A DNA stretch of 51,549 bases, taken from the IMG/VR virus record IMGVR_UViG_3300027752_000027, positions 1 through 51,549 of that record, one strand, 5' to 3'. Positions within the stretch are counted from its first letter, which is position 1. The number at the start of each line of letters is the position of its first letter. Below the pieces are notes generated by a model, which ran no database searches, was not told where the DNA came from, and saw only the letters and a list, made by a program, of their open reading frames with translations. This document shows, in pieces, positions 1 through 51,549 of the stretch. Origin of the DNA: a virus. Position numbers and translations under genes: made by a program.

Positions 1-12
1 AGCTGGACACAT
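1..12 (-). CDS. Start of a gene running off the left edge
   Basis: Only four codons (Met-Cys-Pro-Ala) lie inside the window. The ATG is preceded by a strong ribosome binding site, AAGGAG, six bases upstream. The product cannot be judged. Confidence 0.4.
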
Positions 13-28
13 AGAGTCTCCTTACCCT

Positions 29-136
29 TTACTCTATATACCGTACCACCCTATCTCCATATATTCGCCTTACCGGATTGGGGGGTGGTCCTGGCGGTGC
101 CCGGTTCACTACTTCTGCCACCTCTCTAACTGCCAT
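29..136 (-). CDS. Possible 35-aa proline-rich peptide
   Basis: A short open frame starts inside the end of the 74-aa gene upstream (28-base overlap) and ends just before the next ribosome binding site. Its middle carries a proline-rich run. It could be real, because genes here are packed end to end, but the long overlap and the lack of a clear ribosome binding site make it doubtful. Confidence 0.3.
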   Translation of the reverse strand: MAVREVAEVVNRAPPGPPPNPVRRIYGDRVVRYIE

Positions 137-333
137 CTATCTAATCCCTCACCACGCCACGAACGATGCGTTTCCCATTGAGTCCACTCTACCCCATCAG
201 ACACTGACCTCGCGACTGCTTCGTCTATTGCCATATCATAGTCGCTTGTCTGCCACTGTACATCGTCTGGGACATCTATCTCTACGAGCATTCTGAATGC
301 TCTTTCTTCTTCAACTATAAAAGTTTTAATCAT
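109..333 (-). CDS. Small hypothetical protein, 74 aa
   Basis: Not recognised. It is an acidic protein with a tryptophan- and arginine-rich C-terminal third, and looks soluble, with no membrane segment. Its ATG overlaps the TGA of the preceding gene (ATGA), so it is translationally coupled in the tiny-gene operon of 109-2050. Confidence 0.7.
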   Translation of the reverse strand: MIKTFIVEEERAFRMLVEIDVPDDVQWQTSDYDMAIDEAVARSVSDGVEWTQWETHRSWRGEGLDRWQLERWQK

Positions 334-476
334 TTTGTTTCCTCATCATTGAATGTATCACTGCACCACTGCTTCCCATCATCTATTGTAAGCATATCCC
401 AGAATGATGCGATACCCATACCACTCACTCCATATGCTATGATGCCATTCAACATATCATCACTACTATAATACAT
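330..476 (-). CDS. Small hypothetical protein, 48 aa
   Basis: Not recognised. An ATG-to-TGA frame of 48 codons whose stop overlaps the start of the next gene by ATGA. Acidic, with a Gly/Ile-rich middle (around residues 11-24). It is supported mainly by its exact fit between two neighbouring genes of the same strand. Confidence 0.55.
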   Translation of the reverse strand: MYYSSDDMLNGIIAYGVSGMGIASFWDMLTIDDGKQWCSDTFNDEETK

Positions 477-482
477 AATATA

Positions 483-605
483 TTATCTCTTCTCTGCTAT
501 AGGTAATCTACACGTATGACCTATAGGTTCTTCTGAAAATGCTGCATATATGCTTATATTATAGCATATTACTACAAACAGCGCGAATATTAAAAACTTA
601 TTCAT
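483..605 (-). CDS. Small exported or membrane-anchored peptide, 40 aa
   Basis: The N-terminus has a lysine followed by about 17 hydrophobic residues and then Ala-Ala, which looks like a cleavable signal peptide or a single membrane anchor. The rest is a short polar tail with one cysteine. The start overlaps the stop of the 96-aa gene upstream (ATGA). Function unknown; tiny envelope proteins of this kind are common in phage early regions. Confidence 0.55.
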   Translation of the reverse strand: MNKFLIFALFVVICYNISIYAAFSEEPIGHTCRLPIAEKR

Positions 606-892
606 AGCATGTCCCTTAATTTATTAATTTCTACTTCAAGTTCGTATACGTGTTTTTTATATCTTACATCCCGGTCATTTTCTATATAATCTAACGCAGA
701 ACGAAGACTATCGAGTTGTTTATGCACCTCTATTATGTTATAAGAGGCGACACACAGTACTCCTGTGATAAAAATCGTCCCACCAGTAATACCATACCAA
801 TCTGCTCCTATACCTATAAGAATCACAGTAGTAAGAGTAGCAACGCACAATATTGCACTTATTGCATATGCATACAACATCTTATATTTCAT
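602..892 (-). CDS. Small membrane protein with two TM segments and a coiled-coil tail, 96 aa
   Basis: Hydrophobic stretches at about residues 8-28 and 34-52 should cross the inner membrane twice. The C-terminal half is charged with heptad-like leucines and is probably a cytoplasmic coiled coil. The start overlaps the stop of the 35-aa gene upstream (TAATG) and the stop overlaps the next start (ATGA). Length and topology do not decide between a holin-like, superinfection-exclusion or other envelope role. Confidence 0.65.
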   Translation of the reverse strand: MKYKMLYAYAISAILCVATLTTVILIGIGADWYGITGGTIFITGVLCVASYNIIEVHKQLDSLRSALDYIENDRDVRYKKHVYELEVEINKLRDML

Positions 893-999
893 TAACTGAA
901 CATCAATATTCCACTAAAAATGATCACAGAAACGCAAAATATGCCATATATTATTGCTCCTGCCACTAAAAACCCGATAATATTGCCTAATAAATCCAT
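892..999 (-). CDS. Single-span membrane peptide, 35 aa
   Basis: Almost the whole peptide is hydrophobic (Leu/Ile/Val/Gly/Phe), with one acidic residue at position 2, so it should be a single-pass membrane peptide. Its TAA overlaps the ATG of the following two-span membrane protein (TAATG), which suggests coupled synthesis and perhaps joint function. Supported by fit and coupling only. Confidence 0.5.
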   Translation of the reverse strand: MDLLGNIIGFLVAGAIIYGIFCVSVIIFSGILMFS

Positions 1000-1015
1000 T
1001 TTGTATGTTTTCCTA

Positions 1016-1258
1016 TTAATACTCTACATGAGAGCGAATTGTCCACTTTTCTACTACTGGATACCCGTATTTATCTTCATTAACTGCAATATATGCAACT
1101 GTTTTCTTGACATTGGCATATCGAATGCCATCATTGGTGAATAACACATGGGGAAATTGTTCCCAGGTGCCTGTCATATCATCCTCATTAAGTCCATAAT
1201 CGTGCGTAAGTTTACAATCTTTTTCTACGAAAGACCCTATACTTCGGCATCCATTCAT
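1016..1258 (-). CDS. Small hypothetical protein, 80 aa
   Basis: Not recognised. A soluble, mixed-charge protein rich in Tyr, Val and Asp, with two cysteines (residues 4 and 15). The start overlaps the previous stop by ATGA, placing it in a chain of coupled genes. Confidence 0.65.
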   Translation of the reverse strand: MNGCRSIGSFVEKDCKLTHDYGLNEDDMTGTWEQFPHVLFTNDGIRYANVKKTVAYIAVNEDKYGYPVVEKWTIRSHVEY

Positions 1259-1443
1259 CGATACAGACTCCCATATCGATAGTCAACGTCCATATAGTCG
1301 AAAGTGTAAGTTCCTTTCGTGCTGCAATAAGATACAACTTCTTGCTCTATCACTGTCTCTATGACTTCTTGCATAGAGGAACTAATAGTGCCGTTTTTGA
1401 CACCTTCTTTATATGCTTCCATCGCTGGTTTTTTCAATATCAT
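1255..1443 (-). CDS. Small hypothetical protein, 62 aa
   Basis: Not recognised. The N-terminal half is predicted helical (Ala/Glu/Val rich); the C-terminal third is rich in tyrosine and aspartate. Coupled by ATGA to both neighbours. Confidence 0.65.
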   Translation of the reverse strand: MILKKPAMEAYKEGVKNGTISSSMQEVIETVIEQEVVSYCSTKGTYTFDYMDVDYRYGSLYR

Positions 1444-1529
1444 GTTGTTACTTCCTCATTATTGCAATCATTGCAGACACTAGACTCATTGTCAACGCCA
1501 CATACTATACATTCAACTTCATATTCCAT
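1440..1529 (-). CDS. Putative 29-aa zinc-ribbon micropeptide
   Basis: The peptide holds two CxxC pairs (Cys7/Cys10 and Cys19/Cys22), the spacing expected of a minimal zinc knuckle. Its TGA overlaps the ATG of the next gene. The ribosome binding site is weak (GGA about 10 bases upstream), and an in-frame stop not far upstream rules out a much longer form. The CxxC pairing and coupling make it more likely real than chance. Confidence 0.4.
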   Translation of the reverse strand: MEYEVECIVCGVDNESSVCNDCNNEEVTT

Positions 1530-1577
1530 TTCTATACATCCAGTGTTTTCTCTGAAATCTGGAAGAGACGGTCACGA

Positions 1578-1751
1578 TTATGCTACCTCCCAAGAATGGT
1601 CACTGCGGATCACCAGATCGGCAACTTGCTCTTCATGCATATCTTCAGCAAAAGATCGAACCAAGACCTGCGCTTCTTCGTAGGTCAGTTTCTCTCCTAG
1701 CAGTTCACCTGGACCACCTGACATATAACGAACTTCGAATTTCTTTTCCAT
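1578..1751 (-). CDS. Small acidic hypothetical protein, 57 aa
   Basis: Not recognised. The frame has good codon texture for the neighbourhood. The protein is acidic and mostly helical, with a Gly-Gly-Pro-Gly turn near residue 12. It lies 11 bases after the stop of the 95-aa gene and belongs to the operon started by the promoter at 2081-2108. About 50 bases separate it from the next small gene. Confidence 0.6.
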   Translation of the reverse strand: MEKKFEVRYMSGGPGELLGEKLTYEEAQVLVRSFAEDMHEEQVADLVIRSDHSWEVA

Positions 1752-1762
1752 TTCTATATTCC

Positions 1763-2050
1763 TTATGCGGATATCGGGGGGTTGTTCAAATACTGGGGCG
1801 TAACCGGATCAGCACGTTTTGCATACGGACGACCATTTACAGTCCCTAAGACCCAAGTTCCGTTTGCCAGGTCGACCGCCAGGTCGTTCATCAGGATTTC
1901 GGCAACACCTTCGAATGAACATTCAGTTCCAACGATAGACTGCATATGACCTCCACGCCTAACTGCTACAGACCAGACTTTCTCACCACTATCTTTCACT
2001 CGACTGGTAACGTTCATCTCGAAGATATCATTTTCAACTTTTGCTAACAT
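1763..2050 (-). CDS. Hypothetical early protein, 95 aa
   Basis: Not recognised. A mostly beta-type small protein. It is the first gene after promoter A1; its ATG lies about 30 bases downstream of the -10 box, behind the purine-rich leader shared by the family-A cassettes. It heads the tiny-gene operon that continues to the left edge. Confidence 0.7.
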   Translation of the reverse strand: MLAKVENDIFEMNVTSRVKDSGEKVWSVAVRRGGHMQSIVGTECSFEGVAEILMNDLAVDLANGTWVLGTVNGRPYAKRADPVTPQYLNNPPISA

Positions 2051-2080
2051 TTTTTTTCCTTTCTCTCAATTCTTACAACT

Positions 2081-2108
2081 ATTATACCGTATCTGGGATG
2101 AAATGCAA
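2081..2108 (-). promoter_or_regulatory. Sigma70-type promoter, family A copy 1
   Basis: Read on the minus strand: TTGCAT, a 16-base spacer, then TATAAT. Upstream, to about 2134, is a conserved stretch (ATTGATTTCATTGAAG, then TTTTAGGGG). Downstream is a GAGAAAG-rich leader. Eight other copies exist in the window. It drives the gene at 1763-2050 and the small genes beyond. Confidence 0.85.
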
Positions 2109-2144
2109 CCCCTAAAACTTCAATGAAATCAATGGGTTGGAACG

Positions 2145-2459
2145 TTAGACCGCCATCGATGCTAATTGACGCTTTCGGTCTGCATAAACAAGGTCAAAAA
2201 CAATATCTATGTCTTGTGCTGTTAAATCCGCGTCAACCATAACGCGCACGATATCCCCTTCAAGGTCCATCCACGCTTTTCGGTTCACAAAGCGATCCCG
2301 CGAGTTGTCATAGTAATACTCAACAACACCTTCGCCACCGACACCGCTCAGTTTTTCGGGTTGATCGGTGCTGAAGTCGTAAGTAGGGAATGCCCCATCT
2401 TTATCGGAGTAAAAATCTACTGCGCTAACATTGCGGGACTTAATATTCTGATCTAACAT
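2145..2459 (-). CDS. Hypothetical early protein, 104 aa
   Basis: Not recognised. Acidic soluble protein. I place the start at the ATG at 2459 rather than an upstream ATG at 2480, because the upstream one lies in the conserved promoter leader only about 12 bases from the -10 box. The stop falls just before the next promoter cassette, so this is a one-gene transcription unit. Confidence 0.7.
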   Translation of the reverse strand: MLDQNIKSRNVSAVDFYSDKDGAFPTYDFSTDQPEKLSGVGGEGVVEYYYDNSRDRFVNRKAWMDLEGDIVRVMVDADLTAQDIDIVFDLVYADRKRQLASMAV

Positions 2460-2491
2460 TTTTCTTTCTCTCTTTCTCAATTCTTACAACC

Positions 2492-2519
2492 ATTATACCA
2501 GAGTGGGGGTGAAATGCAA
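2492..2519 (-). promoter_or_regulatory. Sigma70-type promoter, family A copy 2
   Basis: TTGCAT-16-TATAAT on the minus strand, followed by the shared GAGAAAGAGAGAAAG leader. Upstream flank to about 2548 carries the conserved ATTGATTCC/TATAGGGTTTCTGGGG variant. It drives 2145-2459. Confidence 0.85.
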
Positions 2520-2563
2520 CCCCAGAAACCCTATAGGAATCAATAACTTAGCGTTATGGCGAC

Positions 2564-2875
2564 TCATGACATTTTTGCAAGAGCCTTTAAAGTATTTTTG
2601 TTACCACCAGAACGCTTCATGACGAATCGTCCCGAAGACATCGCTGTCATTGCACCTATTCCTCCGCAATCGGTTCCCCAATCACTACCTGGGCTAGAAC
2701 GTTTCAGGAGACTCAGTATGCTGAAATATTCCATATCAGCGCGAACGAGATCGTCTTTATTTTCACACCGAATGCTCTTGTAGATGGTGAGAATGGAGGG
2801 AGAGACTTCAAAAGTCCATCCCAATTCTCTGCAAAGATTCACAATCTTGGTGGCGTTTTCAACTGATTTTGACAT
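2564..2875 (-). CDS. Hypothetical early protein, 103 aa
   Basis: Not recognised. The N-terminal half looks helical; a Gly/Ser/Met-rich stretch covers about residues 60-90, and the C-terminus is basic. A single-gene unit between two family-A promoter cassettes; the ATG at 2875 follows the shared purine-rich leader. Confidence 0.7.
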   Translation of the reverse strand: MSKSVENATKIVNLCRELGWTFEVSPSILTIYKSIRCENKDDLVRADMEYFSILSLLKRSSPGSDWGTDCGGIGAMTAMSSGRFVMKRSGGNKNTLKALAKMS

Positions 2876-2905
2876 TTTTTCTCTCTTTCTCTAATTGATG
2901 TAACC

Positions 2906-2933
2906 ATTATACCCTAATGGGGGTGAAATGCAA
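2906..2933 (-). promoter_or_regulatory. Sigma70-type promoter, family A copy 3
   Basis: TTGCAT-16-TATAAT on the minus strand, then TGGTTACATCAATTAGAGAA leader. It drives 2564-2875. Confidence 0.85.
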
Positions 2934-2978
2934 CCCCAGAAACTTCAATGGAATCAAGCACTTACGCACCACCCCCAC

Positions 2979-3317
2979 TCATGACAGGTCGCTTCTTTTC
3001 TTGATAGACCAGAGTTTTTTCCTATTGGCACTAAGTTCTTTCTGCAACTTGTCCACCTTAGACTGCTGTTTCTCAATGAGTCGCCTAAGTTCCTCAACCT
3101 CTGTCAGGTCCATCTCTGCCGCAACCTCAGCCATTACTCTATCGAGGTCAAGTATAGTATAGTATGATGACTTAAATATCTCCAGTGAGCATACATCGCT
3201 CGCAACGAAATCCCATATGACATCACCTTCTGCATACCCGGACATCATACCCGTGTGCTGATTCTCAGGCAGTGCAGCGAATTTCTTGATGACTTCTATC
3301 AGGTCTTGCTTTTGCAT
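2979..3317 (-). CDS. Early protein with C-terminal coiled coil, 112 aa
   Basis: Function unknown. From about residue 65 onward the sequence is Glu/Lys/Leu-rich with heptad spacing and should form a coiled coil, ending in a basic tail. The ATG at 3317 is chosen over the in-frame ATG at 3350, which overlaps the -10 box at 3349-3354 and cannot be on the transcript. Single-gene unit of promoter A4. Confidence 0.7.
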   Translation of the reverse strand: MQKQDLIEVIKKFAALPENQHTGMMSGYAEGDVIWDFVASDVCSLEIFKSSYYTILDLDRVMAEVAAEMDLTEVEELRRLIEKQQSKVDKLQKELSANRKKLWSIKKRSDLS

Positions 3318-3348
3318 TTCTTTCTCTCTTTCTCTAATTGATGTAACC

Positions 3349-3376
3349 ATTATACCAGAGTGGCGTTCAAATGCAA
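3349..3376 (-). promoter_or_regulatory. Sigma70-type promoter, family A copy 4
   Basis: TTGCAT-16-TATAAT on the minus strand with the shared leader. The conserved upstream flank extends to about 3405. It drives 2979-3317 and lies next to the palindromic region 3431-3507. Confidence 0.85.
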
Positions 3377-3406
3377 CCCCTAAAACCCTATAGGAATCAA
3401 AGGGTT

Positions 3407-4118
3407 AGCGAGGGGAAAGTGAGCGGTGCCTGCCCAGATATGAGCATGTCAAGTCATTTATCCCAGTAACTGCGTACAGTGTGACTCATATCTGGGCAGT
3501 ACACTGTGACCCGCGAAACTCATCATAATGATGAATTTCTCCTTTTTGGGGGTAAAGTGGAGATTTAATTCCTTTGGCTCGGGGATAAATTACCTCTAAA
3601 CCCTTTTTATGCTCGTATACAGGCGAAAGTGGAGATTTACTCCCGGAACTGGCAATTAGACGCTGTTCTGTTTGGCAGTTAGACGGTATGCTTGGGAGGG
3701 GGAGTAGCGAATATAGGCGAATTATTTCTTGACTTTAGTGTCTGGAGAGGGGTATTAGCGTTCTAAGGAGCGATATACGCCTCTAAACAGCATAAACACG
3801 CTATTATTACCTAATGGTTCATTTGTATTGACAAGAGAGTAACTACTGCTGTTGTCATGATGACAACACTAATACTCTAAGAATACGCTGTTTCTTAGTG
3901 CAAACGTGTCGCGAATCATAGTATTTGCGCGGGTTGTGGGATAGTTGTGCTATTAGAGTATTGTATTAAAATATTATTATTTTTCTTTTATCTCTTGTAA
4001 TACTCTCTATTACATACTTACTCTCTATGATACTGTTACTATTGTTATCTCTTATAATATTCTTATTGTTTGACAAAGAGGGAAAGTTATTTACTATTAG
4101 AGGGTGAGTATACGAGTT
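3407..4118. other. Palindrome-rich non-coding region
   Basis: About 700 bases without a credible gene on either strand. It contains: inverted repeats at 3431-3444/3485-3498 and 3476-3482/3501-3507; a palindrome TCATCATAATGATGA at 3520-3534; direct repeats AAAGTGGAGATTTA at 3554-3567 and 3626-3639; near-identical GGCAATTAGACG (3651-3662) and GGCAGTTAGACG (3674-3685); a 17-base palindrome GTTGTCATGATGACAAC at 3851-3867; and a stem CTAAGAA/TTCTTAG at 3877-3883/3892-3898. The part from about 3960 to 4110 is very AT-rich. Candidates are a replication origin, a regulatory RNA or a terminator/regulator hub. Confidence 0.6.
3431..3507. repeat. Nested inverted repeats
   Basis: TGCCCAGATATGAG (3431-3444) is repeated exactly as its reverse complement at 3485-3498, 40 bases apart. 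A second pair, ACAGTGT (3476-3482) and ACACTGT (3501-3507), overlaps the right arm, so the two hairpins cannot form fully at once. There is no T-run, so it is not a classical rho-independent terminator. Confidence 0.75.
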
Positions 4119-4292
4119 TTATTTACTACTTTCTATAAAAACTTTGAGAGTTCTTTTATCATCTTGTAATGAGAGTGTTATACCATTGAGATCGAACTTA
4201 CCATAGACCCTACCATTAGAGTCTATGATTTCGAATCTTGTGATGTTCTCAAGGTACTGATGGTGAAGTGGTTTGGTCAACTCATCTTCCAT
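4119..4292 (-). CDS. Small hypothetical protein, 57 aa
   Basis: Not recognised; mixed charge, probably alpha/beta. The ATG at 4292 lies inside the end of the 65-aa gene upstream (11-base overlap). It is the last gene of the operon that begins at promoter B1 (7035-7062), just before the non-coding region. Confidence 0.6.
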   Translation of the reverse strand: MEDELTKPLHHQYLENITRFEIIDSNGRVYGKFDLNGITLSLQDDKRTLKVFIESSK

Positions 4293-4479
4293 CTTGATTT
4301 ATCCTCTTGAGTATGATATCAATGAAAGGTGACATATCAGTTTTGTGTGTGAAGATAATTTTGCCTGATAGGTGTGAGTTCACTATAAGCGAGACATCAT
4401 CTCCGTCTTCTATGATTTCTGTTGTAATTGAAAATCGTTTGGACAGGGCATTGATTATTTGATTTTCTACGAGAGACAC
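4282..4479 (-). CDS. Small hypothetical protein, 65 aa, GTG start
   Basis: Not recognised. Alternating hydrophobic and charged residues suggest a small alpha/beta domain. The start codon is GTG, supported by an AGGAG ribosome binding site eight bases upstream. Confidence 0.65.
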   Translation of the reverse strand: MSLVENQIINALSKRFSITTEIIEDGDDVSLIVNSHLSGKIIFTHKTDMSPFIDIILKRINQDGR

Positions 4480-4507
4480 AGTATTTACTCCTGAGTAAGC
4501 ATACTAT

Positions 4508-4732
4508 TTAGTATCCTGATGTGACATAGGCGTAGAGTTTAAACATTTTACCTCTAACATTGTAGTCTCGTCTTTGTTTGATACGCCTCCTTAAAGAACG
4601 CTTACTACCCCATTTCCTTCGTATCATTCTGTCTGTCATGTGCTGTCGTGGTTTGATGATGTAACGACCCATACAACGACCACGCTTCCGTCTGTTGTAG
4701 GGTTTTATTGTTCTGTATGTTTGCGCCTTCAT
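4508..4732 (-). CDS. Very basic arginine-rich small protein, 74 aa
   Basis: About a third of the residues are Arg or Lys, in clusters around residues 14-20 and 38-60, as in nucleic-acid-binding proteins. No known domain recognised. The start overlaps the stop of the 79-aa gene upstream (ATGA). DNA or RNA binding is inferred from composition only. Confidence 0.65.
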   Translation of the reverse strand: MKAQTYRTIKPYNRRKRGRCMGRYIIKPRQHMTDRMIRRKWGSKRSLRRRIKQRRDYNVRGKMFKLYAYVTSGY

Positions 4733-4968
4733 GTGATAGTGACCTCTGCGTCTGTCTTAATAACAACTCTTGCACCACAAGGTAAAAGAGTGCTATCGTT
4801 TCCACCATAGATGACTTCACTCTCACCGTGTATCTTTACACTATGCCCATAGGTGTTTGTGCTTCCTTGCTTCACAGTCAACACTGCTTCGTTAGTGCCG
4901 TTCTTTTTGTTAGCACGAATCTTATGCATGTTGACATGAATGTATTTTGTTTTAGTTCTTTTGCTCAT
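4729..4968 (-). CDS. Conserved small phage protein, 79 aa
   Basis: The pattern HVN-(x)3-IR-(x)2-NKK near the N-terminus, a VKQG-(x)4-YG centre and CGARVVIKT near the end resembles a small protein of unknown function that I recall from several phages of marine and other bacteria. Probably a compact beta domain. Coupled by ATGA to the arginine-rich protein downstream. No function can be assigned. Confidence 0.7.
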   Translation of the reverse strand: MSKRTKTKYIHVNMHKIRANKKNGTNEAVLTVKQGSTNTYGHSVKIHGESEVIYGGNDSTLLPCGARVVIKTDAEVTIT

Positions 4969-5026
4969 CGGTAACTGTATTTCCTCATCGCTTCTTCGTA
5001 TTGCTCCATTGCGACTGTTGCTTTCC

Positions 5027-5290
5027 TTACTTGTTTAATTTCTGTTGTGTGAGTCTATCGTATCTTCGTTCAAGATAGTTGATGATTGCTTCAAGTCCCC
5101 ATAGTAATGCAAATGGTACTGATAATGCCAATCCTAATATCCCAACGCCAGTCATAAGAATGGCGATAAGGGTAAAGATACAAGTTTGCATTGCTGCTAT
5201 TACTGTGCGTGTTGGATAACGCGCATTGTAAATTCTATTCAATGCCGCAACCGTGTTTATGCATAGCAGTCTCATCGTCCATGCTATCAT
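5027..5290 (-). CDS. Inner-membrane protein with two TM segments, 87 aa
   Basis: Two hydrophobic segments (about residues 31-48 and 50-70) separated by a Gly turn, flanked by Arg-rich ends, indicate a two-span membrane hairpin. Size and topology would suit a holin or another small envelope protein, but no lysis gene is visible nearby. The start overlaps the previous stop by ATGA. Confidence 0.65.
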   Translation of the reverse strand: MIAWTMRLLCINTVAALNRIYNARYPTRTVIAAMQTCIFTLIAILMTGVGILGLALSVPFALLWGLEAIINYLERRYDRLTQQKLNK

Positions 5291-5391
5291 ACCATCGCCT
5301 CAAGCAGAATCATTATCCTGTATGAGATAACCATTTGATAGATGATGAATGTTCCTATTACAAAGTATTGCCAATCAGGTAAGTCTTTCAT
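5287..5391 (-). CDS. Single-span membrane peptide, 34 aa
   Basis: Central hydrophobic segment (about residues 9-31) after a short acidic start. The ATG overlaps the stop of the GIY-YIG gene (TGATG) and the stop overlaps the next start (ATGA), so it fills the gap exactly between two genes and is probably made together with the two-span membrane protein. Confidence 0.55.
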   Translation of the reverse strand: MKDLPDWQYFVIGTFIIYQMVISYRIMILLEAMV

Positions 5392-6128
5392 CAATATTGA
5401 TCCACTGGAATGAATGTGCATTCCTTCTGTTGTTTTTTCTTCTCTTCACGGTACTTCCTTTGATACTCTAGTATCTTTTCACGATTCTCTTGTCGATACT
5501 TCTTAAAGTATTCATCCGTCTTTTCACGATTATTTTCATAGTACTTCTTCTGCTTCTCTAGTAACTTTTCACGATTTTCTTCACGGTACTTCTTAGCGTA
5601 CTTCTTAGAGTATTCAATCGTCTTTTCACGATTCTCTTCACGGTACTTCTTAGCGTATTCAATCCTCTTTTCACGATTCTCTTCATAGTAATTCTTGTTC
5701 TTCTTTAGTACCTTTTCACGATTCTCTTCATAATAATTCTTGTTCTTCTTTAGTACCTTTGCACGATTATTTTTATAGTACTTCTTACCATGTATTGACT
5801 GGTATTCGGTAGTCTCACACAATCCATGCTTCCAATTCGGATTATCTTTACCATACAATGTTGGTGGTGGGAATTGGGTAATAACATTATAATACTTATC
5901 CCAACACCTCTCCTTCCTATTTTTAAGAAGGTCAGATTCCAACTGCATCATCTCATCTGGCGTACCATAGGCAAGAATGCGCCTACGGAATCCTTTGGGT
6001 GCAATCTTAAACGATTCCATAATGGATGATGAATGGGTGTAACCATCATCAAGTGTGCCTTTGTGATAACCGATATAGTACATACTATTCTTGGAATCAT
6101 ACCACATATAAACGAATGCTTCACTCAT
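5391..6128 (-). CDS. GIY-YIG nuclease-like protein with a long repeat tail, 245 aa
   Basis: Residues 6-24 carry the GIY-YIG pattern (VYMWY ... YYIGYHKG) of site-specific nucleases, with an arginine helix about residues 45-52 (GFRRRIL). Residues 92-102 (YGKDNPNWKHG) resemble a NUMOD3-type DNA-binding motif, as in free-standing phage homing endonucleases. From residue 121 to 229 come seven units of about 15 residues, each starting NR(E/A)K and ending YYEE or YREE, giving a highly charged helix. The last 15 residues are unique. Coupled to the Dam-like gene upstream (ATGA). Homing endonuclease is the best guess; activity and target are unknown. Confidence 0.7.
   Translation of the reverse strand: MSEAFVYMWYDSKNSMYYIGYHKGTLDDGYTHSSSIMESFKIAPKGFRRRILAYGTPDEMMQLESDLLKNRKERCWDKYYNVITQFPPPTLYGKDNPNWKHGLCETTEYQSIHGKKYYKNNRAKVLKKNKNYYEENREKVLKKNKNYYEENREKRIEYAKKYREENREKTIEYSKKYAKKYREENREKLLEKQKKYYENNREKTDEYFKKYRQENREKILEYQRKYREEKKKQQKECTFIPVDQY
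5442..5768 (-). repeat. Intragenic 45-base tandem repeats
   Basis: Seven degenerate units of 45 bases (one of 57, from a duplicated 12-base piece) inside the GIY-YIG gene. The plus-strand signature is TTTTCACGATTCTCTTC, repeated with TACTT/CTTCTTA between. Two neighbouring units (about 5695-5790) are nearly identical in sequence, a sign of recent expansion. They encode a charged helical stalk. Confidence 0.85.
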
Positions 6129-7027
6129 CCAAAATCCAATGTCGCTAAGTGTGATTCTCTATTGTAGTTTGATAGCAACAACTCTTGTCGCTTCTTCTCG
6201 TTCTCACGATAGTTCTTGCCCGAATGCATTGTGTATGTCAAGTCCCACGACTCAGGATACCATTGCTTCCATAGTTCTATCAGTTCGGGGTTTGAGTCAT
6301 AGGTTATCAGCATCCGCCCCGCTTGCTTTTGCGATGTCGCTTGACAATCTTCGTAAAACTTTAGGTGATTAAATCCCTTGTGCATTTCACCGTTCTTGCC
6401 ATACAGGATAGATTTTCCATTACTGCCTACCTTATCATAGGGTGGGTCAAGAAACACCAGTGTGGACGCTGTGCTGCGCTCTAAGAGGGTACTATAGTCC
6501 TGATTAGTGATCTTCCAATCCTTGATGTGATGACCGTATGCTTCCAACTTGCTGCACTGCAATACGCTGAAGTTTGACGCACATGCTTGCTTGGATAATG
6601 TGCCTGACTCACTGAGTCCAGAGAACGACATCTTGTTTAAGCACCACCATGCTTGACCAATCTTATGTCGTGAATTTGCATTCATTACATCAACGCTTGC
6701 AAGTACGTCTTTGCACTCTGTAAACAAAGCACGATGACCATCTTCGCCTTTCTCTTCTGCGATAAGTTTCTTCGCCATCATTTCATCACCAAACTTTTTG
6801 GGGTCTGCTTGAAGTGCAGTCCAAAAGCAATAGAGATTGTAGTAGAGGTCGTTGATCCATATCTTTGCATCGGGGTTCGCTTGCGAGAATGCAAACGCCA
6901 TACTACCACCCCCAACAAAGGGTTCGCGATACTCTGTAACACCATGTGGTGTCTTGGGCATTAGGAACTTTATTGCGCGACTCTTGCCACCAGGATATCG
7001 AACCGGAGTTGTTAGTTTTCTATTCAT
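6125..7027 (-). CDS. dam: Dam-like DNA adenine N6-methyltransferase (D12 class), 300 aa
   Basis: Methylates adenine in DNA with S-adenosylmethionine. The D12-class order of motifs is present: RYPGGKSRAI near the start (SAM-binding motif X/I), REPFVGGGSMA about residues 35-45, NDLYYN, CLNKMSFSG, and the catalytic LDPPYDK in the C-terminal half. Length is slightly above the usual 260-280. I start at the ATG at 7027, because the frame's upstream ATG (7036) overlaps the -10 box of promoter B1. Its transcript would have almost no leader. Probably protects phage DNA from restriction. Confidence 0.9.
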   Translation of the reverse strand: MNRKLTTPVRYPGGKSRAIKFLMPKTPHGVTEYREPFVGGGSMAFAFSQANPDAKIWINDLYYNLYCFWTALQADPKKFGDEMMAKKLIAEEKGEDGHRALFTECKDVLASVDVMNANSRHKIGQAWWCLNKMSFSGLSESGTLSKQACASNFSVLQCSKLEAYGHHIKDWKITNQDYSTLLERSTASTLVFLDPPYDKVGSNGKSILYGKNGEMHKGFNHLKFYEDCQATSQKQAGRMLITYDSNPELIELWKQWYPESWDLTYTMHSGKNYRENEKKRQELLLSNYNRESHLATLDFG

Positions 7028-7034
7028 ACACACC

Positions 7035-7062
7035 ATTATAAAGATTCAAGATGATAAGTCAA
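7035..7062 (-). promoter_or_regulatory. Sigma70-type promoter, family B copy 1
   Basis: TTGACT-16-TATAAT on the minus strand, followed by GGTGTGTATGAATAGA, the downstream sequence also seen at copies B3 and B6. The dam start codon is the ATG inside this conserved downstream sequence. Confidence 0.85.
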
Positions 7063-7063
7063 G

Positions 7064-7192
7064 TTAATATATCGGTTCTATCTTATTACATACGGGACAG
7101 ATAAGAGAATGATCATTGCAAGGAAGTGCAATGAATCCTTTACGATGGCTGCATAATGTTTGCCTCCACCAAGTTTTTAGTTTCTTAATCAT
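7064..7192 (-). CDS. Small zinc-ribbon-like protein, 42 aa
   Basis: Cys14, Cys25, and a C-terminal CPVC (Cys33/Cys36), with His16 and His28, could bind one zinc ion. Basic N-terminus with two tryptophans. The start overlaps the TGA of the previous zinc-finger gene (ATGA); the stop lies against the -35 box of promoter B1. Confidence 0.55.
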   Translation of the reverse strand: MIKKLKTWWRQTLCSHRKGFIALPCNDHSLICPVCNKIEPIY

Positions 7193-7377
7193 AAGTTTTT
7201 CTCTTCGCATTCTTCTGAATGATAAAGTGTGTCTGAATTCACTCGCTCATTATTTATGTTGTCCTTTCTCATAAGACTCTTGCATCCTAGACACTTACTG
7301 ACATTGTTTGGGTTGAGGAAACACAGTTCACCGTGTGCAGCAGGATAGTCACATCCGCAATAACTACATTTTTTCAT
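7189..7377 (-). CDS. Small zinc-finger protein, 62 aa
   Basis: Cysteine pairs CSYC (residues 4-7) and CLGC (about 30-33), plus Cys9, Cys19 and a final His/Cys pair, suggest one or two zinc-binding knuckles. Protein- or nucleic-acid-binding role inferred. It overlaps the 172-aa gene upstream by 14 bases. Confidence 0.65.
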   Translation of the reverse strand: MKKCSYCGCDYPAAHGELCFLNPNNVSKCLGCKSLMRKDNINNERVNSDTLYHSEECEEKNL

Positions 7378-7882
7378 TATTCACCACCAATTTCAATACG
7401 GGTCTGTCTGGTTCACCAATAGATTCATCACAGAAATCATCATCAGTAAATGTGTTATTCATCAATTCAAACTCTGACCACACAGTTTCAAAACTTGATG
7501 AATAAAGGGCAATGCTTTCTTGATGCAGCGTGTTTTTCATTTCCATAGAGTCATGAATCCAATCCAAATGCAAGTCATCAATGATAAACCCCTCACTCAT
7601 CTTCACAGACATAGCAACCATCTGTGCAAGTAGGAATGGGATGTTAGGGGTGTCGTAGAAATTACTCAATGAGTGACTACTGATATGCTCACCATATTCA
7701 CCATCATCCAAAGTCATCACAGTAGCAATCAACCTGTATCCTCTTCGGTCGCTTATCTCTTCGCCTGATTGATATGACATGATACTGAGATAGTATGATA
7801 TGGTCGCATCCTTACTTGCATAGACCAGCGACTCTATCAGGTCGGTGTACGCTTCAACTTTCCAATGTTTTAATATGCTCAT
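7364..7882 (-). CDS. Hypothetical protein, 172 aa
   Basis: Not recognised. Acidic, soluble, probably alpha/beta, with no membrane segment or clear catalytic motif. Sits directly after the 100-aa coiled-coil gene in the operon from promoter A5. Confidence 0.65.
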   Translation of the reverse strand: MSILKHWKVEAYTDLIESLVYASKDATISYYLSIMSYQSGEEISDRRGYRLIATVMTLDDGEYGEHISSHSLSNFYDTPNIPFLLAQMVAMSVKMSEGFIIDDLHLDWIHDSMEMKNTLHQESIALYSSSFETVWSEFELMNNTFTDDDFCDESIGEPDRPVLKLVVNNEKM

Positions 7883-8185
7883 CTAACCCTCAGTGTAGAT
7901 GTTGGTTAAGATTTGCCTGAACTGCTGTATTTTTTCTGCTCTTCCAGGCCAATAAATGTAGTCCCTCGTATCTGCGTCTTTCTCCAAGTTCGTAAGAAGT
8001 GGAAGGATAGCGTTGTAGAGTTTCTCTAACTTCTCCAAGTTGTTAGCATTGGTTGCTTTCTGCTTCTCTATCTGGTTGAACAGAAGATCAGTCTCTTCCT
8101 GATGGTTAGACTCAGACTGTTGAATGAATTCTAACTCTTCAACGGTTGTTGCTGTGAACCCAAAATCAAATGTGTCGTTACTCAT
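7883..8185 (-). CDS. Conserved phage protein with coiled coil, 100 aa
   Basis: The start (NDTFDFGFTATT), a central Glu/Lys/Asn heptad region and the end (YIYWPGRAEKI) match a small family I recall from T4-like phages of marine bacteria, function unknown. About residues 15-75 should form a coiled coil. Confidence 0.7.
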   Translation of the reverse strand: MSNDTFDFGFTATTVEELEFIQQSESNHQEETDLLFNQIEKQKATNANNLEKLEKLYNAILPLLTNLEKDADTRDYIYWPGRAEKIQQFRQILTNIYTEG

Positions 8186-8194
8186 TACTAATTC

Positions 8195-8767
8195 CTATGC
8201 GCGAGTCTTTGGGAATACTTTTTGAACAGGTTCTGTGTCAAACTCTTTAAACTCTCCACCACGATTCAAGCACCCGCCCATAACTTCTACTAACATTTCT
8301 TGGAAGTCTGTCAAATCAATAACGGTGAGAGAAGTTTCTGGATACATCTCATCCTTGTAGTAAAGTTGTTTACCTTCTATCATTTCGTTAACCAAATCTT
8401 TATATACGAGGATACCAAAACTATAGAGGTCTGCTGATTCTAGGGAGACTAACCGACCTTCCATTAATTGAGGACGGACATCGTTATTATCAACTATCCA
8501 CACCGAATTGATTTTCACATTTCTTTCCACCACACCACTTGATGGAAACCAAGACAACACACCCAAGTACAAATTGGTGCAGTTCTTCTCGCCCTTGAGA
8601 TATCCCATTACGATGGACACCACGTTTTCTTCATCGTTTGCAATCAACCACTCTTGTTCATCCAGGGTCTGGATTACAAACGGAACTGGTTGTGGGGGTG
8701 TAGTCGCGTTAGCATGCAAGGCAGTGCCGAGTACTAGTGCGAGTGCTGTTGATTTAAATATATTCAT
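8195..8767 (-). CDS. Secreted (periplasmic) protein of unknown function, 190 aa
   Basis: The N-terminus has Lys followed by a hydrophobic core (about residues 7-17) and an Ala-x-Ala site near residue 22 (LHANA), a classical Sec signal peptide. The mature part is acidic with two cysteines that could pair in the periplasm. I prefer the ATG at 8767, eight bases after an AGGA site, over the one two codons upstream. A phage protein sent to the periplasm could act on the envelope or exclude other phages; the sequence does not decide. Confidence 0.75.
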   Translation of the reverse strand: MNIFKSTALALVLGTALHANATTPPQPVPFVIQTLDEQEWLIANDEENVVSIVMGYLKGEKNCTNLYLGVLSWFPSSGVVERNVKINSVWIVDNNDVRPQLMEGRLVSLESADLYSFGILVYKDLVNEMIEGKQLYYKDEMYPETSLTVIDLTDFQEMLVEVMGGCLNRGGEFKEFDTEPVQKVFPKTRA

Positions 8768-8810
8768 AATCATTTTCCTAAGTTTAATTTAAAGTTGTTT
8801 TTGCCACCAC

Positions 8811-9683
8811 TCACACAAGACCTAACCTTGCCTTTGTCTCACTATATGCCTGAACAACTACCGACTTTCCACCGACATTTGGTGCGCCCATATTGGTGAC
8901 ATAGTTTGACCAGTCGATAGATTCGAATACCTTCCTGACATATGGTTTTGAGGTTTTGAATACATAATGCGTGGTAGTCTCTGGGTCAACCGAATCCATC
9001 TCGCAGACACCAATCTTGCCCCAATACTTCAAAGCAAAGTCCCAATACTCTCTTTTCTTTATCTGCTTCCTCACCTCTGCGCGTCTTTGGACATTATCGC
9101 AAGTTAGAAATAGTTCAAAATCTTCGTGGGTAGTTGGTGGTCTTGTCCGTATCCTAATGTCAGTCAGTCCCGTTATGGGTACGCTGCTCCAAATCTGGGC
9201 GCAACAGTTGACATCGTAAGGTTTCCCATCGCTGGTGAAACTGAACTTGGGTACTTCTTCACTGTAGTAAAGACCAAATGATTTGTCGAGTTGATACTGA
9301 ACCTTCCAAGAGGACATAAACTTTTGGGGTATTATGAATGCAATCACTTCGCTAAAGGTTGCTGCCTTGTTGAAGAACCCCTTTGCCAACGGATTCATAT
9401 ACCCCGAACCGAAAGGTGGGTTGCCTATCGTTAGCACCCTGATTGGGTTGTACAGTGGATGGTATTCTGATTCGTATTCAAAAAAATCTTGCTGTATAAT
9501 ATTCTCTCCCTCTGGGGCGAGGTCAAGCGCAATGGTTTTATCTGGTAAGTAACTCAGGAAGTTACCAGAACCAGCAGAAGGTTCTACTATCTGGTCAAAT
9601 GATGAGAAGTCACAAATCTCGTCAACCTTTTTGGAGAACGACTCTGCGACTTCTGGCGTGGTGTAAAACTTATCAAGACCCAT
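8811..9683 (-). CDS. N6-adenine DNA methyltransferase, 290 aa
   Basis: SAM-binding motif I is VEPSAGSGNF (about residues 33-42) and the catalytic motif IV is NPPF(G) (about 88-92), the gamma-type order of N6-adenine methylases. The N-terminal YTTP-(x)5-F is typical of this group. The ATG at 9683 overlaps the stop of the GIY-YIG gene (TAATG), so the two are translationally coupled. No target-recognition domain is obvious beyond the C-terminal 100 residues. Together with the coupled GIY-YIG protein it could be a restriction-modification pair, or an anti-restriction methylase next to a homing-type nuclease. Confidence 0.8.
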   Translation of the reverse strand: MGLDKFYTTPEVAESFSKKVDEICDFSSFDQIVEPSAGSGNFLSYLPDKTIALDLAPEGENIIQQDFFEYESEYHPLYNPIRVLTIGNPPFGSGYMNPLAKGFFNKAATFSEVIAFIIPQKFMSSWKVQYQLDKSFGLYYSEEVPKFSFTSDGKPYDVNCCAQIWSSVPITGLTDIRIRTRPPTTHEDFELFLTCDNVQRRAEVRKQIKKREYWDFALKYWGKIGVCEMDSVDPETTTHYVFKTSKPYVRKVFESIDWSNYVTNMGAPNVGGKSVVVQAYSETKARLGLV

Positions 9684-10318
9684 TAAAAAGAGTTTCCTTT
9701 CTGTACACACAAAATTGGTTTGTGCTTGTATTTAGTGATAAACTCGTTGGTCACCATTTCTTCAGCATCTCTTGCTATGGATACTGCAACTTTTTGCGAT
9801 TGATTAAATCTAGTGATGATTTTATACTCTTTCTCCAATTTGATGGCAAATATCTCTACCTCTATTCCATTTTTGAGTGCGGTGTAGTTGCACTCGCTGA
9901 TGACATAGTTAGTTGACGAGCAAGAACCTTTTTTCATTGCCTTGCGAGTACCGCAGTTGTAAGATGCATACCTAGATTTTATTGTGGTCGTGGTCATTCC
10001 TATCTTGACTATTTTTTTGTCGTAAGATAAGAAATATATGTATTCTCCACTATTATCGTCAAATAGGGAATCGTCTTGGACGTACTCTACCAATTTTCCT
10101 TCAAAATCTTGCCCGTCAATAAATGACCTTTTGGATTCTGGGAAATTTTCTTCAATGTTGAGTACTCCATGTGCTACTTTGACCGCAGGTTCCCCAAGAG
10201 TCTTAACAAAACTAGAGACTGAAGGTTGAGATTTGTGGTCAAACTTAAACCCTCTACTATTTTGATATTTTGCTATCTCCTCGTAGATGCTTGAATCAGC
10301 GATTTTTGGATACTTCAT
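9683..10318 (-). CDS. GIY-YIG family protein (T5orf172-like), 211 aa
   Basis: Residues about 93-135 carry YIYFL ... KIVKIGMT ... IKSRYASYNCGTR, the short GIY-YIG variant found in T5orf172-type proteins. The N-terminal 85 residues are unrecognised. It is the first gene after promoter A5, with a GAGGGAA ribosome binding site. It may cleave DNA; the coupling to an adenine methylase suggests a joint role. Confidence 0.7.
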   Translation of the reverse strand: MKYPKIADSSIYEEIAKYQNSRGFKFDHKSQPSVSSFVKTLGEPAVKVAHGVLNIEENFPESKRSFIDGQDFEGKLVEYVQDDSLFDDNSGEYIYFLSYDKKIVKIGMTTTTIKSRYASYNCGTRKAMKKGSCSSTNYVISECNYTALKNGIEVEIFAIKLEKEYKIITRFNQSQKVAVSIARDAEEMVTNEFITKYKHKPILCVQKGNSF

Positions 10319-10391
10319 TATGTATTCCCTCTATAAATAGTAGGTGGCAGCATTATATAATGATGCCTGTTTTTTCCTATTCGATACAACC

Positions 10392-10419
10392 ATTATACCG
10401 TATTGGGAGTCAAATGCAA
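10392..10419 (-). promoter_or_regulatory. Sigma70-type promoter, family A copy 5
   Basis: TTGCAT-16-TATAAT on the minus strand, with the conserved upstream AAGTTTTACCCC stretch. It drives the operon from 10318 to about 7064. The leader differs from the purine-rich leader of the other copies. Confidence 0.85.
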
Positions 10420-10468
10420 GGGGTAAAACTTCAATGAAATCAATGACTTACGAGGGGATGTGAGGTGG

Positions 10469-10492
10469 CGTGATATGACTATGCATACCACG
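10469..10492. repeat. Stem-loop shared with 27374-27395
   Basis: CGTGATATG-ACTATG-CATACCACG forms a 9-bp stem with one A-C mismatch and a 6-base loop. TATGACTATGCATACCACG is identical at 27377-27396, also just upstream of a family-A promoter. Probably a transcription stop or an RNA end-protecting stem for the late operon ending at 10503; it has no T-run. Confidence 0.6.
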
Positions 10493-10502
10493 TTGTTTAC
10501 TG

Positions 10503-10793
10503 CTAGTCTTGCATCTTGACCTTGATGCGGGTCAATATCTGCAACACGATAGTGGGAACGATGAATAACTGCGTGATATGCCCAACAACATATGCCCAGT
10601 CTTTTTCACCGAAAGGACTTTCCTTCAACATTACTTTGGGGAAGAGAACTCGTAAATTTTCGACATCCAAGTTTGTGTAGGAATGTCCGACCTGTTCCAG
10701 TGTCCACCATAATCGGGTTCCTGCTTCACCAGGACCATCAGTGGCGATGTAGGATTTCTTTGCTATTTCTAATCTATCTTTGTAATCACTCAT
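10503..10793 (-). CDS. Hypothetical protein of the IscU operon, 96 aa
   Basis: Not recognised. The C-terminal part (about residues 67-90) is hydrophobic and could sit in or on the membrane; the N-terminal 60 residues are soluble. Ribosome binding site AAGGAG. It follows IscU by 19 bases and ends the late operon. It has no HscB, ferredoxin or IscA features. Confidence 0.6.
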   Translation of the reverse strand: MSDYKDRLEIAKKSYIATDGPGEAGTRLWWTLEQVGHSYTNLDVENLRVLFPKVMLKESPFGEKDWAYVVGHITQLFIVPTIVLQILTRIKVKMQD

Positions 10794-10812
10794 TTTATTC
10801 TCCTTTAGAATG

Positions 10813-11196
10813 CTACGTTTGATACTTATCTCTGTAATCTTTCACTGCTGCTTTGATTGCATCTTCTGCTAGCACAGAGCAGTGTATTTTCACGGGAGGA
10901 AGGGTGAGTTCTTCTGCAAGTTCCATGTTCTGGATGCTTGATGCTTGGTCAAGGGTCATCCCTTTGACTTTCTCGGTTAGAAGACTGCTTGATGCTATTG
11001 CAGAACCACAACCGTATGTCTTGAATCTTGCATCAACTATGATGCCGTCATCATTAACCTTTATCTGCAACCTCATCACATCACCGCATGCTGGCGCACC
11101 TACCATGCCAGTGCCAACTGAGTCCAGTTCCTCGCTCCAACGCCCCACGTTTCTTGGGTTGTTGTAGTGGTCGATAACTTCGTCAGAGTATGCCAT
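10813..11196 (-). CDS. iscU: IscU-type iron-sulfur cluster scaffold, 127 aa
   Basis: Scaffold on which [2Fe-2S] clusters are built from cysteine sulfur (IscS) and iron, then handed on with HscA/HscB. All key features are present: start MAYS-(x)5-DHY-NPRNVG, Cys37 and Asp39 in APACGDV, Cys63 in TYGCGSAIASS, the HscA-recognition motif LPPVK (99-103), and Cys106 in IHCSVLAEDAIKAA. The length equals that of bacterial IscU. No iscS, hscA, hscB or fdx is nearby, so it must use the host's. Its ATG overlaps the stop of the capsid-targeted protein upstream (TAATG), under a late promoter. Confidence 0.95.
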   Translation of the reverse strand: MAYSDEVIDHYNNPRNVGRWSEELDSVGTGMVGAPACGDVMRLQIKVNDDGIIVDARFKTYGCGSAIASSSLLTEKVKGMTLDQASSIQNMELAEELTLPPVKIHCSVLAEDAIKAAVKDYRDKYQT

Positions 11197-12254
11197 TAGA
11201 ATACGATGTTAGTTGCTACTGAGATTACGGGTTGGATTGCCATGAACTTCATAAAATGAGCGGTGGATTGCAGCATATAATCGGTTATCTTCGCAAAGAC
11301 ATTTTTCAGAAACGCTTTTATCTTGTCAAACACGTTGCTAATCATACCTTCGTTCAAGTTGGGGTTGTTCTCCAGTGCATCAAACTCTTCGGTCAGTTTA
11401 CCGACAATCAAACCAACGACAGACCAGTAACGATACTCTCCAGTCTTAGTTTCTTTACCGTCAACTTTCTTCTTAACTGATGTGGTCTTGAATCGTACAG
11501 ACAAGTTCATCTTTCCTGCAATCTTAGAGACATATGATTTATCAGTGACCTTATGCAAACTACAGTTTGTTCCATCAAAGTCGCATACAAGAAAATGCGA
11601 ACAGGTTGCTGCACTATTTCCAAACTTCACATCACCTGACATTGCTTCAAATGCAAATGCGTTAGCAAATTCTTTGTTACTGGTAAAGAGTTTACCTAAT
11701 TCCGACATCATCTCTTTATGTGCTTTGTCTGCTGCCATCACTATCTTATCTTTACCCTTGGCAACTTCTTTCTTCAGGTTACCCTTGGCGACTGATGCTG
11801 GTGCAAGACCTTCGAGCATCTTTTCAATCTTCTTGACAACTGTGGGTGCGATGCTACTCTTAGTTGCTTCCAGTGCTGCGTTAAATGTGGCGGTGGATTC
11901 GTTGCGACCTCCACTCATCAACTGTGCCTGACTACCAGACTTCAAACTGATTCGTGCCTTACCAATCATAAAGTCGGTTTTCGGTGTCTTAGTAGACCCA
12001 GGCACTTTTCCAGGCCAGAAAGATGCCCACTCAGCAGAGACAGGATAGTTGTCTGCACCAAGAACTTTACCCTTACCACGCATACCATTCTTCTTCAAGA
12101 AATTATCAACCTTGATACCTGCTTCTTTGTCAATGTCGTGCTTGGCGTTACCTTCAGGTTTACCATTTACGGCAGCAATGATAACTTCTTCCATTGACTC
12201 ACCGCGAGAACGACCTTCAGATAGAACTTCAGTAAACTCGTTGAACTTATGCAT
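11196..12254 (-). CDS. Probable capsid-targeted, nuclease-like internal head protein, 352 aa
   Basis: The N-terminus MHKFNEFTEVLSE-GR resembles the capsid-targeting sequence of T4 internal head proteins and contains L-S-E-G, a gp21 protease site (cut after Glu13). Residues 94-105 (D-(x)8-S-L-K) followed by QLMSGG resemble a PD-(D/E)xK nuclease core with Ser in place of Asp/Glu. A Lys-rich middle and a hydrophobic, amphipathic C-terminus (about 305-352) follow. It sits about 30 bases after a T4-type late promoter. I infer packaging in the head and possible injection. The alternative is an unrelated late protein; the nuclease call is tentative, the targeting call stronger. Confidence 0.65.
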   Translation of the reverse strand: MHKFNEFTEVLSEGRSRGESMEEVIIAAVNGKPEGNAKHDIDKEAGIKVDNFLKKNGMRGKGKVLGADNYPVSAEWASFWPGKVPGSTKTPKTDFMIGKARISLKSGSQAQLMSGGRNESTATFNAALEATKSSIAPTVVKKIEKMLEGLAPASVAKGNLKKEVAKGKDKIVMAADKAHKEMMSELGKLFTSNKEFANAFAFEAMSGDVKFGNSAATCSHFLVCDFDGTNCSLHKVTDKSYVSKIAGKMNLSVRFKTTSVKKKVDGKETKTGEYRYWSVVGLIVGKLTEEFDALENNPNLNEGMISNVFDKIKAFLKNVFAKITDYMLQSTAHFMKFMAIQPVISVATNIVF

Positions 12255-12285
12255 GATTCTGTTTCCTAGTATTAGTTTATGTGTT

Positions 12286-12293
12286 TATTTATA
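12286..12293 (-). promoter_or_regulatory. T4-type late promoter
   Basis: TATAAATA followed by AAC on the minus strand, 32 bases before the ATG of the internal head protein. It matches the T4 late -10 element used by gp55-bound polymerase and would drive 12254 to 10503, including iscU. Confidence 0.8.
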
Positions 12294-12461
12294 CTAATCT
12301 GTCGTGCCATCTTCATAAGTTCCGCACCAAGCACAGGGTTCTTCCTTGCCAACCATCAGGATACCATTGTAACGACAGTTATGCTTCCACACATCCGTTG
12401 AACCTTGGTTAGATTCCCCGACTATCTCTAAGAGCATTTCGGGTTTTTTGTTATTTTCCAT
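12294..12461 (-). CDS. Small putative zinc-binding protein, 55 aa
   Basis: His27-x-Cys29 and Cys43-x-x-Cys46 near the C-terminus could bind zinc. The N-terminal part is acidic and unrecognised. It lies nine bases after the 95-aa gene and ends exactly where the late promoter begins, closing the gp41 operon. Confidence 0.55.
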   Translation of the reverse strand: MENNKKPEMLLEIVGESNQGSTDVWKHNCRYNGILMVGKEEPCAWCGTYEDGTTD

Positions 12462-12470
12462 TAATTTCCC

Positions 12471-12758
12471 CTAGATTATAATGCTGCTTGTTGCTTTTAA
12501 CCAACCTTCTGCCACTTGATCGTGTGCAGGGATAATCGTTAGAATACAAGACTTATTGAACTCGCCTCGATGCATACCTTGTGCGCCTGTCATGCTGATT
12601 CCTGGGGCAAACCCACCACCAGCATTATCTTCACCACCTGGGACAAACAATAACGGAGACTTCAACGTAATTGTCATATCGGTTTCATAAAGCGCACGAC
12701 CAACAATTTCTCCACACATAGTTACCAATGTAACAATCTCTTCTTCTCTTCCACTCAT
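12471..12758 (-). CDS. Conserved small protein, possible Sm-like fold, 95 aa
   Basis: The run about residues 6-35 (EEIVTLVTMCGEIVGRAL ... ITLKSPLLFV) has the strand-Gly-strand rhythm of Sm/Lsm-type beta barrels, and a Gly-rich loop follows. The start at 12758 has AAGGAAG upstream; the longer form from 12794 would overlap the preceding gene by 35 bases. RNA binding is only a possibility. Confidence 0.6.
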   Translation of the reverse strand: MSGREEEIVTLVTMCGEIVGRALYETDMTITLKSPLLFVPGGEDNAGGGFAPGISMTGAQGMHRGEFNKSCILTIIPAHDQVAEGWLKATSSIII

Positions 12759-12759
12759 T

Positions 12760-12945
12760 TCACTTCCTTCCTTTATGATACCCGTTCGACTCATAGCGAG
12801 TCACTTCACTTTCGGGAACTCGTATTGCTGCTCCCTTTTCCTTACGCATCCAAACTGTGTTCGAATGCACATTTCCTTCTTTATTTTTAAATGCCCATTT
12901 CGGAGGATTTTTCTCCCACGTTGGCACATCGCCATCTTTATTCAT
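12760..12945 (-). CDS. Small basic hypothetical protein, 61 aa
   Basis: Not recognised; Trp, Lys and Arg-rich, perhaps nucleic-acid binding. Its ATG overlaps the TGA of gp41 (TGATG). Confidence 0.6.
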   Translation of the reverse strand: MNKDGDVPTWEKNPPKWAFKNKEGNVHSNTVWMRKEKGAAIRVPESEVTRYESNGYHKGRK

Positions 12946-14345
12946 CACATTTTAAAACCTTCGGTTGATATTCTTTTTCCTGTTGGGGTGTTGTCAAATG
13001 CTGTAACTCTGTCTTGTTGTTGCGGGACATCATTTACCAGACCTATGTCTGCATTCTCTACATTATATAGTCTCATTTTACTTCTGTCCACACCCATCAC
13101 AAACCTTTTGTTATTGTTTGGATCAGCGTAACGATTCTTCAACTGCTTAACCATCACCTGATTGAGTGCAGTCAACTCATCATTCGCAATCAGTGCAAGC
13201 ATCAAGTCAGCAGTTGCAGGAAGACCAAATGATTCTGATGTGTCTTCAAGTCCTGGGTCACTGCTACCATAACCACTTCGTGTTGTTTGGGTTGCACTCA
13301 TTATCGGTATGTTGTTCTCTACTGCAAGTCCTCGCATCTCTTCAGCGATTGCCTTGATGTATGAGTAGGTGTTCACATTGCCACCGACCTTCATCCTTGA
13401 CGATGAACAAATATTTAGGTAGTCAATAAACACGATGTCTGCGGTAAACTTTTTCTTCAACTTCAACTCATTCATCAGTGCGCGGAAGTGACCACAGTGT
13501 GCTTGTGCTGTTGGATATTCCTTGATGATAAGTTTACCGTGTGTCTTAGCAGCAATCTTATCAATCTTAGATGTGTAAACATCTTTCGATAAGTTTTGAA
13601 TCATGTCAATAGGTGTGTCCAACAAGTTAGCATCAATACGCTCTGCAATAGATTCTTCTGACATTTCTAAAGTTATGTACAACACGTTCTTACCAGCACT
13701 CATCGCTGCGGCAGCAGCGTGACACATAAACAAAGACTTACCCGCACCTGTTCCCGCAAGGATAATATTGAGTGACTTGTTCTTTAGTCCACCCTTCGTG
13801 ATAGTGTTGAGCATGTCAATGTCAAAAGGTATGCGCTCCTCTACACGATGGTAGAAGTCGTACCGCGACTCTGAACTTGTCAGGTAGTCGTGACCCACAT
13901 TGTTGTCGAACGTCACACCCAACGCCTTAGAGAGTATGTCAGGCAGTGCTGTCTTAGTCAGTGTGTCATGCTTGCCATCGATGATAGTGATAGACTCCAA
14001 CACGGCATTGAACAATGCTCTGTCCTGACACCACTTCTCAGTGTTAGTCAACAACCACTCAAGGTCTGTCTCTTTGTCTTCAGCAAACAGGTCAGGCAGT
14101 ATCGCTATGCTTCTTTGATATCTTTCATCAGTAAGACCAGACTCTTCATCTTGCAATGAAATAACGAAACTATCTTGACTCGGTGGCTTGTTGTATTTTG
14201 CAACATACTTGACAAACTGTTTGAACATAGTTTTATTGATAGCATCACTGAAGTATGCTGGTTCCATGAATGGAACAACCTTACGCATGAACTCATCGTT
14301 GGTGAAAAAACTACGCAACACCATTGTTTCCATATCAATATTCAA
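12945..14345 (-). CDS. 41: Replicative DNA helicase, T4 gp41/DnaB family, 466 aa
   Basis: Hexameric 5'-3' helicase of the phage replisome. The DnaB-type ATPase core is clear: Walker A AGTGAGKS (about residues 197-204), ITLEMSEE, Walker B IVFIDYLN, SATQTTRSG and the arginine-finger region KNRYADPNN. The N-terminal domain (residues 1-130) matches gp41, including VVPFMEPAYF. The frame's start is a TTG at 14345 with AGGA six bases upstream; the first ATG is four codons later and has a poor site. Overlaps the end of the 110-aa gene. The length equals T4 gp41 (475). Confidence 0.93.
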   Translation of the reverse strand: MNIDMETMVLRSFFTNDEFMRKVVPFMEPAYFSDAINKTMFKQFVKYVAKYNKPPSQDSFVISLQDEESGLTDERYQRSIAILPDLFAEDKETDLEWLLTNTEKWCQDRALFNAVLESITIIDGKHDTLTKTALPDILSKALGVTFDNNVGHDYLTSSESRYDFYHRVEERIPFDIDMLNTITKGGLKNKSLNIILAGTGAGKSLFMCHAAAAAMSAGKNVLYITLEMSEESIAERIDANLLDTPIDMIQNLSKDVYTSKIDKIAAKTHGKLIIKEYPTAQAHCGHFRALMNELKLKKKFTADIVFIDYLNICSSSRMKVGGNVNTYSYIKAIAEEMRGLAVENNIPIMSATQTTRSGYGSSDPGLEDTSESFGLPATADLMLALIANDELTALNQVMVKQLKNRYADPNNNKRFVMGVDRSKMRLYNVENADIGLVNDVPQQQDRVTAFDNTPTGKRISTEGFKM

Positions 14346-14667
14346 TCTTTTTCCTTGTTTTTTTGGAGAAGTATATGTTAATTTTACGGTCGTGAAAGTC
14401 TTTTATAATATGTTCTACTAAATTATTACAATATTCGTCATACTCTTTCCGCCAGTCAGTTTCGATAACTTCCATCAATCTAGTTTCTTCTGGAATAAAC
14501 AATGTCTCTATATTATAGTCTATCCTCGTATTATTTTCCAGTATTTCAATCTCACTAATTCTAATGATAAAATCTTTATATGCTCCTTTCTTCAAAATAA
14601 GAGTCCAAGAAGATTCATCAGTTGATTCTGGGTCTCCTGTTATAATATAATCTTCACCTTCTTGCAT
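14335..14667 (-). CDS. Hypothetical protein, 110 aa
   Basis: Not recognised. Acidic, mixed alpha/beta, with a basic last 15 residues. It is enclosed by uvsX-side genes and gp41 in one operon. Confidence 0.6.
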   Translation of the reverse strand: MQEGEDYIITGDPESTDESSWTLILKKGAYKDFIIRISEIEILENNTRIDYNIETLFIPEETRLMEVIETDWRKEYDEYCNNLVEHIIKDFHDRKINIYFSKKTRKKIEY

Positions 14668-14839
14668 CTTCTACCTCTACTATTTTTGCGTCTGCAAACT
14701 GGACAAAGTTTATGTATCCGTGTGGTTCGCGGGACTTATACTCTGTGCGCTCAACGGCAAGTAGTGGTACAGTCTGACCAACCATACCAGCGTACCACAC
14801 CCTACCATCACCACTACTCGTAATCAGTAATGCTTTCAT
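14654..14839 (-). CDS. Small conserved beta protein, 61 aa
   Basis: The pattern WYAGMVGQTVPLLAVE ... YINFVQFADAKIVEVED resembles short hypothetical proteins found near recombination and replication genes of T4-like marine phages, as I recall them. Probably a small barrel. Start coupled to uvsX (ATGA). Confidence 0.6.
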   Translation of the reverse strand: MKALLITSSGDGRVWYAGMVGQTVPLLAVERTEYKSREPHGYINFVQFADAKIVEVEDARR

Positions 14840-15885
14840 TCTCCAATCAACTCCATCGCTGATAGGTCAACTAGTTCACCACCAATTTGAAATGCCTTGC
14901 GAGTAAACTCTTTGAAGTCTGTCTCATTGAAGATGGACTGCCAGAACTCAGGTTCTAATGTGTCCTTCTCTCGTACCTTAGTTCCAATGACATCACCAGT
15001 GGATGTGTCCACTTTCTGATACCAACCGTTTGAAGGTTTGACCACATAAGCACCAGCGAGTGCAACATCAAGCAGTCCAGAGTATGGTTCAATACCACCT
15101 TCCCAAGTTACTGAGATAGGAATCTTTGACTTTTCTTTGACGAACCGTGACTTCTCAACGTTAATGATGAAGTCGTATCCTTTAATCTCTGTGCCGACCT
15201 TCTGTTGTCTGCGACCGATAATCCACACGTTGTCTGCTGAGTACATGATGCCAGTTCCACCAGACACGATGTCCTTTGGAAACAAACCAATCTCTTTGTA
15301 TGTGTGGTTGATAGCAAGCATTGGGATGCTCTTCATTGCAAGGTATGGTGTGACCATACGGAAGAGACTTTTGAGTTGCTTGGCGCGAGTCATATCTGCG
15401 ACAGACTTTTCGTTCATTGTATCTTCGATTTCTTTCTTGGATGCAAGGTTACCGATTGAGTCGATGACTATGATGACATCGTCTTTCTTATCCAATGCTT
15501 CCAGTTGTGCAACAACATCGAACTTCAACTCTTCCACATTCATTACAGGTACATGCAAGACACGGTCTGTGTCAATACCGAATGTGTCAAAGTATGCTTG
15601 AGGTGAACCAAACTCTGAATCGTAGAACAACATTACCGCGTCTTTCTTCTCTCGCATATATGCTGCTGACATAAGCAGAGCAAACGATGTCTTAAAGTGT
15701 TTGGATTGCCCAGCCAAGACAGTTAGTCCTGGAGATAGTCCACCATCAACATCACCACTCAAGGCAACGTTAATCATTGGGACACCTGTGTCTACCAGTG
15801 CGGATGGTGCGTAGACTTTTGATTCACTCAGGATAGCAGACTCTTTGATCTTGCTTGCCTTCATAAGTTTTTGCATTACTGACAT
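14836..15885 (-). CDS. uvsX: UvsX, RecA-like recombinase, 349 aa
   Basis: Forms filaments on single-stranded DNA and promotes strand exchange, needed for recombination-dependent replication. The P-loop is GQSKHFKTS (about residues 58-66), the UvsX-type variant of the RecA Walker A; the Walker B-like strand is VIIVIDSIGNL (about 136-146). The length is slightly below T4 UvsX (391). First gene after promoter B2. Partners UvsY and UvsW are at 37501-37941 and 35801-37285. Confidence 0.93.
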   Translation of the reverse strand: MSVMQKLMKASKIKESAILSESKVYAPSALVDTGVPMINVALSGDVDGGLSPGLTVLAGQSKHFKTSFALLMSAAYMREKKDAVMLFYDSEFGSPQAYFDTFGIDTDRVLHVPVMNVEELKFDVVAQLEALDKKDDVIIVIDSIGNLASKKEIEDTMNEKSVADMTRAKQLKSLFRMVTPYLAMKSIPMLAINHTYKEIGLFPKDIVSGGTGIMYSADNVWIIGRRQQKVGTEIKGYDFIINVEKSRFVKEKSKIPISVTWEGGIEPYSGLLDVALAGAYVVKPSNGWYQKVDTSTGDVIGTKVREKDTLEPEFWQSIFNETDFKEFTRKAFQIGGELVDLSAMELIGE

Positions 15886-15920
15886 TTACTTCTTCCTATA
15901 TTACTCAATTTCAATACTCT

Positions 15921-15948
15921 ATTATAAGCATTTGGGATGGGATTACAA
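15921..15948 (-). promoter_or_regulatory. Sigma70-type promoter, family B copy 2
   Basis: TTGTAA-16-TATAAT on the minus strand; the spacer CCCATCCCAAATGCT is close to the family consensus. It drives uvsX to about 12294. The -35 box lies next to the end of the MazG-like gene. Confidence 0.8.
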
Positions 15949-15951
15949 GTC

Positions 15952-16248
15952 TTATTTGTCTTCCTTCACAAAAATTCCATCAACCATCATACCCTTGCGG
16001 TCTTTGATGTCATCGTATGCCACTTGCAAGCACTCAGTGATACTCAGGTTATTGCGTTCTGCAATATTGATAAGCACCACCATGATGTCACCGATATCAT
16101 CGCTCATGTCCTGACCCTTGCAGACATTGTCGCTTAACTCTCCCACTTCCTGAATGAGTTTGCATACTTGATCTTTGTCTGTTGCACCATCAATCAGGTT
16201 GCGGTCGTGGTGCCATCCAATAATCTTCGTTATCAATTCATCAATCAT
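15952..16248 (-). CDS. MazG-like nucleotide pyrophosphohydrolase, 98 aa
   Basis: Hydrolyses a nucleoside triphosphate to monophosphate and pyrophosphate. The family metal-binding pattern EVGEL (about residues 34-38) and DDIGDIMVVL (about 49-58) gives the ExxE...DxxD set. The length fits single-domain MazG proteins of marine phages. Stop/start overlap with the dCMP deaminase. Could clean the dNTP pool or lower ppGpp; substrate not visible. Confidence 0.85.
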   Translation of the reverse strand: MIDELITKIIGWHHDRNLIDGATDKDQVCKLIQEVGELSDNVCKGQDMSDDIGDIMVVLINIAERNNLSITECLQVAYDDIKDRKGMMVDGIFVKEDK

Positions 16249-16688
16249 TACTTCTCTCCTATATGTATTGTTTTAACTGATCCTTTTCGTAGAAGTTCAA
16301 GTCCACAACTAGCACTTCCATCAAACTGTTCATCATAAAATACTTTTGCTATCCCACTGGATATCATAAGTTTCGCGCACTTGATGCAAGGCGAGTGTGT
16401 TATGAACATCCATGTGCCTTCGCTGCTTGATGAACTTCTTGCTATCTTTGCGATTGCATTCTCTTCAGCATGCAGCACCGCCTCCTTGGTGCGTACTTCT
16501 CCATTTTTCTTTTCCTCACAGACGTTAGACATACCACTCGGCATGCCGTTGTATCCTACTGATATGATAGCACCAGTTGAGGGGTCAACGATGATTGCAC
16601 CGACCTTCAATCGTTTGGCAGTAGAACACTTAGCAAAGTTCTTTGCTGTCTCCATGTAGGCACTACAAACTTCTTTCTTCATCTTCAT
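16248..16688 (-). CDS. cd: dCMP deaminase, 146 aa
   Basis: Converts dCMP to dUMP to feed thymidylate synthesis. Zinc site: HAEENAIAK (His and catalytic Glu) and PCIKCAK (two Cys). The N-terminal Cys-rich part (residues 1-25) also fits the T4 cd family. I start at the ATG at 16688, seven bases after GGAG; an upstream TTG at 16694 is less likely. Confidence 0.9.
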   Translation of the reverse strand: MKMKKEVCSAYMETAKNFAKCSTAKRLKVGAIIVDPSTGAIISVGYNGMPSGMSNVCEEKKNGEVRTKEAVLHAEENAIAKIARSSSSSEGTWMFITHSPCIKCAKLMISSGIAKVFYDEQFDGSASCGLELLRKGSVKTIHIGEK

Positions 16689-16690
16689 AA

Positions 16691-17626
16691 TCAATCTCCA
16701 GTGTAACTATTACTGTATGCAAACTTCAATGCCCTTGCCGCCTCTAAGTCAAGAGGACGCGACTCATACCAACCACCAGTCTCGCCATCAAGTTGATTAC
16801 ACATCTCAACTATCTGGTTCTGCGTGATAGGGTACTTGTTCTTCACTGCGTTGCATGCTGTTGCAACCATTATCTTGTACATCAATGCGTACCAACCAGT
16901 GCTGCTTATCATCTTGTATTCTGTTGCCATCCTCTTGGGGAAGAATGGGCAGTCATGATAGTTAGTCCACGACACACTGGTGTTATCCATTTGACTCGCT
17001 CGGTGTTCAAGCACCTGTTCGCGGATAGCGTCAGGCAGTGAGTCAAGGAATGAGTTGCCTGTCTTGACAGTGTAAGGATGCTCACGCATCAGTGTGTCAA
17101 CGTTGAGGTCTTCGGTTCCACTCTCATAAATCCAGTTGTCTGCATTCTCATATTGTGCGGGAATGTAGAACATGCGAGACATATCTTTAGTCTGCGCGTC
17201 AACCAGTTCATTCATGTGCTTGTTCAGTGCGAACCAGAATCCTGTAACTTCGTCAGCATCAACATTGCGGTTGAGTTTGAACACTGCGCGAAACTTTACC
17301 TTCTCAACACTGCAACTTGCGGTTGAGTAGCATAGGTGATAGGTGTCGCCCAGTATCTTCTTCATCAAGGCAGCAACTTCTTCGCGGGACATATCGACAT
17401 CGTCAATATCCACGCATGCCCACTTGCCCCAGTGAGTTACACTTCGGTTGGAGCGAGTGGTTCCTGCCTCATATTGTGCTGGAGAGATGAGTGGTGCTTT
17501 GCTCTTTGTATTTGGTATTGCAGACAGATTGAGCAGCAAGTCACGAAACTTGCCCCATGACTGGAACATCATGACCTTGTTGGTTGTGTTGTCGTATCTG
17601 GACGAGAACATTGTTAGCGCGTACAT
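16691..17626 (-). CDS. Possible primase-like protein (AEP/VirE-N type), 311 aa
   Basis: Residues about 66-76 (KWACVDIDDVD) give a hydrophobic-DxD motif like motif I of archaeo-eukaryotic primases, followed by STASCSVEKVKFRAVFKL (a Ser...Arg strand) and a later helix with HMNELVDAQTKDMSRMFYIP. The C-terminal half looks helical and may be a primase C-terminal or DNA-binding domain. No DnaG/gp61-type primase is in the window, so a priming role is possible. First gene after promoter B3; ribosome binding site weak. Call is tentative. Confidence 0.5.
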   Translation of the reverse strand: MYALTMFSSRYDNTTNKVMMFQSWGKFRDLLLNLSAIPNTKSKAPLISPAQYEAGTTRSNRSVTHWGKWACVDIDDVDMSREEVAALMKKILGDTYHLCYSTASCSVEKVKFRAVFKLNRNVDADEVTGFWFALNKHMNELVDAQTKDMSRMFYIPAQYENADNWIYESGTEDLNVDTLMREHPYTVKTGNSFLDSLPDAIREQVLEHRASQMDNTSVSWTNYHDCPFFPKRMATEYKMISSTGWYALMYKIMVATACNAVKNKYPITQNQIVEMCNQLDGETGGWYESRPLDLEAARALKFAYSNSYTGD

Positions 17627-17656
17627 TTTATTACCATTTCTCTATTCATACACACT

Positions 17657-17684
17657 ATTATAAGCATTCAGGATGGGATGTCAA
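17657..17684 (-). promoter_or_regulatory. Sigma70-type promoter, family B copy 3
   Basis: TTGACA-16-TATAAT, perfect at both boxes, then AGTGTGTATGAATAGAG. The -35 box overlaps the last codons of the Mom-like gene. It drives the primase-like gene, dCMP deaminase and MazG. Confidence 0.9.
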
Positions 17685-18271
17685 GACCTAAGTTTGAATG
17701 TGTAGCAATACTTGGGTTTCAATACTACTGGTTCTAAAAGACCCATCTCTAACTTCTCCCTTAGTTTTTTAACAAAGGGTTTATATTCTCCTTTGTACTT
17801 GGTTCTTAGAGCCCTTGAGTGATACACCCTTCCTGTATCCACATCTTTAAATGCCTTGTCTGCTCCGCTCATGCCTGCTAAAGTAAAGTTAGAAGCTTTG
17901 TAGATGACTCCTGAATGTCCGTGATTGGGATCGGCATAAGACACTACAACCTTAACCTCTGGGGAGTTTTTCTTCAACCATCGTAGTGTGTACCCTATGA
18001 CTCTGCTCTCGCTGTTTCTCAGGCAGTCATCTAATAGGACAAGTCTACGGAGTTCTAAAACTTCCGACTCAGTATCCCCAAACTTCTTCCATGCCGTAGT
18101 AGACATTTGCCCAAAAAGCACAGCGCCTACTTGCCTCTCTTCGTGCGTCACTGTAAAACAGTAGTTAGACTTAACCCCATTGATACTTTTAGAATAGTGG
18201 TTCTCCTCAATGAATGCAGAAACATCTTTTCTATCGCAGGGTGTAATGCACAACTCCTTTGCCTTTATCAT
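17681..18271 (-). CDS. Mom-like DNA-modification acyltransferase (GNAT fold), 196 aa
   Basis: Phage Mu Mom adds a carbamoylmethyl group to adenine N6 in DNA and blocks many restriction enzymes. This protein shares the Mom layout: NHYSKS near residues 24-29, ELRRLVLLDD (about 73-82), NSESRVIGYTLRWLKK (86-101), VVVSYADPNHGHSGVIYKASNF (in the range 108-129). The similarity to Mom as I recall it is strongest in NSESR and YxASNF. No Com-like regulator is seen. Its ATG overlaps the stop of DNA polymerase (ATGA), so it is made with the replisome. A plain N-acetyltransferase of unknown target is the alternative. Confidence 0.75.
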   Translation of the reverse strand: MIKAKELCITPCDRKDVSAFIEENHYSKSINGVKSNYCFTVTHEERQVGAVLFGQMSTTAWKKFGDTESEVLELRRLVLLDDCLRNSESRVIGYTLRWLKKNSPEVKVVVSYADPNHGHSGVIYKASNFTLAGMSGADKAFKDVDTGRVYHSRALRTKYKGEYKPFVKKLREKLEMGLLEPVVLKPKYCYTFKLRS

Positions 18272-20790
18272 CCAAAGAAATCCTCTAGAGATATTGTCGG
18301 TTCAGGTTTCCACCCAATAGCATCAAGTATCGGGTTGACTGGATTCATAAATGCTTTCTCAAACATCAGTTTGTGGTCAACATACTTGTGCAAGTCAAAC
18401 TCTTCGGGTAGGTAGTCGGGGAATGCTATCACGTTTTCCTTGATAGGATTCTTGGGGTTCAGGTAGAGAAACTTTATCTTCTCTCCGTCTTTGATAGGCG
18501 TGTACTTTCGTTCAAGGTCTAATTCCTTCAACAATGCATTGTACAACAATGCACCACGCACATGGATGGGAGTTCCCTTCATGTAGATAGTGTCAGGATG
18601 TTTCCACTTGCCGATGTCACTGACTCCGCGAGGGAATGCAATGTCTTGTGGTGGGAGTGTGACAAAATGAGTATTGAAGATTGCGATTGCTTTCTGTGTG
18701 TTGTCTTCGGTTCCACCGATAAGGATGTTGAACAGACCTTTGAGTGCGTCACGACACGATGCTGGTGTGGAAGATTTGACCGCTTCAATGCCCATGATCT
18801 TGAGTTTGGGTTTCGCATACTGCACACCCTCACTGTTCAAGACGTTCAGGATGTAGCGTTTCTTAGCAGTCCAGATACCCGCATCAGCGATAACCTCTCG
18901 CCCCATCACCATCTTGTTTTCGTATGCATCCATGTAGTATGCAAGATCGTTGTAAGAATCTTCAATGAGTGGGATGAACTTCTCTTCAACAATCTGGTCA
19001 ATGACTCTAGTTATCTTGTCTCTATCGGTCATGCCCATCTTCTCAACGAGCGAACCAAAATTCATGTAGACCGAGTCGGTGTCAATTGCAATGACGTAGT
19101 CTACATTCTTTGTGGATAGGACTTTGTTCATGTAGTCGTTGACTGCCTTCTCTGCCCAGCGAATAGACAACTGACCCGACAAGGTGATTGCCTCCGCGCA
19201 CCTTGGGTCATAGTAACGGAACCATCTGTTTGCCATAGCACCGTAGAGCGAGTTCATCATAATCTTAATTGCCATCTGGGATGCGTCAAGACTACTGAGT
19301 TCCTTACCGTCCATCTTCCCTTCTTCGGTCAACTGTGTGACGCGCAGCATTTCTTTCTTGATGACCTTACGCTCACCATACAGTCCGTCAATGATACTTG
19401 GGATGACTCCACGAATATCTTTGCGGAAGTGAATGCCATTCGCTGCAATGGAATGGTCTGGTAGGATAGAGTCTGGTCGAGTCTGCCCAAGGCAGTTGTC
19501 CACATTGACATTGGCAGTGCGTCTGTCCACCACAGTCTCAGGTGATATGTTGTATTGCATCATCAGGTGAGGATAGAGTGAGTTCAAGTCAAGACTCACA
19601 ACCCATGCGTGTCTACCAACTTGTGGTGCTTTCACATATCCACCAGCAATCTCAGTGAGTTGCCTATCAACTTTTGGCGGCACGACTTTCTTCTGCAAGC
19701 ATAGTTCGCGATAAATGTATGTGTCCCACAACTGTGTGGTTCCAAATGCTTCCTGATAGTTACATCCACCTTTGTATGCTATCATCATACATAGATTCAT
19801 TAGTTGAACTTTCTCGTCTATCTTCTCAACAAGTAGAACGTCTTTGATGTTGTAGTCAATAAACTTTTGATAGTCTTCTTTGTACAATGTGAAGAGGTTG
19901 CCGTGTTCTTCATAGGATAGTTTCTTCTCACCAAGTACCACGTTGGCAATGTTGTCAAGTTTGTATGACTCTTGCACACCGTAGATAAGGTTACCAAACT
20001 TCTGGAACAAATCCCAATAGTCAATCGTCTCTACTCCTACAAGTTCAAAGACCTGTGACTGGCGACCCATTCGTGTTACTTGTTTTTCTCGCACGATGCC
20101 CCAAGGCGAAAACTTCTTCACTGACTCAGCACCAATCATCTTCTCAACTCGGTTGACAAGATAGGGGATGTCGAACATTCGCACGTTCCAACCAGTCACG
20201 ACATCAGGTGATGTGTCACTGGCATTCCAGAACTGTAAGAACTTCAATAGTAGGTCAACTTCTCCACCGCATTCAATGTATACTATGTCGCTGGGGTCCA
20301 TGTCAAGTTGAGTTTTAGTTGGGTCGTATTTTCCACCTGCCTTGAGAGCCCAGACATAGACTGTCGGGAGTCCAAAGTATTTGAGTGCGATAGACTGAAC
20401 CTCTCGCTCCGCTTTCTCTGGTTCGGGGAACCCATCGTCACTCGCGACTTCGATATCGATGTTCGCAACCTTAACGAGAGTTGGGTCATATTTGATTTCG
20501 TGAGGGAAATGCTCTTGGATGTATTGCGCGGCATAGTTGCTGTTACCTTGCACCTGTATGTGTTCAACACCTTCATACTTCTTGAGGAACTGAGTTGCCT
20601 CTTTCATATCATCAAACTGCATTGGGTCAACAGGGCGACCTTCAAGGGTCTTCCATTGTGCGTTTGGATTCTTTGATGTTACATACAGTGTTGGTTTAAA
20701 AGGTTTGCGATATGTTACTCTTTCACCGTCTTCATAACCACGATAACATATGCTGTTTGATATTCTCGATACTTGTGTATAAAACTTCAA
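18268..20790 (-). CDS. 43: DNA polymerase, T4 gp43 (family B), 840 aa
   Basis: Replicative polymerase with proofreading. Exonuclease motif I NIDIEVASDD (about residue 110), exo II region NVRMFDIPYL, exo III YNIKDVLLVE; polymerase motif A LDLNSLYPHLM (about 400), motif B KIMMNSLYGAMANR, motif C IDTDSVYMNF (about 570), and KKRYIL. The C-terminal residues end EDFFG, a typical clamp-binding tail. Length slightly below T4 gp43 (898). The start is TTG, seven bases after GGAG; no suitable ATG is nearby. A 351-base leader with a strong palindrome lies upstream. Confidence 0.95.
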   Translation of the reverse strand: MKFYTQVSRISNSICYRGYEDGERVTYRKPFKPTLYVTSKNPNAQWKTLEGRPVDPMQFDDMKEATQFLKKYEGVEHIQVQGNSNYAAQYIQEHFPHEIKYDPTLVKVANIDIEVASDDGFPEPEKAEREVQSIALKYFGLPTVYVWALKAGGKYDPTKTQLDMDPSDIVYIECGGEVDLLLKFLQFWNASDTSPDVVTGWNVRMFDIPYLVNRVEKMIGAESVKKFSPWGIVREKQVTRMGRQSQVFELVGVETIDYWDLFQKFGNLIYGVQESYKLDNIANVVLGEKKLSYEEHGNLFTLYKEDYQKFIDYNIKDVLLVEKIDEKVQLMNLCMMIAYKGGCNYQEAFGTTQLWDTYIYRELCLQKKVVPPKVDRQLTEIAGGYVKAPQVGRHAWVVSLDLNSLYPHLMMQYNISPETVVDRRTANVNVDNCLGQTRPDSILPDHSIAANGIHFRKDIRGVIPSIIDGLYGERKVIKKEMLRVTQLTEEGKMDGKELSSLDASQMAIKIMMNSLYGAMANRWFRYYDPRCAEAITLSGQLSIRWAEKAVNDYMNKVLSTKNVDYVIAIDTDSVYMNFGSLVEKMGMTDRDKITRVIDQIVEEKFIPLIEDSYNDLAYYMDAYENKMVMGREVIADAGIWTAKKRYILNVLNSEGVQYAKPKLKIMGIEAVKSSTPASCRDALKGLFNILIGGTEDNTQKAIAIFNTHFVTLPPQDIAFPRGVSDIGKWKHPDTIYMKGTPIHVRGALLYNALLKELDLERKYTPIKDGEKIKFLYLNPKNPIKENVIAFPDYLPEEFDLHKYVDHKLMFEKAFMNPVNPILDAIGWKPEPTISLEDFFG

Positions 20791-20884
20791 TCAATAACTC
20801 CATAATAATTAATAAAATAATGTCGCAGACCCCGACCACTGTCTGTGAGATGCTACAACCATTTTGAGGTAGCTCCACCGTAAA

Positions 20885-20995
20885 CTACATTACGCTGAAT
20901 ATAGTTGTTAAGCAATAACCAACCCAAGATACCATCATTAGGTTAGAAATTATTGTACGCACATAGAAACATTTTGTGCATGCTACATCTTCCAT
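20885..20995 (-). CDS. Possible 36-aa membrane peptide
   Basis: ATG with a GAGGAA ribosome binding site five bases upstream; two cysteines near the start and a hydrophobic second half. It is the only open frame in the leader with a good ribosome binding site, but it is too short to be sure. Confidence 0.35.
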   Translation of the reverse strand: MEDVACTKCFYVRTIISNLMMVSWVGYCLTTIFSVM

Positions 20996-21048
20996 TTTTC
21001 TTCCTCTTTATAACAGTTAGTAAAACCCTCGCGGGACGCTTCTATTTA

Positions 21049-21095
21049 GCATAAAAGTGTTAATCAGTAACACTTTTATGCGCATAAAAGTGTTA
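21049..21095. repeat. Three-arm repeat forming alternative hairpins
   Basis: GCATAAAAGTGTTA at 21049-21062, its exact reverse complement TAACACTTTTATGC at 21068-21081, and a third direct copy at 21082-21095. The middle arm can pair with either neighbour: a 14-bp stem with a 5-base loop, or a perfect 28-bp palindrome. It lies downstream of regA and upstream of gene 43. Confidence 0.85.
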
Positions 21096-21141
21096 CTCTA
21101 ATGTTACTATTATCCACATGTGGAGTAGAAAGTCAAGAAGT

Positions 21142-21615
21142 TTATACTATCTTTGCACCGATATTGTATTTTTGGCAGAGTTCCCATTCAGATTTTTCTT
21201 TGAATGATACAATCTTGATTTGCCGTAGAGGTGCTTTGTCTTGGCACTTGGAAGTATCGATTATGTTAATCAATCCCCAATCGCTCAACAAAGTGGCAAT
21301 GGTATTGCGCCTCTCTAGGTCGTTTGCTTCAAGGTTAGACTTCTTACCATCAAGAAGAAATAACTCCTTAAATGATAGTATAAAGTAACGACCTTGCTTA
21401 TGCAGGATATGACAAGACTGGAACAACTTCTGTTCCTTGCGTGATGCCACTCCTATTCGGGTGAGGGTTTCTCGGACTTTGAGAAAGTCATCAGGTTCAT
21501 TCAATGTGATCTCTAGCATATCTGCTGGAGTCCATGATACCAAATTATCCATAATAGTATTTTCCAATTCAGGTGAAGTTATAATATAGTCATCTATACA
21601 AATACTATTTAGCAT
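21142..21615 (-). CDS. regA: RegA-like translational repressor, 157 aa
   Basis: RegA binds early mRNAs at start sites and blocks their translation. From Met33 on the match with RegA is clear: MLEITLNEPDDFLKVRETL, then IGVAS, QSCHILHKQGRYFIL, and LLSDWGLI. T4 RegA begins at that methionine, so residues 1-32 are an N-terminal extension, or the true start is the ATG at 21519. The start at 21615 has GGAAG about ten bases upstream and directly follows gp62, which favours the extended form. Confidence 0.85.
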   Translation of the reverse strand: MLNSICIDDYIITSPELENTIMDNLVSWTPADMLEITLNEPDDFLKVRETLTRIGVASRKEQKLFQSCHILHKQGRYFILSFKELFLLDGKKSNLEANDLERRNTIATLLSDWGLINIIDTSKCQDKAPLRQIKIVSFKEKSEWELCQKYNIGAKIV

Positions 21616-21994
21616 TTTTCTTACTTCCACCTTTGGACAAATACGACTTCATATTCTTGATATCGTCTTCTGTCAACAGGTCAATCACTGACTCTGCTTT
21701 CTGATTACTATAACCGTAGTACTCCTTCACTACTTCTATGTCACTTGGAACTATCTTCTTTGCCCACTTGCTGAACCGCTTGCGAGGTCGAATGCAACCA
21801 CGCAAGAAATCAAACTGTAGACGGTTATCCAAGTGTGCATACTTGTTCATCTCATTGGCGAACAAGACTGTATCTTGATAGTACGATAGACCTCGGTTGA
21901 TAATGAATGAATTATATCCTTTCTCTTCCTCTTCACCAATCATAATATCTACCTTGTTATGGGTGATACTTTTTACATATTCAAAGGGATTCAT
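21605..21994 (-). CDS. 62: Clamp-loader small subunit gp62, 129 aa
   Basis: Forms the clamp loader with gp44 and places the gp45 ring on DNA. Recognised by position (44-62-regA-43) and by the family pattern NPFEYVKSIT ... INRGLSYY-DTVLFANEMN ... FDFLRGCIRPRKRFSKW. At 129 residues it is shorter than T4 gp62 (187), as in distant T4 relatives. TAATG overlap with the upstream gene. Confidence 0.85.
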   Translation of the reverse strand: MNPFEYVKSITHNKVDIMIGEEEEKGYNSFIINRGLSYYQDTVLFANEMNKYAHLDNRLQFDFLRGCIRPRKRFSKWAKKIVPSDIEVVKEYYGYSNQKAESVIDLLTEDDIKNMKSYLSKGGSKKNAK

Positions 21995-22239
21995 TAGTGT
22001 AACAACCTTGAAATTTTAGGACTGGACAGTGCCTTTTCTAAGTCAGGGTATATGGGATAAACTAGTTTAGTGCCATAAACTGTTTCAAGGATTTCCAGTT
22101 CATGTGAAGTAAACTTCATAAGTTCAAAGTCTACAACTTTCTGAATGTTATCGAACATATTCTTTAGTTTAGTTGCTATTACTACAGTCTGATCTTCGTC
22201 CCAAGGAAAATTTTCTGCGTCATATTCAAAATCACTCAT
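21994..22239 (-). CDS. Hypothetical protein within the clamp-loader operon, 81 aa
   Basis: Not recognised. Acidic, mostly helical. It overlaps both neighbours by a few bases, so it is made together with gp44 and gp62. Confidence 0.6.
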   Translation of the reverse strand: MSDFEYDAENFPWDEDQTVVIATKLKNMFDNIQKVVDFELMKFTSHELEILETVYGTKLVYPIYPDLEKALSSPKISRLLH

Positions 22240-22438
22240 CTATACTCTCTTCATCATCTACGGATTCTTTTTTGGAATCTTTAATCGCTTGTGCCTCAAG
22301 CAGTTCTCTTTTAACACGCTGCTCCTCGACATGCTTGAACACTTTCACAAGATATTCTACTACCTTTGGTTGGTGTTCTGGGTCAGGGCAGTTTGGGAAC
22401 ATCTTAGAGAAGTTCTCGATCACCTTATCTTCACTCAT
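22232..22438 (-). CDS. Small acidic helical protein, 68 aa
   Basis: Not recognised. Helical, with a long acidic C-terminus (last 20 residues). Start at 22438 overlaps the last codons of gp44. Probably specific to this operon. Confidence 0.6.
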   Translation of the reverse strand: MSEDKVIENFSKMFPNCPDPEHQPKVVEYLVKVFKHVEEQRVKRELLEAQAIKDSKKESVDDEESIDE

Positions 22439-23417
22439 TACCAGCACCCATGTTGTCGAGGAAGTTACACTGCGACATTATCTCGGTGAAACATGCTACA
22501 ACATTCAGTTCGGCATCTGCCATGAAACTACCTTTGTAACTGTAGTCTGCAAGGATGAGGACAACCTGCGGTATGCTGTTGGGGTCAACTGAACCGTTCA
22601 TCTGGTCGTAGATGCTGCGGAAGATAACCGTAGATTCTACATCCATATTGTTGGCAACCCATACGCGCATCTTTTTGAAGTCTTTGCTCTTTAGGTATCC
22701 AAAGAGTTCGTCCGTGTTGCCACCGCTCACTTTGCCGATGACATCCAGAGACAGTGAACCGCCTTTAGAGTGTCGTTGCAATTCGTTCAAGACTCTGCGC
22801 CAATCAGGTGCGTGACGCATAATCAATTCTGCGAGTTGCTCCATTGGATAATCGCTGATGCCTTCGTTCTTCAGTATCTCAACAGTTCGCTCCATAAAGG
22901 ACTGACACAATATTGCCATTTCCTTTTTGGTTGTGTTGAATTCAATGACACCACACCGTGAGTGCAGAGGTTCAATGATACGATTCTTAAAGTTACAAGT
23001 TAGGATGAAACGACAGTTTGCACTGAACTCTTCAATGAATCCGCGCAATGCGGGTTGGGTGGATTGTGCATTTAGATAGTCTGCCTCATCAAGTATGACA
23101 ACTTTGTATCCACCAGATAGGGAGATGCTTGAGGCGAACTGTTTGATTTTACCACGCAGCGTGTCGATGTTGCCTGACTCGGATGCGTTGATGATGATGT
23201 AGTCAAGAGATAGTTCTTCGCAGATTGCTCTGGCGACTGTAGTCTTACCAGTGCCAGCAGTTCCACTAAACAACAGGTTAGGTACTTCTCCTGTGTCAAC
23301 TATCTCCTGAAAGGTTCCCTTCAGTGAGGGAGGGAGGATGCATTCTTTAATGCTCTTTGGGCGATACCGTTCGCACCAGAGTGCATTGTTTGGGTCATAT
23401 GTTATACTACTTGTCAT
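22431..23417 (-). CDS. 44: Clamp-loader ATPase gp44, 328 aa
   Basis: AAA+ clamp-loader large subunit. Signatures: CERYRPKSI at the N-terminus, Walker A GTAGTGKTT (about residues 52-60), Walker B VVILDEADYL, sensor I LTCNF and the SRC arginine finger. I start at the ATG at 23417; the longer frame to 23483 runs into the tRNA gene. Length close to T4 gp44 (319). Confidence 0.93.
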   Translation of the reverse strand: MTSSITYDPNNALWCERYRPKSIKECILPPSLKGTFQEIVDTGEVPNLLFSGTAGTGKTTVARAICEELSLDYIIINASESGNIDTLRGKIKQFASSISLSGGYKVVILDEADYLNAQSTQPALRGFIEEFSANCRFILTCNFKNRIIEPLHSRCGVIEFNTTKKEMAILCQSFMERTVEILKNEGISDYPMEQLAELIMRHAPDWRRVLNELQRHSKGGSLSLDVIGKVSGGNTDELFGYLKSKDFKKMRVWVANNMDVESTVIFRSIYDQMNGSVDPNSIPQVVLILADYSYKGSFMADAELNVVACFTEIMSQCNFLDNMGAGNE

Positions 23418-23448
23418 AATAAAGATGTTCCTATTCAATAATATATGG

Positions 23449-23523
23449 TGGCTGGCAAGGTTGGATTCGAACCAACATATCACAAATTAACAGTTTGCTG
23501 AATTACCTATCTCCCACTCGCCA
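23449..23523 (-). tRNA. tRNA-Asn (anticodon GTT)
   Basis: A 75-base cloverleaf with encoded CCA. Acceptor TGGCGAG pairs with CTTGCCA (one G-T); anticodon stem GCAAA/TTTGT with loop CTGTTAA (anticodon GTT); T-arm GTTGG-TTCGAAT-CCAAC. The D-stem is only three pairs (GGA/TTC type, one G-T), which is slightly weak. The only tRNA gene I found in the window. Confidence 0.88.
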
Positions 23524-23535
23524 ATTCAAAAATTT

Positions 23536-23706
23536 CTAGTAAGTATTAATACTTTCTAGATGTATAATACGAGCATTATGCTCTTCTCGCCATTTCTCTT
23601 CGGAAACACCATTTCGTGCCGCCTTAGAGTTTTCGAACTTATACTCCCTCGCTTGTGCAATTGCTTGCGTCCTACGTTGTGCTACTGTACGCAGACTATG
23701 TCGCAT
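23536..23706 (-). CDS. Small basic helical protein, 56 aa
   Basis: Not recognised; rich in Arg, Ala and Glu, probably a helical nucleic-acid-binding peptide. Ribosome binding site GGAG. It lies between the 74-aa gene and the tRNA. Confidence 0.6.
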   Translation of the reverse strand: MRHSLRTVAQRRTQAIAQAREYKFENSKAARNGVSEEKWREEHNARIIHLESINTY

Positions 23707-23720
23707 TTACTTCTCCTTTA

Positions 23721-23945
23721 TTACTCTTCATTTTCGCTCTGAAACTCTTCACATAGTTGTGCAAGTTGCACACACTGATCTCGCAGTTGACCGATAGCAG
23801 AGAGTTCTTCACCCTTAACTGCACCACGCTGACACATTGCGTCAACTACTGAAATAGTTGTTCGGGCGACTCGGAAACTTGAATCGTACACTTCCTTTGC
23901 TTGTGCAAAAGGGATATTTTTTGTGGTACTTTTATCTTGTGGCAT
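23721..23945 (-). CDS. Hypothetical protein next to gp45, 74 aa
   Basis: Not recognised. Helical and acidic at the C-terminus. It starts six bases after the gp45 stop, in the position where T4 relatives often have a small clamp-associated protein (T4 RpbA lies near here), but I see no clear similarity. Confidence 0.6.
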   Translation of the reverse strand: MPQDKSTTKNIPFAQAKEVYDSSFRVARTTISVVDAMCQRGAVKGEELSAIGQLRDQCVQLAQLCEEFQSENEE

Positions 23946-23951
23946 ACTAGA

Positions 23952-24626
23952 TTATACTCCGTAAGTAGATGATTTTTCAAGTGCGATGAAGTAAGATACA
24001 TCACTGCCTTTGTTAGTAAACTTTGAGATGAGGCGACTTGATACTTCAACATCGTAGTCACCAGCAATCAATTTAAGATTGCTAATATTCATCACAAAGG
24101 TGAATTTATTTGAATCACATGTACCTGGAACCGTGATCTCAAATGCATTTGATGTTGAGTCCGTGTGGTCTACAACACAAATTTTAATACCGACTCCATC
24201 TGAGGTGATAGTCATCTTCTCATGACCGAGTGCGGATGCTGCTCGCCTGATGCGACCAAGTGTTACTTCATCAAGGGTAAACTTCACTTCTGCTTCGGGC
24301 ATTGGGATGTCCTTCGCGGGTGAGGTCAGGATACCGATGTCGCTGTAAAAGTATTTAATCTTAGACCGACCAGTTGCGTCAGAGACAGTAACAAACTCAT
24401 TATGAAATGTGAGTTCGGGTGAGTCTACCAGAGAGAGAACATTCAAAAATTCGTCAAGATTGTAAATGCCAACAGTCTTATCAAAAGACTGGTCAAGGAC
24501 TGCAACAGACATGACATTCTTTGCTTCCGCAATAGTCTTGACAGTGTTGCCTTCATTGAGAATCACGTTTGGTTGAATGGTAGCAAAGTTCTTTAGAACT
24601 GCTAATGTGCTTTCAGTTAACTGCAT
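23952..24626 (-). CDS. 45: Sliding clamp gp45, 224 aa
   Basis: Trimeric DNA ring that keeps gp43 on DNA and, in T4, also activates late transcription. The family pattern is clear: MQLTESTLAVLKNFA, NVILNEGNTVKT, VGIYNLDEFLNVLS, and ALEKSSTY at the end. Length equals T4 gp45 (228). The ribosome binding site is GAAAGGAAG. Confidence 0.92.
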   Translation of the reverse strand: MQLTESTLAVLKNFATIQPNVILNEGNTVKTIAEAKNVMSVAVLDQSFDKTVGIYNLDEFLNVLSLVDSPELTFHNEFVTVSDATGRSKIKYFYSDIGILTSPAKDIPMPEAEVKFTLDEVTLGRIRRAASALGHEKMTITSDGVGIKICVVDHTDSTSNAFEITVPGTCDSNKFTFVMNISNLKLIAGDYDVEVSSRLISKFTNKGSDVSYFIALEKSSTYGV

Positions 24627-24697
24627 AATATACTTCCTTTCTCGTTTAAATTAATATTCATACTTATCCATGCTATTGTTCCTATCATATATAGACC

Positions 24698-24709
24698 ACC
24701 TGATCAGGT
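24698..24709. repeat. 12-base palindrome
   Basis: ACCTGATCAGGT lies between the transglutaminase-like gene and gp45, about 70 bases upstream of the gp45 start. It may be an operator or a chance palindrome. Confidence 0.4.
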
Positions 24710-24714
24710 TCGAT

Positions 24715-25083
24715 TTATTTGGTGGATGACAATGCAAACTTAATAATAGCACTCAACCACCAATAACGCCAACCTGAAAACTTGTATCCTTCATCTTCTA
24801 AATAACGCCTAGAAACCCAACGCTTATGCCCGTTGTCTATGTAGTATCCTTTGTATTTCAGGACTACATGGCCACCACCGCTAGGTGCTAGGCAATGCTG
24901 AATTTTAGCACTACCGAATATCAGTGCCAATGCCATTTTAAACTTGCTGCCAGTCTCTATATGTAGAGCCGTTAAAGCATAGTCTTCGCAATCACCTTGC
25001 ATATTATCTTCTGATAATATTCTCCACTTGTTCTGTGGGTCTTTTTGATATACAAAGTTTTCTGCTAGATATTCTTGATCCAT
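24715..25083 (-). CDS. Transglutaminase-like cysteine-protease-fold protein, 122 aa
   Basis: GDCEDYALTA (Cys at about residue 31), GGHVVLKY (His about 72) and YYIDNGHK (Asp about 79) give the Cys-His-Asp order of the transglutaminase/BTLCP superfamily. The core is short but complete. The substrate is unknown; it could be a protease, amidase or cross-linking enzyme. Single gene after promoter B4. Confidence 0.65.
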   Translation of the reverse strand: MDQEYLAENFVYQKDPQNKWRILSEDNMQGDCEDYALTALHIETGSKFKMALALIFGSAKIQHCLAPSGGGHVVLKYKGYYIDNGHKRWVSRRYLEDEGYKFSGWRYWWLSAIIKFALSSTK

Positions 25084-25117
25084 AGTTTTCTCATTAATTA
25101 ATCAACCTGAACATACT

Positions 25118-25145
25118 ATTATAAGCATTCAGGATGAGATTGCAA
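25118..25145 (-). promoter_or_regulatory. Sigma70-type promoter, family B copy 4
   Basis: TTGCAA-16-TATAAT on the minus strand with spacer TCTCATCCTGAATGCT, the family consensus. It drives 24715-25083 and possibly the gp45 group beyond. Confidence 0.88.
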
Positions 25146-25161
25146 GTTTTTTCTTTATTCA

Positions 25162-25458
25162 TTAACAATAGTTCTTCTTAACATATTGGGGTAGGTCTCG
25201 CGCATGATTAAGCAAATCCAAAACCATTTCGGGAGTCATATCTTTCTGCACGACATCATGTAGATATCTTACAAACTTCTTATCTCCGCCTATCAAGGCA
25301 GTCTCAGCATTTTTACTATCTGGGACTCTTTTGTTCACCCCATAACTCAAAGGCATACTGTAATTGTCACAATAATTTCCAGGACCGAATTGAACGGACA
25401 CTGTGTATCCGTTCTCAAAGGTCATCTGGAATCCTCTATTCCCTGATATGCTAAACAT
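25162..25458 (-). CDS. Conserved phage protein, 98 aa
   Basis: MFSI-N-GF-MTFENG-TVSVQFGPGNYCDN is a pattern I recall from small proteins of unknown function in phages and bacteria. Beta-rich N-terminal half, helical end. It follows the CobS-like gene by 18 bases. Confidence 0.65.
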   Translation of the reverse strand: MFSISGNRGFQMTFENGYTVSVQFGPGNYCDNYSMPLSYGVNKRVPDSKNAETALIGGDKKFVRYLHDVVQKDMTPEMVLDLLNHARDLPQYVKKNYC

Positions 25459-25476
25459 CTTAAATTCCTGCCTGTT

Positions 25477-26676
25477 CTATTTTGCATCAACTCGTTCGTC
25501 TTCATCTGTCTGACCGACAGTCTCGTCCAGTTTGGTGTAGAGGTCGATGAAGGCAACCTTGGTCTCTTCGTCAAATCGGTTTGTACATTTTGTGACTGCA
25601 TCCATGCGGTCACCAAAGATGGCAAAGCATTTAACAATGTGGACAAGTCTGCGAGTCGAGATAATTTCGTCAACTCCACCATCCGCAAATGTTTTACGAA
25701 TGATGTCGCCCCAGTCTACAAGTTTCTTGATAAATTCAGGATCATCGACACCGACATCCACCGCCAACTTTTGGAGGATTTTGGTCTCAATGGCAGGTGA
25801 TGGGTATTCCTGCTCGCAAGTGATAGGGTAGCGTTCGAGGAATGCTTCGTTCAGCACGTTAGTGCCGATGAATCGTCCATCGTCAGAACCTTTGCCTTTA
25901 GTGTTAGCAGTTGCGACAATAGTGAAACCTTCTTTCGGTTGAATAAATTCACCAGTTTTCTTGATGAAGTATCCATTACCTTCAAGGATAGACTGGAGAC
26001 ACATGACCTTTGCGGCATTCGCAAGGTCAATTTCGTCCAAAAGTGCAACTGCACCACGTTCCATTGCAGTGATAATTGGACCTTTAAAGAATTTGGTCTC
26101 GCCATTGACAAGTCGGAATCCACCGATAAGGTCGTCTTCATCAGTTTCGACTGTAAAGTTGACTCGGATGACTTCGCGTTTTAGTGCGGCACATGCCTGT
26201 TCAACCATAAAGGTTTTTCCATTACCAGAAAGACCAGTCACAAAGATGGGATAAAACATTTTAGATTTGATGACCTGCTTGACAGTGACAAAGTTGCCAA
26301 AGGGAACAAAGAGTTCATCTTTTTCTGGGACAAGGTTTTCTGTGAATCCATTGGTTCGCATTGAAAGACTATCCGCAACAATAGGTTGAGAAGTTATGAT
26401 TTGCTCAGTCTGAGTCGGAACCTTTACCTTCACAGATTTTTGTGTCTTGACTTTCTTGGATTTTTTTGACCCAGAAGAAGCAATGGTAGAAAAATCTGCG
26501 ATAGGTGGAAAGTTGTATTCTCCGTGACCGATTTTATTATCCGGATGGATAACCTTGAAAACTGTCGTGATGTTGTATTCATTCGCGACTTCCATAACTT
26601 GCTTACGCGATATCGCGCAGGGAGTGTCTCCGTACTTTTCGCGCAAGAGTGCAACTAACTTTTCTGACTTATTCAT
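25477..26676 (-). CDS. CobS/MoxR-like AAA+ ATPase, 399 aa
   Basis: AAA+ ATPase of the CobS/MoxR type. Walker A GLSGNGKT (148-155), Walker B ALLDEID (211-217), sensor region IVATANTKGKGSDD and a Leu-Glu-Arg-Tyr arginine-finger region. Residues 1-60 look like a small DNA-binding-like domain, residues 65-95 a Lys-rich linker. It pairs with the CobT-like VWA protein at 27407-29731. No cobalamin gene is present, so a remodelling chaperone (MoxR-VWA type) is more likely than cobalt chelation. Confidence 0.88.
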   Translation of the reverse strand: MNKSEKLVALLREKYGDTPCAISRKQVMEVANEYNITTVFKVIHPDNKIGHGEYNFPPIADFSTIASSGSKKSKKVKTQKSVKVKVPTQTEQIITSQPIVADSLSMRTNGFTENLVPEKDELFVPFGNFVTVKQVIKSKMFYPIFVTGLSGNGKTFMVEQACAALKREVIRVNFTVETDEDDLIGGFRLVNGETKFFKGPIITAMERGAVALLDEIDLANAAKVMCLQSILEGNGYFIKKTGEFIQPKEGFTIVATANTKGKGSDDGRFIGTNVLNEAFLERYPITCEQEYPSPAIETKILQKLAVDVGVDDPEFIKKLVDWGDIIRKTFADGGVDEIISTRRLVHIVKCFAIFGDRMDAVTKCTNRFDEETKVAFIDLYTKLDETVGQTDEDERVDAK

Positions 26677-26703
26677 AATATAATTTCCTGATTCAAATGG
26701 TGT

Positions 26704-26931
26704 TTATGCTTGTGTATTTTCGATTCGCATTTCTTCGAGAATCTGTTCTTGAAGACTTTTGAAGTCGGTCGCGACATAGTTAAATGCTTCTTGCAATTCT
26801 GACTTTTCGCTTTTGAGGTTAGCGACTTGATCCATCAATCGCGCAATCTGTTTATCTTTGAGTGCAATACGCTCTTCATTAAGTTTTGCAGTTTCGCGTG
26901 TAATTTTTGCTATCAATTCGTGGTTTTTCAT
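26704..26931 (-). CDS. Small coiled-coil protein, 75 aa
   Basis: Nearly continuous helix with heptads of Leu/Ile and many Glu/Lys, so a coiled coil. The start at 26931 is used because the frame's upstream ATG (26970) lies in the -10 box of promoter A6. It may adapt the neighbouring ATPase. Confidence 0.65.
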   Translation of the reverse strand: MKNHELIAKITRETAKLNEERIALKDKQIARLMDQVANLKSEKSELQEAFNYVATDFKSLQEQILEEMRIENTQA

Positions 26932-26968
26932 AATCAAGTTTCTCTCTGTTTCTCTATTCAATGTAACC

Positions 26969-26996
26969 ATTATACTCTTTTGGGGGTCAAATGCAA
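26969..26996 (-). promoter_or_regulatory. Sigma70-type promoter, family A copy 6
   Basis: TTGCAT-16-TATAAT on the minus strand with the shared leader. It drives 26704-26931 and the CobS-like gene. Confidence 0.85.
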
Positions 26997-27024
26997 CCCC
27001 TAAAAGGTCAATGAAATCAATAAC

Positions 27025-27243
27025 TTAGACGACAACCTTGAACCAAGGTTGGTTGCGATTGCGAGCAGTATTGACTTCCACGAATCCTAATTCCGCGAAA
27101 TCATACAATTCGTCTTTAATCATCCGCAGGTTTTCGCTGGTAGTATCAATGTTTGCTAACACTGCGATTGCATGTGCATTCAATGACGCATTAGACTCGC
27201 CTAGTGCCTTCAAGATTCCGTATGCTGTTACTTCGTTTTTCAT
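27025..27243 (-). CDS. Small winged-helix-like protein, 72 aa
   Basis: A helix-rich N-terminal part followed by LYDFAELGFVEVNTARNRNQPWFKVVV, the strand-turn-strand end typical of small winged-helix domains. DNA binding is inferred. Single-gene unit between family-A promoters A6 and A7. Confidence 0.6.
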   Translation of the reverse strand: MKNEVTAYGILKALGESNASLNAHAIAVLANIDTTSENLRMIKDELYDFAELGFVEVNTARNRNQPWFKVVV

Positions 27244-27276
27244 CTTTTTTCCTTCATTTCTCTAGTTGATGTAACC

Positions 27277-27304
27277 ATTATACTCTTTTGGGGGTCAAAT
27301 GGAA
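27277..27304 (-). promoter_or_regulatory. Sigma70-type promoter, family A copy 7
   Basis: TTCCAT-16-TATAAT, with one change from TTGCAT in the -35 box, so probably weaker than other copies. It drives 27025-27243. Confidence 0.8.
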
Positions 27305-27373
27305 CCCCTAAAAGGTCAATGAAATCAATGACTTAGAGGGAATAAAAACTTCAATAGAATCAGTGACTTAGGA

Positions 27374-27395
27374 GTGGTATGACTATGCATACCAC
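27374..27395. repeat. Stem-loop shared with 10469-10492
   Basis: GTGGTATG-ACTATG-CATACCAC: a perfect 8-bp stem with a 6-base loop, just after the CobT-like gene and before promoter A7. Probably a terminator or RNA 3' end; no T-run. Confidence 0.65.
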
Positions 27396-27406
27396 GCCAC
27401 CGCTCA

Positions 27407-29731
27407 CTATGCTATTCTCTTTGCTAACTCAGTCAGCATTTTGCGAGAATTTTTGGATGAGTTTTGCGACCTAGAAAATGCAGTTCGCAGTTTCGCTTTG
27501 CTCAATGACCCTGCTTCAACCGTTTCCATTTTGTTAGATACAACACTCATCGATTTTGAACCGATGACGAAAACCTCATCGTAGCAGACTGCATCCGTAA
27601 CGTGACACCATCCTTGCTTTTTGACGCTGTCCCAGTCACCAGAAGGTTCGACATAGTTCCTACCAAATCCGCGCAAGGTGTTTCCTACATATTCAATGTC
27701 CCACTTTCGCTGCTTCTCAATCCTGTATCCTATCAGGTTTCCACCAACATAGTCGCGATACATGTTGAATATGATTTCGGTTTCGGTAGGCATTTGACCT
27801 GATAGACGTTTAGTCAACTGGTAAGTTTTTTTGTTGTGCGGATTTTTAACCGTGATGAAAGGGGTTTTTTTACGGTCATACATATTTTGACCCAAGGCGA
27901 ATAATCTCCTGCGAGAGCCGCCAACGTGAGTTTTTACACCGACATGTGATGAATCGCCATCCGATAATATGAATGTGTTCAGGACTTCAATGTTGTATTT
28001 TTTGCGGAATGCTATACCAAGAGGCATTGCGACCAGCATCATAATATTCAATGGTGTGCCGCCCAAGCAAAATAGTCGTGGCATTTGGCATTGGTAACGA
28101 TATTTGTATGCACATAAATCAGAGTCGAATTTCAAGACTCTTGCCTTTGTTCCCTTTGACGCATATCGAAAGTATGTCGCGAGCAAAGACTTTATCATCA
28201 TGGACATATCAGCAGCATTCATATGGTTGCTGAATAGTTCTATGAATCTTCCGTGACTTTTCATGTTGCAAGTTATCAAGTTGACATCTTCTTCGTCAGT
28301 GTATTCTGCTTGGTCTTCGAATTCTTGCCTGATTGCATCCGTGAATCCGTAGACTCTGTAAGGGACACCAATCTGTTTGCAGAACTGTGCGAGTAGGATG
28401 GTTTGCTCTACAGTCTCGTAGATGTAGTCGCACATTGATCCTGACATATCCAGATACATAATGAATCCGTGATTCTTGCCGTCTTCGACAACCGATACCT
28501 TGCGGAAGATATCGTCAGTCAGTTTGTAGTTGTTCATCTTCAAGGTATCAATGACACCAGTTTTTGAGATGCTAGTGCGAGCATATGCGCTTGCAGACTT
28601 TCGCATCTCAAATTCTTTGACCATGTGATTAACAGTTTTTTTGTTCTGTGATTGATATTCTTTGTAAAGTCTTCCACCCCAAGATTCAAGGTTTTCAACA
28701 TTTCCGCTTTCGTGATTATTTCCACCATACACGCGTTCTCCTCCGCGCAGTTCTTTAAGAACATCTTTGTATCCTATGACACGTTCTTTCCAGTTAGGCA
28801 TTGCGTCAACTGTAAGATTGTAAATTTCGCAGTCATCGTTGACAGTCATTTGATTTTCGATATTTTCGCGTAAAACTTCGTCAGTTTTAGACTCGATATT
28901 TTTATTGGTATCGTCAGATGCAGAAGTTGTGCCTCCTTCCTGACCACTATCGCCTGTAGAGTCATCCTCGGTTTCTGATTCCTCTTCACCTTCGCCCGAT
29001 TCTTCAGATTCGCCCCCGCTCACTTTCTCGTCTCCTGCGGATTCTGGTGAACCGTCTTGCGACTCGCCATCGTTGTCGCCTGAAGATGCCTCATACTCTT
29101 CAGTGTCGCCATCAGTGTCTTGTTCTGCTTGGTCTTCGTCAGATTCTTGCTGTTCTTCTTTTCGTTCCTCTTCTTTTTCAAGGCAGTAGTCGAATATTAT
29201 TTCTGCCGCTTTTTCTGCGTCATCCCAAGATTCTAATGCATCAAGCATCGGCAGGAATGTCTTCTCTTCCTCAGAGAAGATAACGCCAACAGATACACCA
29301 CATTTGTAATAGGTATTGATTCGGTCAATGAATCCCATTTTATTGATTGCCTTGATGTCTCCACCAAAGAACCCAGCCGCTAGCATTACACGATATGATT
29401 TGATAAAAGACCTTTTGAGACCTGGATACTTACGTTGTACCAGTTTCTCAATTCGTGCATCCTCGACAACATTCAGGTATGATTTGAATGCTGATCCGCG
29501 AGATGCATTGCAAACAGCATCGTGCCATCCGTCTTCTGGGGTAAATAGTGCGTGACCGACTTCGTGACCAACCAAATGGTCTTCAGTGTCCGGTGAAATG
29601 TCTTTCCAAATAGGGAGAGTCAATACGCGACTCTGGACATTAAAGGATGCCGTAGAGACATTGCCTTGAACTACTGTGATATTTTCAGTTGCGAGTAGTC
29701 GCGCTATCTGTGATTTTTGTACCGATTCCAT
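27407..29731 (-). CDS. CobT-like protein: metallopeptidase-type motif plus VWA domain, 774 aa
   Basis: HEVGH (56-60) is a zinc-peptidase HExxH motif, with NVVEDARIE (87-95) as the likely third ligand region. Residues about 184-275 are an extremely acidic, Glu/Asp/Ser/Gly-rich linker. The C-terminal half is a von Willebrand A domain with MIDAS motif DMSGS (428-432). This order is that of CobT/peptidase-like partners of CobS/MoxR ATPases. Probably works with the ATPase at 25477-26676 to remodel or cleave a protein target. First and only gene after promoter A8. Confidence 0.82.
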   Translation of the reverse strand: MESVQKSQIARLLATENITVVQGNVSTASFNVQSRVLTLPIWKDISPDTEDHLVGHEVGHALFTPEDGWHDAVCNASRGSAFKSYLNVVEDARIEKLVQRKYPGLKRSFIKSYRVMLAAGFFGGDIKAINKMGFIDRINTYYKCGVSVGVIFSEEEKTFLPMLDALESWDDAEKAAEIIFDYCLEKEEERKEEQQESDEDQAEQDTDGDTEEYEASSGDNDGESQDGSPESAGDEKVSGGESEESGEGEEESETEDDSTGDSGQEGGTTSASDDTNKNIESKTDEVLRENIENQMTVNDDCEIYNLTVDAMPNWKERVIGYKDVLKELRGGERVYGGNNHESGNVENLESWGGRLYKEYQSQNKKTVNHMVKEFEMRKSASAYARTSISKTGVIDTLKMNNYKLTDDIFRKVSVVEDGKNHGFIMYLDMSGSMCDYIYETVEQTILLAQFCKQIGVPYRVYGFTDAIRQEFEDQAEYTDEEDVNLITCNMKSHGRFIELFSNHMNAADMSMMIKSLLATYFRYASKGTKARVLKFDSDLCAYKYRYQCQMPRLFCLGGTPLNIMMLVAMPLGIAFRKKYNIEVLNTFILSDGDSSHVGVKTHVGGSRRRLFALGQNMYDRKKTPFITVKNPHNKKTYQLTKRLSGQMPTETEIIFNMYRDYVGGNLIGYRIEKQRKWDIEYVGNTLRGFGRNYVEPSGDWDSVKKQGWCHVTDAVCYDEVFVIGSKSMSVVSNKMETVEAGSLSKAKLRTAFSRSQNSSKNSRKMLTELAKRIA

Positions 29732-29767
29732 AATATATTTCTCTTCACTTCTCTATTCAATACAACC

Positions 29768-29795
29768 ATTATACCAGTCTGGGGGTCAAATGCAA
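29768..29795 (-). promoter_or_regulatory. Sigma70-type promoter, family A copy 8
   Basis: TTGCAT-16-TATAAT on the minus strand, with the conserved upstream flank to about 29822, which overlaps the end of the 59-aa gene. It drives the CobT-like gene. Confidence 0.85.
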
Positions 29796-29815
29796 CCCCT
29801 AAAACTTCAATGAAA

Positions 29816-29995
29816 TCAATGACTTAGGTTCTCATTGTCCTGATAGATGAGATTTCGCACCTTATCTTGCAGTATTTTCACCATAATCTTCTGTGCTTCC
29901 ACGCAAGGGTAGATTTCTGCGGGAGTGCAAGTATCCAGTTCTTTGATGGTATCCGAAAACACATCTTCTATCGCATTCTTCAATTCTGTAGACAT
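29816..29995 (-). CDS. Small acidic helical protein, 59 aa
   Basis: Not recognised. Helical; its last codons run into the upstream flank of promoter A8. Single-gene unit of promoter A9. Confidence 0.6.
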   Translation of the reverse strand: MSTELKNAIEDVFSDTIKELDTCTPAEIYPCVEAQKIMVKILQDKVRNLIYQDNENLSH

Positions 29996-30024
29996 AATAT
30001 TTCCTTTCTCTATTTAATGTAACC

Positions 30025-30052
30025 ATTATACTCTTTTGGAGTCCAAATGCAA
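30025..30052 (-). promoter_or_regulatory. Sigma70-type promoter, family A copy 9
   Basis: TTGCAT-16-TATAAT on the minus strand with the shared leader. It drives 29816-29995 and follows directly on the ABC-GNAT gene. Confidence 0.85.
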
Positions 30053-30080
30053 CCCCTGAAACTTCAATGAAATCAATGAC

Positions 30081-31190
30081 TTACGAGGGGGATAAATGTT
30101 GTCCGGAATATGTATTCACATTTCGGACATATTCGTGAGCATAGCATACTCTGCCTTGGTGTCGCATCATAAGTTCTTTGCTGTACTTGGTTTGATTTTC
30201 TTGCAGACTTTCGTAGTCGTCACGTTTTTGTTTGTTATGCGTAGTGGGTCTCCACTTTGTAGATGCTTCGCGATACTCTCCAAGTCTGGGGTGCGCGGTT
30301 TTACTAAAATATCGTTTACCCTCTGAAGTGTAAATTTCACCCATAGCATCAGACAGTCTCACCCCTATGCCCAACCCCTGAAAGTCGGGTAGGATGACAG
30401 TGCGGTGTCCTCGGTATCCGTTCTTCACACTGCCTGATGGAAAAGAAATTACAGCAGAAAATCCGACAGGTTGCCCTCGCCACATTGCGAGCCAGCATCT
30501 TGCACTTTTATTGATGTCTCCTGAGAGATAGTGATGGTCGCGGAACATTGACCATGCGCTGACGGAGCAAGGAACGATTTCCACCTCAATGTCTGGTCGC
30601 CTAAGTAACCTCCGATTTTCAACGGACTGGGATACTGTATCGTACACCCAATCAGGTTCTAACCACTCAAGAATATCATAGTGACATGTTGCGAATACTA
30701 AATTCTTGATACCCTTCTTACTCACATACTTCTTGATAGCAACTGAACAAGACCTTGCTACGTTTCTATCCACTACTGAAGTGAACTCATCTATGACTGC
30801 GCCATCTTGTATCCTACGCGCAAGGTCAGCACGAAACTGTTCACCGTTAGAAAGCACATGGTATGGTCGCATCCATGAAGGGATACTATTGAACCCCACT
30901 GATGACAACCTCTCTTCTGCATCGGTAGCATTCTCAAAGTGAGAACAGATTGCTTTATCGCCATCCCATTCGATTGCTTGTTCTTTCCCGAACTGGTCAA
31001 GCAAGGTAGACTTACCTGATCCAGACGGACCGACTATGACTCCTATGCCCCACTCTTTACCCATCGTCATCTCTCGGTCAATAGGGCTGATCTCTGGTGG
31101 ATCAAATGTAGTCGTGCCGTCAAACTCATAGTCAAACATTCGAGAGATTTCTGTGGTGATCTCGTCTGGGGTTACTCTGCTTGTCTTCAT
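30081..31190 (-). CDS. ABC-type ATPase fused to a GNAT acyltransferase domain, 369 aa
   Basis: N-terminal ABC ATPase: Walker A GPSGSGKST (54-62), signature LSNGEQ (113-118), Walker B AVIDEF (131-136) and H-loop TCH (168-170). C-terminal GNAT domain: FRDHHYLSG (216-224) and the acyl-CoA motif QGLGIG (271-276). There is no membrane domain, so it is not a transporter. The fusion recalls COG2401 (ABC ATPase plus predicted acetyltransferase). The HHYLSG motif is also like Mom-type GNATs, so nucleic acid may be the target. I start at 31190; a start at 31217 would overlap the 46-aa gene. Confidence 0.8.
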   Translation of the reverse strand: MKTSRVTPDEITTEISRMFDYEFDGTTTFDPPEISPIDREMTMGKEWGIGVIVGPSGSGKSTLLDQFGKEQAIEWDGDKAICSHFENATDAEERLSSVGFNSIPSWMRPYHVLSNGEQFRADLARRIQDGAVIDEFTSVVDRNVARSCSVAIKKYVSKKGIKNLVFATCHYDILEWLEPDWVYDTVSQSVENRRLLRRPDIEVEIVPCSVSAWSMFRDHHYLSGDINKSARCWLAMWRGQPVGFSAVISFPSGSVKNGYRGHRTVILPDFQGLGIGVRLSDAMGEIYTSEGKRYFSKTAHPRLGEYREASTKWRPTTHNKQKRDDYESLQENQTKYSKELMMRHQGRVCYAHEYVRNVNTYSGQHLSPS

Positions 31191-31191
31191 A

Positions 31192-31332
31192 TTACTTTTC
31201 ACTTTTAGGTTGATCACTTTTCACTTTTAGGTTGGTCACTTTATCTTTTTTAGACCCGAAACATTTTTCCCATCTTTCTGCTTCTTCTTTCGCAGATATA
31301 GTGGTAGGTCTTCTTTTGCTTCCCTTACTCAT
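31192..31332 (-). CDS. Small conserved phage protein (MSKGS family), 46 aa
   Basis: Begins MSKGSKRRP and has a Trp-Glu-(x)2-FG-KK centre, like a tiny protein of unknown function that recurs in phages of marine bacteria. The C-terminal tail is extended by a 19-base direct repeat. TGA/ATG neighbours within two bases. Confidence 0.65.
   Translation of the reverse strand: MSKGSKRRPTTISAKEEAERWEKCFGSKKDKVTNLKVKSDQPKSEK
31194..31234. repeat. 19-base direct repeat
   Basis: ACTTTTCACTTTTAGGTTG at 31194-31212 and again at 31216-31234 (22 bases apart, so out of frame). It covers the end of the 46-aa gene and creates the spurious upstream start of the ABC-GNAT frame. Confidence 0.85.
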
Positions 31333-31553
31333 CATCCCCTCTCTGTTATTGAGATTATCCCATCGAACAATCCGTACATAGTATTTTTTGTGGTGATGGA
31401 TACTCCATTAAAGTTGATAACCTTCTCGCCAGCAAGTGCCATTTCTTTTACGAGTGTTGTGAGGTCATTATACTGCTTCCTCTTTGGTTGATATACCTTT
31501 ATTGTAGGTTGTATAACCTTCATTATAGGTTGTTTAACCTTTTTCTTGCTCAT
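31332..31553 (-). CDS. Small protein with heptapeptide repeats, 73 aa
   Basis: After a basic start (MSKKK), three units of the form (K/I/Y)QP-(x)2-KV make a 21-base tandem repeat at about 31485-31540. The rest is a small alpha/beta segment. The start at 31553 overlaps the stop of the 53-aa gene (ATGA), which makes the longer frame to 31592 unlikely. Function unknown. Confidence 0.65.
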   Translation of the reverse strand: MSKKKVKQPIMKVIQPTIKVYQPKRKQYNDLTTLVKEMALAGEKVINFNGVSITTKNTMYGLFDGIISITERG

Positions 31554-31711
31554 TGCCAGTGTCTCACTATATTTAATATAATAAAAATACAAGTTGTAAA
31601 GTTGACTAGAACAATGGCGGTTCGTATGGAAGCAACTATGTCTGCATCACGGTCAGTTGCAGTTGCCTTTTCACCCAGTGCCTTTGCCCATAGTTTCCAA
31701 GCGTATTTCAT
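31550..31711 (-). CDS. Small conserved membrane protein, 53 aa
   Basis: A polar N-terminal half with DRDADIVASIRTAIVL, then a hydrophobic segment (about residues 28-49) ending RHWQ. I recall similar tiny membrane proteins (ADxVAxIRT pattern) from T4-like marine phages. ATGA overlaps on both sides prove its fit between the 63- and 73-aa genes. Confidence 0.65.
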   Translation of the reverse strand: MKYAWKLWAKALGEKATATDRDADIVASIRTAIVLVNFTTCIFIILNIVRHWQ

Positions 31712-31899
31712 ACTTTCCACGCCATTGGTGGAAGAGAAACTAGTCTTCGATACACGGGAAATCCATCAATCGCGATAGACCTTGGGCATACCTTTGACCA
31801 CTCGTCTGCGCGTTGCCAATCCATACCAGTTGTGTAGTGGAGAGTCGCCCATGCGCTATCGCCAACACGTTCTTGCATTAAATAAATCACTTCGTTCAT
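31708..31899 (-). CDS. Small hypothetical protein, 63 aa
   Basis: Not recognised. Tryptophan-rich small alpha/beta protein; the pattern VYRRLVSL recurs in small phage proteins. The start overlaps the stop of gp46. Confidence 0.6.
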   Translation of the reverse strand: MNEVIYLMQERVGDSAWATLHYTTGMDWQRADEWSKVCPRSIAIDGFPVYRRLVSLPPMAWKV

Positions 31900-33626
31900 G
31901 GTGCTTCCTTCCCCTTTATTTTACTAAAGTTTTTGTCTTTGTAGAACTCTATCTTAGAGTCAAACTTGCCATCTAACTCTTCACGCTTGTGAGAGATAAT
32001 GAAGACGCTTGTATCATCACCCAGTGTATGAATAATTTTTAATAGGTTCTCAATTCCTGCCTCATCAAGAGATGAATCAAATGTCTCGTCCAACACCAAA
32101 AGGTTAGTTGAAATACTATTCTTCATCTTTGCAATTTGTCGCCAAGTAAACAATAGTGCAAGGTCAATACGTTGCTTTTCGCCTTCACTAAAAGAGTCGT
32201 AAGTAAACGAATCCCTATGTCGTGAACGGATAGTTTCATTGAAGGAACCATCAAAGTCAAAGTGAACATAAAAGTCCAGTATGGTTAGATACTGGTTGAC
32301 CAGTTTATTTATGACAGGGAGATACTGTTTAATGATCTTTGTCTTGATACCTGTATCCTTGAGCATCTCACTAATGACCAAATTGTACGAGTGCTGGTCA
32401 TTCAGTTTGTTACGAGTTTCTATAAGTGCGTGATACTCTTTCATCAAGGCATCGTAGTCATCGTTTGCTTTCGCAAGATCAGAATGCTTGTCAGACAGTT
32501 TATCAGTATCCCCATTCATCTTATCAATGTTTTTATTGAGAGTAGTTATGGTCTGTAAGTTTATCTGTACGTTCTGCAACATAGTTGCAATGTCAGACAT
32601 CTTCTCTTGGAGACTTGTGATGCCATTAGAAGTATCATCGTACTCCTTTATTACCATATCAGAACCAGTCCGTAGTTCACTTGCCTTGCCTTGTGCTTCG
32701 GTGAGTTTGGTAGTCTTTACTTCCTCGTCAATGTCTTGGTGACAGGTCGGGCAGTTTTCATTATTCTCATAGAACTTTGCTTCCTTTACCAGAGCAGAGA
32801 TTTTAGTCTTGAACTCTGATTTGTATGAATGCAACTGTTGCAACTTCTCAGTCTGTGCGTTTAGTTGTGGTCGGAACTCTTCTTCAAGGTTTGCTGCTTG
32901 TTGCTGATAGGAACTGTTACGGACGACAAGTTCTTCTATCTCTTTCTTTGCTTCTGCAATAAAGGTGTCCTTCTCTTGCTTTGCATCACTATTTATCTTA
33001 GATACATCACGGAGATACTTTTTCTGTGCCTCAGTTTTAGTCTCATTAATTTCTATTGCGTGATATGATTGGTTGACCTTTTCTCTCAAGATACCAGTCT
33101 GCTCCTTGAGCAGTGAGTTCATCTTAGAAAATACATTAATGTCAAGCAAGTCTTCAATCACATCCCTGCGTTGGGGTGTACCCAGTTGCATGAATGGAGT
33201 GAATGAGGATGACCCCAATACTACAACCTGATGGAAAGTCTTGTGACTCAACTTCAGGATGTTCTGTTCAAGTATCTTTTGATATTCTTTGCTATGCGAG
33301 TTTTGGTTCAACACCACATCGTCTTTAAAGATTTCAAAGAGTGCTGGTTTCAGTCCTCGCCTTACCTTGTAAGTTGATGCTCCAACAACAAAAACAATTT
33401 CAACCTCGGTGCTTTTATTGTTGATGCTATTGACAAGTTGTGGTTTGTTGATGTTACGATGCGACCTACCAAACAACCCAAAAGAGATAGCGTCCAACAT
33501 AGTAGACTTACCCGCACCATTGTCTCCAACGATGAGAGTGTGTCTATCCTTGTTGAGATTAATGCTTGTCCAATTGTCACCTGTACTAAGAAAGTTTCGA
33601 TATCTTACACTTTGAAACTTAATCAT
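31896..33626 (-). CDS. 46: gp46 recombination exonuclease subunit (Rad50-like), 576 aa
   Basis: ATPase subunit of the gp46/47 nuclease that resects DNA ends for recombination-dependent replication. Walker A GDNGAGKST (about residues 34-42), a long coiled coil with zinc hook CPTCHQD near the middle, the signature SFSEGEKQRIDLAL and Walker B LVLDETFDS. Length equals T4 gp46 (560). ATG overlaps the stop of gp47. Confidence 0.94.
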   Translation of the reverse strand: MIKFQSVRYRNFLSTGDNWTSINLNKDRHTLIVGDNGAGKSTMLDAISFGLFGRSHRNINKPQLVNSINNKSTEVEIVFVVGASTYKVRRGLKPALFEIFKDDVVLNQNSHSKEYQKILEQNILKLSHKTFHQVVVLGSSSFTPFMQLGTPQRRDVIEDLLDINVFSKMNSLLKEQTGILREKVNQSYHAIEINETKTEAQKKYLRDVSKINSDAKQEKDTFIAEAKKEIEELVVRNSSYQQQAANLEEEFRPQLNAQTEKLQQLHSYKSEFKTKISALVKEAKFYENNENCPTCHQDIDEEVKTTKLTEAQGKASELRTGSDMVIKEYDDTSNGITSLQEKMSDIATMLQNVQINLQTITTLNKNIDKMNGDTDKLSDKHSDLAKANDDYDALMKEYHALIETRNKLNDQHSYNLVISEMLKDTGIKTKIIKQYLPVINKLVNQYLTILDFYVHFDFDGSFNETIRSRHRDSFTYDSFSEGEKQRIDLALLFTWRQIAKMKNSISTNLLVLDETFDSSLDEAGIENLLKIIHTLGDDTSVFIISHKREELDGKFDSKIEFYKDKNFSKIKGKEAP

Positions 33627-34687
33627 TACGCGACCTCCATGCTCTGTGCTTCTTTCATTAGTTCTGATAGTTCCATTTTAATACGGTCTTTATCTAGTAT
33701 AGTCTCAACATTATCAACATACTGATTTAACAGTTCGCTGGTGTCTTCAACCTCAAGTCCTTCATCATTTACATTATCGCTGCTGAACTCAGAAAAGTCC
33801 TCTTGGATTTTTAACTCATGTATTTTTCTTTGTTGTATCCTATCAAGGAATCGGTCAAAGGTGAAAGCATCCTTCTTGTTGATTACGACAACTTTTACGA
33901 ATTTGTTATCCAAATATTCCACAGAGAAATTATTATAATCATGCTTGGTATCATCATACCGTATGCGCTCAAACAACGTGATGGGATTACGAACTGGCAA
34001 TAGTTCCCTAGTCTTCGTGTCAATGATGTGAAAGAATTTATCATCGTGTGCGTCATTCCAAAAGAACTCCATTTGCGAACCAAGATAGTGTATGTTTCCT
34101 TGGTTTGATTTAGCGTGATAATGACCTGACATAACTAACTCAAATCGCTTGAGGTTATCTGAAGTCATTCCGTGTGTGCATGGGACACCGCGCATCATAT
34201 CAAAACCGATAAGTTCAAAGTGTCCACCAATAACATCAGCAGAGCAACTATTGAGAAATCTTTGAATCTTCTCTTCATTGTCCTGACATATCCAAGGGAC
34301 GAGACCTATCTTCATACCGTGGTAGTCTAACACCGTTGGTTCTTCTATGATGTTTACTTCGTTCATGTAGTGACCGAGCAACTCTTTGAGGGAGTTCAGG
34401 TCATTGGTGTTCTTGTAATAGGTATCGTGATTCCCAGGGATGATATCCATAGTGATACCATACTCTCGCAGTTTTTCAAGGAAGTGTTTGCGGTTAGCAT
34501 TCAGTGCCTTGAAGTTGATAAACCTTCGGTTCTCATAGTAATCACCCAAATGAATAATATGGTTAATATCATTCTCAATGAGGTAAGGGAAAAATACATC
34601 AGTGTAAAACTTTTCCTGATATTTAATGAAAATTTCACTGCTGCCTCTAATGCCGCAGTGAGTATCGTTTAAAAGGGCGATCTTCAA
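33626..34687 (-). CDS. 47: gp47 recombination nuclease subunit (Mre11-like), 353 aa
   Basis: Metallophosphoesterase nuclease partner of gp46. Motifs NDTHCG (7-12), HLGDYYENR, GNHDTYY, GGHFEL and SGHYHAK give the five conserved metal-site blocks. Length equals T4 gp47 (339). The start codon is TTG with GAGGA seven bases upstream; the first motif is only seven residues from the start, so no later start is possible. Confidence 0.94.
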   Translation of the reverse strand: MKIALLNDTHCGIRGSSEIFIKYQEKFYTDVFFPYLIENDINHIIHLGDYYENRRFINFKALNANRKHFLEKLREYGITMDIIPGNHDTYYKNTNDLNSLKELLGHYMNEVNIIEEPTVLDYHGMKIGLVPWICQDNEEKIQRFLNSCSADVIGGHFELIGFDMMRGVPCTHGMTSDNLKRFELVMSGHYHAKSNQGNIHYLGSQMEFFWNDAHDDKFFHIIDTKTRELLPVRNPITLFERIRYDDTKHDYNNFSVEYLDNKFVKVVVINKKDAFTFDRFLDRIQQRKIHELKIQEDFSEFSSDNVNDEGLEVEDTSELLNQYVDNVETILDKDRIKMELSELMKEAQSMEVA

Positions 34688-34690
34688 TTG

Positions 34691-35308
34691 TTATTCCTCA
34701 ATGAAATCTGTAAGGTCAGAGTCTGTAGACTTCTTTTTGTTTGACAGTCTTTTCTTCTTATAATACTCAAACTTCTGGTCTTTTTCTTTCACTTCGTCAA
34801 TCCTTTGTCGTAAATTATCAACAAAAGACTGCACTGCTTTTGAAACTTCAGGGTCTTCATCAGGGTCTACCATAAATTCGTCAAGACCAGACTCGGCAAT
34901 ATATTTAAGTTTGACATCTTGCTGTTTTTTTTCTTTAGCAATCCTCCGTAGGAATGCATACCATGCTATCTGCGTGAAGTATCCGAATGCGTTGGGTTTG
35001 CCTTTACGCGTTGCTGCTTCCACATTATAGTTACCTATAGCACGAAGGCAGTTTTCTACAGCATCCATAACCATTTCATCGCGATAGGTATACCGAACAA
35101 AATTCGATTTATGTGACAGTCCTTCACATATCTTCAATAGACAGTTTGCGATATAGTCTCCCACAACAGGAATTGGTTTTCCCTCTGATATTGCTTTTTG
35201 TGATGATTTTGCAAACTCTACAACCGCGTCACTGAAATCAGAGTTGTTGACATAGTGGGGTTTCTCGCGAGGTTTTAACTTCTTAGGTGCAGCAATTTTT
35301 TCGGTCAT
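34691..35308 (-). CDS. 55: gp55 late sigma factor, 205 aa
   Basis: Directs host RNA polymerase to TATAAATA late promoters with gp33 and gp45 (known for T4). The conserved region about residues 75-130 (YRDEMVMDAVENCLRAIGNYN, then NAFGYFTQIAWYAFLRRIAKE) is the sigma region-2-like core. Length close to T4 gp55 (185). First gene after promoter B5, so it is made before late transcription. Basic C-terminus. Confidence 0.92.
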   Translation of the reverse strand: MTEKIAAPKKLKPREKPHYVNNSDFSDAVVEFAKSSQKAISEGKPIPVVGDYIANCLLKICEGLSHKSNFVRYTYRDEMVMDAVENCLRAIGNYNVEAATRKGKPNAFGYFTQIAWYAFLRRIAKEKKQQDVKLKYIAESGLDEFMVDPDEDPEVSKAVQSFVDNLRQRIDEVKEKDQKFEYYKKKRLSNKKKSTDSDLTDFIEE

Positions 35309-35343
35309 ACTTAAAATTCCTTATTACTCTATTTGAATACTCT

Positions 35344-35371
35344 ATTATAAGCATTCAGACTAGGATGTCAA
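35344..35371 (-). promoter_or_regulatory. Sigma70-type promoter, family B copy 5
   Basis: TTGACA-16-TATAAT on the minus strand with the family spacer. It drives gp55, gp47 and gp46. Confidence 0.9.
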
Positions 35372-35378
35372 GGTAATT

Positions 35379-35804
35379 TTAATCTTCAGTGAGCAGTTGG
35401 ATATTATTTTTGGGGGTAAATGGAATAACATTAAGACTATCTGTACGAAGTTCAGTTTCCGTGTTATCTTCAGGTTGTACTGTATCTGCCATATATTTAA
35501 TAATTTCATTTAAAGAAGTACCATACTGATCGATCACGATTGGTGCAGGAATAGTAACGGAAAGTATACTAATTGGATTAATAACACTCACCTTGTGTAT
35601 ATCATCGATGTATGATACCCAAGGTTTTAGGACATAATATGACTTATTCTCTTCCACATTAAAGTCGGCATCATGGGTGCGCCTGTCAATTTCTAGTATG
35701 CAGTTCGCTTCTATTAATTCATCATCTTGCCAAACTATTATATTAGCAAGTACTTCAGTGCCGTTTGAAAATCTAATCTGTTGTATGTTAAATTCTTGTT
35801 TCAT
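35379..35804 (-). CDS. Conserved small protein, possible Sm-like N-terminus, 141 aa
   Basis: The N-terminal 50 residues (IRFSNGTEVLANIIVWQDDELIE as a pattern) show strand-turn-strand rhythm like Sm/Hfq-type barrels; the C-terminal 40 are acidic and probably flexible. Proteins at this place between uvsW and 55 occur in distant T4 relatives. Start coupled to uvsW (ATGA). Confidence 0.6.
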   Translation of the reverse strand: MKQEFNIQQIRFSNGTEVLANIIVWQDDELIEANCILEIDRRTHDADFNVEENKSYYVLKPWVSYIDDIHKVSVINPISILSVTIPAPIVIDQYGTSLNEIIKYMADTVQPEDNTETELRTDSLNVIPFTPKNNIQLLTED

Positions 35805-37285
35805 AGTAACACCTTGTGTATGTCAAAGTCAAATTGCTCTCTCTTATAAATCTTTATTCGTTCTGCTGAGTGATTTAGAGTATAGTTTTTCTTTGATTCC
35901 CATTGAAGGTCATCTGCAATGTCAATTAACTTAGTTTCTACACCATTATCAGACTTACGCAAACCGCGACCAATTGATTGTAGAACTCTCACCTGAGACT
36001 TAGATGGTGAGGCAAAAATAATATTATGTAGGTTCTTTATATTTATACCTGTAGAGAATGTCCCCATAGAAGCAACGATGATTGCACCATCGCTTCCGTC
36101 CACGATACCTCGTATCGCCTCACGGTCAGATACATCCGTTCCGCCATGCACATAGTACGAGTTTTCGTTTAGTTTCTTGATAGACTTGTATAGTCCCTCA
36201 CCGTGTTTTTCTACAAACTGGAACAATACCAGTGTGTTGCCCTTTTGCGTCACTGCAAGATTTCGTATTAGTTTGTTGCGACCCTCATGTGTAACAAGGT
36301 AGTCTACTTCCTCTTGATAGTTTAGTTTACTGACAATTTTTCTACTGAGTTCAGGATACTCTACCACAAGAATATCAATCTTCAGTTTAGCAAGCGTACC
36401 ACTGTCCTGAAGGTCGCGTGTGAAGGTTACTTGTTTAGTCGGTCCAAAGAGACCTTCCAACACCAACTTGTTCACCTGAGTCCCGTCAAGAGTCCCTGTA
36501 GTGCCAAAACGATAGGATGCGTTGGTGCATTTGTCCATTAGAGTGGTGAGAGACTTTGCTTTGAATAGATGACACTCATCTCCAAAGACACAACCGAACT
36601 GCTCAAACCAAGGTTGTCCTAGTTTGTAAACAGACTGCCATGTGGTTATGATGACACGCTTATTAGTTATCTTATCCTTACCAGAATAGATGCGGTGAAC
36701 TTCTCTCTCTGAGTCGTATCCATAGTCACCAAAGTCTTTATACATCTGTTCAACGAGAGATGTCGTTGGCACAACAATCAACACCTTGCTTTCATAGTCC
36801 TCAAGGAACCATCGCATAAGGTTGTAGATAATAAACGACTTGCCCGAACCAGTCGGGGATAAAAGCACCGTTCGCTTTCGCTCAATCGCGTGAACAATCG
36901 CGTCATATTGGTATGGACGAGGTTCAAATGTAGATTTGGCAAATGTAGATTTGTATGACGCAAGTTGTTTCACCATAACTTGATGGTCAACTGTATTCTT
37001 TGCGTTTGGTAGTCCATAGGCAGACTTCTTGAGTGCCATATGATAGTGACGGTCTGAACAGAATCTACAGAGTTTTGCGTAGAGTCCTACATGCAGTTCA
37101 CAGGTCAGCGTATTAAATAAACGTATCTTTCCATCCCACTGACCACGCTTAACGATAGGCATAAACTTTGCACCTGGAACGTCAAAGCAGAAATAGTCAG
37201 ATAGTTCTTGGCGAACACTAGGTTCACAAAGGACTGCCATGTGAGAATGGTTTTGCATATGAATAGTTATTATATTGCTACTCAT
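35801..37285 (-). CDS. uvsW: UvsW helicase, 494 aa
   Basis: Superfamily 2 helicase that unwinds R-loops and branched DNA. Walker A SPTGSGKSF (about residues 141-149), DEAD-box equivalent GDECHLFK, motif III-like GTTGTL, and motif VI QSIGRGLRKS. The N-terminal 100 residues match the UvsW double-stranded DNA-binding domain. Length equals T4 UvsW (503). Confidence 0.93.
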   Translation of the reverse strand: MSSNIITIHMQNHSHMAVLCEPSVRQELSDYFCFDVPGAKFMPIVKRGQWDGKIRLFNTLTCELHVGLYAKLCRFCSDRHYHMALKKSAYGLPNAKNTVDHQVMVKQLASYKSTFAKSTFEPRPYQYDAIVHAIERKRTVLLSPTGSGKSFIIYNLMRWFLEDYESKVLIVVPTTSLVEQMYKDFGDYGYDSEREVHRIYSGKDKITNKRVIITTWQSVYKLGQPWFEQFGCVFGDECHLFKAKSLTTLMDKCTNASYRFGTTGTLDGTQVNKLVLEGLFGPTKQVTFTRDLQDSGTLAKLKIDILVVEYPELSRKIVSKLNYQEEVDYLVTHEGRNKLIRNLAVTQKGNTLVLFQFVEKHGEGLYKSIKKLNENSYYVHGGTDVSDREAIRGIVDGSDGAIIVASMGTFSTGINIKNLHNIIFASPSKSQVRVLQSIGRGLRKSDNGVETKLIDIADDLQWESKKNYTLNHSAERIKIYKREQFDFDIHKVLL

Positions 37286-37292
37286 TTAGATT

Positions 37293-37499
37293 CTACTCGC
37301 TCCAGTGTCGCCAATCTTTTTCGTCAAGTGCATACTCTGTCTTGGTTACGTTATTCCAAGTACCATCGTATCCCATCTTGAACATACCATTATACTTATA
37401 AGGCTGCGTATCGACCGTCCATTCGTGAGGTTCAATAACACTCATGAATGTTGTGCTGTCTTCTCTTTGATATTGAAAGTATATCTTATTGGGTTTCAT
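37293..37499 (-). CDS. Small hypothetical protein, 68 aa
   Basis: Not recognised. Tryptophan- and tyrosine-rich, mostly beta. The start at 37499 lies two bases after the UvsY stop and has AGGAG eight bases upstream; the longer frame to 37532 would overlap UvsY. Confidence 0.65.
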   Translation of the reverse strand: MKPNKIYFQYQREDSTTFMSVIEPHEWTVDTQPYKYNGMFKMGYDGTWNNVTKTEYALDEKDWRHWSE

Positions 37500-37500
37500 A

Positions 37501-37941
37501 CTAAACTCCTGCCTCAAACTTCCTTGCTTCAATCATATTCTTGATAGTTGTATGTCTCCAACGGAGAGTATCAACCATTTCCTTCAAGGTCTCTATACAA
37601 GTCTTGTAATAATAGACTCTTGATTCGCTTTCAATAATTTCGGGGTCAGACTCAACGTAATATTTGAGATCGCCCTTCATAACTTTTAGACCATCAAAAG
37701 GATCATCTGCCCAATTATTATATCGTATTTCTTCCTGAGACATTTTTCCATTAAACCACAACCACTTCTTTTTCAGTAGTATGTTCTGTTTATCTTCAGT
37801 TCGTTTGAGTAGAAACTTTGCTTGTGTAAGATATCCCAAATACTTAGCGTGTAGTTTGGGAGTGTTGCGGGATGCTTCATCTAGTTTATGCTCAATTTCA
37901 CAGTCTTGAGACCATTGCTCAAGTATATCATCTAAATCCAT
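37501..37941 (-). CDS. uvsY: UvsY recombination mediator, 146 aa
   Basis: Loads UvsX on gp32-covered single-stranded DNA. The family shape is clear: acidic N-terminal helix, LDEASRNTPKLHAKYL, KKKWLWFNGKMS, and the end IEARKFEAGV, close to T4 UvsY RAFEAGK. Length equals T4 UvsY (137). Confidence 0.9.
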   Translation of the reverse strand: MDLDDILEQWSQDCEIEHKLDEASRNTPKLHAKYLGYLTQAKFLLKRTEDKQNILLKKKWLWFNGKMSQEEIRYNNWADDPFDGLKVMKGDLKYYVESDPEIIESESRVYYYKTCIETLKEMVDTLRWRHTTIKNMIEARKFEAGV

Positions 37942-37950
37942 ATAATCTCT

Positions 37951-38460
37951 TTAAATTATTTCAAAATAAGAAAATCTAAATTCCGCATTAAAGGTGAGAA
38001 ACTCTACACCTGAGTTAGTTGCTTCCATAGAAACATCCCCTATACTAACTGGGACACAATCTCGATATTTAAATTCTACATTCTTGTTGTTAGAGTTTGT
38101 GAGTGCAGTGACAACGATATCGGAATAAGTTGCTGTTGGCGAACTATTCAGACTATAAGCATCACGCGCATTCACTTGCTCTGTGTTAACAAGTCTCAAC
38201 ATCCATTCGTACATTTCAATATATGACTTGAAGTCTTCGTCAAGAAGCACATCCATAGTTAGGGAACCATATGTCATGGTATTTCCTGGCATTGGCACAC
38301 CACCAATACGAGAGAAGGGAACTTCTGCTGGACTATTGCTTGCTCCTGGGTGATTTACTCGCTGCACAAAAAAACGCAGATTTGAGTAGTTCTGTCGGTC
38401 TATTACAACTCTAAACGATGTGGGTTGAAATAGATTAATATTTTCTGATAAATTATTCAA
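37951..38460 (-). CDS. Tail-tube-like structural protein, possibly gp3, 169 aa
   Basis: A beta-rich protein; SFRVVIDRQ and VNHPGAS-(x)6-PFSRIGGVPMPG are like the core of tail-tube-fold proteins (gp19/gp54 relatives), and MDVLLDEDFKSYIEMYEWM fits the tube-protein helix. In distant T4 relatives the gene between 23 and uvsY is usually the tail completion protein gp3, so that is the likely identity. Start codon TTG with AGGA six bases upstream. It is read from promoter B6. Confidence 0.7.
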   Translation of the reverse strand: MNNLSENINLFQPTSFRVVIDRQNYSNLRFFVQRVNHPGASNSPAEVPFSRIGGVPMPGNTMTYGSLTMDVLLDEDFKSYIEMYEWMLRLVNTEQVNARDAYSLNSSPTATYSDIVVTALTNSNNKNVEFKYRDCVPVSIGDVSMEATNSGVEFLTFNAEFRFSYFEII

Positions 38461-38484
38461 GGGTTTTCCTATTCATTACACACT

Positions 38485-38512
38485 ATTATAAGCATTCAGA
38501 ATGAGAATGCAA
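38485..38512 (-). promoter_or_regulatory. Sigma70-type promoter, family B copy 6
   Basis: TTGCAT-16-TATAAT with spacer TCTCATTCTGAATGCT, followed by AGTGTGTAATGAATAGG. It drives the tail-tube-like gene, uvsY and uvsW, so these can be read before late transcription. Confidence 0.88.
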
Positions 38513-38520
38513 GTACTTTA

Positions 38521-38793
38521 TTAACAGTCCCACGCCTTTCGAGACCAGTAATTTGCTTTAGTCTTATCTTTACCTCCACCCTTGATGCCAGCAGAACGCG
38601 CACAATAGGATGCCTTGTTTCCTTTCTGGTCTTTCTTAATGGACATATTGGGGTCACCAAAATTTACCTTTTTGACCTTACCACCATCCTTTACAAACAC
38701 CTTAGATTTTTTAACATCGCCAGCAGATGGAGTGTTGAGGGAGACAGTCTTACCTTGATAGGTTGCTTCTCTGATGTCTTTAAATGATTTCAT
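38521..38793 (-). CDS. Probable capsid-targeted internal head protein, 90 aa
   Basis: The start MKSFKDIREA-T resembles the T4 capsid-targeting sequence and holds I-R-E-A, a gp21 cleavage site (cut after Glu9). The C-terminal part is very basic, with KKVNFGDPNM and KDKTKANYWSRKAW, a motif I recall from small phage proteins of unknown function. The ATG at 38793 is used because the upstream ATG (38832) precedes the late promoter at 38817-38824. Confidence 0.7.
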   Translation of the reverse strand: MKSFKDIREATYQGKTVSLNTPSAGDVKKSKVFVKDGGKVKKVNFGDPNMSIKKDQKGNKASYCARSAGIKGGGKDKTKANYWSRKAWDC

Positions 38794-38816
38794 TGATAAT
38801 CTCTGTTGTTTATCTT

Positions 38817-38824
38817 TATTTATA
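38817..38824 (-). promoter_or_regulatory. T4-type late promoter
   Basis: TATAAATA followed by AAG on the minus strand, 23 bases before the ATG of the internal head protein. It lies just after the terminator of gene 23. Confidence 0.82.
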
Positions 38825-38844
38825 TTACTCATTTATTTAGGGCA

Positions 38845-38873
38845 TAAAAAAAGGTAACCTTTGCGGGTTACCC
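38845..38873 (-). terminator. Rho-independent terminator after gene 23
   Basis: On the minus strand GGTAACC-CGCAAA-GGTTACC followed by seven T. A second hairpin (GTGGC/GCCAC, 38884-38900) lies just before it. It separates gene 23 from the internal head protein and promoter downstream. Confidence 0.93.
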
Positions 38874-38959
38874 AATAAAAGTGGTGGCTTTAGATGCCAC
38901 TCTTTTTATAGTAAGTGACTCTTAGAATATCCAAGAGTCCTTTTCTATTTTTACCAATC

Positions 38960-40300
38960 TTATGTGAGGATATTGTCCACACGGAAGATACGGTAGTACT
39001 GGTTAGTCTTAACAGCAGCAAGACCATCTCTTTCAACAGCGTTACCAACATAAGGGTTGGAAACCATTCCGTAACGAGTCTTAAACCCGATGCGTGGCTG
39101 GAAGTCATTCTCGCCAACCGCACGAACCATCTGAAGAGGAACGTAAGGGCAGTAGAAAACACCAGCGTCATAAGGGTTAGTACCTTTAAAACCAACAGTT
39201 ACATAGTCAGCAACGGCATAGGGGTCTATGTAGACCTTGATGCGACCATTCAAGACACCAGCAAAGGTGTTGCCTGTATCATCTACTTGCAAAGAAGTAG
39301 AAAGAGCAGGAGCGTAGTCCAGCATGCCAGAAGCAACGAGAGCAGTAGCAACGTCAGAAGAACAGATAACGATGTTACCCTTACCACGACGAGTTTCTTT
39401 TGCAATTACGTTACATTCACGGTCAAGTTGTACTAACAGACCTTTGAACTTCTCAACAGACCAACGACCATCAGCATCAGTACGCAGATCGAATACACCG
39501 TTAACTGCGGTGTTATTCTGTAAGCAACCGATTTTTGCTTGACTGTTGATAGTACGGATAACTTCACGGTTAATTTCCGCGAGGATTTCAGTGCTAAGAA
39601 TGTTAGCAAGTTCAGCTTCAGCGTCAAGACCGTGGATTGCTTTCAAGTCTTGTGCCAATTCAATGGTGTACTCTGCTTTCAGAGCGCGAGACTTAGCAGT
39701 TACAGTTGACTTATCGATGGTGAAACCCATCTCAGCGAAATCGCTGTAGCCAGTGCCAGTGCCGAGTTGCTCTGCGTCAGTTACTGACATACCAGTACCA
39801 ACTTTAGGGTTGGTTGCTGCACCTGGAGTTAATGGGTTAGCATCTGTGCTATCCAAACCAGATGGACCTTGAACACCAGTGCTTTGATCAACTGAACTGT
39901 CGCCAGAGAAAGGTGTGATTGCTTCTTGAAACAATGCCTCATCATCAACAGTCGCGCCACCACGGGTGGTTTTATACTTAGACTTCATAGAGAAGATAAG
40001 ACCAGTAGGACCAGACATAGGTTGAACACCACATACGTCATATGCCATCAGGTTAGGCATTGCCCTGCGAACCAATGAAATCAGGACGGGGTCCCAGTTG
40101 GCAGCAGAATTAGTGTTGTTAGCTGCAGCAGCTTCTGTTAAGAAAGACTGTTGCGAACCTTCGGCAATCATTGCTTTCTCTTGGTTTTCAAGGATAGCAG
40201 CAGTTACGTTACGCTTGTGACGGTCTTCGATTTTGCCTGAACTTTCTTCGTTCAGAACGGGAGCCCATTTTTCAACTAGGCTTTGATAATTAATATCCAT
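38960..40300 (-). CDS. 23: Major capsid protein gp23, 446 aa
   Basis: Forms the hexamers of the T4-type head. Recognised by the gp23 core (LMAYDVCGVQPMSGPTGLIF) and C-terminal YVGNAVERDGLAAVK. The precursor peptide should be cut by gp21 at FLTE-A (after Glu56); IAE-G (after Glu47) is a second possible site. The length is below T4 gp23 (521), as in distant relatives. Strong terminator downstream; ribosome binding site AGGAG. Confidence 0.95.
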   Translation of the reverse strand: MDINYQSLVEKWAPVLNEESSGKIEDRHKRNVTAAILENQEKAMIAEGSQQSFLTEAAAANNTNSAANWDPVLISLVRRAMPNLMAYDVCGVQPMSGPTGLIFSMKSKYKTTRGGATVDDEALFQEAITPFSGDSSVDQSTGVQGPSGLDSTDANPLTPGAATNPKVGTGMSVTDAEQLGTGTGYSDFAEMGFTIDKSTVTAKSRALKAEYTIELAQDLKAIHGLDAEAELANILSTEILAEINREVIRTINSQAKIGCLQNNTAVNGVFDLRTDADGRWSVEKFKGLLVQLDRECNVIAKETRRGKGNIVICSSDVATALVASGMLDYAPALSTSLQVDDTGNTFAGVLNGRIKVYIDPYAVADYVTVGFKGTNPYDAGVFYCPYVPLQMVRAVGENDFQPRIGFKTRYGMVSNPYVGNAVERDGLAAVKTNQYYRIFRVDNILT

Positions 40301-40322
40301 TTTAATACTCCTAAATTTTAAA

Positions 40323-41381
40323 TTATGTTACATTTGTTTTGCGGATTGCGGAAAGATAGCGTTCCATTGAAGGTGTTGCTTCTTCGCGGAGGACTTCTTC
40401 CTCACTGTGCGATTCTTCAAGACTTTCGGTGGATGTAACACTATTACTTTTTGCAGATGCAGAGAAGTAAGATTCTTTAACTGTGGCAACCTTTTGAGCG
40501 AATGTATTTTCGTCATCAAACTGGAGGTCTTCAACTAATGTTTCAAACTTTTCTACTTGTGTGTCAGCAAGACCGTGTGACGCTTCGCTAATGATAGCAT
40601 AACGCTTCAGCAGTTCTACTTCCTCACCAAGTTCGATAGCCTTTGCAGTAGTATCATAGAGGGACTCTTCGAGTTCTTCTACTTGTACTGCGAGGTCATC
40701 GACCAAGTCAACCTTTGTGTCAGGTACATCAATGTAAGACTCTTCGAATAATCCTTTCAGATTCTCCATGAAGTTTTCAGCAATTTCAGTACGCAGACCG
40801 TTTTGGATGGCAACACGGTTCTCTTCCATCCAGTTCTCAACTACATAGTTAAGGTAAGAATCGACTTTTTCTACAAGTTCATCACGCTGGGCAACTACTT
40901 CCTCAGCTAGACGCTCTTCATAAGAAGATTCAATGCGCTCGACTTCTTCAGCGAGCTTAGTTTTTAGTGCAGATTCGAAAATAACAGCAGTCTTTTGCTT
41001 GAACTCATCGCTGAGTGTTGCTTCAGACTCTACCAGTGCATTGAGGTCTTCAGAGAAGTCTGCTTCTGTTGCCATTACTGGAACATAACGCCTTTCTGAA
41101 ACTTCTTCACCTTCGCCAAAAAAGGCATCATAGGCATCAGCAAGTTCTTCTTTGCTCATGTCACTGAGGTGATGGTACATGTCACTGACCATTCCAGCTT
41201 TGCTTTTCAGGTTAGATTTTTCGCTATTCTTCTTGTCTCCCTTACGAGCAGGTGCTTGACCCTTTACGCCTTTAGTAGCAGCAGTATCGACAGCGTCAAC
41301 GCTTTGCTTTTCGGCATTAGGACCATCGAAAGCTTCTTCGACTTCCAGCTCATCTCGGAGTTCTGTAACTTTGTTATCCAT
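40323..41381 (-). CDS. 22: Prohead scaffold core protein gp22, 352 aa
   Basis: Main component of the inner scaffold, degraded by gp21. Very Glu-rich, with long predicted coiled coils (about residues 110-300), as in gp22. Identified by position between 21 and 23 and by composition. Longer than T4 gp22 (269), with a Lys-rich insertion near residue 35-60. Confidence 0.85.
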   Translation of the reverse strand: MDNKVTELRDELEVEEAFDGPNAEKQSVDAVDTAATKGVKGQAPARKGDKKNSEKSNLKSKAGMVSDMYHHLSDMSKEELADAYDAFFGEGEEVSERRYVPVMATEADFSEDLNALVESEATLSDEFKQKTAVIFESALKTKLAEEVERIESSYEERLAEEVVAQRDELVEKVDSYLNYVVENWMEENRVAIQNGLRTEIAENFMENLKGLFEESYIDVPDTKVDLVDDLAVQVEELEESLYDTTAKAIELGEEVELLKRYAIISEASHGLADTQVEKFETLVEDLQFDDENTFAQKVATVKESYFSASAKSNSVTSTESLEESHSEEEVLREEATPSMERYLSAIRKTNVT

Positions 41382-41395
41382 AATGGACTCCTTGT

Positions 41396-42058
41396 TTATA
41401 AGTTTTTCTTAAATGATGAGAGGAAATTCTTAAACTCTCGCGCCTGTTCTGGATAAGAACCTACACGGGGAGTATAGTTATTTTCAGTCTCTTGCTCTTC
41501 ACATATTTCCTGTGGGATAAGAACTCCATTACTCCAGTTCCATTCTACACCTTCCATAATTCCATTAACGAAAGCATTTGGTGCAGATGGGTCTTGTACG
41601 ATGTCAATCGTACTAAGAGTAAAGTCGTCTTTCACATACATGGCCCCGCCACGCTCCACAAGACTACCCATTCCTCTAGTTGAGACACCAAGGTTGACAC
41701 CGCCTTCAAGCAAACCTTTTACAATTTGACCCATCGGAGTATCTAATATTGATGCCTTACCTACCACATCATTGCCTTCCCAATGAAGGTCAGTGATTAG
41801 GTGGGATACTTTGTCGAGGTTGACGGTCGGACCTTCGGGATGGTTCAACTCGCCAACAGCTCGATTTTTCGACACTTGCGTATCGACATATTTAGCAACC
41901 GCATTTTCCATTATTGCTTTTGGATAAATGCGACCATTTCTATTCTTTTGTTCTGCTTGCGCGAATACGCCTTCAATTTGAAACTTTTTAGTCCCATCTT
42001 CTTTCTTCTCAATAAGACATGAGATATTATGTTCGTTGTATTCAGCAATTAGTTTCAT
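41396..42058 (-). CDS. 21: Prohead protease gp21, 220 aa
   Basis: Serine protease that cleaves scaffold, gp23 and internal proteins after (I/L)xE. NRNGRIYPKAI is typical, the catalytic His is His73 in GELNHP, and the Ser is Ser126 in GVSTRG; this is the herpesvirus-assemblin-like fold. Length equals T4 gp21 (212). ATGA overlap with the small CTS gene upstream. Confidence 0.93.
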   Translation of the reverse strand: MKLIAEYNEHNISCLIEKKEDGTKKFQIEGVFAQAEQKNRNGRIYPKAIMENAVAKYVDTQVSKNRAVGELNHPEGPTVNLDKVSHLITDLHWEGNDVVGKASILDTPMGQIVKGLLEGGVNLGVSTRGMGSLVERGGAMYVKDDFTLSTIDIVQDPSAPNAFVNGIMEGVEWNWSNGVLIPQEICEEQETENNYTPRVGSYPEQAREFKNFLSSFKKNL

Positions 42059-42249
42059 GGCAGTTCCTTTAGTGCAGCAGTGATTGCTTTTTTTGCATCA
42101 CCCTCACTACGGAAAGTGTCTAGTTTATCACCATCAATATAGGCGACAAACCCCTTTGAGTCTTTTACAATCTCAACAGGATATTTACCCATCTTTTTCT
42201 TAAAAACGGGAGGACTTTTCGCCTCTCGTATTTCTTTAAATGATTTCAT
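42055..42249 (-). CDS. Small probable capsid-targeted protein, 64 aa
   Basis: Starts MKSFKEIREA-K, nearly the same N-terminus as the protein at 38521-38793, with I-R-E-A as gp21 site (after Glu9). The rest (FKKKMGKYPVEIVKDSKGF) is a basic small beta domain. It takes part of the place of T4 genes 67/68 between 20 and 21 and has its own late promoter. Confidence 0.7.
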   Translation of the reverse strand: MKSFKEIREAKSPPVFKKKMGKYPVEIVKDSKGFVAYIDGDKLDTFRSEGDAKKAITAALKELP

Positions 42250-42279
42250 TAAAGATGTTCCCTTAGTAAGTCTATAGTT

Positions 42280-42287
42280 TATTTATA
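42280..42287 (-). promoter_or_regulatory. T4-type late promoter
   Basis: TATAAATA followed by AAC on the minus strand, 31 bases before the ATG of the 64-aa gene. It would drive that gene and 21-22-23. Confidence 0.82.
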
Positions 42288-42309
42288 AGTTTTATTTATT
42301 TGAAATAGA

Positions 42310-42642
42310 CTATTGTTCCAAAGAATCTTCAATCTCAGCAGTAATATCCTCCCATTCAGAATCTTCCGAACTAATATCTTCGTCTTCTTCTGGAATCACA
42401 TCTTCTTCTGCGTCATCATATCCTTCGGGTGATTCTTCGTCAGCACCGTTGTATACTATGTTAGCGATACGAATCTTTTCTGCTTCAAGAGAATCAAACA
42501 CCTTATCATTAATAAGATTTTCAAAGTGTCCTTTCGCTTGAGAGAGGTTCTTTTGACGAATACTATCAAGCATTGTCTCTACGTCACTACCGTGATCTTG
42601 CTCTTCGCCTTCATCGTTTTCATATTCGTTATCTTCAATCAT
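42310..42642 (-). CDS. Prohead core protein, gp67/gp68-like, 110 aa
   Basis: Highly acidic, with a central helix (residues about 25-60, SIRQKNLSQAKGHFENLI and LEAEKIRIAN) that recalls gp68, and acidic ends that recall gp67. Position right after gene 20 fits both. The start at 42642 has AGGAG eight bases upstream; the ATG at 42663 has none. Confidence 0.7.
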   Translation of the reverse strand: MIEDNEYENDEGEEQDHGSDVETMLDSIRQKNLSQAKGHFENLINDKVFDSLEAEKIRIANIVYNGADEESPEGYDDAEEDVIPEEDEDISSEDSEWEDITAEIEDSLEQ

Positions 42643-42669
42643 TCTTATTTCTCCTATAGTCATAATGAT

Positions 42670-44379
42670 TTAATTTTTTCTTGCTTCTGGTGCTTTTTCT
42701 GAACGTCTAACTTCGATGTCCTTGCTATCTTCGGTATCTTTTTCTGCTTGCTTTTCAGAAGTTCCTATTGGGTTAACTGCTGGTGCTTTAGGCACAGTTA
42801 CAGAATCATTACCGTCTTCATGGTCATCGGGGTCTATTTCTCCTGAGGCCAATTCTTTCTTCATTTGCTTATACATTTTTGCCGACTCTTCATCATCGAA
42901 ACGCATAATATTTTTCATCAACCATTCTTTAGAAAAATATTCGCCAACATACTGTACCGACTGATCCATGAGACTCAAACGCTCACGCAAGACTTCAGCA
43001 TCTTTCAACTCGGTGTAGTGATTGTCTTTGTAATAGTCAATCTTAATGCGATTGCTAAACTTATCAACCCAGTCTACTTCAGTGATGATACCCTTGAGGA
43101 TAAGTTGCTGACGCAAGATACCAGTAAAGAGTTTTGAGAACCGCATTCGCAAACGAGTGATAAACTTCTGAAACTTAATTTCTTCTCGCGTAATTTCAGT
43201 GGCGCGACCAATAGAGTATGCTTGCTCTTGCTCAAGGCGAGAAACTGGCACATTCAAAGACTGGTAAACTTTGCGTTGGAAGTATTTGATGTCATCAATC
43301 TCACCAAGGTTTGAACCCCCAGGAAGTGTACTAACTTCTGTTCCTCGTCCACCTTCTCTTCGGGGCAACCAGAAATCATCCAGCATTGTCATATGCTTGC
43401 GACTGTCTTTCAGTTCACCTGTATTACCATCGTACACTAACTTGTTACGATAGCGAGTCATAAGACTGTTGAGATATTCTTCTGCCTTCGCTTTAGGAAG
43501 GTTACCAGTGTCAACATAAAATATTCTACGCTCTGGTGCGCGAGCCATGCGATAGATGATAAGTGAATCTTCCATCATACGCAGTTGATTGATAACTCGC
43601 AATGCTTTGTGTAGGTTAGATACTACTTTGGTTCGACTTTCATCTAGTAAACCTGAAGTCACATAACTTACAGAATCACTAGAAAGTTTAACACCCCCAG
43701 TCTTTCCACTCTCAGTTACAGCAGTTGAAATTCCACTTGCTTTTCCGTATGTACTACCAACCATAGCATCGTTGAATATGTAAAACTCGTCAATTTCGTC
43801 AATCAATGTGACACCATTTTCATTTGTTTTTTTCTTAACGTGTCGAACTTTGCGAATCTTTAGAGAGTCGATGAAACGAACCTCTTGAATACCTGCCTTC
43901 AGGTTATTCTTATCTACTACAAGGTGATGATAGAGTCTACCATCAACATACCAACAACGAAACATATCGTGTGCGCGTTCGTTGAAGTTCATTATGTTTA
44001 GCAGTTTTTCAAACTCATCTGCTACTTTATTTTTGATAGAAGCAGAGACATCAACCATATCAAGGTCAATATCAACAACAACATCATTTGTTTGGGGTAC
44101 TACAATTGCTTCGTTGACAATCTCTTCAATTGCCATGTCTACTTCGGGTTGCTGTGCCGATTGCCGATACTTGCGAATTAAATCGTGTTGATCCTTTACG
44201 GTTAAATCACCGTAAATATCCATCGCCATACCATAGTGGTTTGCTCCAGAGGTTATATAACCAGCACCATCGTCATCAGTAGGTGCTACCACGGATGCGT
44301 TTTTAAGAGGCTCAGTGACTTTTTTGTCTTCTGCGCTTCTCTTTATTTCAAATCCAAATAGTTTTACGCCATCTGCCAT
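42670..44379 (-). CDS. 20: Portal vertex protein gp20, 569 aa
   Basis: Dodecameric portal for DNA entry and exit. Typical gp20 patterns: DIYGDLTVKDQHDLIRKYR, PEVDMAIEEIVNEAIV, RMARAPERRIFYVDTGNLPKAKAEEYL, and LPRREGGRGTEVSTLPGG. Length close to T4 gp20 (524); the Lys/Glu-rich C-terminal tail (from about 525) is extra. Its leader holds the terminator of gene 19. Confidence 0.95.
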   Translation of the reverse strand: MADGVKLFGFEIKRSAEDKKVTEPLKNASVVAPTDDDGAGYITSGANHYGMAMDIYGDLTVKDQHDLIRKYRQSAQQPEVDMAIEEIVNEAIVVPQTNDVVVDIDLDMVDVSASIKNKVADEFEKLLNIMNFNERAHDMFRCWYVDGRLYHHLVVDKNNLKAGIQEVRFIDSLKIRKVRHVKKKTNENGVTLIDEIDEFYIFNDAMVGSTYGKASGISTAVTESGKTGGVKLSSDSVSYVTSGLLDESRTKVVSNLHKALRVINQLRMMEDSLIIYRMARAPERRIFYVDTGNLPKAKAEEYLNSLMTRYRNKLVYDGNTGELKDSRKHMTMLDDFWLPRREGGRGTEVSTLPGGSNLGEIDDIKYFQRKVYQSLNVPVSRLEQEQAYSIGRATEITREEIKFQKFITRLRMRFSKLFTGILRQQLILKGIITEVDWVDKFSNRIKIDYYKDNHYTELKDAEVLRERLSLMDQSVQYVGEYFSKEWLMKNIMRFDDEESAKMYKQMKKELASGEIDPDDHEDGNDSVTVPKAPAVNPIGTSEKQAEKDTEDSKDIEVRRSEKAPEARKN

Positions 44380-44403
44380 TTCTTAATCCTTAATATAAAA
44401 TAA

Positions 44404-44437
44404 AAACAGGAGGGAGAAATTTCTCCCCCTCCTGTTT
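44404..44437 (-). terminator. Strong rho-independent terminator between 19 and 20
   Basis: On the minus strand AAACAGGAGG-(GG)-GGAGAAA-TTTCTCC-CTCCTGTTT forms a 16-bp stem with a small bulge, followed by a T-rich tract. It should stop transcription from the gp18-gp19 promoter, so gene 20 needs read-through or another start. Confidence 0.88.
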
Positions 44438-44453
44438 ACTTATAACCCCAAAA

Positions 44454-44996
44454 TTACTGGGTATTATCATTAGTCCAGTAATCAAACTCAAAGGTCACTG
44501 TGAACTCTTCAATTGAGGTTACTTGGTCATAGCTCAACTCAATCTGTCCAACTGCGCTCGGAAACGCATTTTTTAGATAGTAACTCTTCACAACTGCACC
44601 AATTTGATCCAATTGCTGAACTTCGATGCTTTGTGCATATGTGCCAACACCAGTGCCTAGCATTTGGAGACCCAAATTACCTGCGTGAGAGTTCATACCA
44701 TTCATCCACTGTTCCATAGAATTTCGAACATTGAAATTGGTATCATTATATATCGTTACTTCCCAAGGTTCAAAAGTACGGTCTCCAGGTAATTTCACGA
44801 TTCGACCTCGAAACGGTACTTCTACCGTTCCAATAGTTGAACCGGGAAGTCTTGTTGACCGACACATGAGGTTTGTTAGGTCGCCATCGCCACCACCAAC
44901 ATAACCTGGATATGTAAAAATAACAGAAAATAGATTAGCTCGCGCACCACCACCTGTCATCCTACTTCTGAAGTCATCTACTCTTAAAACTGCCAT
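44454..44996 (-). CDS. 19: Tail tube protein gp19, 180 aa
   Basis: Hexameric rings of the inner tail tube. Recognised by RSTRLPGSTIGTVEVPFRGR and DRTFEPWEVTIYND, both typical of gp19. Length equals T4 gp19 (163) plus a few residues. Directly after the sheath gene. Confidence 0.94.
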   Translation of the reverse strand: MAVLRVDDFRSRMTGGGARANLFSVIFTYPGYVGGGDGDLTNLMCRSTRLPGSTIGTVEVPFRGRIVKLPGDRTFEPWEVTIYNDTNFNVRNSMEQWMNGMNSHAGNLGLQMLGTGVGTYAQSIEVQQLDQIGAVVKSYYLKNAFPSAVGQIELSYDQVTSIEEFTVTFEFDYWTNDNTQ

Positions 44997-45019
44997 ATAT
45001 TACTCCTAGATTTCTTCTA

Positions 45020-46885
45020 TTAAAATTGTAAACCGCTACCAATAATCTCATCAAAATCTGCGCCAGTGCGTGTTGCAATGAAGTCGATAGTGATAAAGTT
45101 AATGCTTCGGGCAGGTTTGATGTATATTGCCGCTTTCATTTCGTTGCGGTCAATAACTTCGGGTGTGTTGTTTGTTTCATCACACTGTACACGATATTCA
45201 TATATTCCTCTTCGTGACTGAATCTCTCGTAAGAGAGGTTCAACAACTGCAACAAACTCAGAGCGTGTAAACTCATCGTTTATCTCAAACAAGAAGTTAC
45301 GCGCTGCGAGAGCAACGGATTTCTCAATAGCAAGGAATAACCTACGAACTCCAATACGGTCAAACGCTCCAGGTCGAGAAAGTTTAGTCTTATCTCCCCA
45401 CAACAAAGTTCCCCTGTTTGGATATGTTACAATTGGGTTAACATTCTTTTTATAAAGAGTGTCTCTCTGCGTCTTAGTAGGGCTGTAGGCAAGATTTGTT
45501 ACGCCAACATATTCTCCACGCTTTTCACCTGCAGGTGACCACCAAGGACCGTAGTTATAATCCGTATATGCCATAATACCAGCAGTGCTAGAAGCAGCAG
45601 GAATATGGATATATTGATCATTGTACTTATCATAAACTCGAAGATAGTTATTATCAACGGCAAGGTATGATGAACTTGGGAAATCGTCAGTTGTCGACAA
45701 AGTAGAAGTTACGGGATTAAGGTTGTTAATAACAGCGGCTCTATTAGGAGAAGTAACTGCTATACAGTCTTTGCGGATGTTACCAGCAATAGCAGCCAAG
45801 TTAGAAACAACGGTCTTTTGCGATTCTTTATCGCGCAGACCTGGAGCAATCAACATTTGCACATCGGTTGTATCGGGGTCTTCAAATAAATCGAAACCTA
45901 TTTCGTAGTCTCCCACATCTAGTCCCATTCCCATACGGTTTCTCAATCCTAGATCACCTGGACCAAAACCTGCATCTTGACCAGTTTGCAATCCTGTGGT
46001 GTTGTTACTTTTTGTCCACGATACCGCTTCTCTATAGTCTATACCAGTACCATTAACTGGTGGGGGCAAATTCCATTGGTTACCAGAAGGCAGTATTCCA
46101 TCGGCCCAACTTTTAAACCATACATACTTTGAAGCAGAATTAATAACATTCTTGACGTAGTTATCGCCTCCATCTGTAGTCTTCGCGCCTGGGGCAACAG
46201 AAACATATCCGAATGTTTCTAAGACAGTTCCTTTAATTCCACTGAAGCGACCATCTGAATCAATAATAGCAACGTGAATCTCATCACACTTATTAGAGTT
46301 AAGTGTCGAACCATCGCTATCGAAAACGCCTGGTTGATTTGCAAGCCATGAAGAAGTGCCAGGAGCAGTATTAAATTTATCAGCGTATTTCCACGTTCTG
46401 AAATCGCTATCGACATTATCTATACTGTTTCCCTGTGATTGGGAGAATATCGATATTGCAATTGAATTACCCATTGAACCTGGATATTTTGCAGTAAATG
46501 AATTGATTATATTAGATTGTGATTCCCAGTCTTTTAGATTCTTTACAACTGTGCGGGTATACGTTGCCGCGTTGTTTGCGTTAAGTGCTGAGTCTCCCAC
46601 TATCAGGTTGCTACCTGTTGGGATTGCTCGGTTTATGATAAGGTTTCCAGAATAACGTAAGAACTGATTAGCAGAAAAATAATCTACTGCGTGAAACTCA
46701 TCAGGTGTTCCATAAGTTTCGGCTAATTCGCCTTCATTTTGGATTTGGATTGGTTCGCCAACTGGTCCCCACATGAAATCACCAACGAATGCAGCAAGAG
46801 ATGTTTCAACATTGGGAGAAACCCCAGTTAAATCAAATTCTCTTATAGCGATTCCAGGTGACAGTAACGGTGTTGTTAGTGCCAT
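45020..46885 (-). CDS. 18: Tail sheath protein gp18, 621 aa
   Basis: Contractile sheath subunit. The start LLSPGIAIREFDLTG and the C-terminal RRLFLAIEKSVALAARNFLFE, then RRGIYEYRVQCDETNN, are typical of the sheath family. Length close to T4 gp18 (659). Preceded by a late promoter. Confidence 0.95.
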   Translation of the reverse strand: MALTTPLLSPGIAIREFDLTGVSPNVETSLAAFVGDFMWGPVGEPIQIQNEGELAETYGTPDEFHAVDYFSANQFLRYSGNLIINRAIPTGSNLIVGDSALNANNAATYTRTVVKNLKDWESQSNIINSFTAKYPGSMGNSIAISIFSQSQGNSIDNVDSDFRTWKYADKFNTAPGTSSWLANQPGVFDSDGSTLNSNKCDEIHVAIIDSDGRFSGIKGTVLETFGYVSVAPGAKTTDGGDNYVKNVINSASKYVWFKSWADGILPSGNQWNLPPPVNGTGIDYREAVSWTKSNNTTGLQTGQDAGFGPGDLGLRNRMGMGLDVGDYEIGFDLFEDPDTTDVQMLIAPGLRDKESQKTVVSNLAAIAGNIRKDCIAVTSPNRAAVINNLNPVTSTLSTTDDFPSSSYLAVDNNYLRVYDKYNDQYIHIPAASSTAGIMAYTDYNYGPWWSPAGEKRGEYVGVTNLAYSPTKTQRDTLYKKNVNPIVTYPNRGTLLWGDKTKLSRPGAFDRIGVRRLFLAIEKSVALAARNFLFEINDEFTRSEFVAVVEPLLREIQSRRGIYEYRVQCDETNNTPEVIDRNEMKAAIYIKPARSINFITIDFIATRTGADFDEIIGSGLQF

Positions 46886-46965
46886 TTTGTGTTCCTCTTT
46901 TTCATTTTTTTATAAGAAGTTTTCATAATAAGGAAGACACCCGTTATGGGGATGTTCAATGTATT

Positions 46966-46973
46966 TATTTATA
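46966..46973 (-). promoter_or_regulatory. T4-type late promoter
   Basis: TATAAATA followed by AATAC on the minus strand, 80 bases before the gp18 ATG. The leader holds a weak hairpin near 46936-46956. Confidence 0.82.
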
Positions 46974-46993
46974 ACTTCTACATTTTTAGTTAT

Positions 46994-48664
46994 TTAGGCA
47001 TTAAAAAAACCATCATCTTCTTGTTGACTAACAATACTCCAAGGGTCTAACTTTTCCTCATAGGAATAGTCGTTCAATCCTATGTCATCGTGGAAACCGA
47101 ATGAAGGAACATCTGCTTCTATCTCTTGCATCCTTTGGTCAAACATCATCTTCTTGACATTGATGTCGGTCATCTCTTGGAAGACCGGAGAAGTGACAAA
47201 GTATCCAAACATGACAAGGTTCATCATTAGGTCATCGTGGTTACCATCAGTCGCCTCGTAAGATTGACCCTTCGCTTCAAATGTGCTTATCTCCATGATG
47301 GTCTCTTCGTCAACAACATCTAACTTATTTTCTTCTAGTAAGTCTTTTATTCCAGAGCAACCCAATCGTTTGGTTCTTCGGGTCATCTCAATACCGATAC
47401 CAGATGACTTGAGAGCAGAAGACATATGAACATTTTCATATTCAAGTTCCTGATACAATCCGTGGCATACTAACTGTCCAGCATCGTTGGACTCAATAAT
47501 GACATATGCCTCATTGTAGACTTTCGCAAACTTATAGATAATAGTAGGGAAGAGTATTGGAGAAATTAAATTATTCCGATACACCGCGACTTGCTTAAAC
47601 GGGCGTGAAGAAATATCGATTACGTTAAACGTACTAAAATCCTGACCTCGACCCTTCGCCACATCGACAGTCATTATGTACTGTGAACCTTTACGAGTCT
47701 CCTCGTAGATAAGTAGGTCACCACCTTCCAGAATGGATTTTGGTCTCTTTGCTTTCAACCCTAGTAATGTTTGTGGGTTGATGAGAGTCTGTCCAGTTCC
47801 AAAGAAAGTGTTTCCAAATTCCTGTTCAAACTGCAACTCGGAAGTGTTAGCAATAGTTTGCTCTTTCCATGCCTCGTCACGCCCCGGTACGTCCCACCAG
47901 TCAACGCGGAATGGTTTATACTCACTCACCCCTTGCTCTGCGCCTTGCCAGATTTTATGGAACTGATTACCGATACCGTTAGCGGTAGAAGTAATGATTA
48001 CCTTTGTATCAAGACCAGATGAAATTACTGGGTAGGTTGAAGTGTAGAACTCTGTCCCTTTTTCAACGAATGCAAACTCGTCAAGGAATAGTAAGTTGAC
48101 AGAGTAACCCCGAATAGAACTACTGCTTGTAGATTCTGCGAGTATCCTGCTGTTATTACTAAACTCTATGTTCCCTTTGTTTAGAGTCTTACACCCAGGT
48201 TGTAAGTAGTATGGAAGGTTCTCAAGCATCAGAGTGACCCTTGCAAGCATCTCTCTTGCCGTCTGTCCTCTGTTAGCAAGGATAGCAACAGTTTTCTCTG
48301 GGTGAAACAATGCGAACCATAGGAGATATCCTACGGACGAAATAGACTTACCAGACTGTCGGCATGCAAGAACAACATTGAAACGGTTCTCGTTGAAATG
48401 CTTGAACATCTTTTCCTGATAAGGATACAAGTCAAACGGAACAAGACCATCGTTCAAGTTGATAACTTTTAAGTGTGTTCGCGCAAAGTAAGCGGGGTCT
48501 GCCATGCATCTTGCATACTCAGAAACTTTCGCTTGCGTCCAATCCTCATCAATCCCGTCTTTTTTGACGTAAGGATTTCCAAGATAGTGGTTGTGTCCCG
48601 CGAGGAAGGTTGTGTCAATAATGGGGTCTACAACTGCAACCTCACTCACTATCGATTTCTCCAT
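46994..48664 (-). CDS. 17: Large terminase subunit gp17, 556 aa
   Basis: DNA-packaging motor ATPase and nuclease. Walker A CRQSGKSIS (about residues 100-108), Walker B LLFLDEFAFVE, coupling motif TSTANG; the C-terminal RNase H-type nuclease has MTVDVAKGRGQDFS, then IESND, then HDDLMMNLVM. Length close to T4 gp17 (610). It overlaps the end of gp16 by 23 bases. Confidence 0.95.
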   Translation of the reverse strand: MEKSIVSEVAVVDPIIDTTFLAGHNHYLGNPYVKKDGIDEDWTQAKVSEYARCMADPAYFARTHLKVINLNDGLVPFDLYPYQEKMFKHFNENRFNVVLACRQSGKSISSVGYLLWFALFHPEKTVAILANRGQTAREMLARVTLMLENLPYYLQPGCKTLNKGNIEFSNNSRILAESTSSSSIRGYSVNLLFLDEFAFVEKGTEFYTSTYPVISSGLDTKVIITSTANGIGNQFHKIWQGAEQGVSEYKPFRVDWWDVPGRDEAWKEQTIANTSELQFEQEFGNTFFGTGQTLINPQTLLGLKAKRPKSILEGGDLLIYEETRKGSQYIMTVDVAKGRGQDFSTFNVIDISSRPFKQVAVYRNNLISPILFPTIIYKFAKVYNEAYVIIESNDAGQLVCHGLYQELEYENVHMSSALKSSGIGIEMTRRTKRLGCSGIKDLLEENKLDVVDEETIMEISTFEAKGQSYEATDGNHDDLMMNLVMFGYFVTSPVFQEMTDINVKKMMFDQRMQEIEADVPSFGFHDDIGLNDYSYEEKLDPWSIVSQQEDDGFFNA

Positions 48665-49019
48665 CTATGATGTCGTTAACCTTCGCAACTTCCTTTTGGT
48701 TGATATCTTTCAACATTCTTTGAAGGTCAGTAGTTGACCCAACAAAAAGATTATTAGTAGTCCCTGATTGGGGAAGAGCGATAGGGTTAGGGTTGATTAA
48801 CTTATCTATTTGGATTTCTTTGCGGTGCAAGTCCATCAATTGACCAGAGGTATCAGCAGTATCCTTTATCAACTTAGCGAGGACTTCATATGCTCTGGGA
48901 TGTTCAGATTGCTTTGCAACCTCAATCATTTCCTCAACTCCATCACGACCCTTGTTGATTAAGTCATAAAGAGTTTCTCTTGTGAACTCAAAATCATTAT
49001 CTCGATCTTTCTCAGACAT
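48642..49019 (-). CDS. 16: Small terminase subunit gp16, 125 aa
   Basis: DNA-recognition subunit of the packaging motor. Helical with the family core (LIKDTADTSGQLMDLHRKEIQI). Length slightly below T4 gp16 (164). Position right before 17. Confidence 0.85.
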   Translation of the reverse strand: MSEKDRDNDFEFTRETLYDLINKGRDGVEEMIEVAKQSEHPRAYEVLAKLIKDTADTSGQLMDLHRKEIQIDKLINPNPIALPQSGTTNNLFVGSTTDLQRMLKDINQKEVAKVNDIIDGEIDSE

Positions 49020-49052
49020 ATCATAACCTATTAATGTGGATGTGGTAGAGGA

Positions 49053-49850
49053 TTATTCTGGTGGCCAAGATAAATCCGAATCTTTATTGATGATTTGAGT
49101 AATTATTGTGTAATCACTATCAGGCGAGACTGGGCGAGGATCAGTTTTAACTCTACTAGTTTCAAGATATTCTTCACCAACCCATGTATCGAAGTAGTCA
49201 ACATCAATTTGTGTAATAATTTTACCAGCATCAGGTTTAGGTCCGTAAAATGACATCTTCATATCAAATGTAAGTGTATAAATTATAGTTCTACGGTCTT
49301 CTAAATTTCCCTCAAAACTGTCAGTAAATGCAACCCCCGTAAGTATAACTGGAACATCTTCTACAATGGTGGGGTAATCTTCCATCGGTTTAACATTTAC
49401 TGTATACTGCGGATTAAAGTAAGGCAGTATTTGTTCTACTATTTGCAGTGCATCGTCATGGTGCTTCGCGTATACATTTAACTCAAACGAAATGGTATAA
49501 GGAACACTAGTGTAAAACTTTGCTCCAGCTCTGTCCGAATCAAAGGCAGTCCTCGTAAAATAGTTAGTCTTTGGCAACTGACGCTGTGGGTCATATGCCA
49601 TACTGATTATCTCAAACGACATACGAGGCAACTTTATTGCAAGTTGATTCTCAACATCTCTATCGCCAGCAGCATTCATCTCAGCAATACGTTGTAGAAA
49701 CTTTCTTTGTGGTGCGTAGGCGAGAGGAACTTTCATCTGACTAACGACTTTTTTTCCTTCCTTCCGTATTATGTATAAGTCATTAAACATCGCCCCAAAA
49801 ACGGCAACTGACATACGGACTCTTTGATTGTAAAAATATTTTTTAAACAT
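49053..49850 (-). CDS. 15: Tail sheath terminator gp15, 265 aa
   Basis: Caps the upper end of tube and sheath and joins the neck. Begins FKKYFYNQRVRMSVAVFGAM and contains KVPLAYAPQRKFLQRI, the family signature. Length equals T4 gp15 (272). Confidence 0.93.
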   Translation of the reverse strand: MFKKYFYNQRVRMSVAVFGAMFNDLYIIRKEGKKVVSQMKVPLAYAPQRKFLQRIAEMNAAGDRDVENQLAIKLPRMSFEIISMAYDPQRQLPKTNYFTRTAFDSDRAGAKFYTSVPYTISFELNVYAKHHDDALQIVEQILPYFNPQYTVNVKPMEDYPTIVEDVPVILTGVAFTDSFEGNLEDRRTIIYTLTFDMKMSFYGPKPDAGKIITQIDVDYFDTWVGEEYLETSRVKTDPRPVSPDSDYTIITQIINKDSDLSWPPE

Positions 49851-50779
49851 TAACTTATATTCCCAAACGGGTTCTGCTCCGAGAAGTCAATAAACTCAAA
49901 CGATGAGATGTCAAAAGATGGTACGGCAGCGGATGCCGAGTCTGGTGCGCCTGGACTTCCTGCCTGAATATTCTGCATTTCCGTTACAGCATCAATTCTT
50001 GCGATGGAGTTTAATAGTGAACCTGTAACTTGTTTTCCAACTGCAAAGTTGTGGAAGTCTCCATCGTAGTCTGCACCAGTGTGTGCTAAGAAAACATTCA
50101 AATCCGAGTCCATCCATTCAACAACCTTACCTTGCATTATATGGGTATCAGTTTCCATAGAAACTATCTCACCATTTTCAAATCCGTTTGATGCGGAGTC
50201 AAGAGTAAGTCGCCACTGGTATGCAGCAAATCTTTCAATGCGGTCAATCTCAGGAATATCTGTATTGAATCTTTCGTCACTATATTCAAACTTCTCACAA
50301 CGCATTTTAAATGTTGGGAGATTTGCCAACTGATAGAATGGGTTATCGTCTTCAACCTTCATTACCTCAAAGGTCGCACCCGCCATTGGCATATGAATCA
50401 GGTCACCTTCGCGTGGACGGTAATACTTATTACCACCGACTGTGCTTCCCGTTATAGGTTCTTCATGATTGCGTATTTCTGTATTCCACCTTCTTCGTGA
50501 AATAATAAATGTTACAGCATCTCTTATCTCGACACCGAACTTTGAGAATAAATCTCCGTCCCCATCAAATCCTTCTACACTCTCAAGGTAGACTTCAACT
50601 TTATATGCGTAATTAAATTGAGATAAAACCGTGTCATCAAATATCATATCGCGATGGACTACTTCACGAGGAATATAGTAAATGTCCTGTCCGAAATTTT
50701 TTATTGACTCTGTGATCAAATCTTCATAGAGGTCTTGCTCGCTTGACGCAGCATAGTTGAAGTATGGGTTAGTCGCCAT
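49850..50779 (-). CDS. 14: Neck protein gp14, 309 aa
   Basis: Neck (head completion) protein. NPYFNYAASSEQDLYEDL, FGQDIYYIPREVV and the phage-type EGDLIHMP pattern fit gp14. Length slightly above T4 gp14 (256). Stop overlaps the gp15 start. Confidence 0.92.
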   Translation of the reverse strand: MATNPYFNYAASSEQDLYEDLITESIKNFGQDIYYIPREVVHRDMIFDDTVLSQFNYAYKVEVYLESVEGFDGDGDLFSKFGVEIRDAVTFIISRRRWNTEIRNHEEPITGSTVGGNKYYRPREGDLIHMPMAGATFEVMKVEDDNPFYQLANLPTFKMRCEKFEYSDERFNTDIPEIDRIERFAAYQWRLTLDSASNGFENGEIVSMETDTHIMQGKVVEWMDSDLNVFLAHTGADYDGDFHNFAVGKQVTGSLLNSIARIDAVTEMQNIQAGSPGAPDSASAAVPSFDISSFEFIDFSEQNPFGNIS

Positions 50780-50786
50780 TTCTTAT

Positions 50787-51539
50787 CTACCCAACAAAAA
50801 AGTCGGGTGGAACTTCTTGCTCTAACCGCATCCTTTCGCGAAGTTCTCTTATTTCAGTCTTCGCTTCTTCAAGAATAGTTCTTCCATTAATAGTGACACC
50901 ACCTGGCAATTGCATTCCATCAAACTTAGACATGTTCTGTCCCCACTGCTCTTTAATTAATGCAGTGGTGTAGTCCTTCATAAACATGTCGTTCCAGATA
51001 TTAACATCTTCAACAGTTTTATAAACTTCGCAGCAGACATATGTCCCTGCCTTCATTTGCTTGTCTACGATGTCGCTCCAGATATAAAGTCTATTCTGTC
51101 TGCGAGAAAAGGTCACCAGAGGGAGTCCAATAATCTCCATGTCGATAAGGGCAGCATAAGACCTTGCTTGCTTCATATACGCAAGTCCACCACCCGCAAT
51201 ACCCTTTGCCATGTTGCCACCAAAACTGGCAGTGTCATTTGACCACATAGCAGCACCACCAGTTACATTACCAAAAACCGTTCTAGAAGGGAACATTTTA
51301 GTGACATAAATTATACTTTCTGGAATAGTAATATATTCATTTGTAATATCATCTGCGGTAAGTTCATGTTGATGGTAAGTACGGTAAGTTGCGTCCGAGT
51401 GGAACTCACGATAAGTCTGTAAAGCGTCATCAACTTTATCTTCGATTTGCCCCACATCGACATTCACTTCAATTACTGGTTCCCCAAGTCTACGGAGACA
51501 GTATTGAACTAAACCTTGCCTTGTTAACACGACTGCCAT
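50787..51539 (-). CDS. 13: Neck protein gp13, 250 aa
   Basis: Neck protein that closes the filled head with gp14. YCLRRLGEPVIEVNVDVGQI and DKVDDALQTYREFH match the gp13 family. Ribosome binding site GGAA near the right edge. Length below T4 gp13 (309). Confidence 0.92.
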   Translation of the reverse strand: MAVVLTRQGLVQYCLRRLGEPVIEVNVDVGQIEDKVDDALQTYREFHSDATYRTYHQHELTADDITNEYITIPESIIYVTKMFPSRTVFGNVTGGAAMWSNDTASFGGNMAKGIAGGGLAYMKQARSYAALIDMEIIGLPLVTFSRRQNRLYIWSDIVDKQMKAGTYVCCEVYKTVEDVNIWNDMFMKDYTTALIKEQWGQNMSKFDGMQLPGGVTINGRTILEEAKTEIRELRERMRLEQEVPPDFFVG

Positions 51540-51549
51540 TATTATTTCC

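Follow-up and report, generated by a model that had tools for sequence, protein, structure and literature searches.

The window (the whole stretch of DNA analysed, 51,549 nt, positions 1 to 51,549 of IMG/VR record IMGVR_UViG_3300027752_000027) is a fragment of a T4-like phage, with genes for UvsX, a DnaB-type helicase, clamp, clamp loader, late sigma factor, major head protein, sheath and terminase. Downstream of a gp46/gp47 (SbcC/SbcD-type) pair it encodes a fusion of an ABC-type ATPase and a GNAT acyltransferase, here called ABC-GNAT (Table 1). Within the interval of the fusion gene a frame is open on the minus strand only, the plus strand containing 15 stops, and the gene product matched phrog_11143 (E = 6.9e-117). 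The dN/dS ratios against close relatives on other viral contigs were 0.16 (L019), 0.11 (L020) and 0.11 (L021), and the gene is therefore under purifying selection; the locus on L020 is near-identical, with the same neighbours. Homologues were found in 51 annotated phage records, every one less than 60% identical to the window protein. Phages that carry the gene and have laboratory hosts include Lactococcus phage P335, Gordonia phages Jace and Yago84 and Aeromonas phage PX29. The phrog match, the phage records, the dN/dS values and the structural model described below confirmed that the frame is a real gene and not a chance one. No transporter or permease partner was found among the neighbouring genes examined, which are phage genes.

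Table 1. Positions of the ABC-GNAT gene, its domains and motifs, and other features of the window.
Feature	Position	Strand	Basis
ABC-ATPase/GNAT fusion gene, 369 aa	30081..31190	(-)	ATG at 31190; possible GTG start at 31217
ABC-type ATPase domain, residues 1-195	30606..31190	(-)	AlphaFold2 model, structural matches
Walker A GPSGSGKS, residues 54-61	31008..31031	(-)	G54, G57, G59, K60 invariant, n = 177
ABC signature LSNGEQ, residues 113-118	30837..30854	(-)	L113, S114, G116 invariant, n = 177
Walker B GAVIDE, residues 130-135, catalytic Glu135	30786..30803	(-)	D134, E135 invariant, n = 177
H-loop His170	30681..30683	(-)	Invariant, n = 177
GNAT acyltransferase domain, residues 200-358	30117..30593	(-)	Pfam, AlphaFold2 model, structural matches
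HHYLSG, residues 219-224	30519..30536	(-)	Y221 invariant; H220 in 175/177
QGLGIG, acyl-CoA pyrophosphate-binding loop, residues 271-276	30363..30380	(-)	Q271 in 175/177; G272 invariant
Mom homologue, 196 aa, putative second DNA acylator	17681..18271	(-)	PF25680 E 8.8e-40; phrog_1384 8.8e-53
Dam-type (D12) adenine DNA methyltransferase	6125..7036	(-)	PF02086 E 6.5e-27
Second methyltransferase-like protein	8811..9710	(-)	phrog_799 6.8e-11; no Pfam match
tRNA-Asn (GTT) gene	23449..23523	(-)	
AAA ATPase, CobS/MoxR-like	25477..26676	(-)	phrog_249 (named porphyrin biosynthesis) 8e-119
Large protein with VWA-like DMSGSM and metallopeptidase-like VGHEVGHAL motifs	27407..29731	(-)	phrog_459 8e-173

The AlphaFold2 model of the window protein, built from an 80-sequence alignment, had a mean pLDDT of 91.7 and a pTM of 0.87. 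Residues 1-195 adopted an ABC fold (against 1l2t, MJ0796: Z 13.2, rmsd 3.1 over 166 residues) and residues 200-358 a GNAT fold (against 1y9k: Z 14.6, rmsd 3.5 over 140 residues). The fold, Walker A, LSxGE, Walker B with its catalytic Glu and the H-loop place the first half in the ABC-ATPase superfamily; the fold and the Q/RxxGxG/A acyl-CoA loop place the second half among the GNATs (Pfam Acetyltransf_1, 21.1 bits, cut-off 20.7). The first-pass annotation had described an ABC-GNAT fusion with complete ABC motifs, a QGLGIG loop and no transporter domain, and had proposed structure prediction and a survey of phages as checks. Its description held on every one of these points, and the key residues of the ABC motifs proved to be invariant among 177 relatives. 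R120, R142 and D172 of the ATPase half were also invariant in this set, as were Y221, R263, P268 and G272 of the GNAT half. The two active sites are therefore constrained together, so both halves are kept active. The halves are encoded by separate adjacent genes in Tenacibaculum phage pT24 and in a number of phages of Streptococcus, Lactococcus and Oenococcus, which suggests that they cooperate as two proteins too.

Searches of Pfam, NCBIfam and PDB sequences with the window protein returned generic ABC or GNAT matches only, and the structure lists for the GNAT half (Foldseek, VIA) were headed by unspecific GNATs that did not indicate a substrate. The protein has its complete ABC motifs and fold in common with transporter ATPases such as MJ0796, but it lacks a membrane partner and is fused to an acyltransferase. 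Assignment as an ABC transporter ATPase was rejected, as the ABC_tran score of 23.1 bits was below the cut-off of 25 and no permease lies beside the gene. TmcA, the tRNA(Met) cytidine acetyltransferase, likewise joins an ATPase and a GNAT in one chain and uses acyl-CoA and ATP, and it ranked seventh in Foldseek (2zpa). ABC-GNAT is nevertheless very unlikely to be an RNA acyltransferase of this type, acting on tRNA or another RNA: TmcA, whose substrate is RNA, has a RecA-like helicase ATPase, whereas the ATPase half of the window protein matches ABC proteins; no TmcA or tRNA-binding Pfam domain was matched; and the genomic contexts described below are those of DNA modification. Membership in the TmcA family was rejected on the same domain evidence.

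Beyond the annotated phage records, patterns from the window protein matched 144 viral stretches and those from a Mu-like member 359, and relatives were encoded in 432 genome stretches of bacteria and archaea. The best 80 of these 432 (L100-L179) came mainly from Planctomycetota and Nonomuraea, and many adjoin a terminase gene, which marks them as probable prophages. Most loci of this set have ParB upstream, and terminase is often downstream.

For GNATs coupled with an ABC ATPase, exemplified by phage pT24, a modification of DNA bases of an acyl type not yet characterised has been predicted (Iyer 2021, citing Iyer 2013; PMC7824862). The pT24 protein was 38.3% identical to the window protein over 84% of the query (E = 5e-67), and this homology and the shared ABC/GNAT coupling place the window protein, here from a T4-like phage, in the same family with the same predicted role. 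In the part of that article available to us the account is a prediction only, and donor and partners are not mentioned (PMC7824862). Our literature search found no experiment on any member of the family. The word uncharacterised in the first-pass annotation is thus apt as regards experiment, but the family and its predicted DNA acylation were already in print (PMC7824862). For the COG2401-like label that the first-pass annotation gave the fusion type, a literature search returned no paper. The com slot, the mom swap and the PanD/CoA-transferase operon reported below are additions to that prediction.

Mom of phage Mu makes an acyl-type modification at N6 of adenine. In the Mu record mom lies directly behind com, the product of which is annotated as switching on mom translation. 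In Mu-like phages this place behind the activator is occupied by ABC-GNAT: a Com gene was directly upstream of ABC-GNAT in 37 of 43 non-redundant Mu-like loci, and the two Com proteins tested matched PF10122 (E = 9e-21 and 7e-16). The com region of Pseudomonas phage JD024, which has com-mom, was 70-83% identical in DNA to that preceding ABC-GNAT in four viral loci (L014, L219, L220 and L221). Viral contigs were then scanned with three Com sequences from Mu-like ABC-GNAT phages, and the gene following com was classified, with a Pfam check, in the best 80 loci, which were not thinned for redundancy. It encoded a methyltransferase in 68 loci (D12 type in 30, C5 type in 29 and N6/N4 type in 9), Mom in 5, ABC-GNAT in 3, a lectin-like protein in 2 and an unclassified protein in 2. 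Among these best loci, 73 of the 77 com partners other than ABC-GNAT were DNA methyltransferases or Mom.

An exchange of the two genes was seen in Porphyromonas phages 007a_Bg4 and 012a_381OKJP. Their flanks were 91.7-93.0% identical up to positions 8493 and 8935 of the compared stretches, and the match resumed, with 82.8% identity across 93 bases, at the close of the record. Between the flanks, one phage has a tail-module gene, ABC-GNAT and a formyltransferase-like gene, and a Mom homologue takes their place in the other; the ABC-GNAT cassette is exchanged exactly for mom. Where the first-pass annotation had left modification of nucleic acid or protein side by side, the com slot and this exchange strongly support nucleic acid, specifically DNA. 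We estimate a probability of about 0.72 that ABC-GNAT acylates phage DNA in an ATP-dependent manner, and this role, for a fusion family that is large and had already been noticed, has moved from a guess to a well-supported inference.

Acylation of a host or phage protein such as RNA polymerase or terminase for host takeover, with the ABC domain as a switch, appears unlikely. It would agree with the terminase genes downstream of ABC-GNAT in many lineages, with the action of phage GNATs such as Rac on RNA polymerase (PMC7824862), and with the presence of the protein acetyltransferases RimI and Naa50 among the nearest structures of the GNAT half. However, protein GNATs top almost any GNAT list, and both the company of DNA modifiers behind com and the exact exchange for mom would be left unexplained.

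Some further features of the com loci were observed. Across the best 80 (L393-L472), com mainly serves DNA methyltransferases and not Mom (68 loci, e.g. L397, L409 and L415). Lectin-like proteins directly follow com at L405:2690 and L446:1764 and were the only recurrent cargo there that is not a DNA modifier. Four of the 80 com genes precede unrelated genes, and Mu-like phages may use their right end for cargo in general. ASCH-like genes, predicted readers of modified bases, were present in some ABC-GNAT loci.

While ABC-GNAT occupies the place of Mom, kinship between the two was not significant by profile. The Pfam Mom model PF25680, which as a control recovered the other Mom of the window, gave no match to the window ABC-GNAT at E values up to 1, and an hhalign comparison of the ABC-GNAT family with Mom was not significant (P = 0.083). 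That alignment pairs the first strand, the first helix, HHY (with HYS of Mom) and the next two strands. The HHYLSG motif, called Mom-like in the first-pass annotation, is present and lines up, in that non-significant alignment, with the HY motif after the first helix of Mom; neither profile result supports a claim of homology to Mom. The systems have in common the GNAT fold, the genomic slot, the Com activator in Mu-like phages and an exchangeable cassette. They differ in that Mom has no ATPase and that the ParB module, PanD and CoA-transferase were seen with ABC-GNAT only. The window phage carries both putative DNA acylators; its mom overlaps the DNA polymerase gene and is not adjacent to ABC-GNAT.

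In most lineages a ParB-like gene, or its C-terminal module alone, abuts ABC-GNAT. A ParB_N protein overlapped or abutted the ABC-GNAT start from upstream in 95 of 194 non-redundant loci, and the C-terminal module of 35-40 aa was found at that position in 132. The module usually occurred without ParB_N in the 43 Mu-like loci (module in 40, ParB_N in 6), and in the two loci examined it formed free-standing beta-alpha-beta proteins of 42-49 aa directly before ABC-GNAT (L004:8576-8704 and L014:5606-5755). In Microbacterium phage Appa, the ParB next to Mom has a different C-terminal end. We infer from this arrangement that the module docks on ABC-GNAT as an adaptor, with ParB contributing DNA loading or the choice of site. 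ParB folds are known in fusion with methyltransferases and with acetyltransferases, and they bind a range of NTPs (PMC12704722). One of the free-standing module proteins carried the annotation "anti-CRISPR candidate".

The Jace-like lineage has, in order, ParB, ABC-GNAT, aspartate decarboxylase (PanD; PF02261, 2e-33) and a family-III CoA-transferase (PF02515, 2e-8), all genes overlapping or abutting. In viral loci, PanD adjoined ABC-GNAT in 26 of 29 cases and the CoA-transferase in 36 of 39, the other three ending at the contig edge there; the scan queries came from ABC-GNAT operons, several loci are near-copies, and more distant phage PanD may be missed. PanD retains Lys8, the Gly23-Ser24 cleavage site, Arg53, Thr56, Tyr57 and Asn69, which we take to have catalytic roles, and the half-size CoA-transferase has an invariant GDT. 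The simplest reading is that aspartate is converted to beta-alanine and this to a beta-alanyl-CoA donor in this one lineage, a reading that we hold tentatively for the family; PanD could alternatively supply pantothenate and CoA. Nothing relevant was found in a literature search on DNA modification together with phage aspartate decarboxylase and CoA-transferase, though the association with PanD or com may have been mentioned before. The same PanD match was observed on three viral contigs (L347, L348 and L355) with no ABC-GNAT, ParB or CoA-transferase nearby. At L181:5001-8261 and its near-copies (L182-L186 and L191), two tandem ABC-GNAT genes surround PanD and CoA-transferase in one operon; their products may be acylators that differ in specificity or may form a heterodimer.

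A formyltransferase-like protein adjoined ABC-GNAT in 22 of 194 loci. HPSLLP (HPSPLP in one) is conserved in it, as is the Asp of the N-H-D triad, but the Asn is replaced, which speaks against a classical amine formylase.

Conflict systems contain GNAT toxins and ABC or ParB proteins (PMC7641849, PMC10853773), and a defence or counter-defence module could be imagined in which ABC senses DNA ends or an invading phage, GNAT is the toxin and ParB the regulator. We consider this extremely improbable: ABC-GNAT is mostly phage-borne and adjoins terminase, replication or com genes, PanD and CoA-transferase resemble genes for making a donor and not immunity genes, and no antitoxin-like partner was recognised in the clade of the window protein.

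The window protein fell in a 41-member "solo" clade (SH-aLRT 98) of a 177-protein tree, and the loci of this clade sit among replication genes. ParB, Com, PanD, CoA-transferase and formyltransferase were not found beside the gene in this clade, nor, together with the tail module, anywhere in the window. ParB and PanD were absent genome-wide from the complete solo-branch phages PX29, VmeM-32 and P12024S, and from pT24 and TR-TP2, which have split genes and lie outside the tree. The window enzyme would therefore act alone or with other partners, and its special donor, if any, would be supplied by the host or by genes that lie beyond the fragment. PX29 encodes both Mom and ABC-GNAT, like the window phage. 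The distinctness of the clade, placed among replication genes without com or ParB, would also fit a change of substrate, to a free nucleotide or a replication protein, in a family that otherwise acylates DNA, only the fold being kept. This is highly improbable, since the active-site residues are all as in other clades and further DNA-modifying enzymes are encoded by both PX29 and the window phage. DNA acylation is thus the role assigned to the window copy, putatively, by homology at roughly 35-57% identity.

In the mechanism that we propose, the GNAT half would bind acyl-CoA through QGLGIG, and the HHY motif would lie close to the base whose exocyclic amine receives the acyl group. The ABC half has everything needed for ATP-sandwich dimerisation and hydrolysis and probably acts as a clamp on DNA or remodels it; ATP would thereby gate a pair of GNAT domains on the duplex, much as TmcA employs ATP with its tRNA. 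The ParB-like protein or C-terminal beta-alpha-beta module is probably the DNA-loading or site-choosing subunit in most lineages, and the clade of the window would work without it. The phage aspartate decarboxylase and half-size CoA-transferase would make beta-alanine and the beta-alanyl-CoA donor in one lineage, and in another the formyltransferase-like enzyme probably alters the transferred group. Most likely a small group is placed on the phage's own DNA and shields it from bacterial defences; the product would protect against restriction, as that of Mom does. A more specific proposal, which we regard as somewhat doubtful, is that the family, independently of Mom, writes a new hypermodified amino-acyl (beta-alanyl) DNA base by means of an ATP-hydrolysing ABC clamp, with formyltransferase-like reworking in other lineages.

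To our knowledge, no acyl-type DNA modifier other than Mom has a known product, and the origin of the Mom donor was long unsettled. ABC-GNAT would be a second phage system, and a widespread one: it has hundreds of loci and is common in Mu-like phages and in probable Planctomycetota prophages. It brings an attached ATPase and, in one lineage, an apparent donor pathway in the same operon, so that the identity of the acyl group, the donor chemistry and the reason for ATP become directly testable. Phage genes annotated as ABC iron-siderophore transporters or GNATs may, as these results suggest, be DNA modifiers.

Two further observations concern the surroundings of the gene in the window. The CobS/MoxR-like AAA ATPase lies near the large protein with VWA-like and metallopeptidase-like motifs, a possible pair of the chelatase or MoxR-VWA type, and the tRNA-Asn gene is located in the replication region of the phage.
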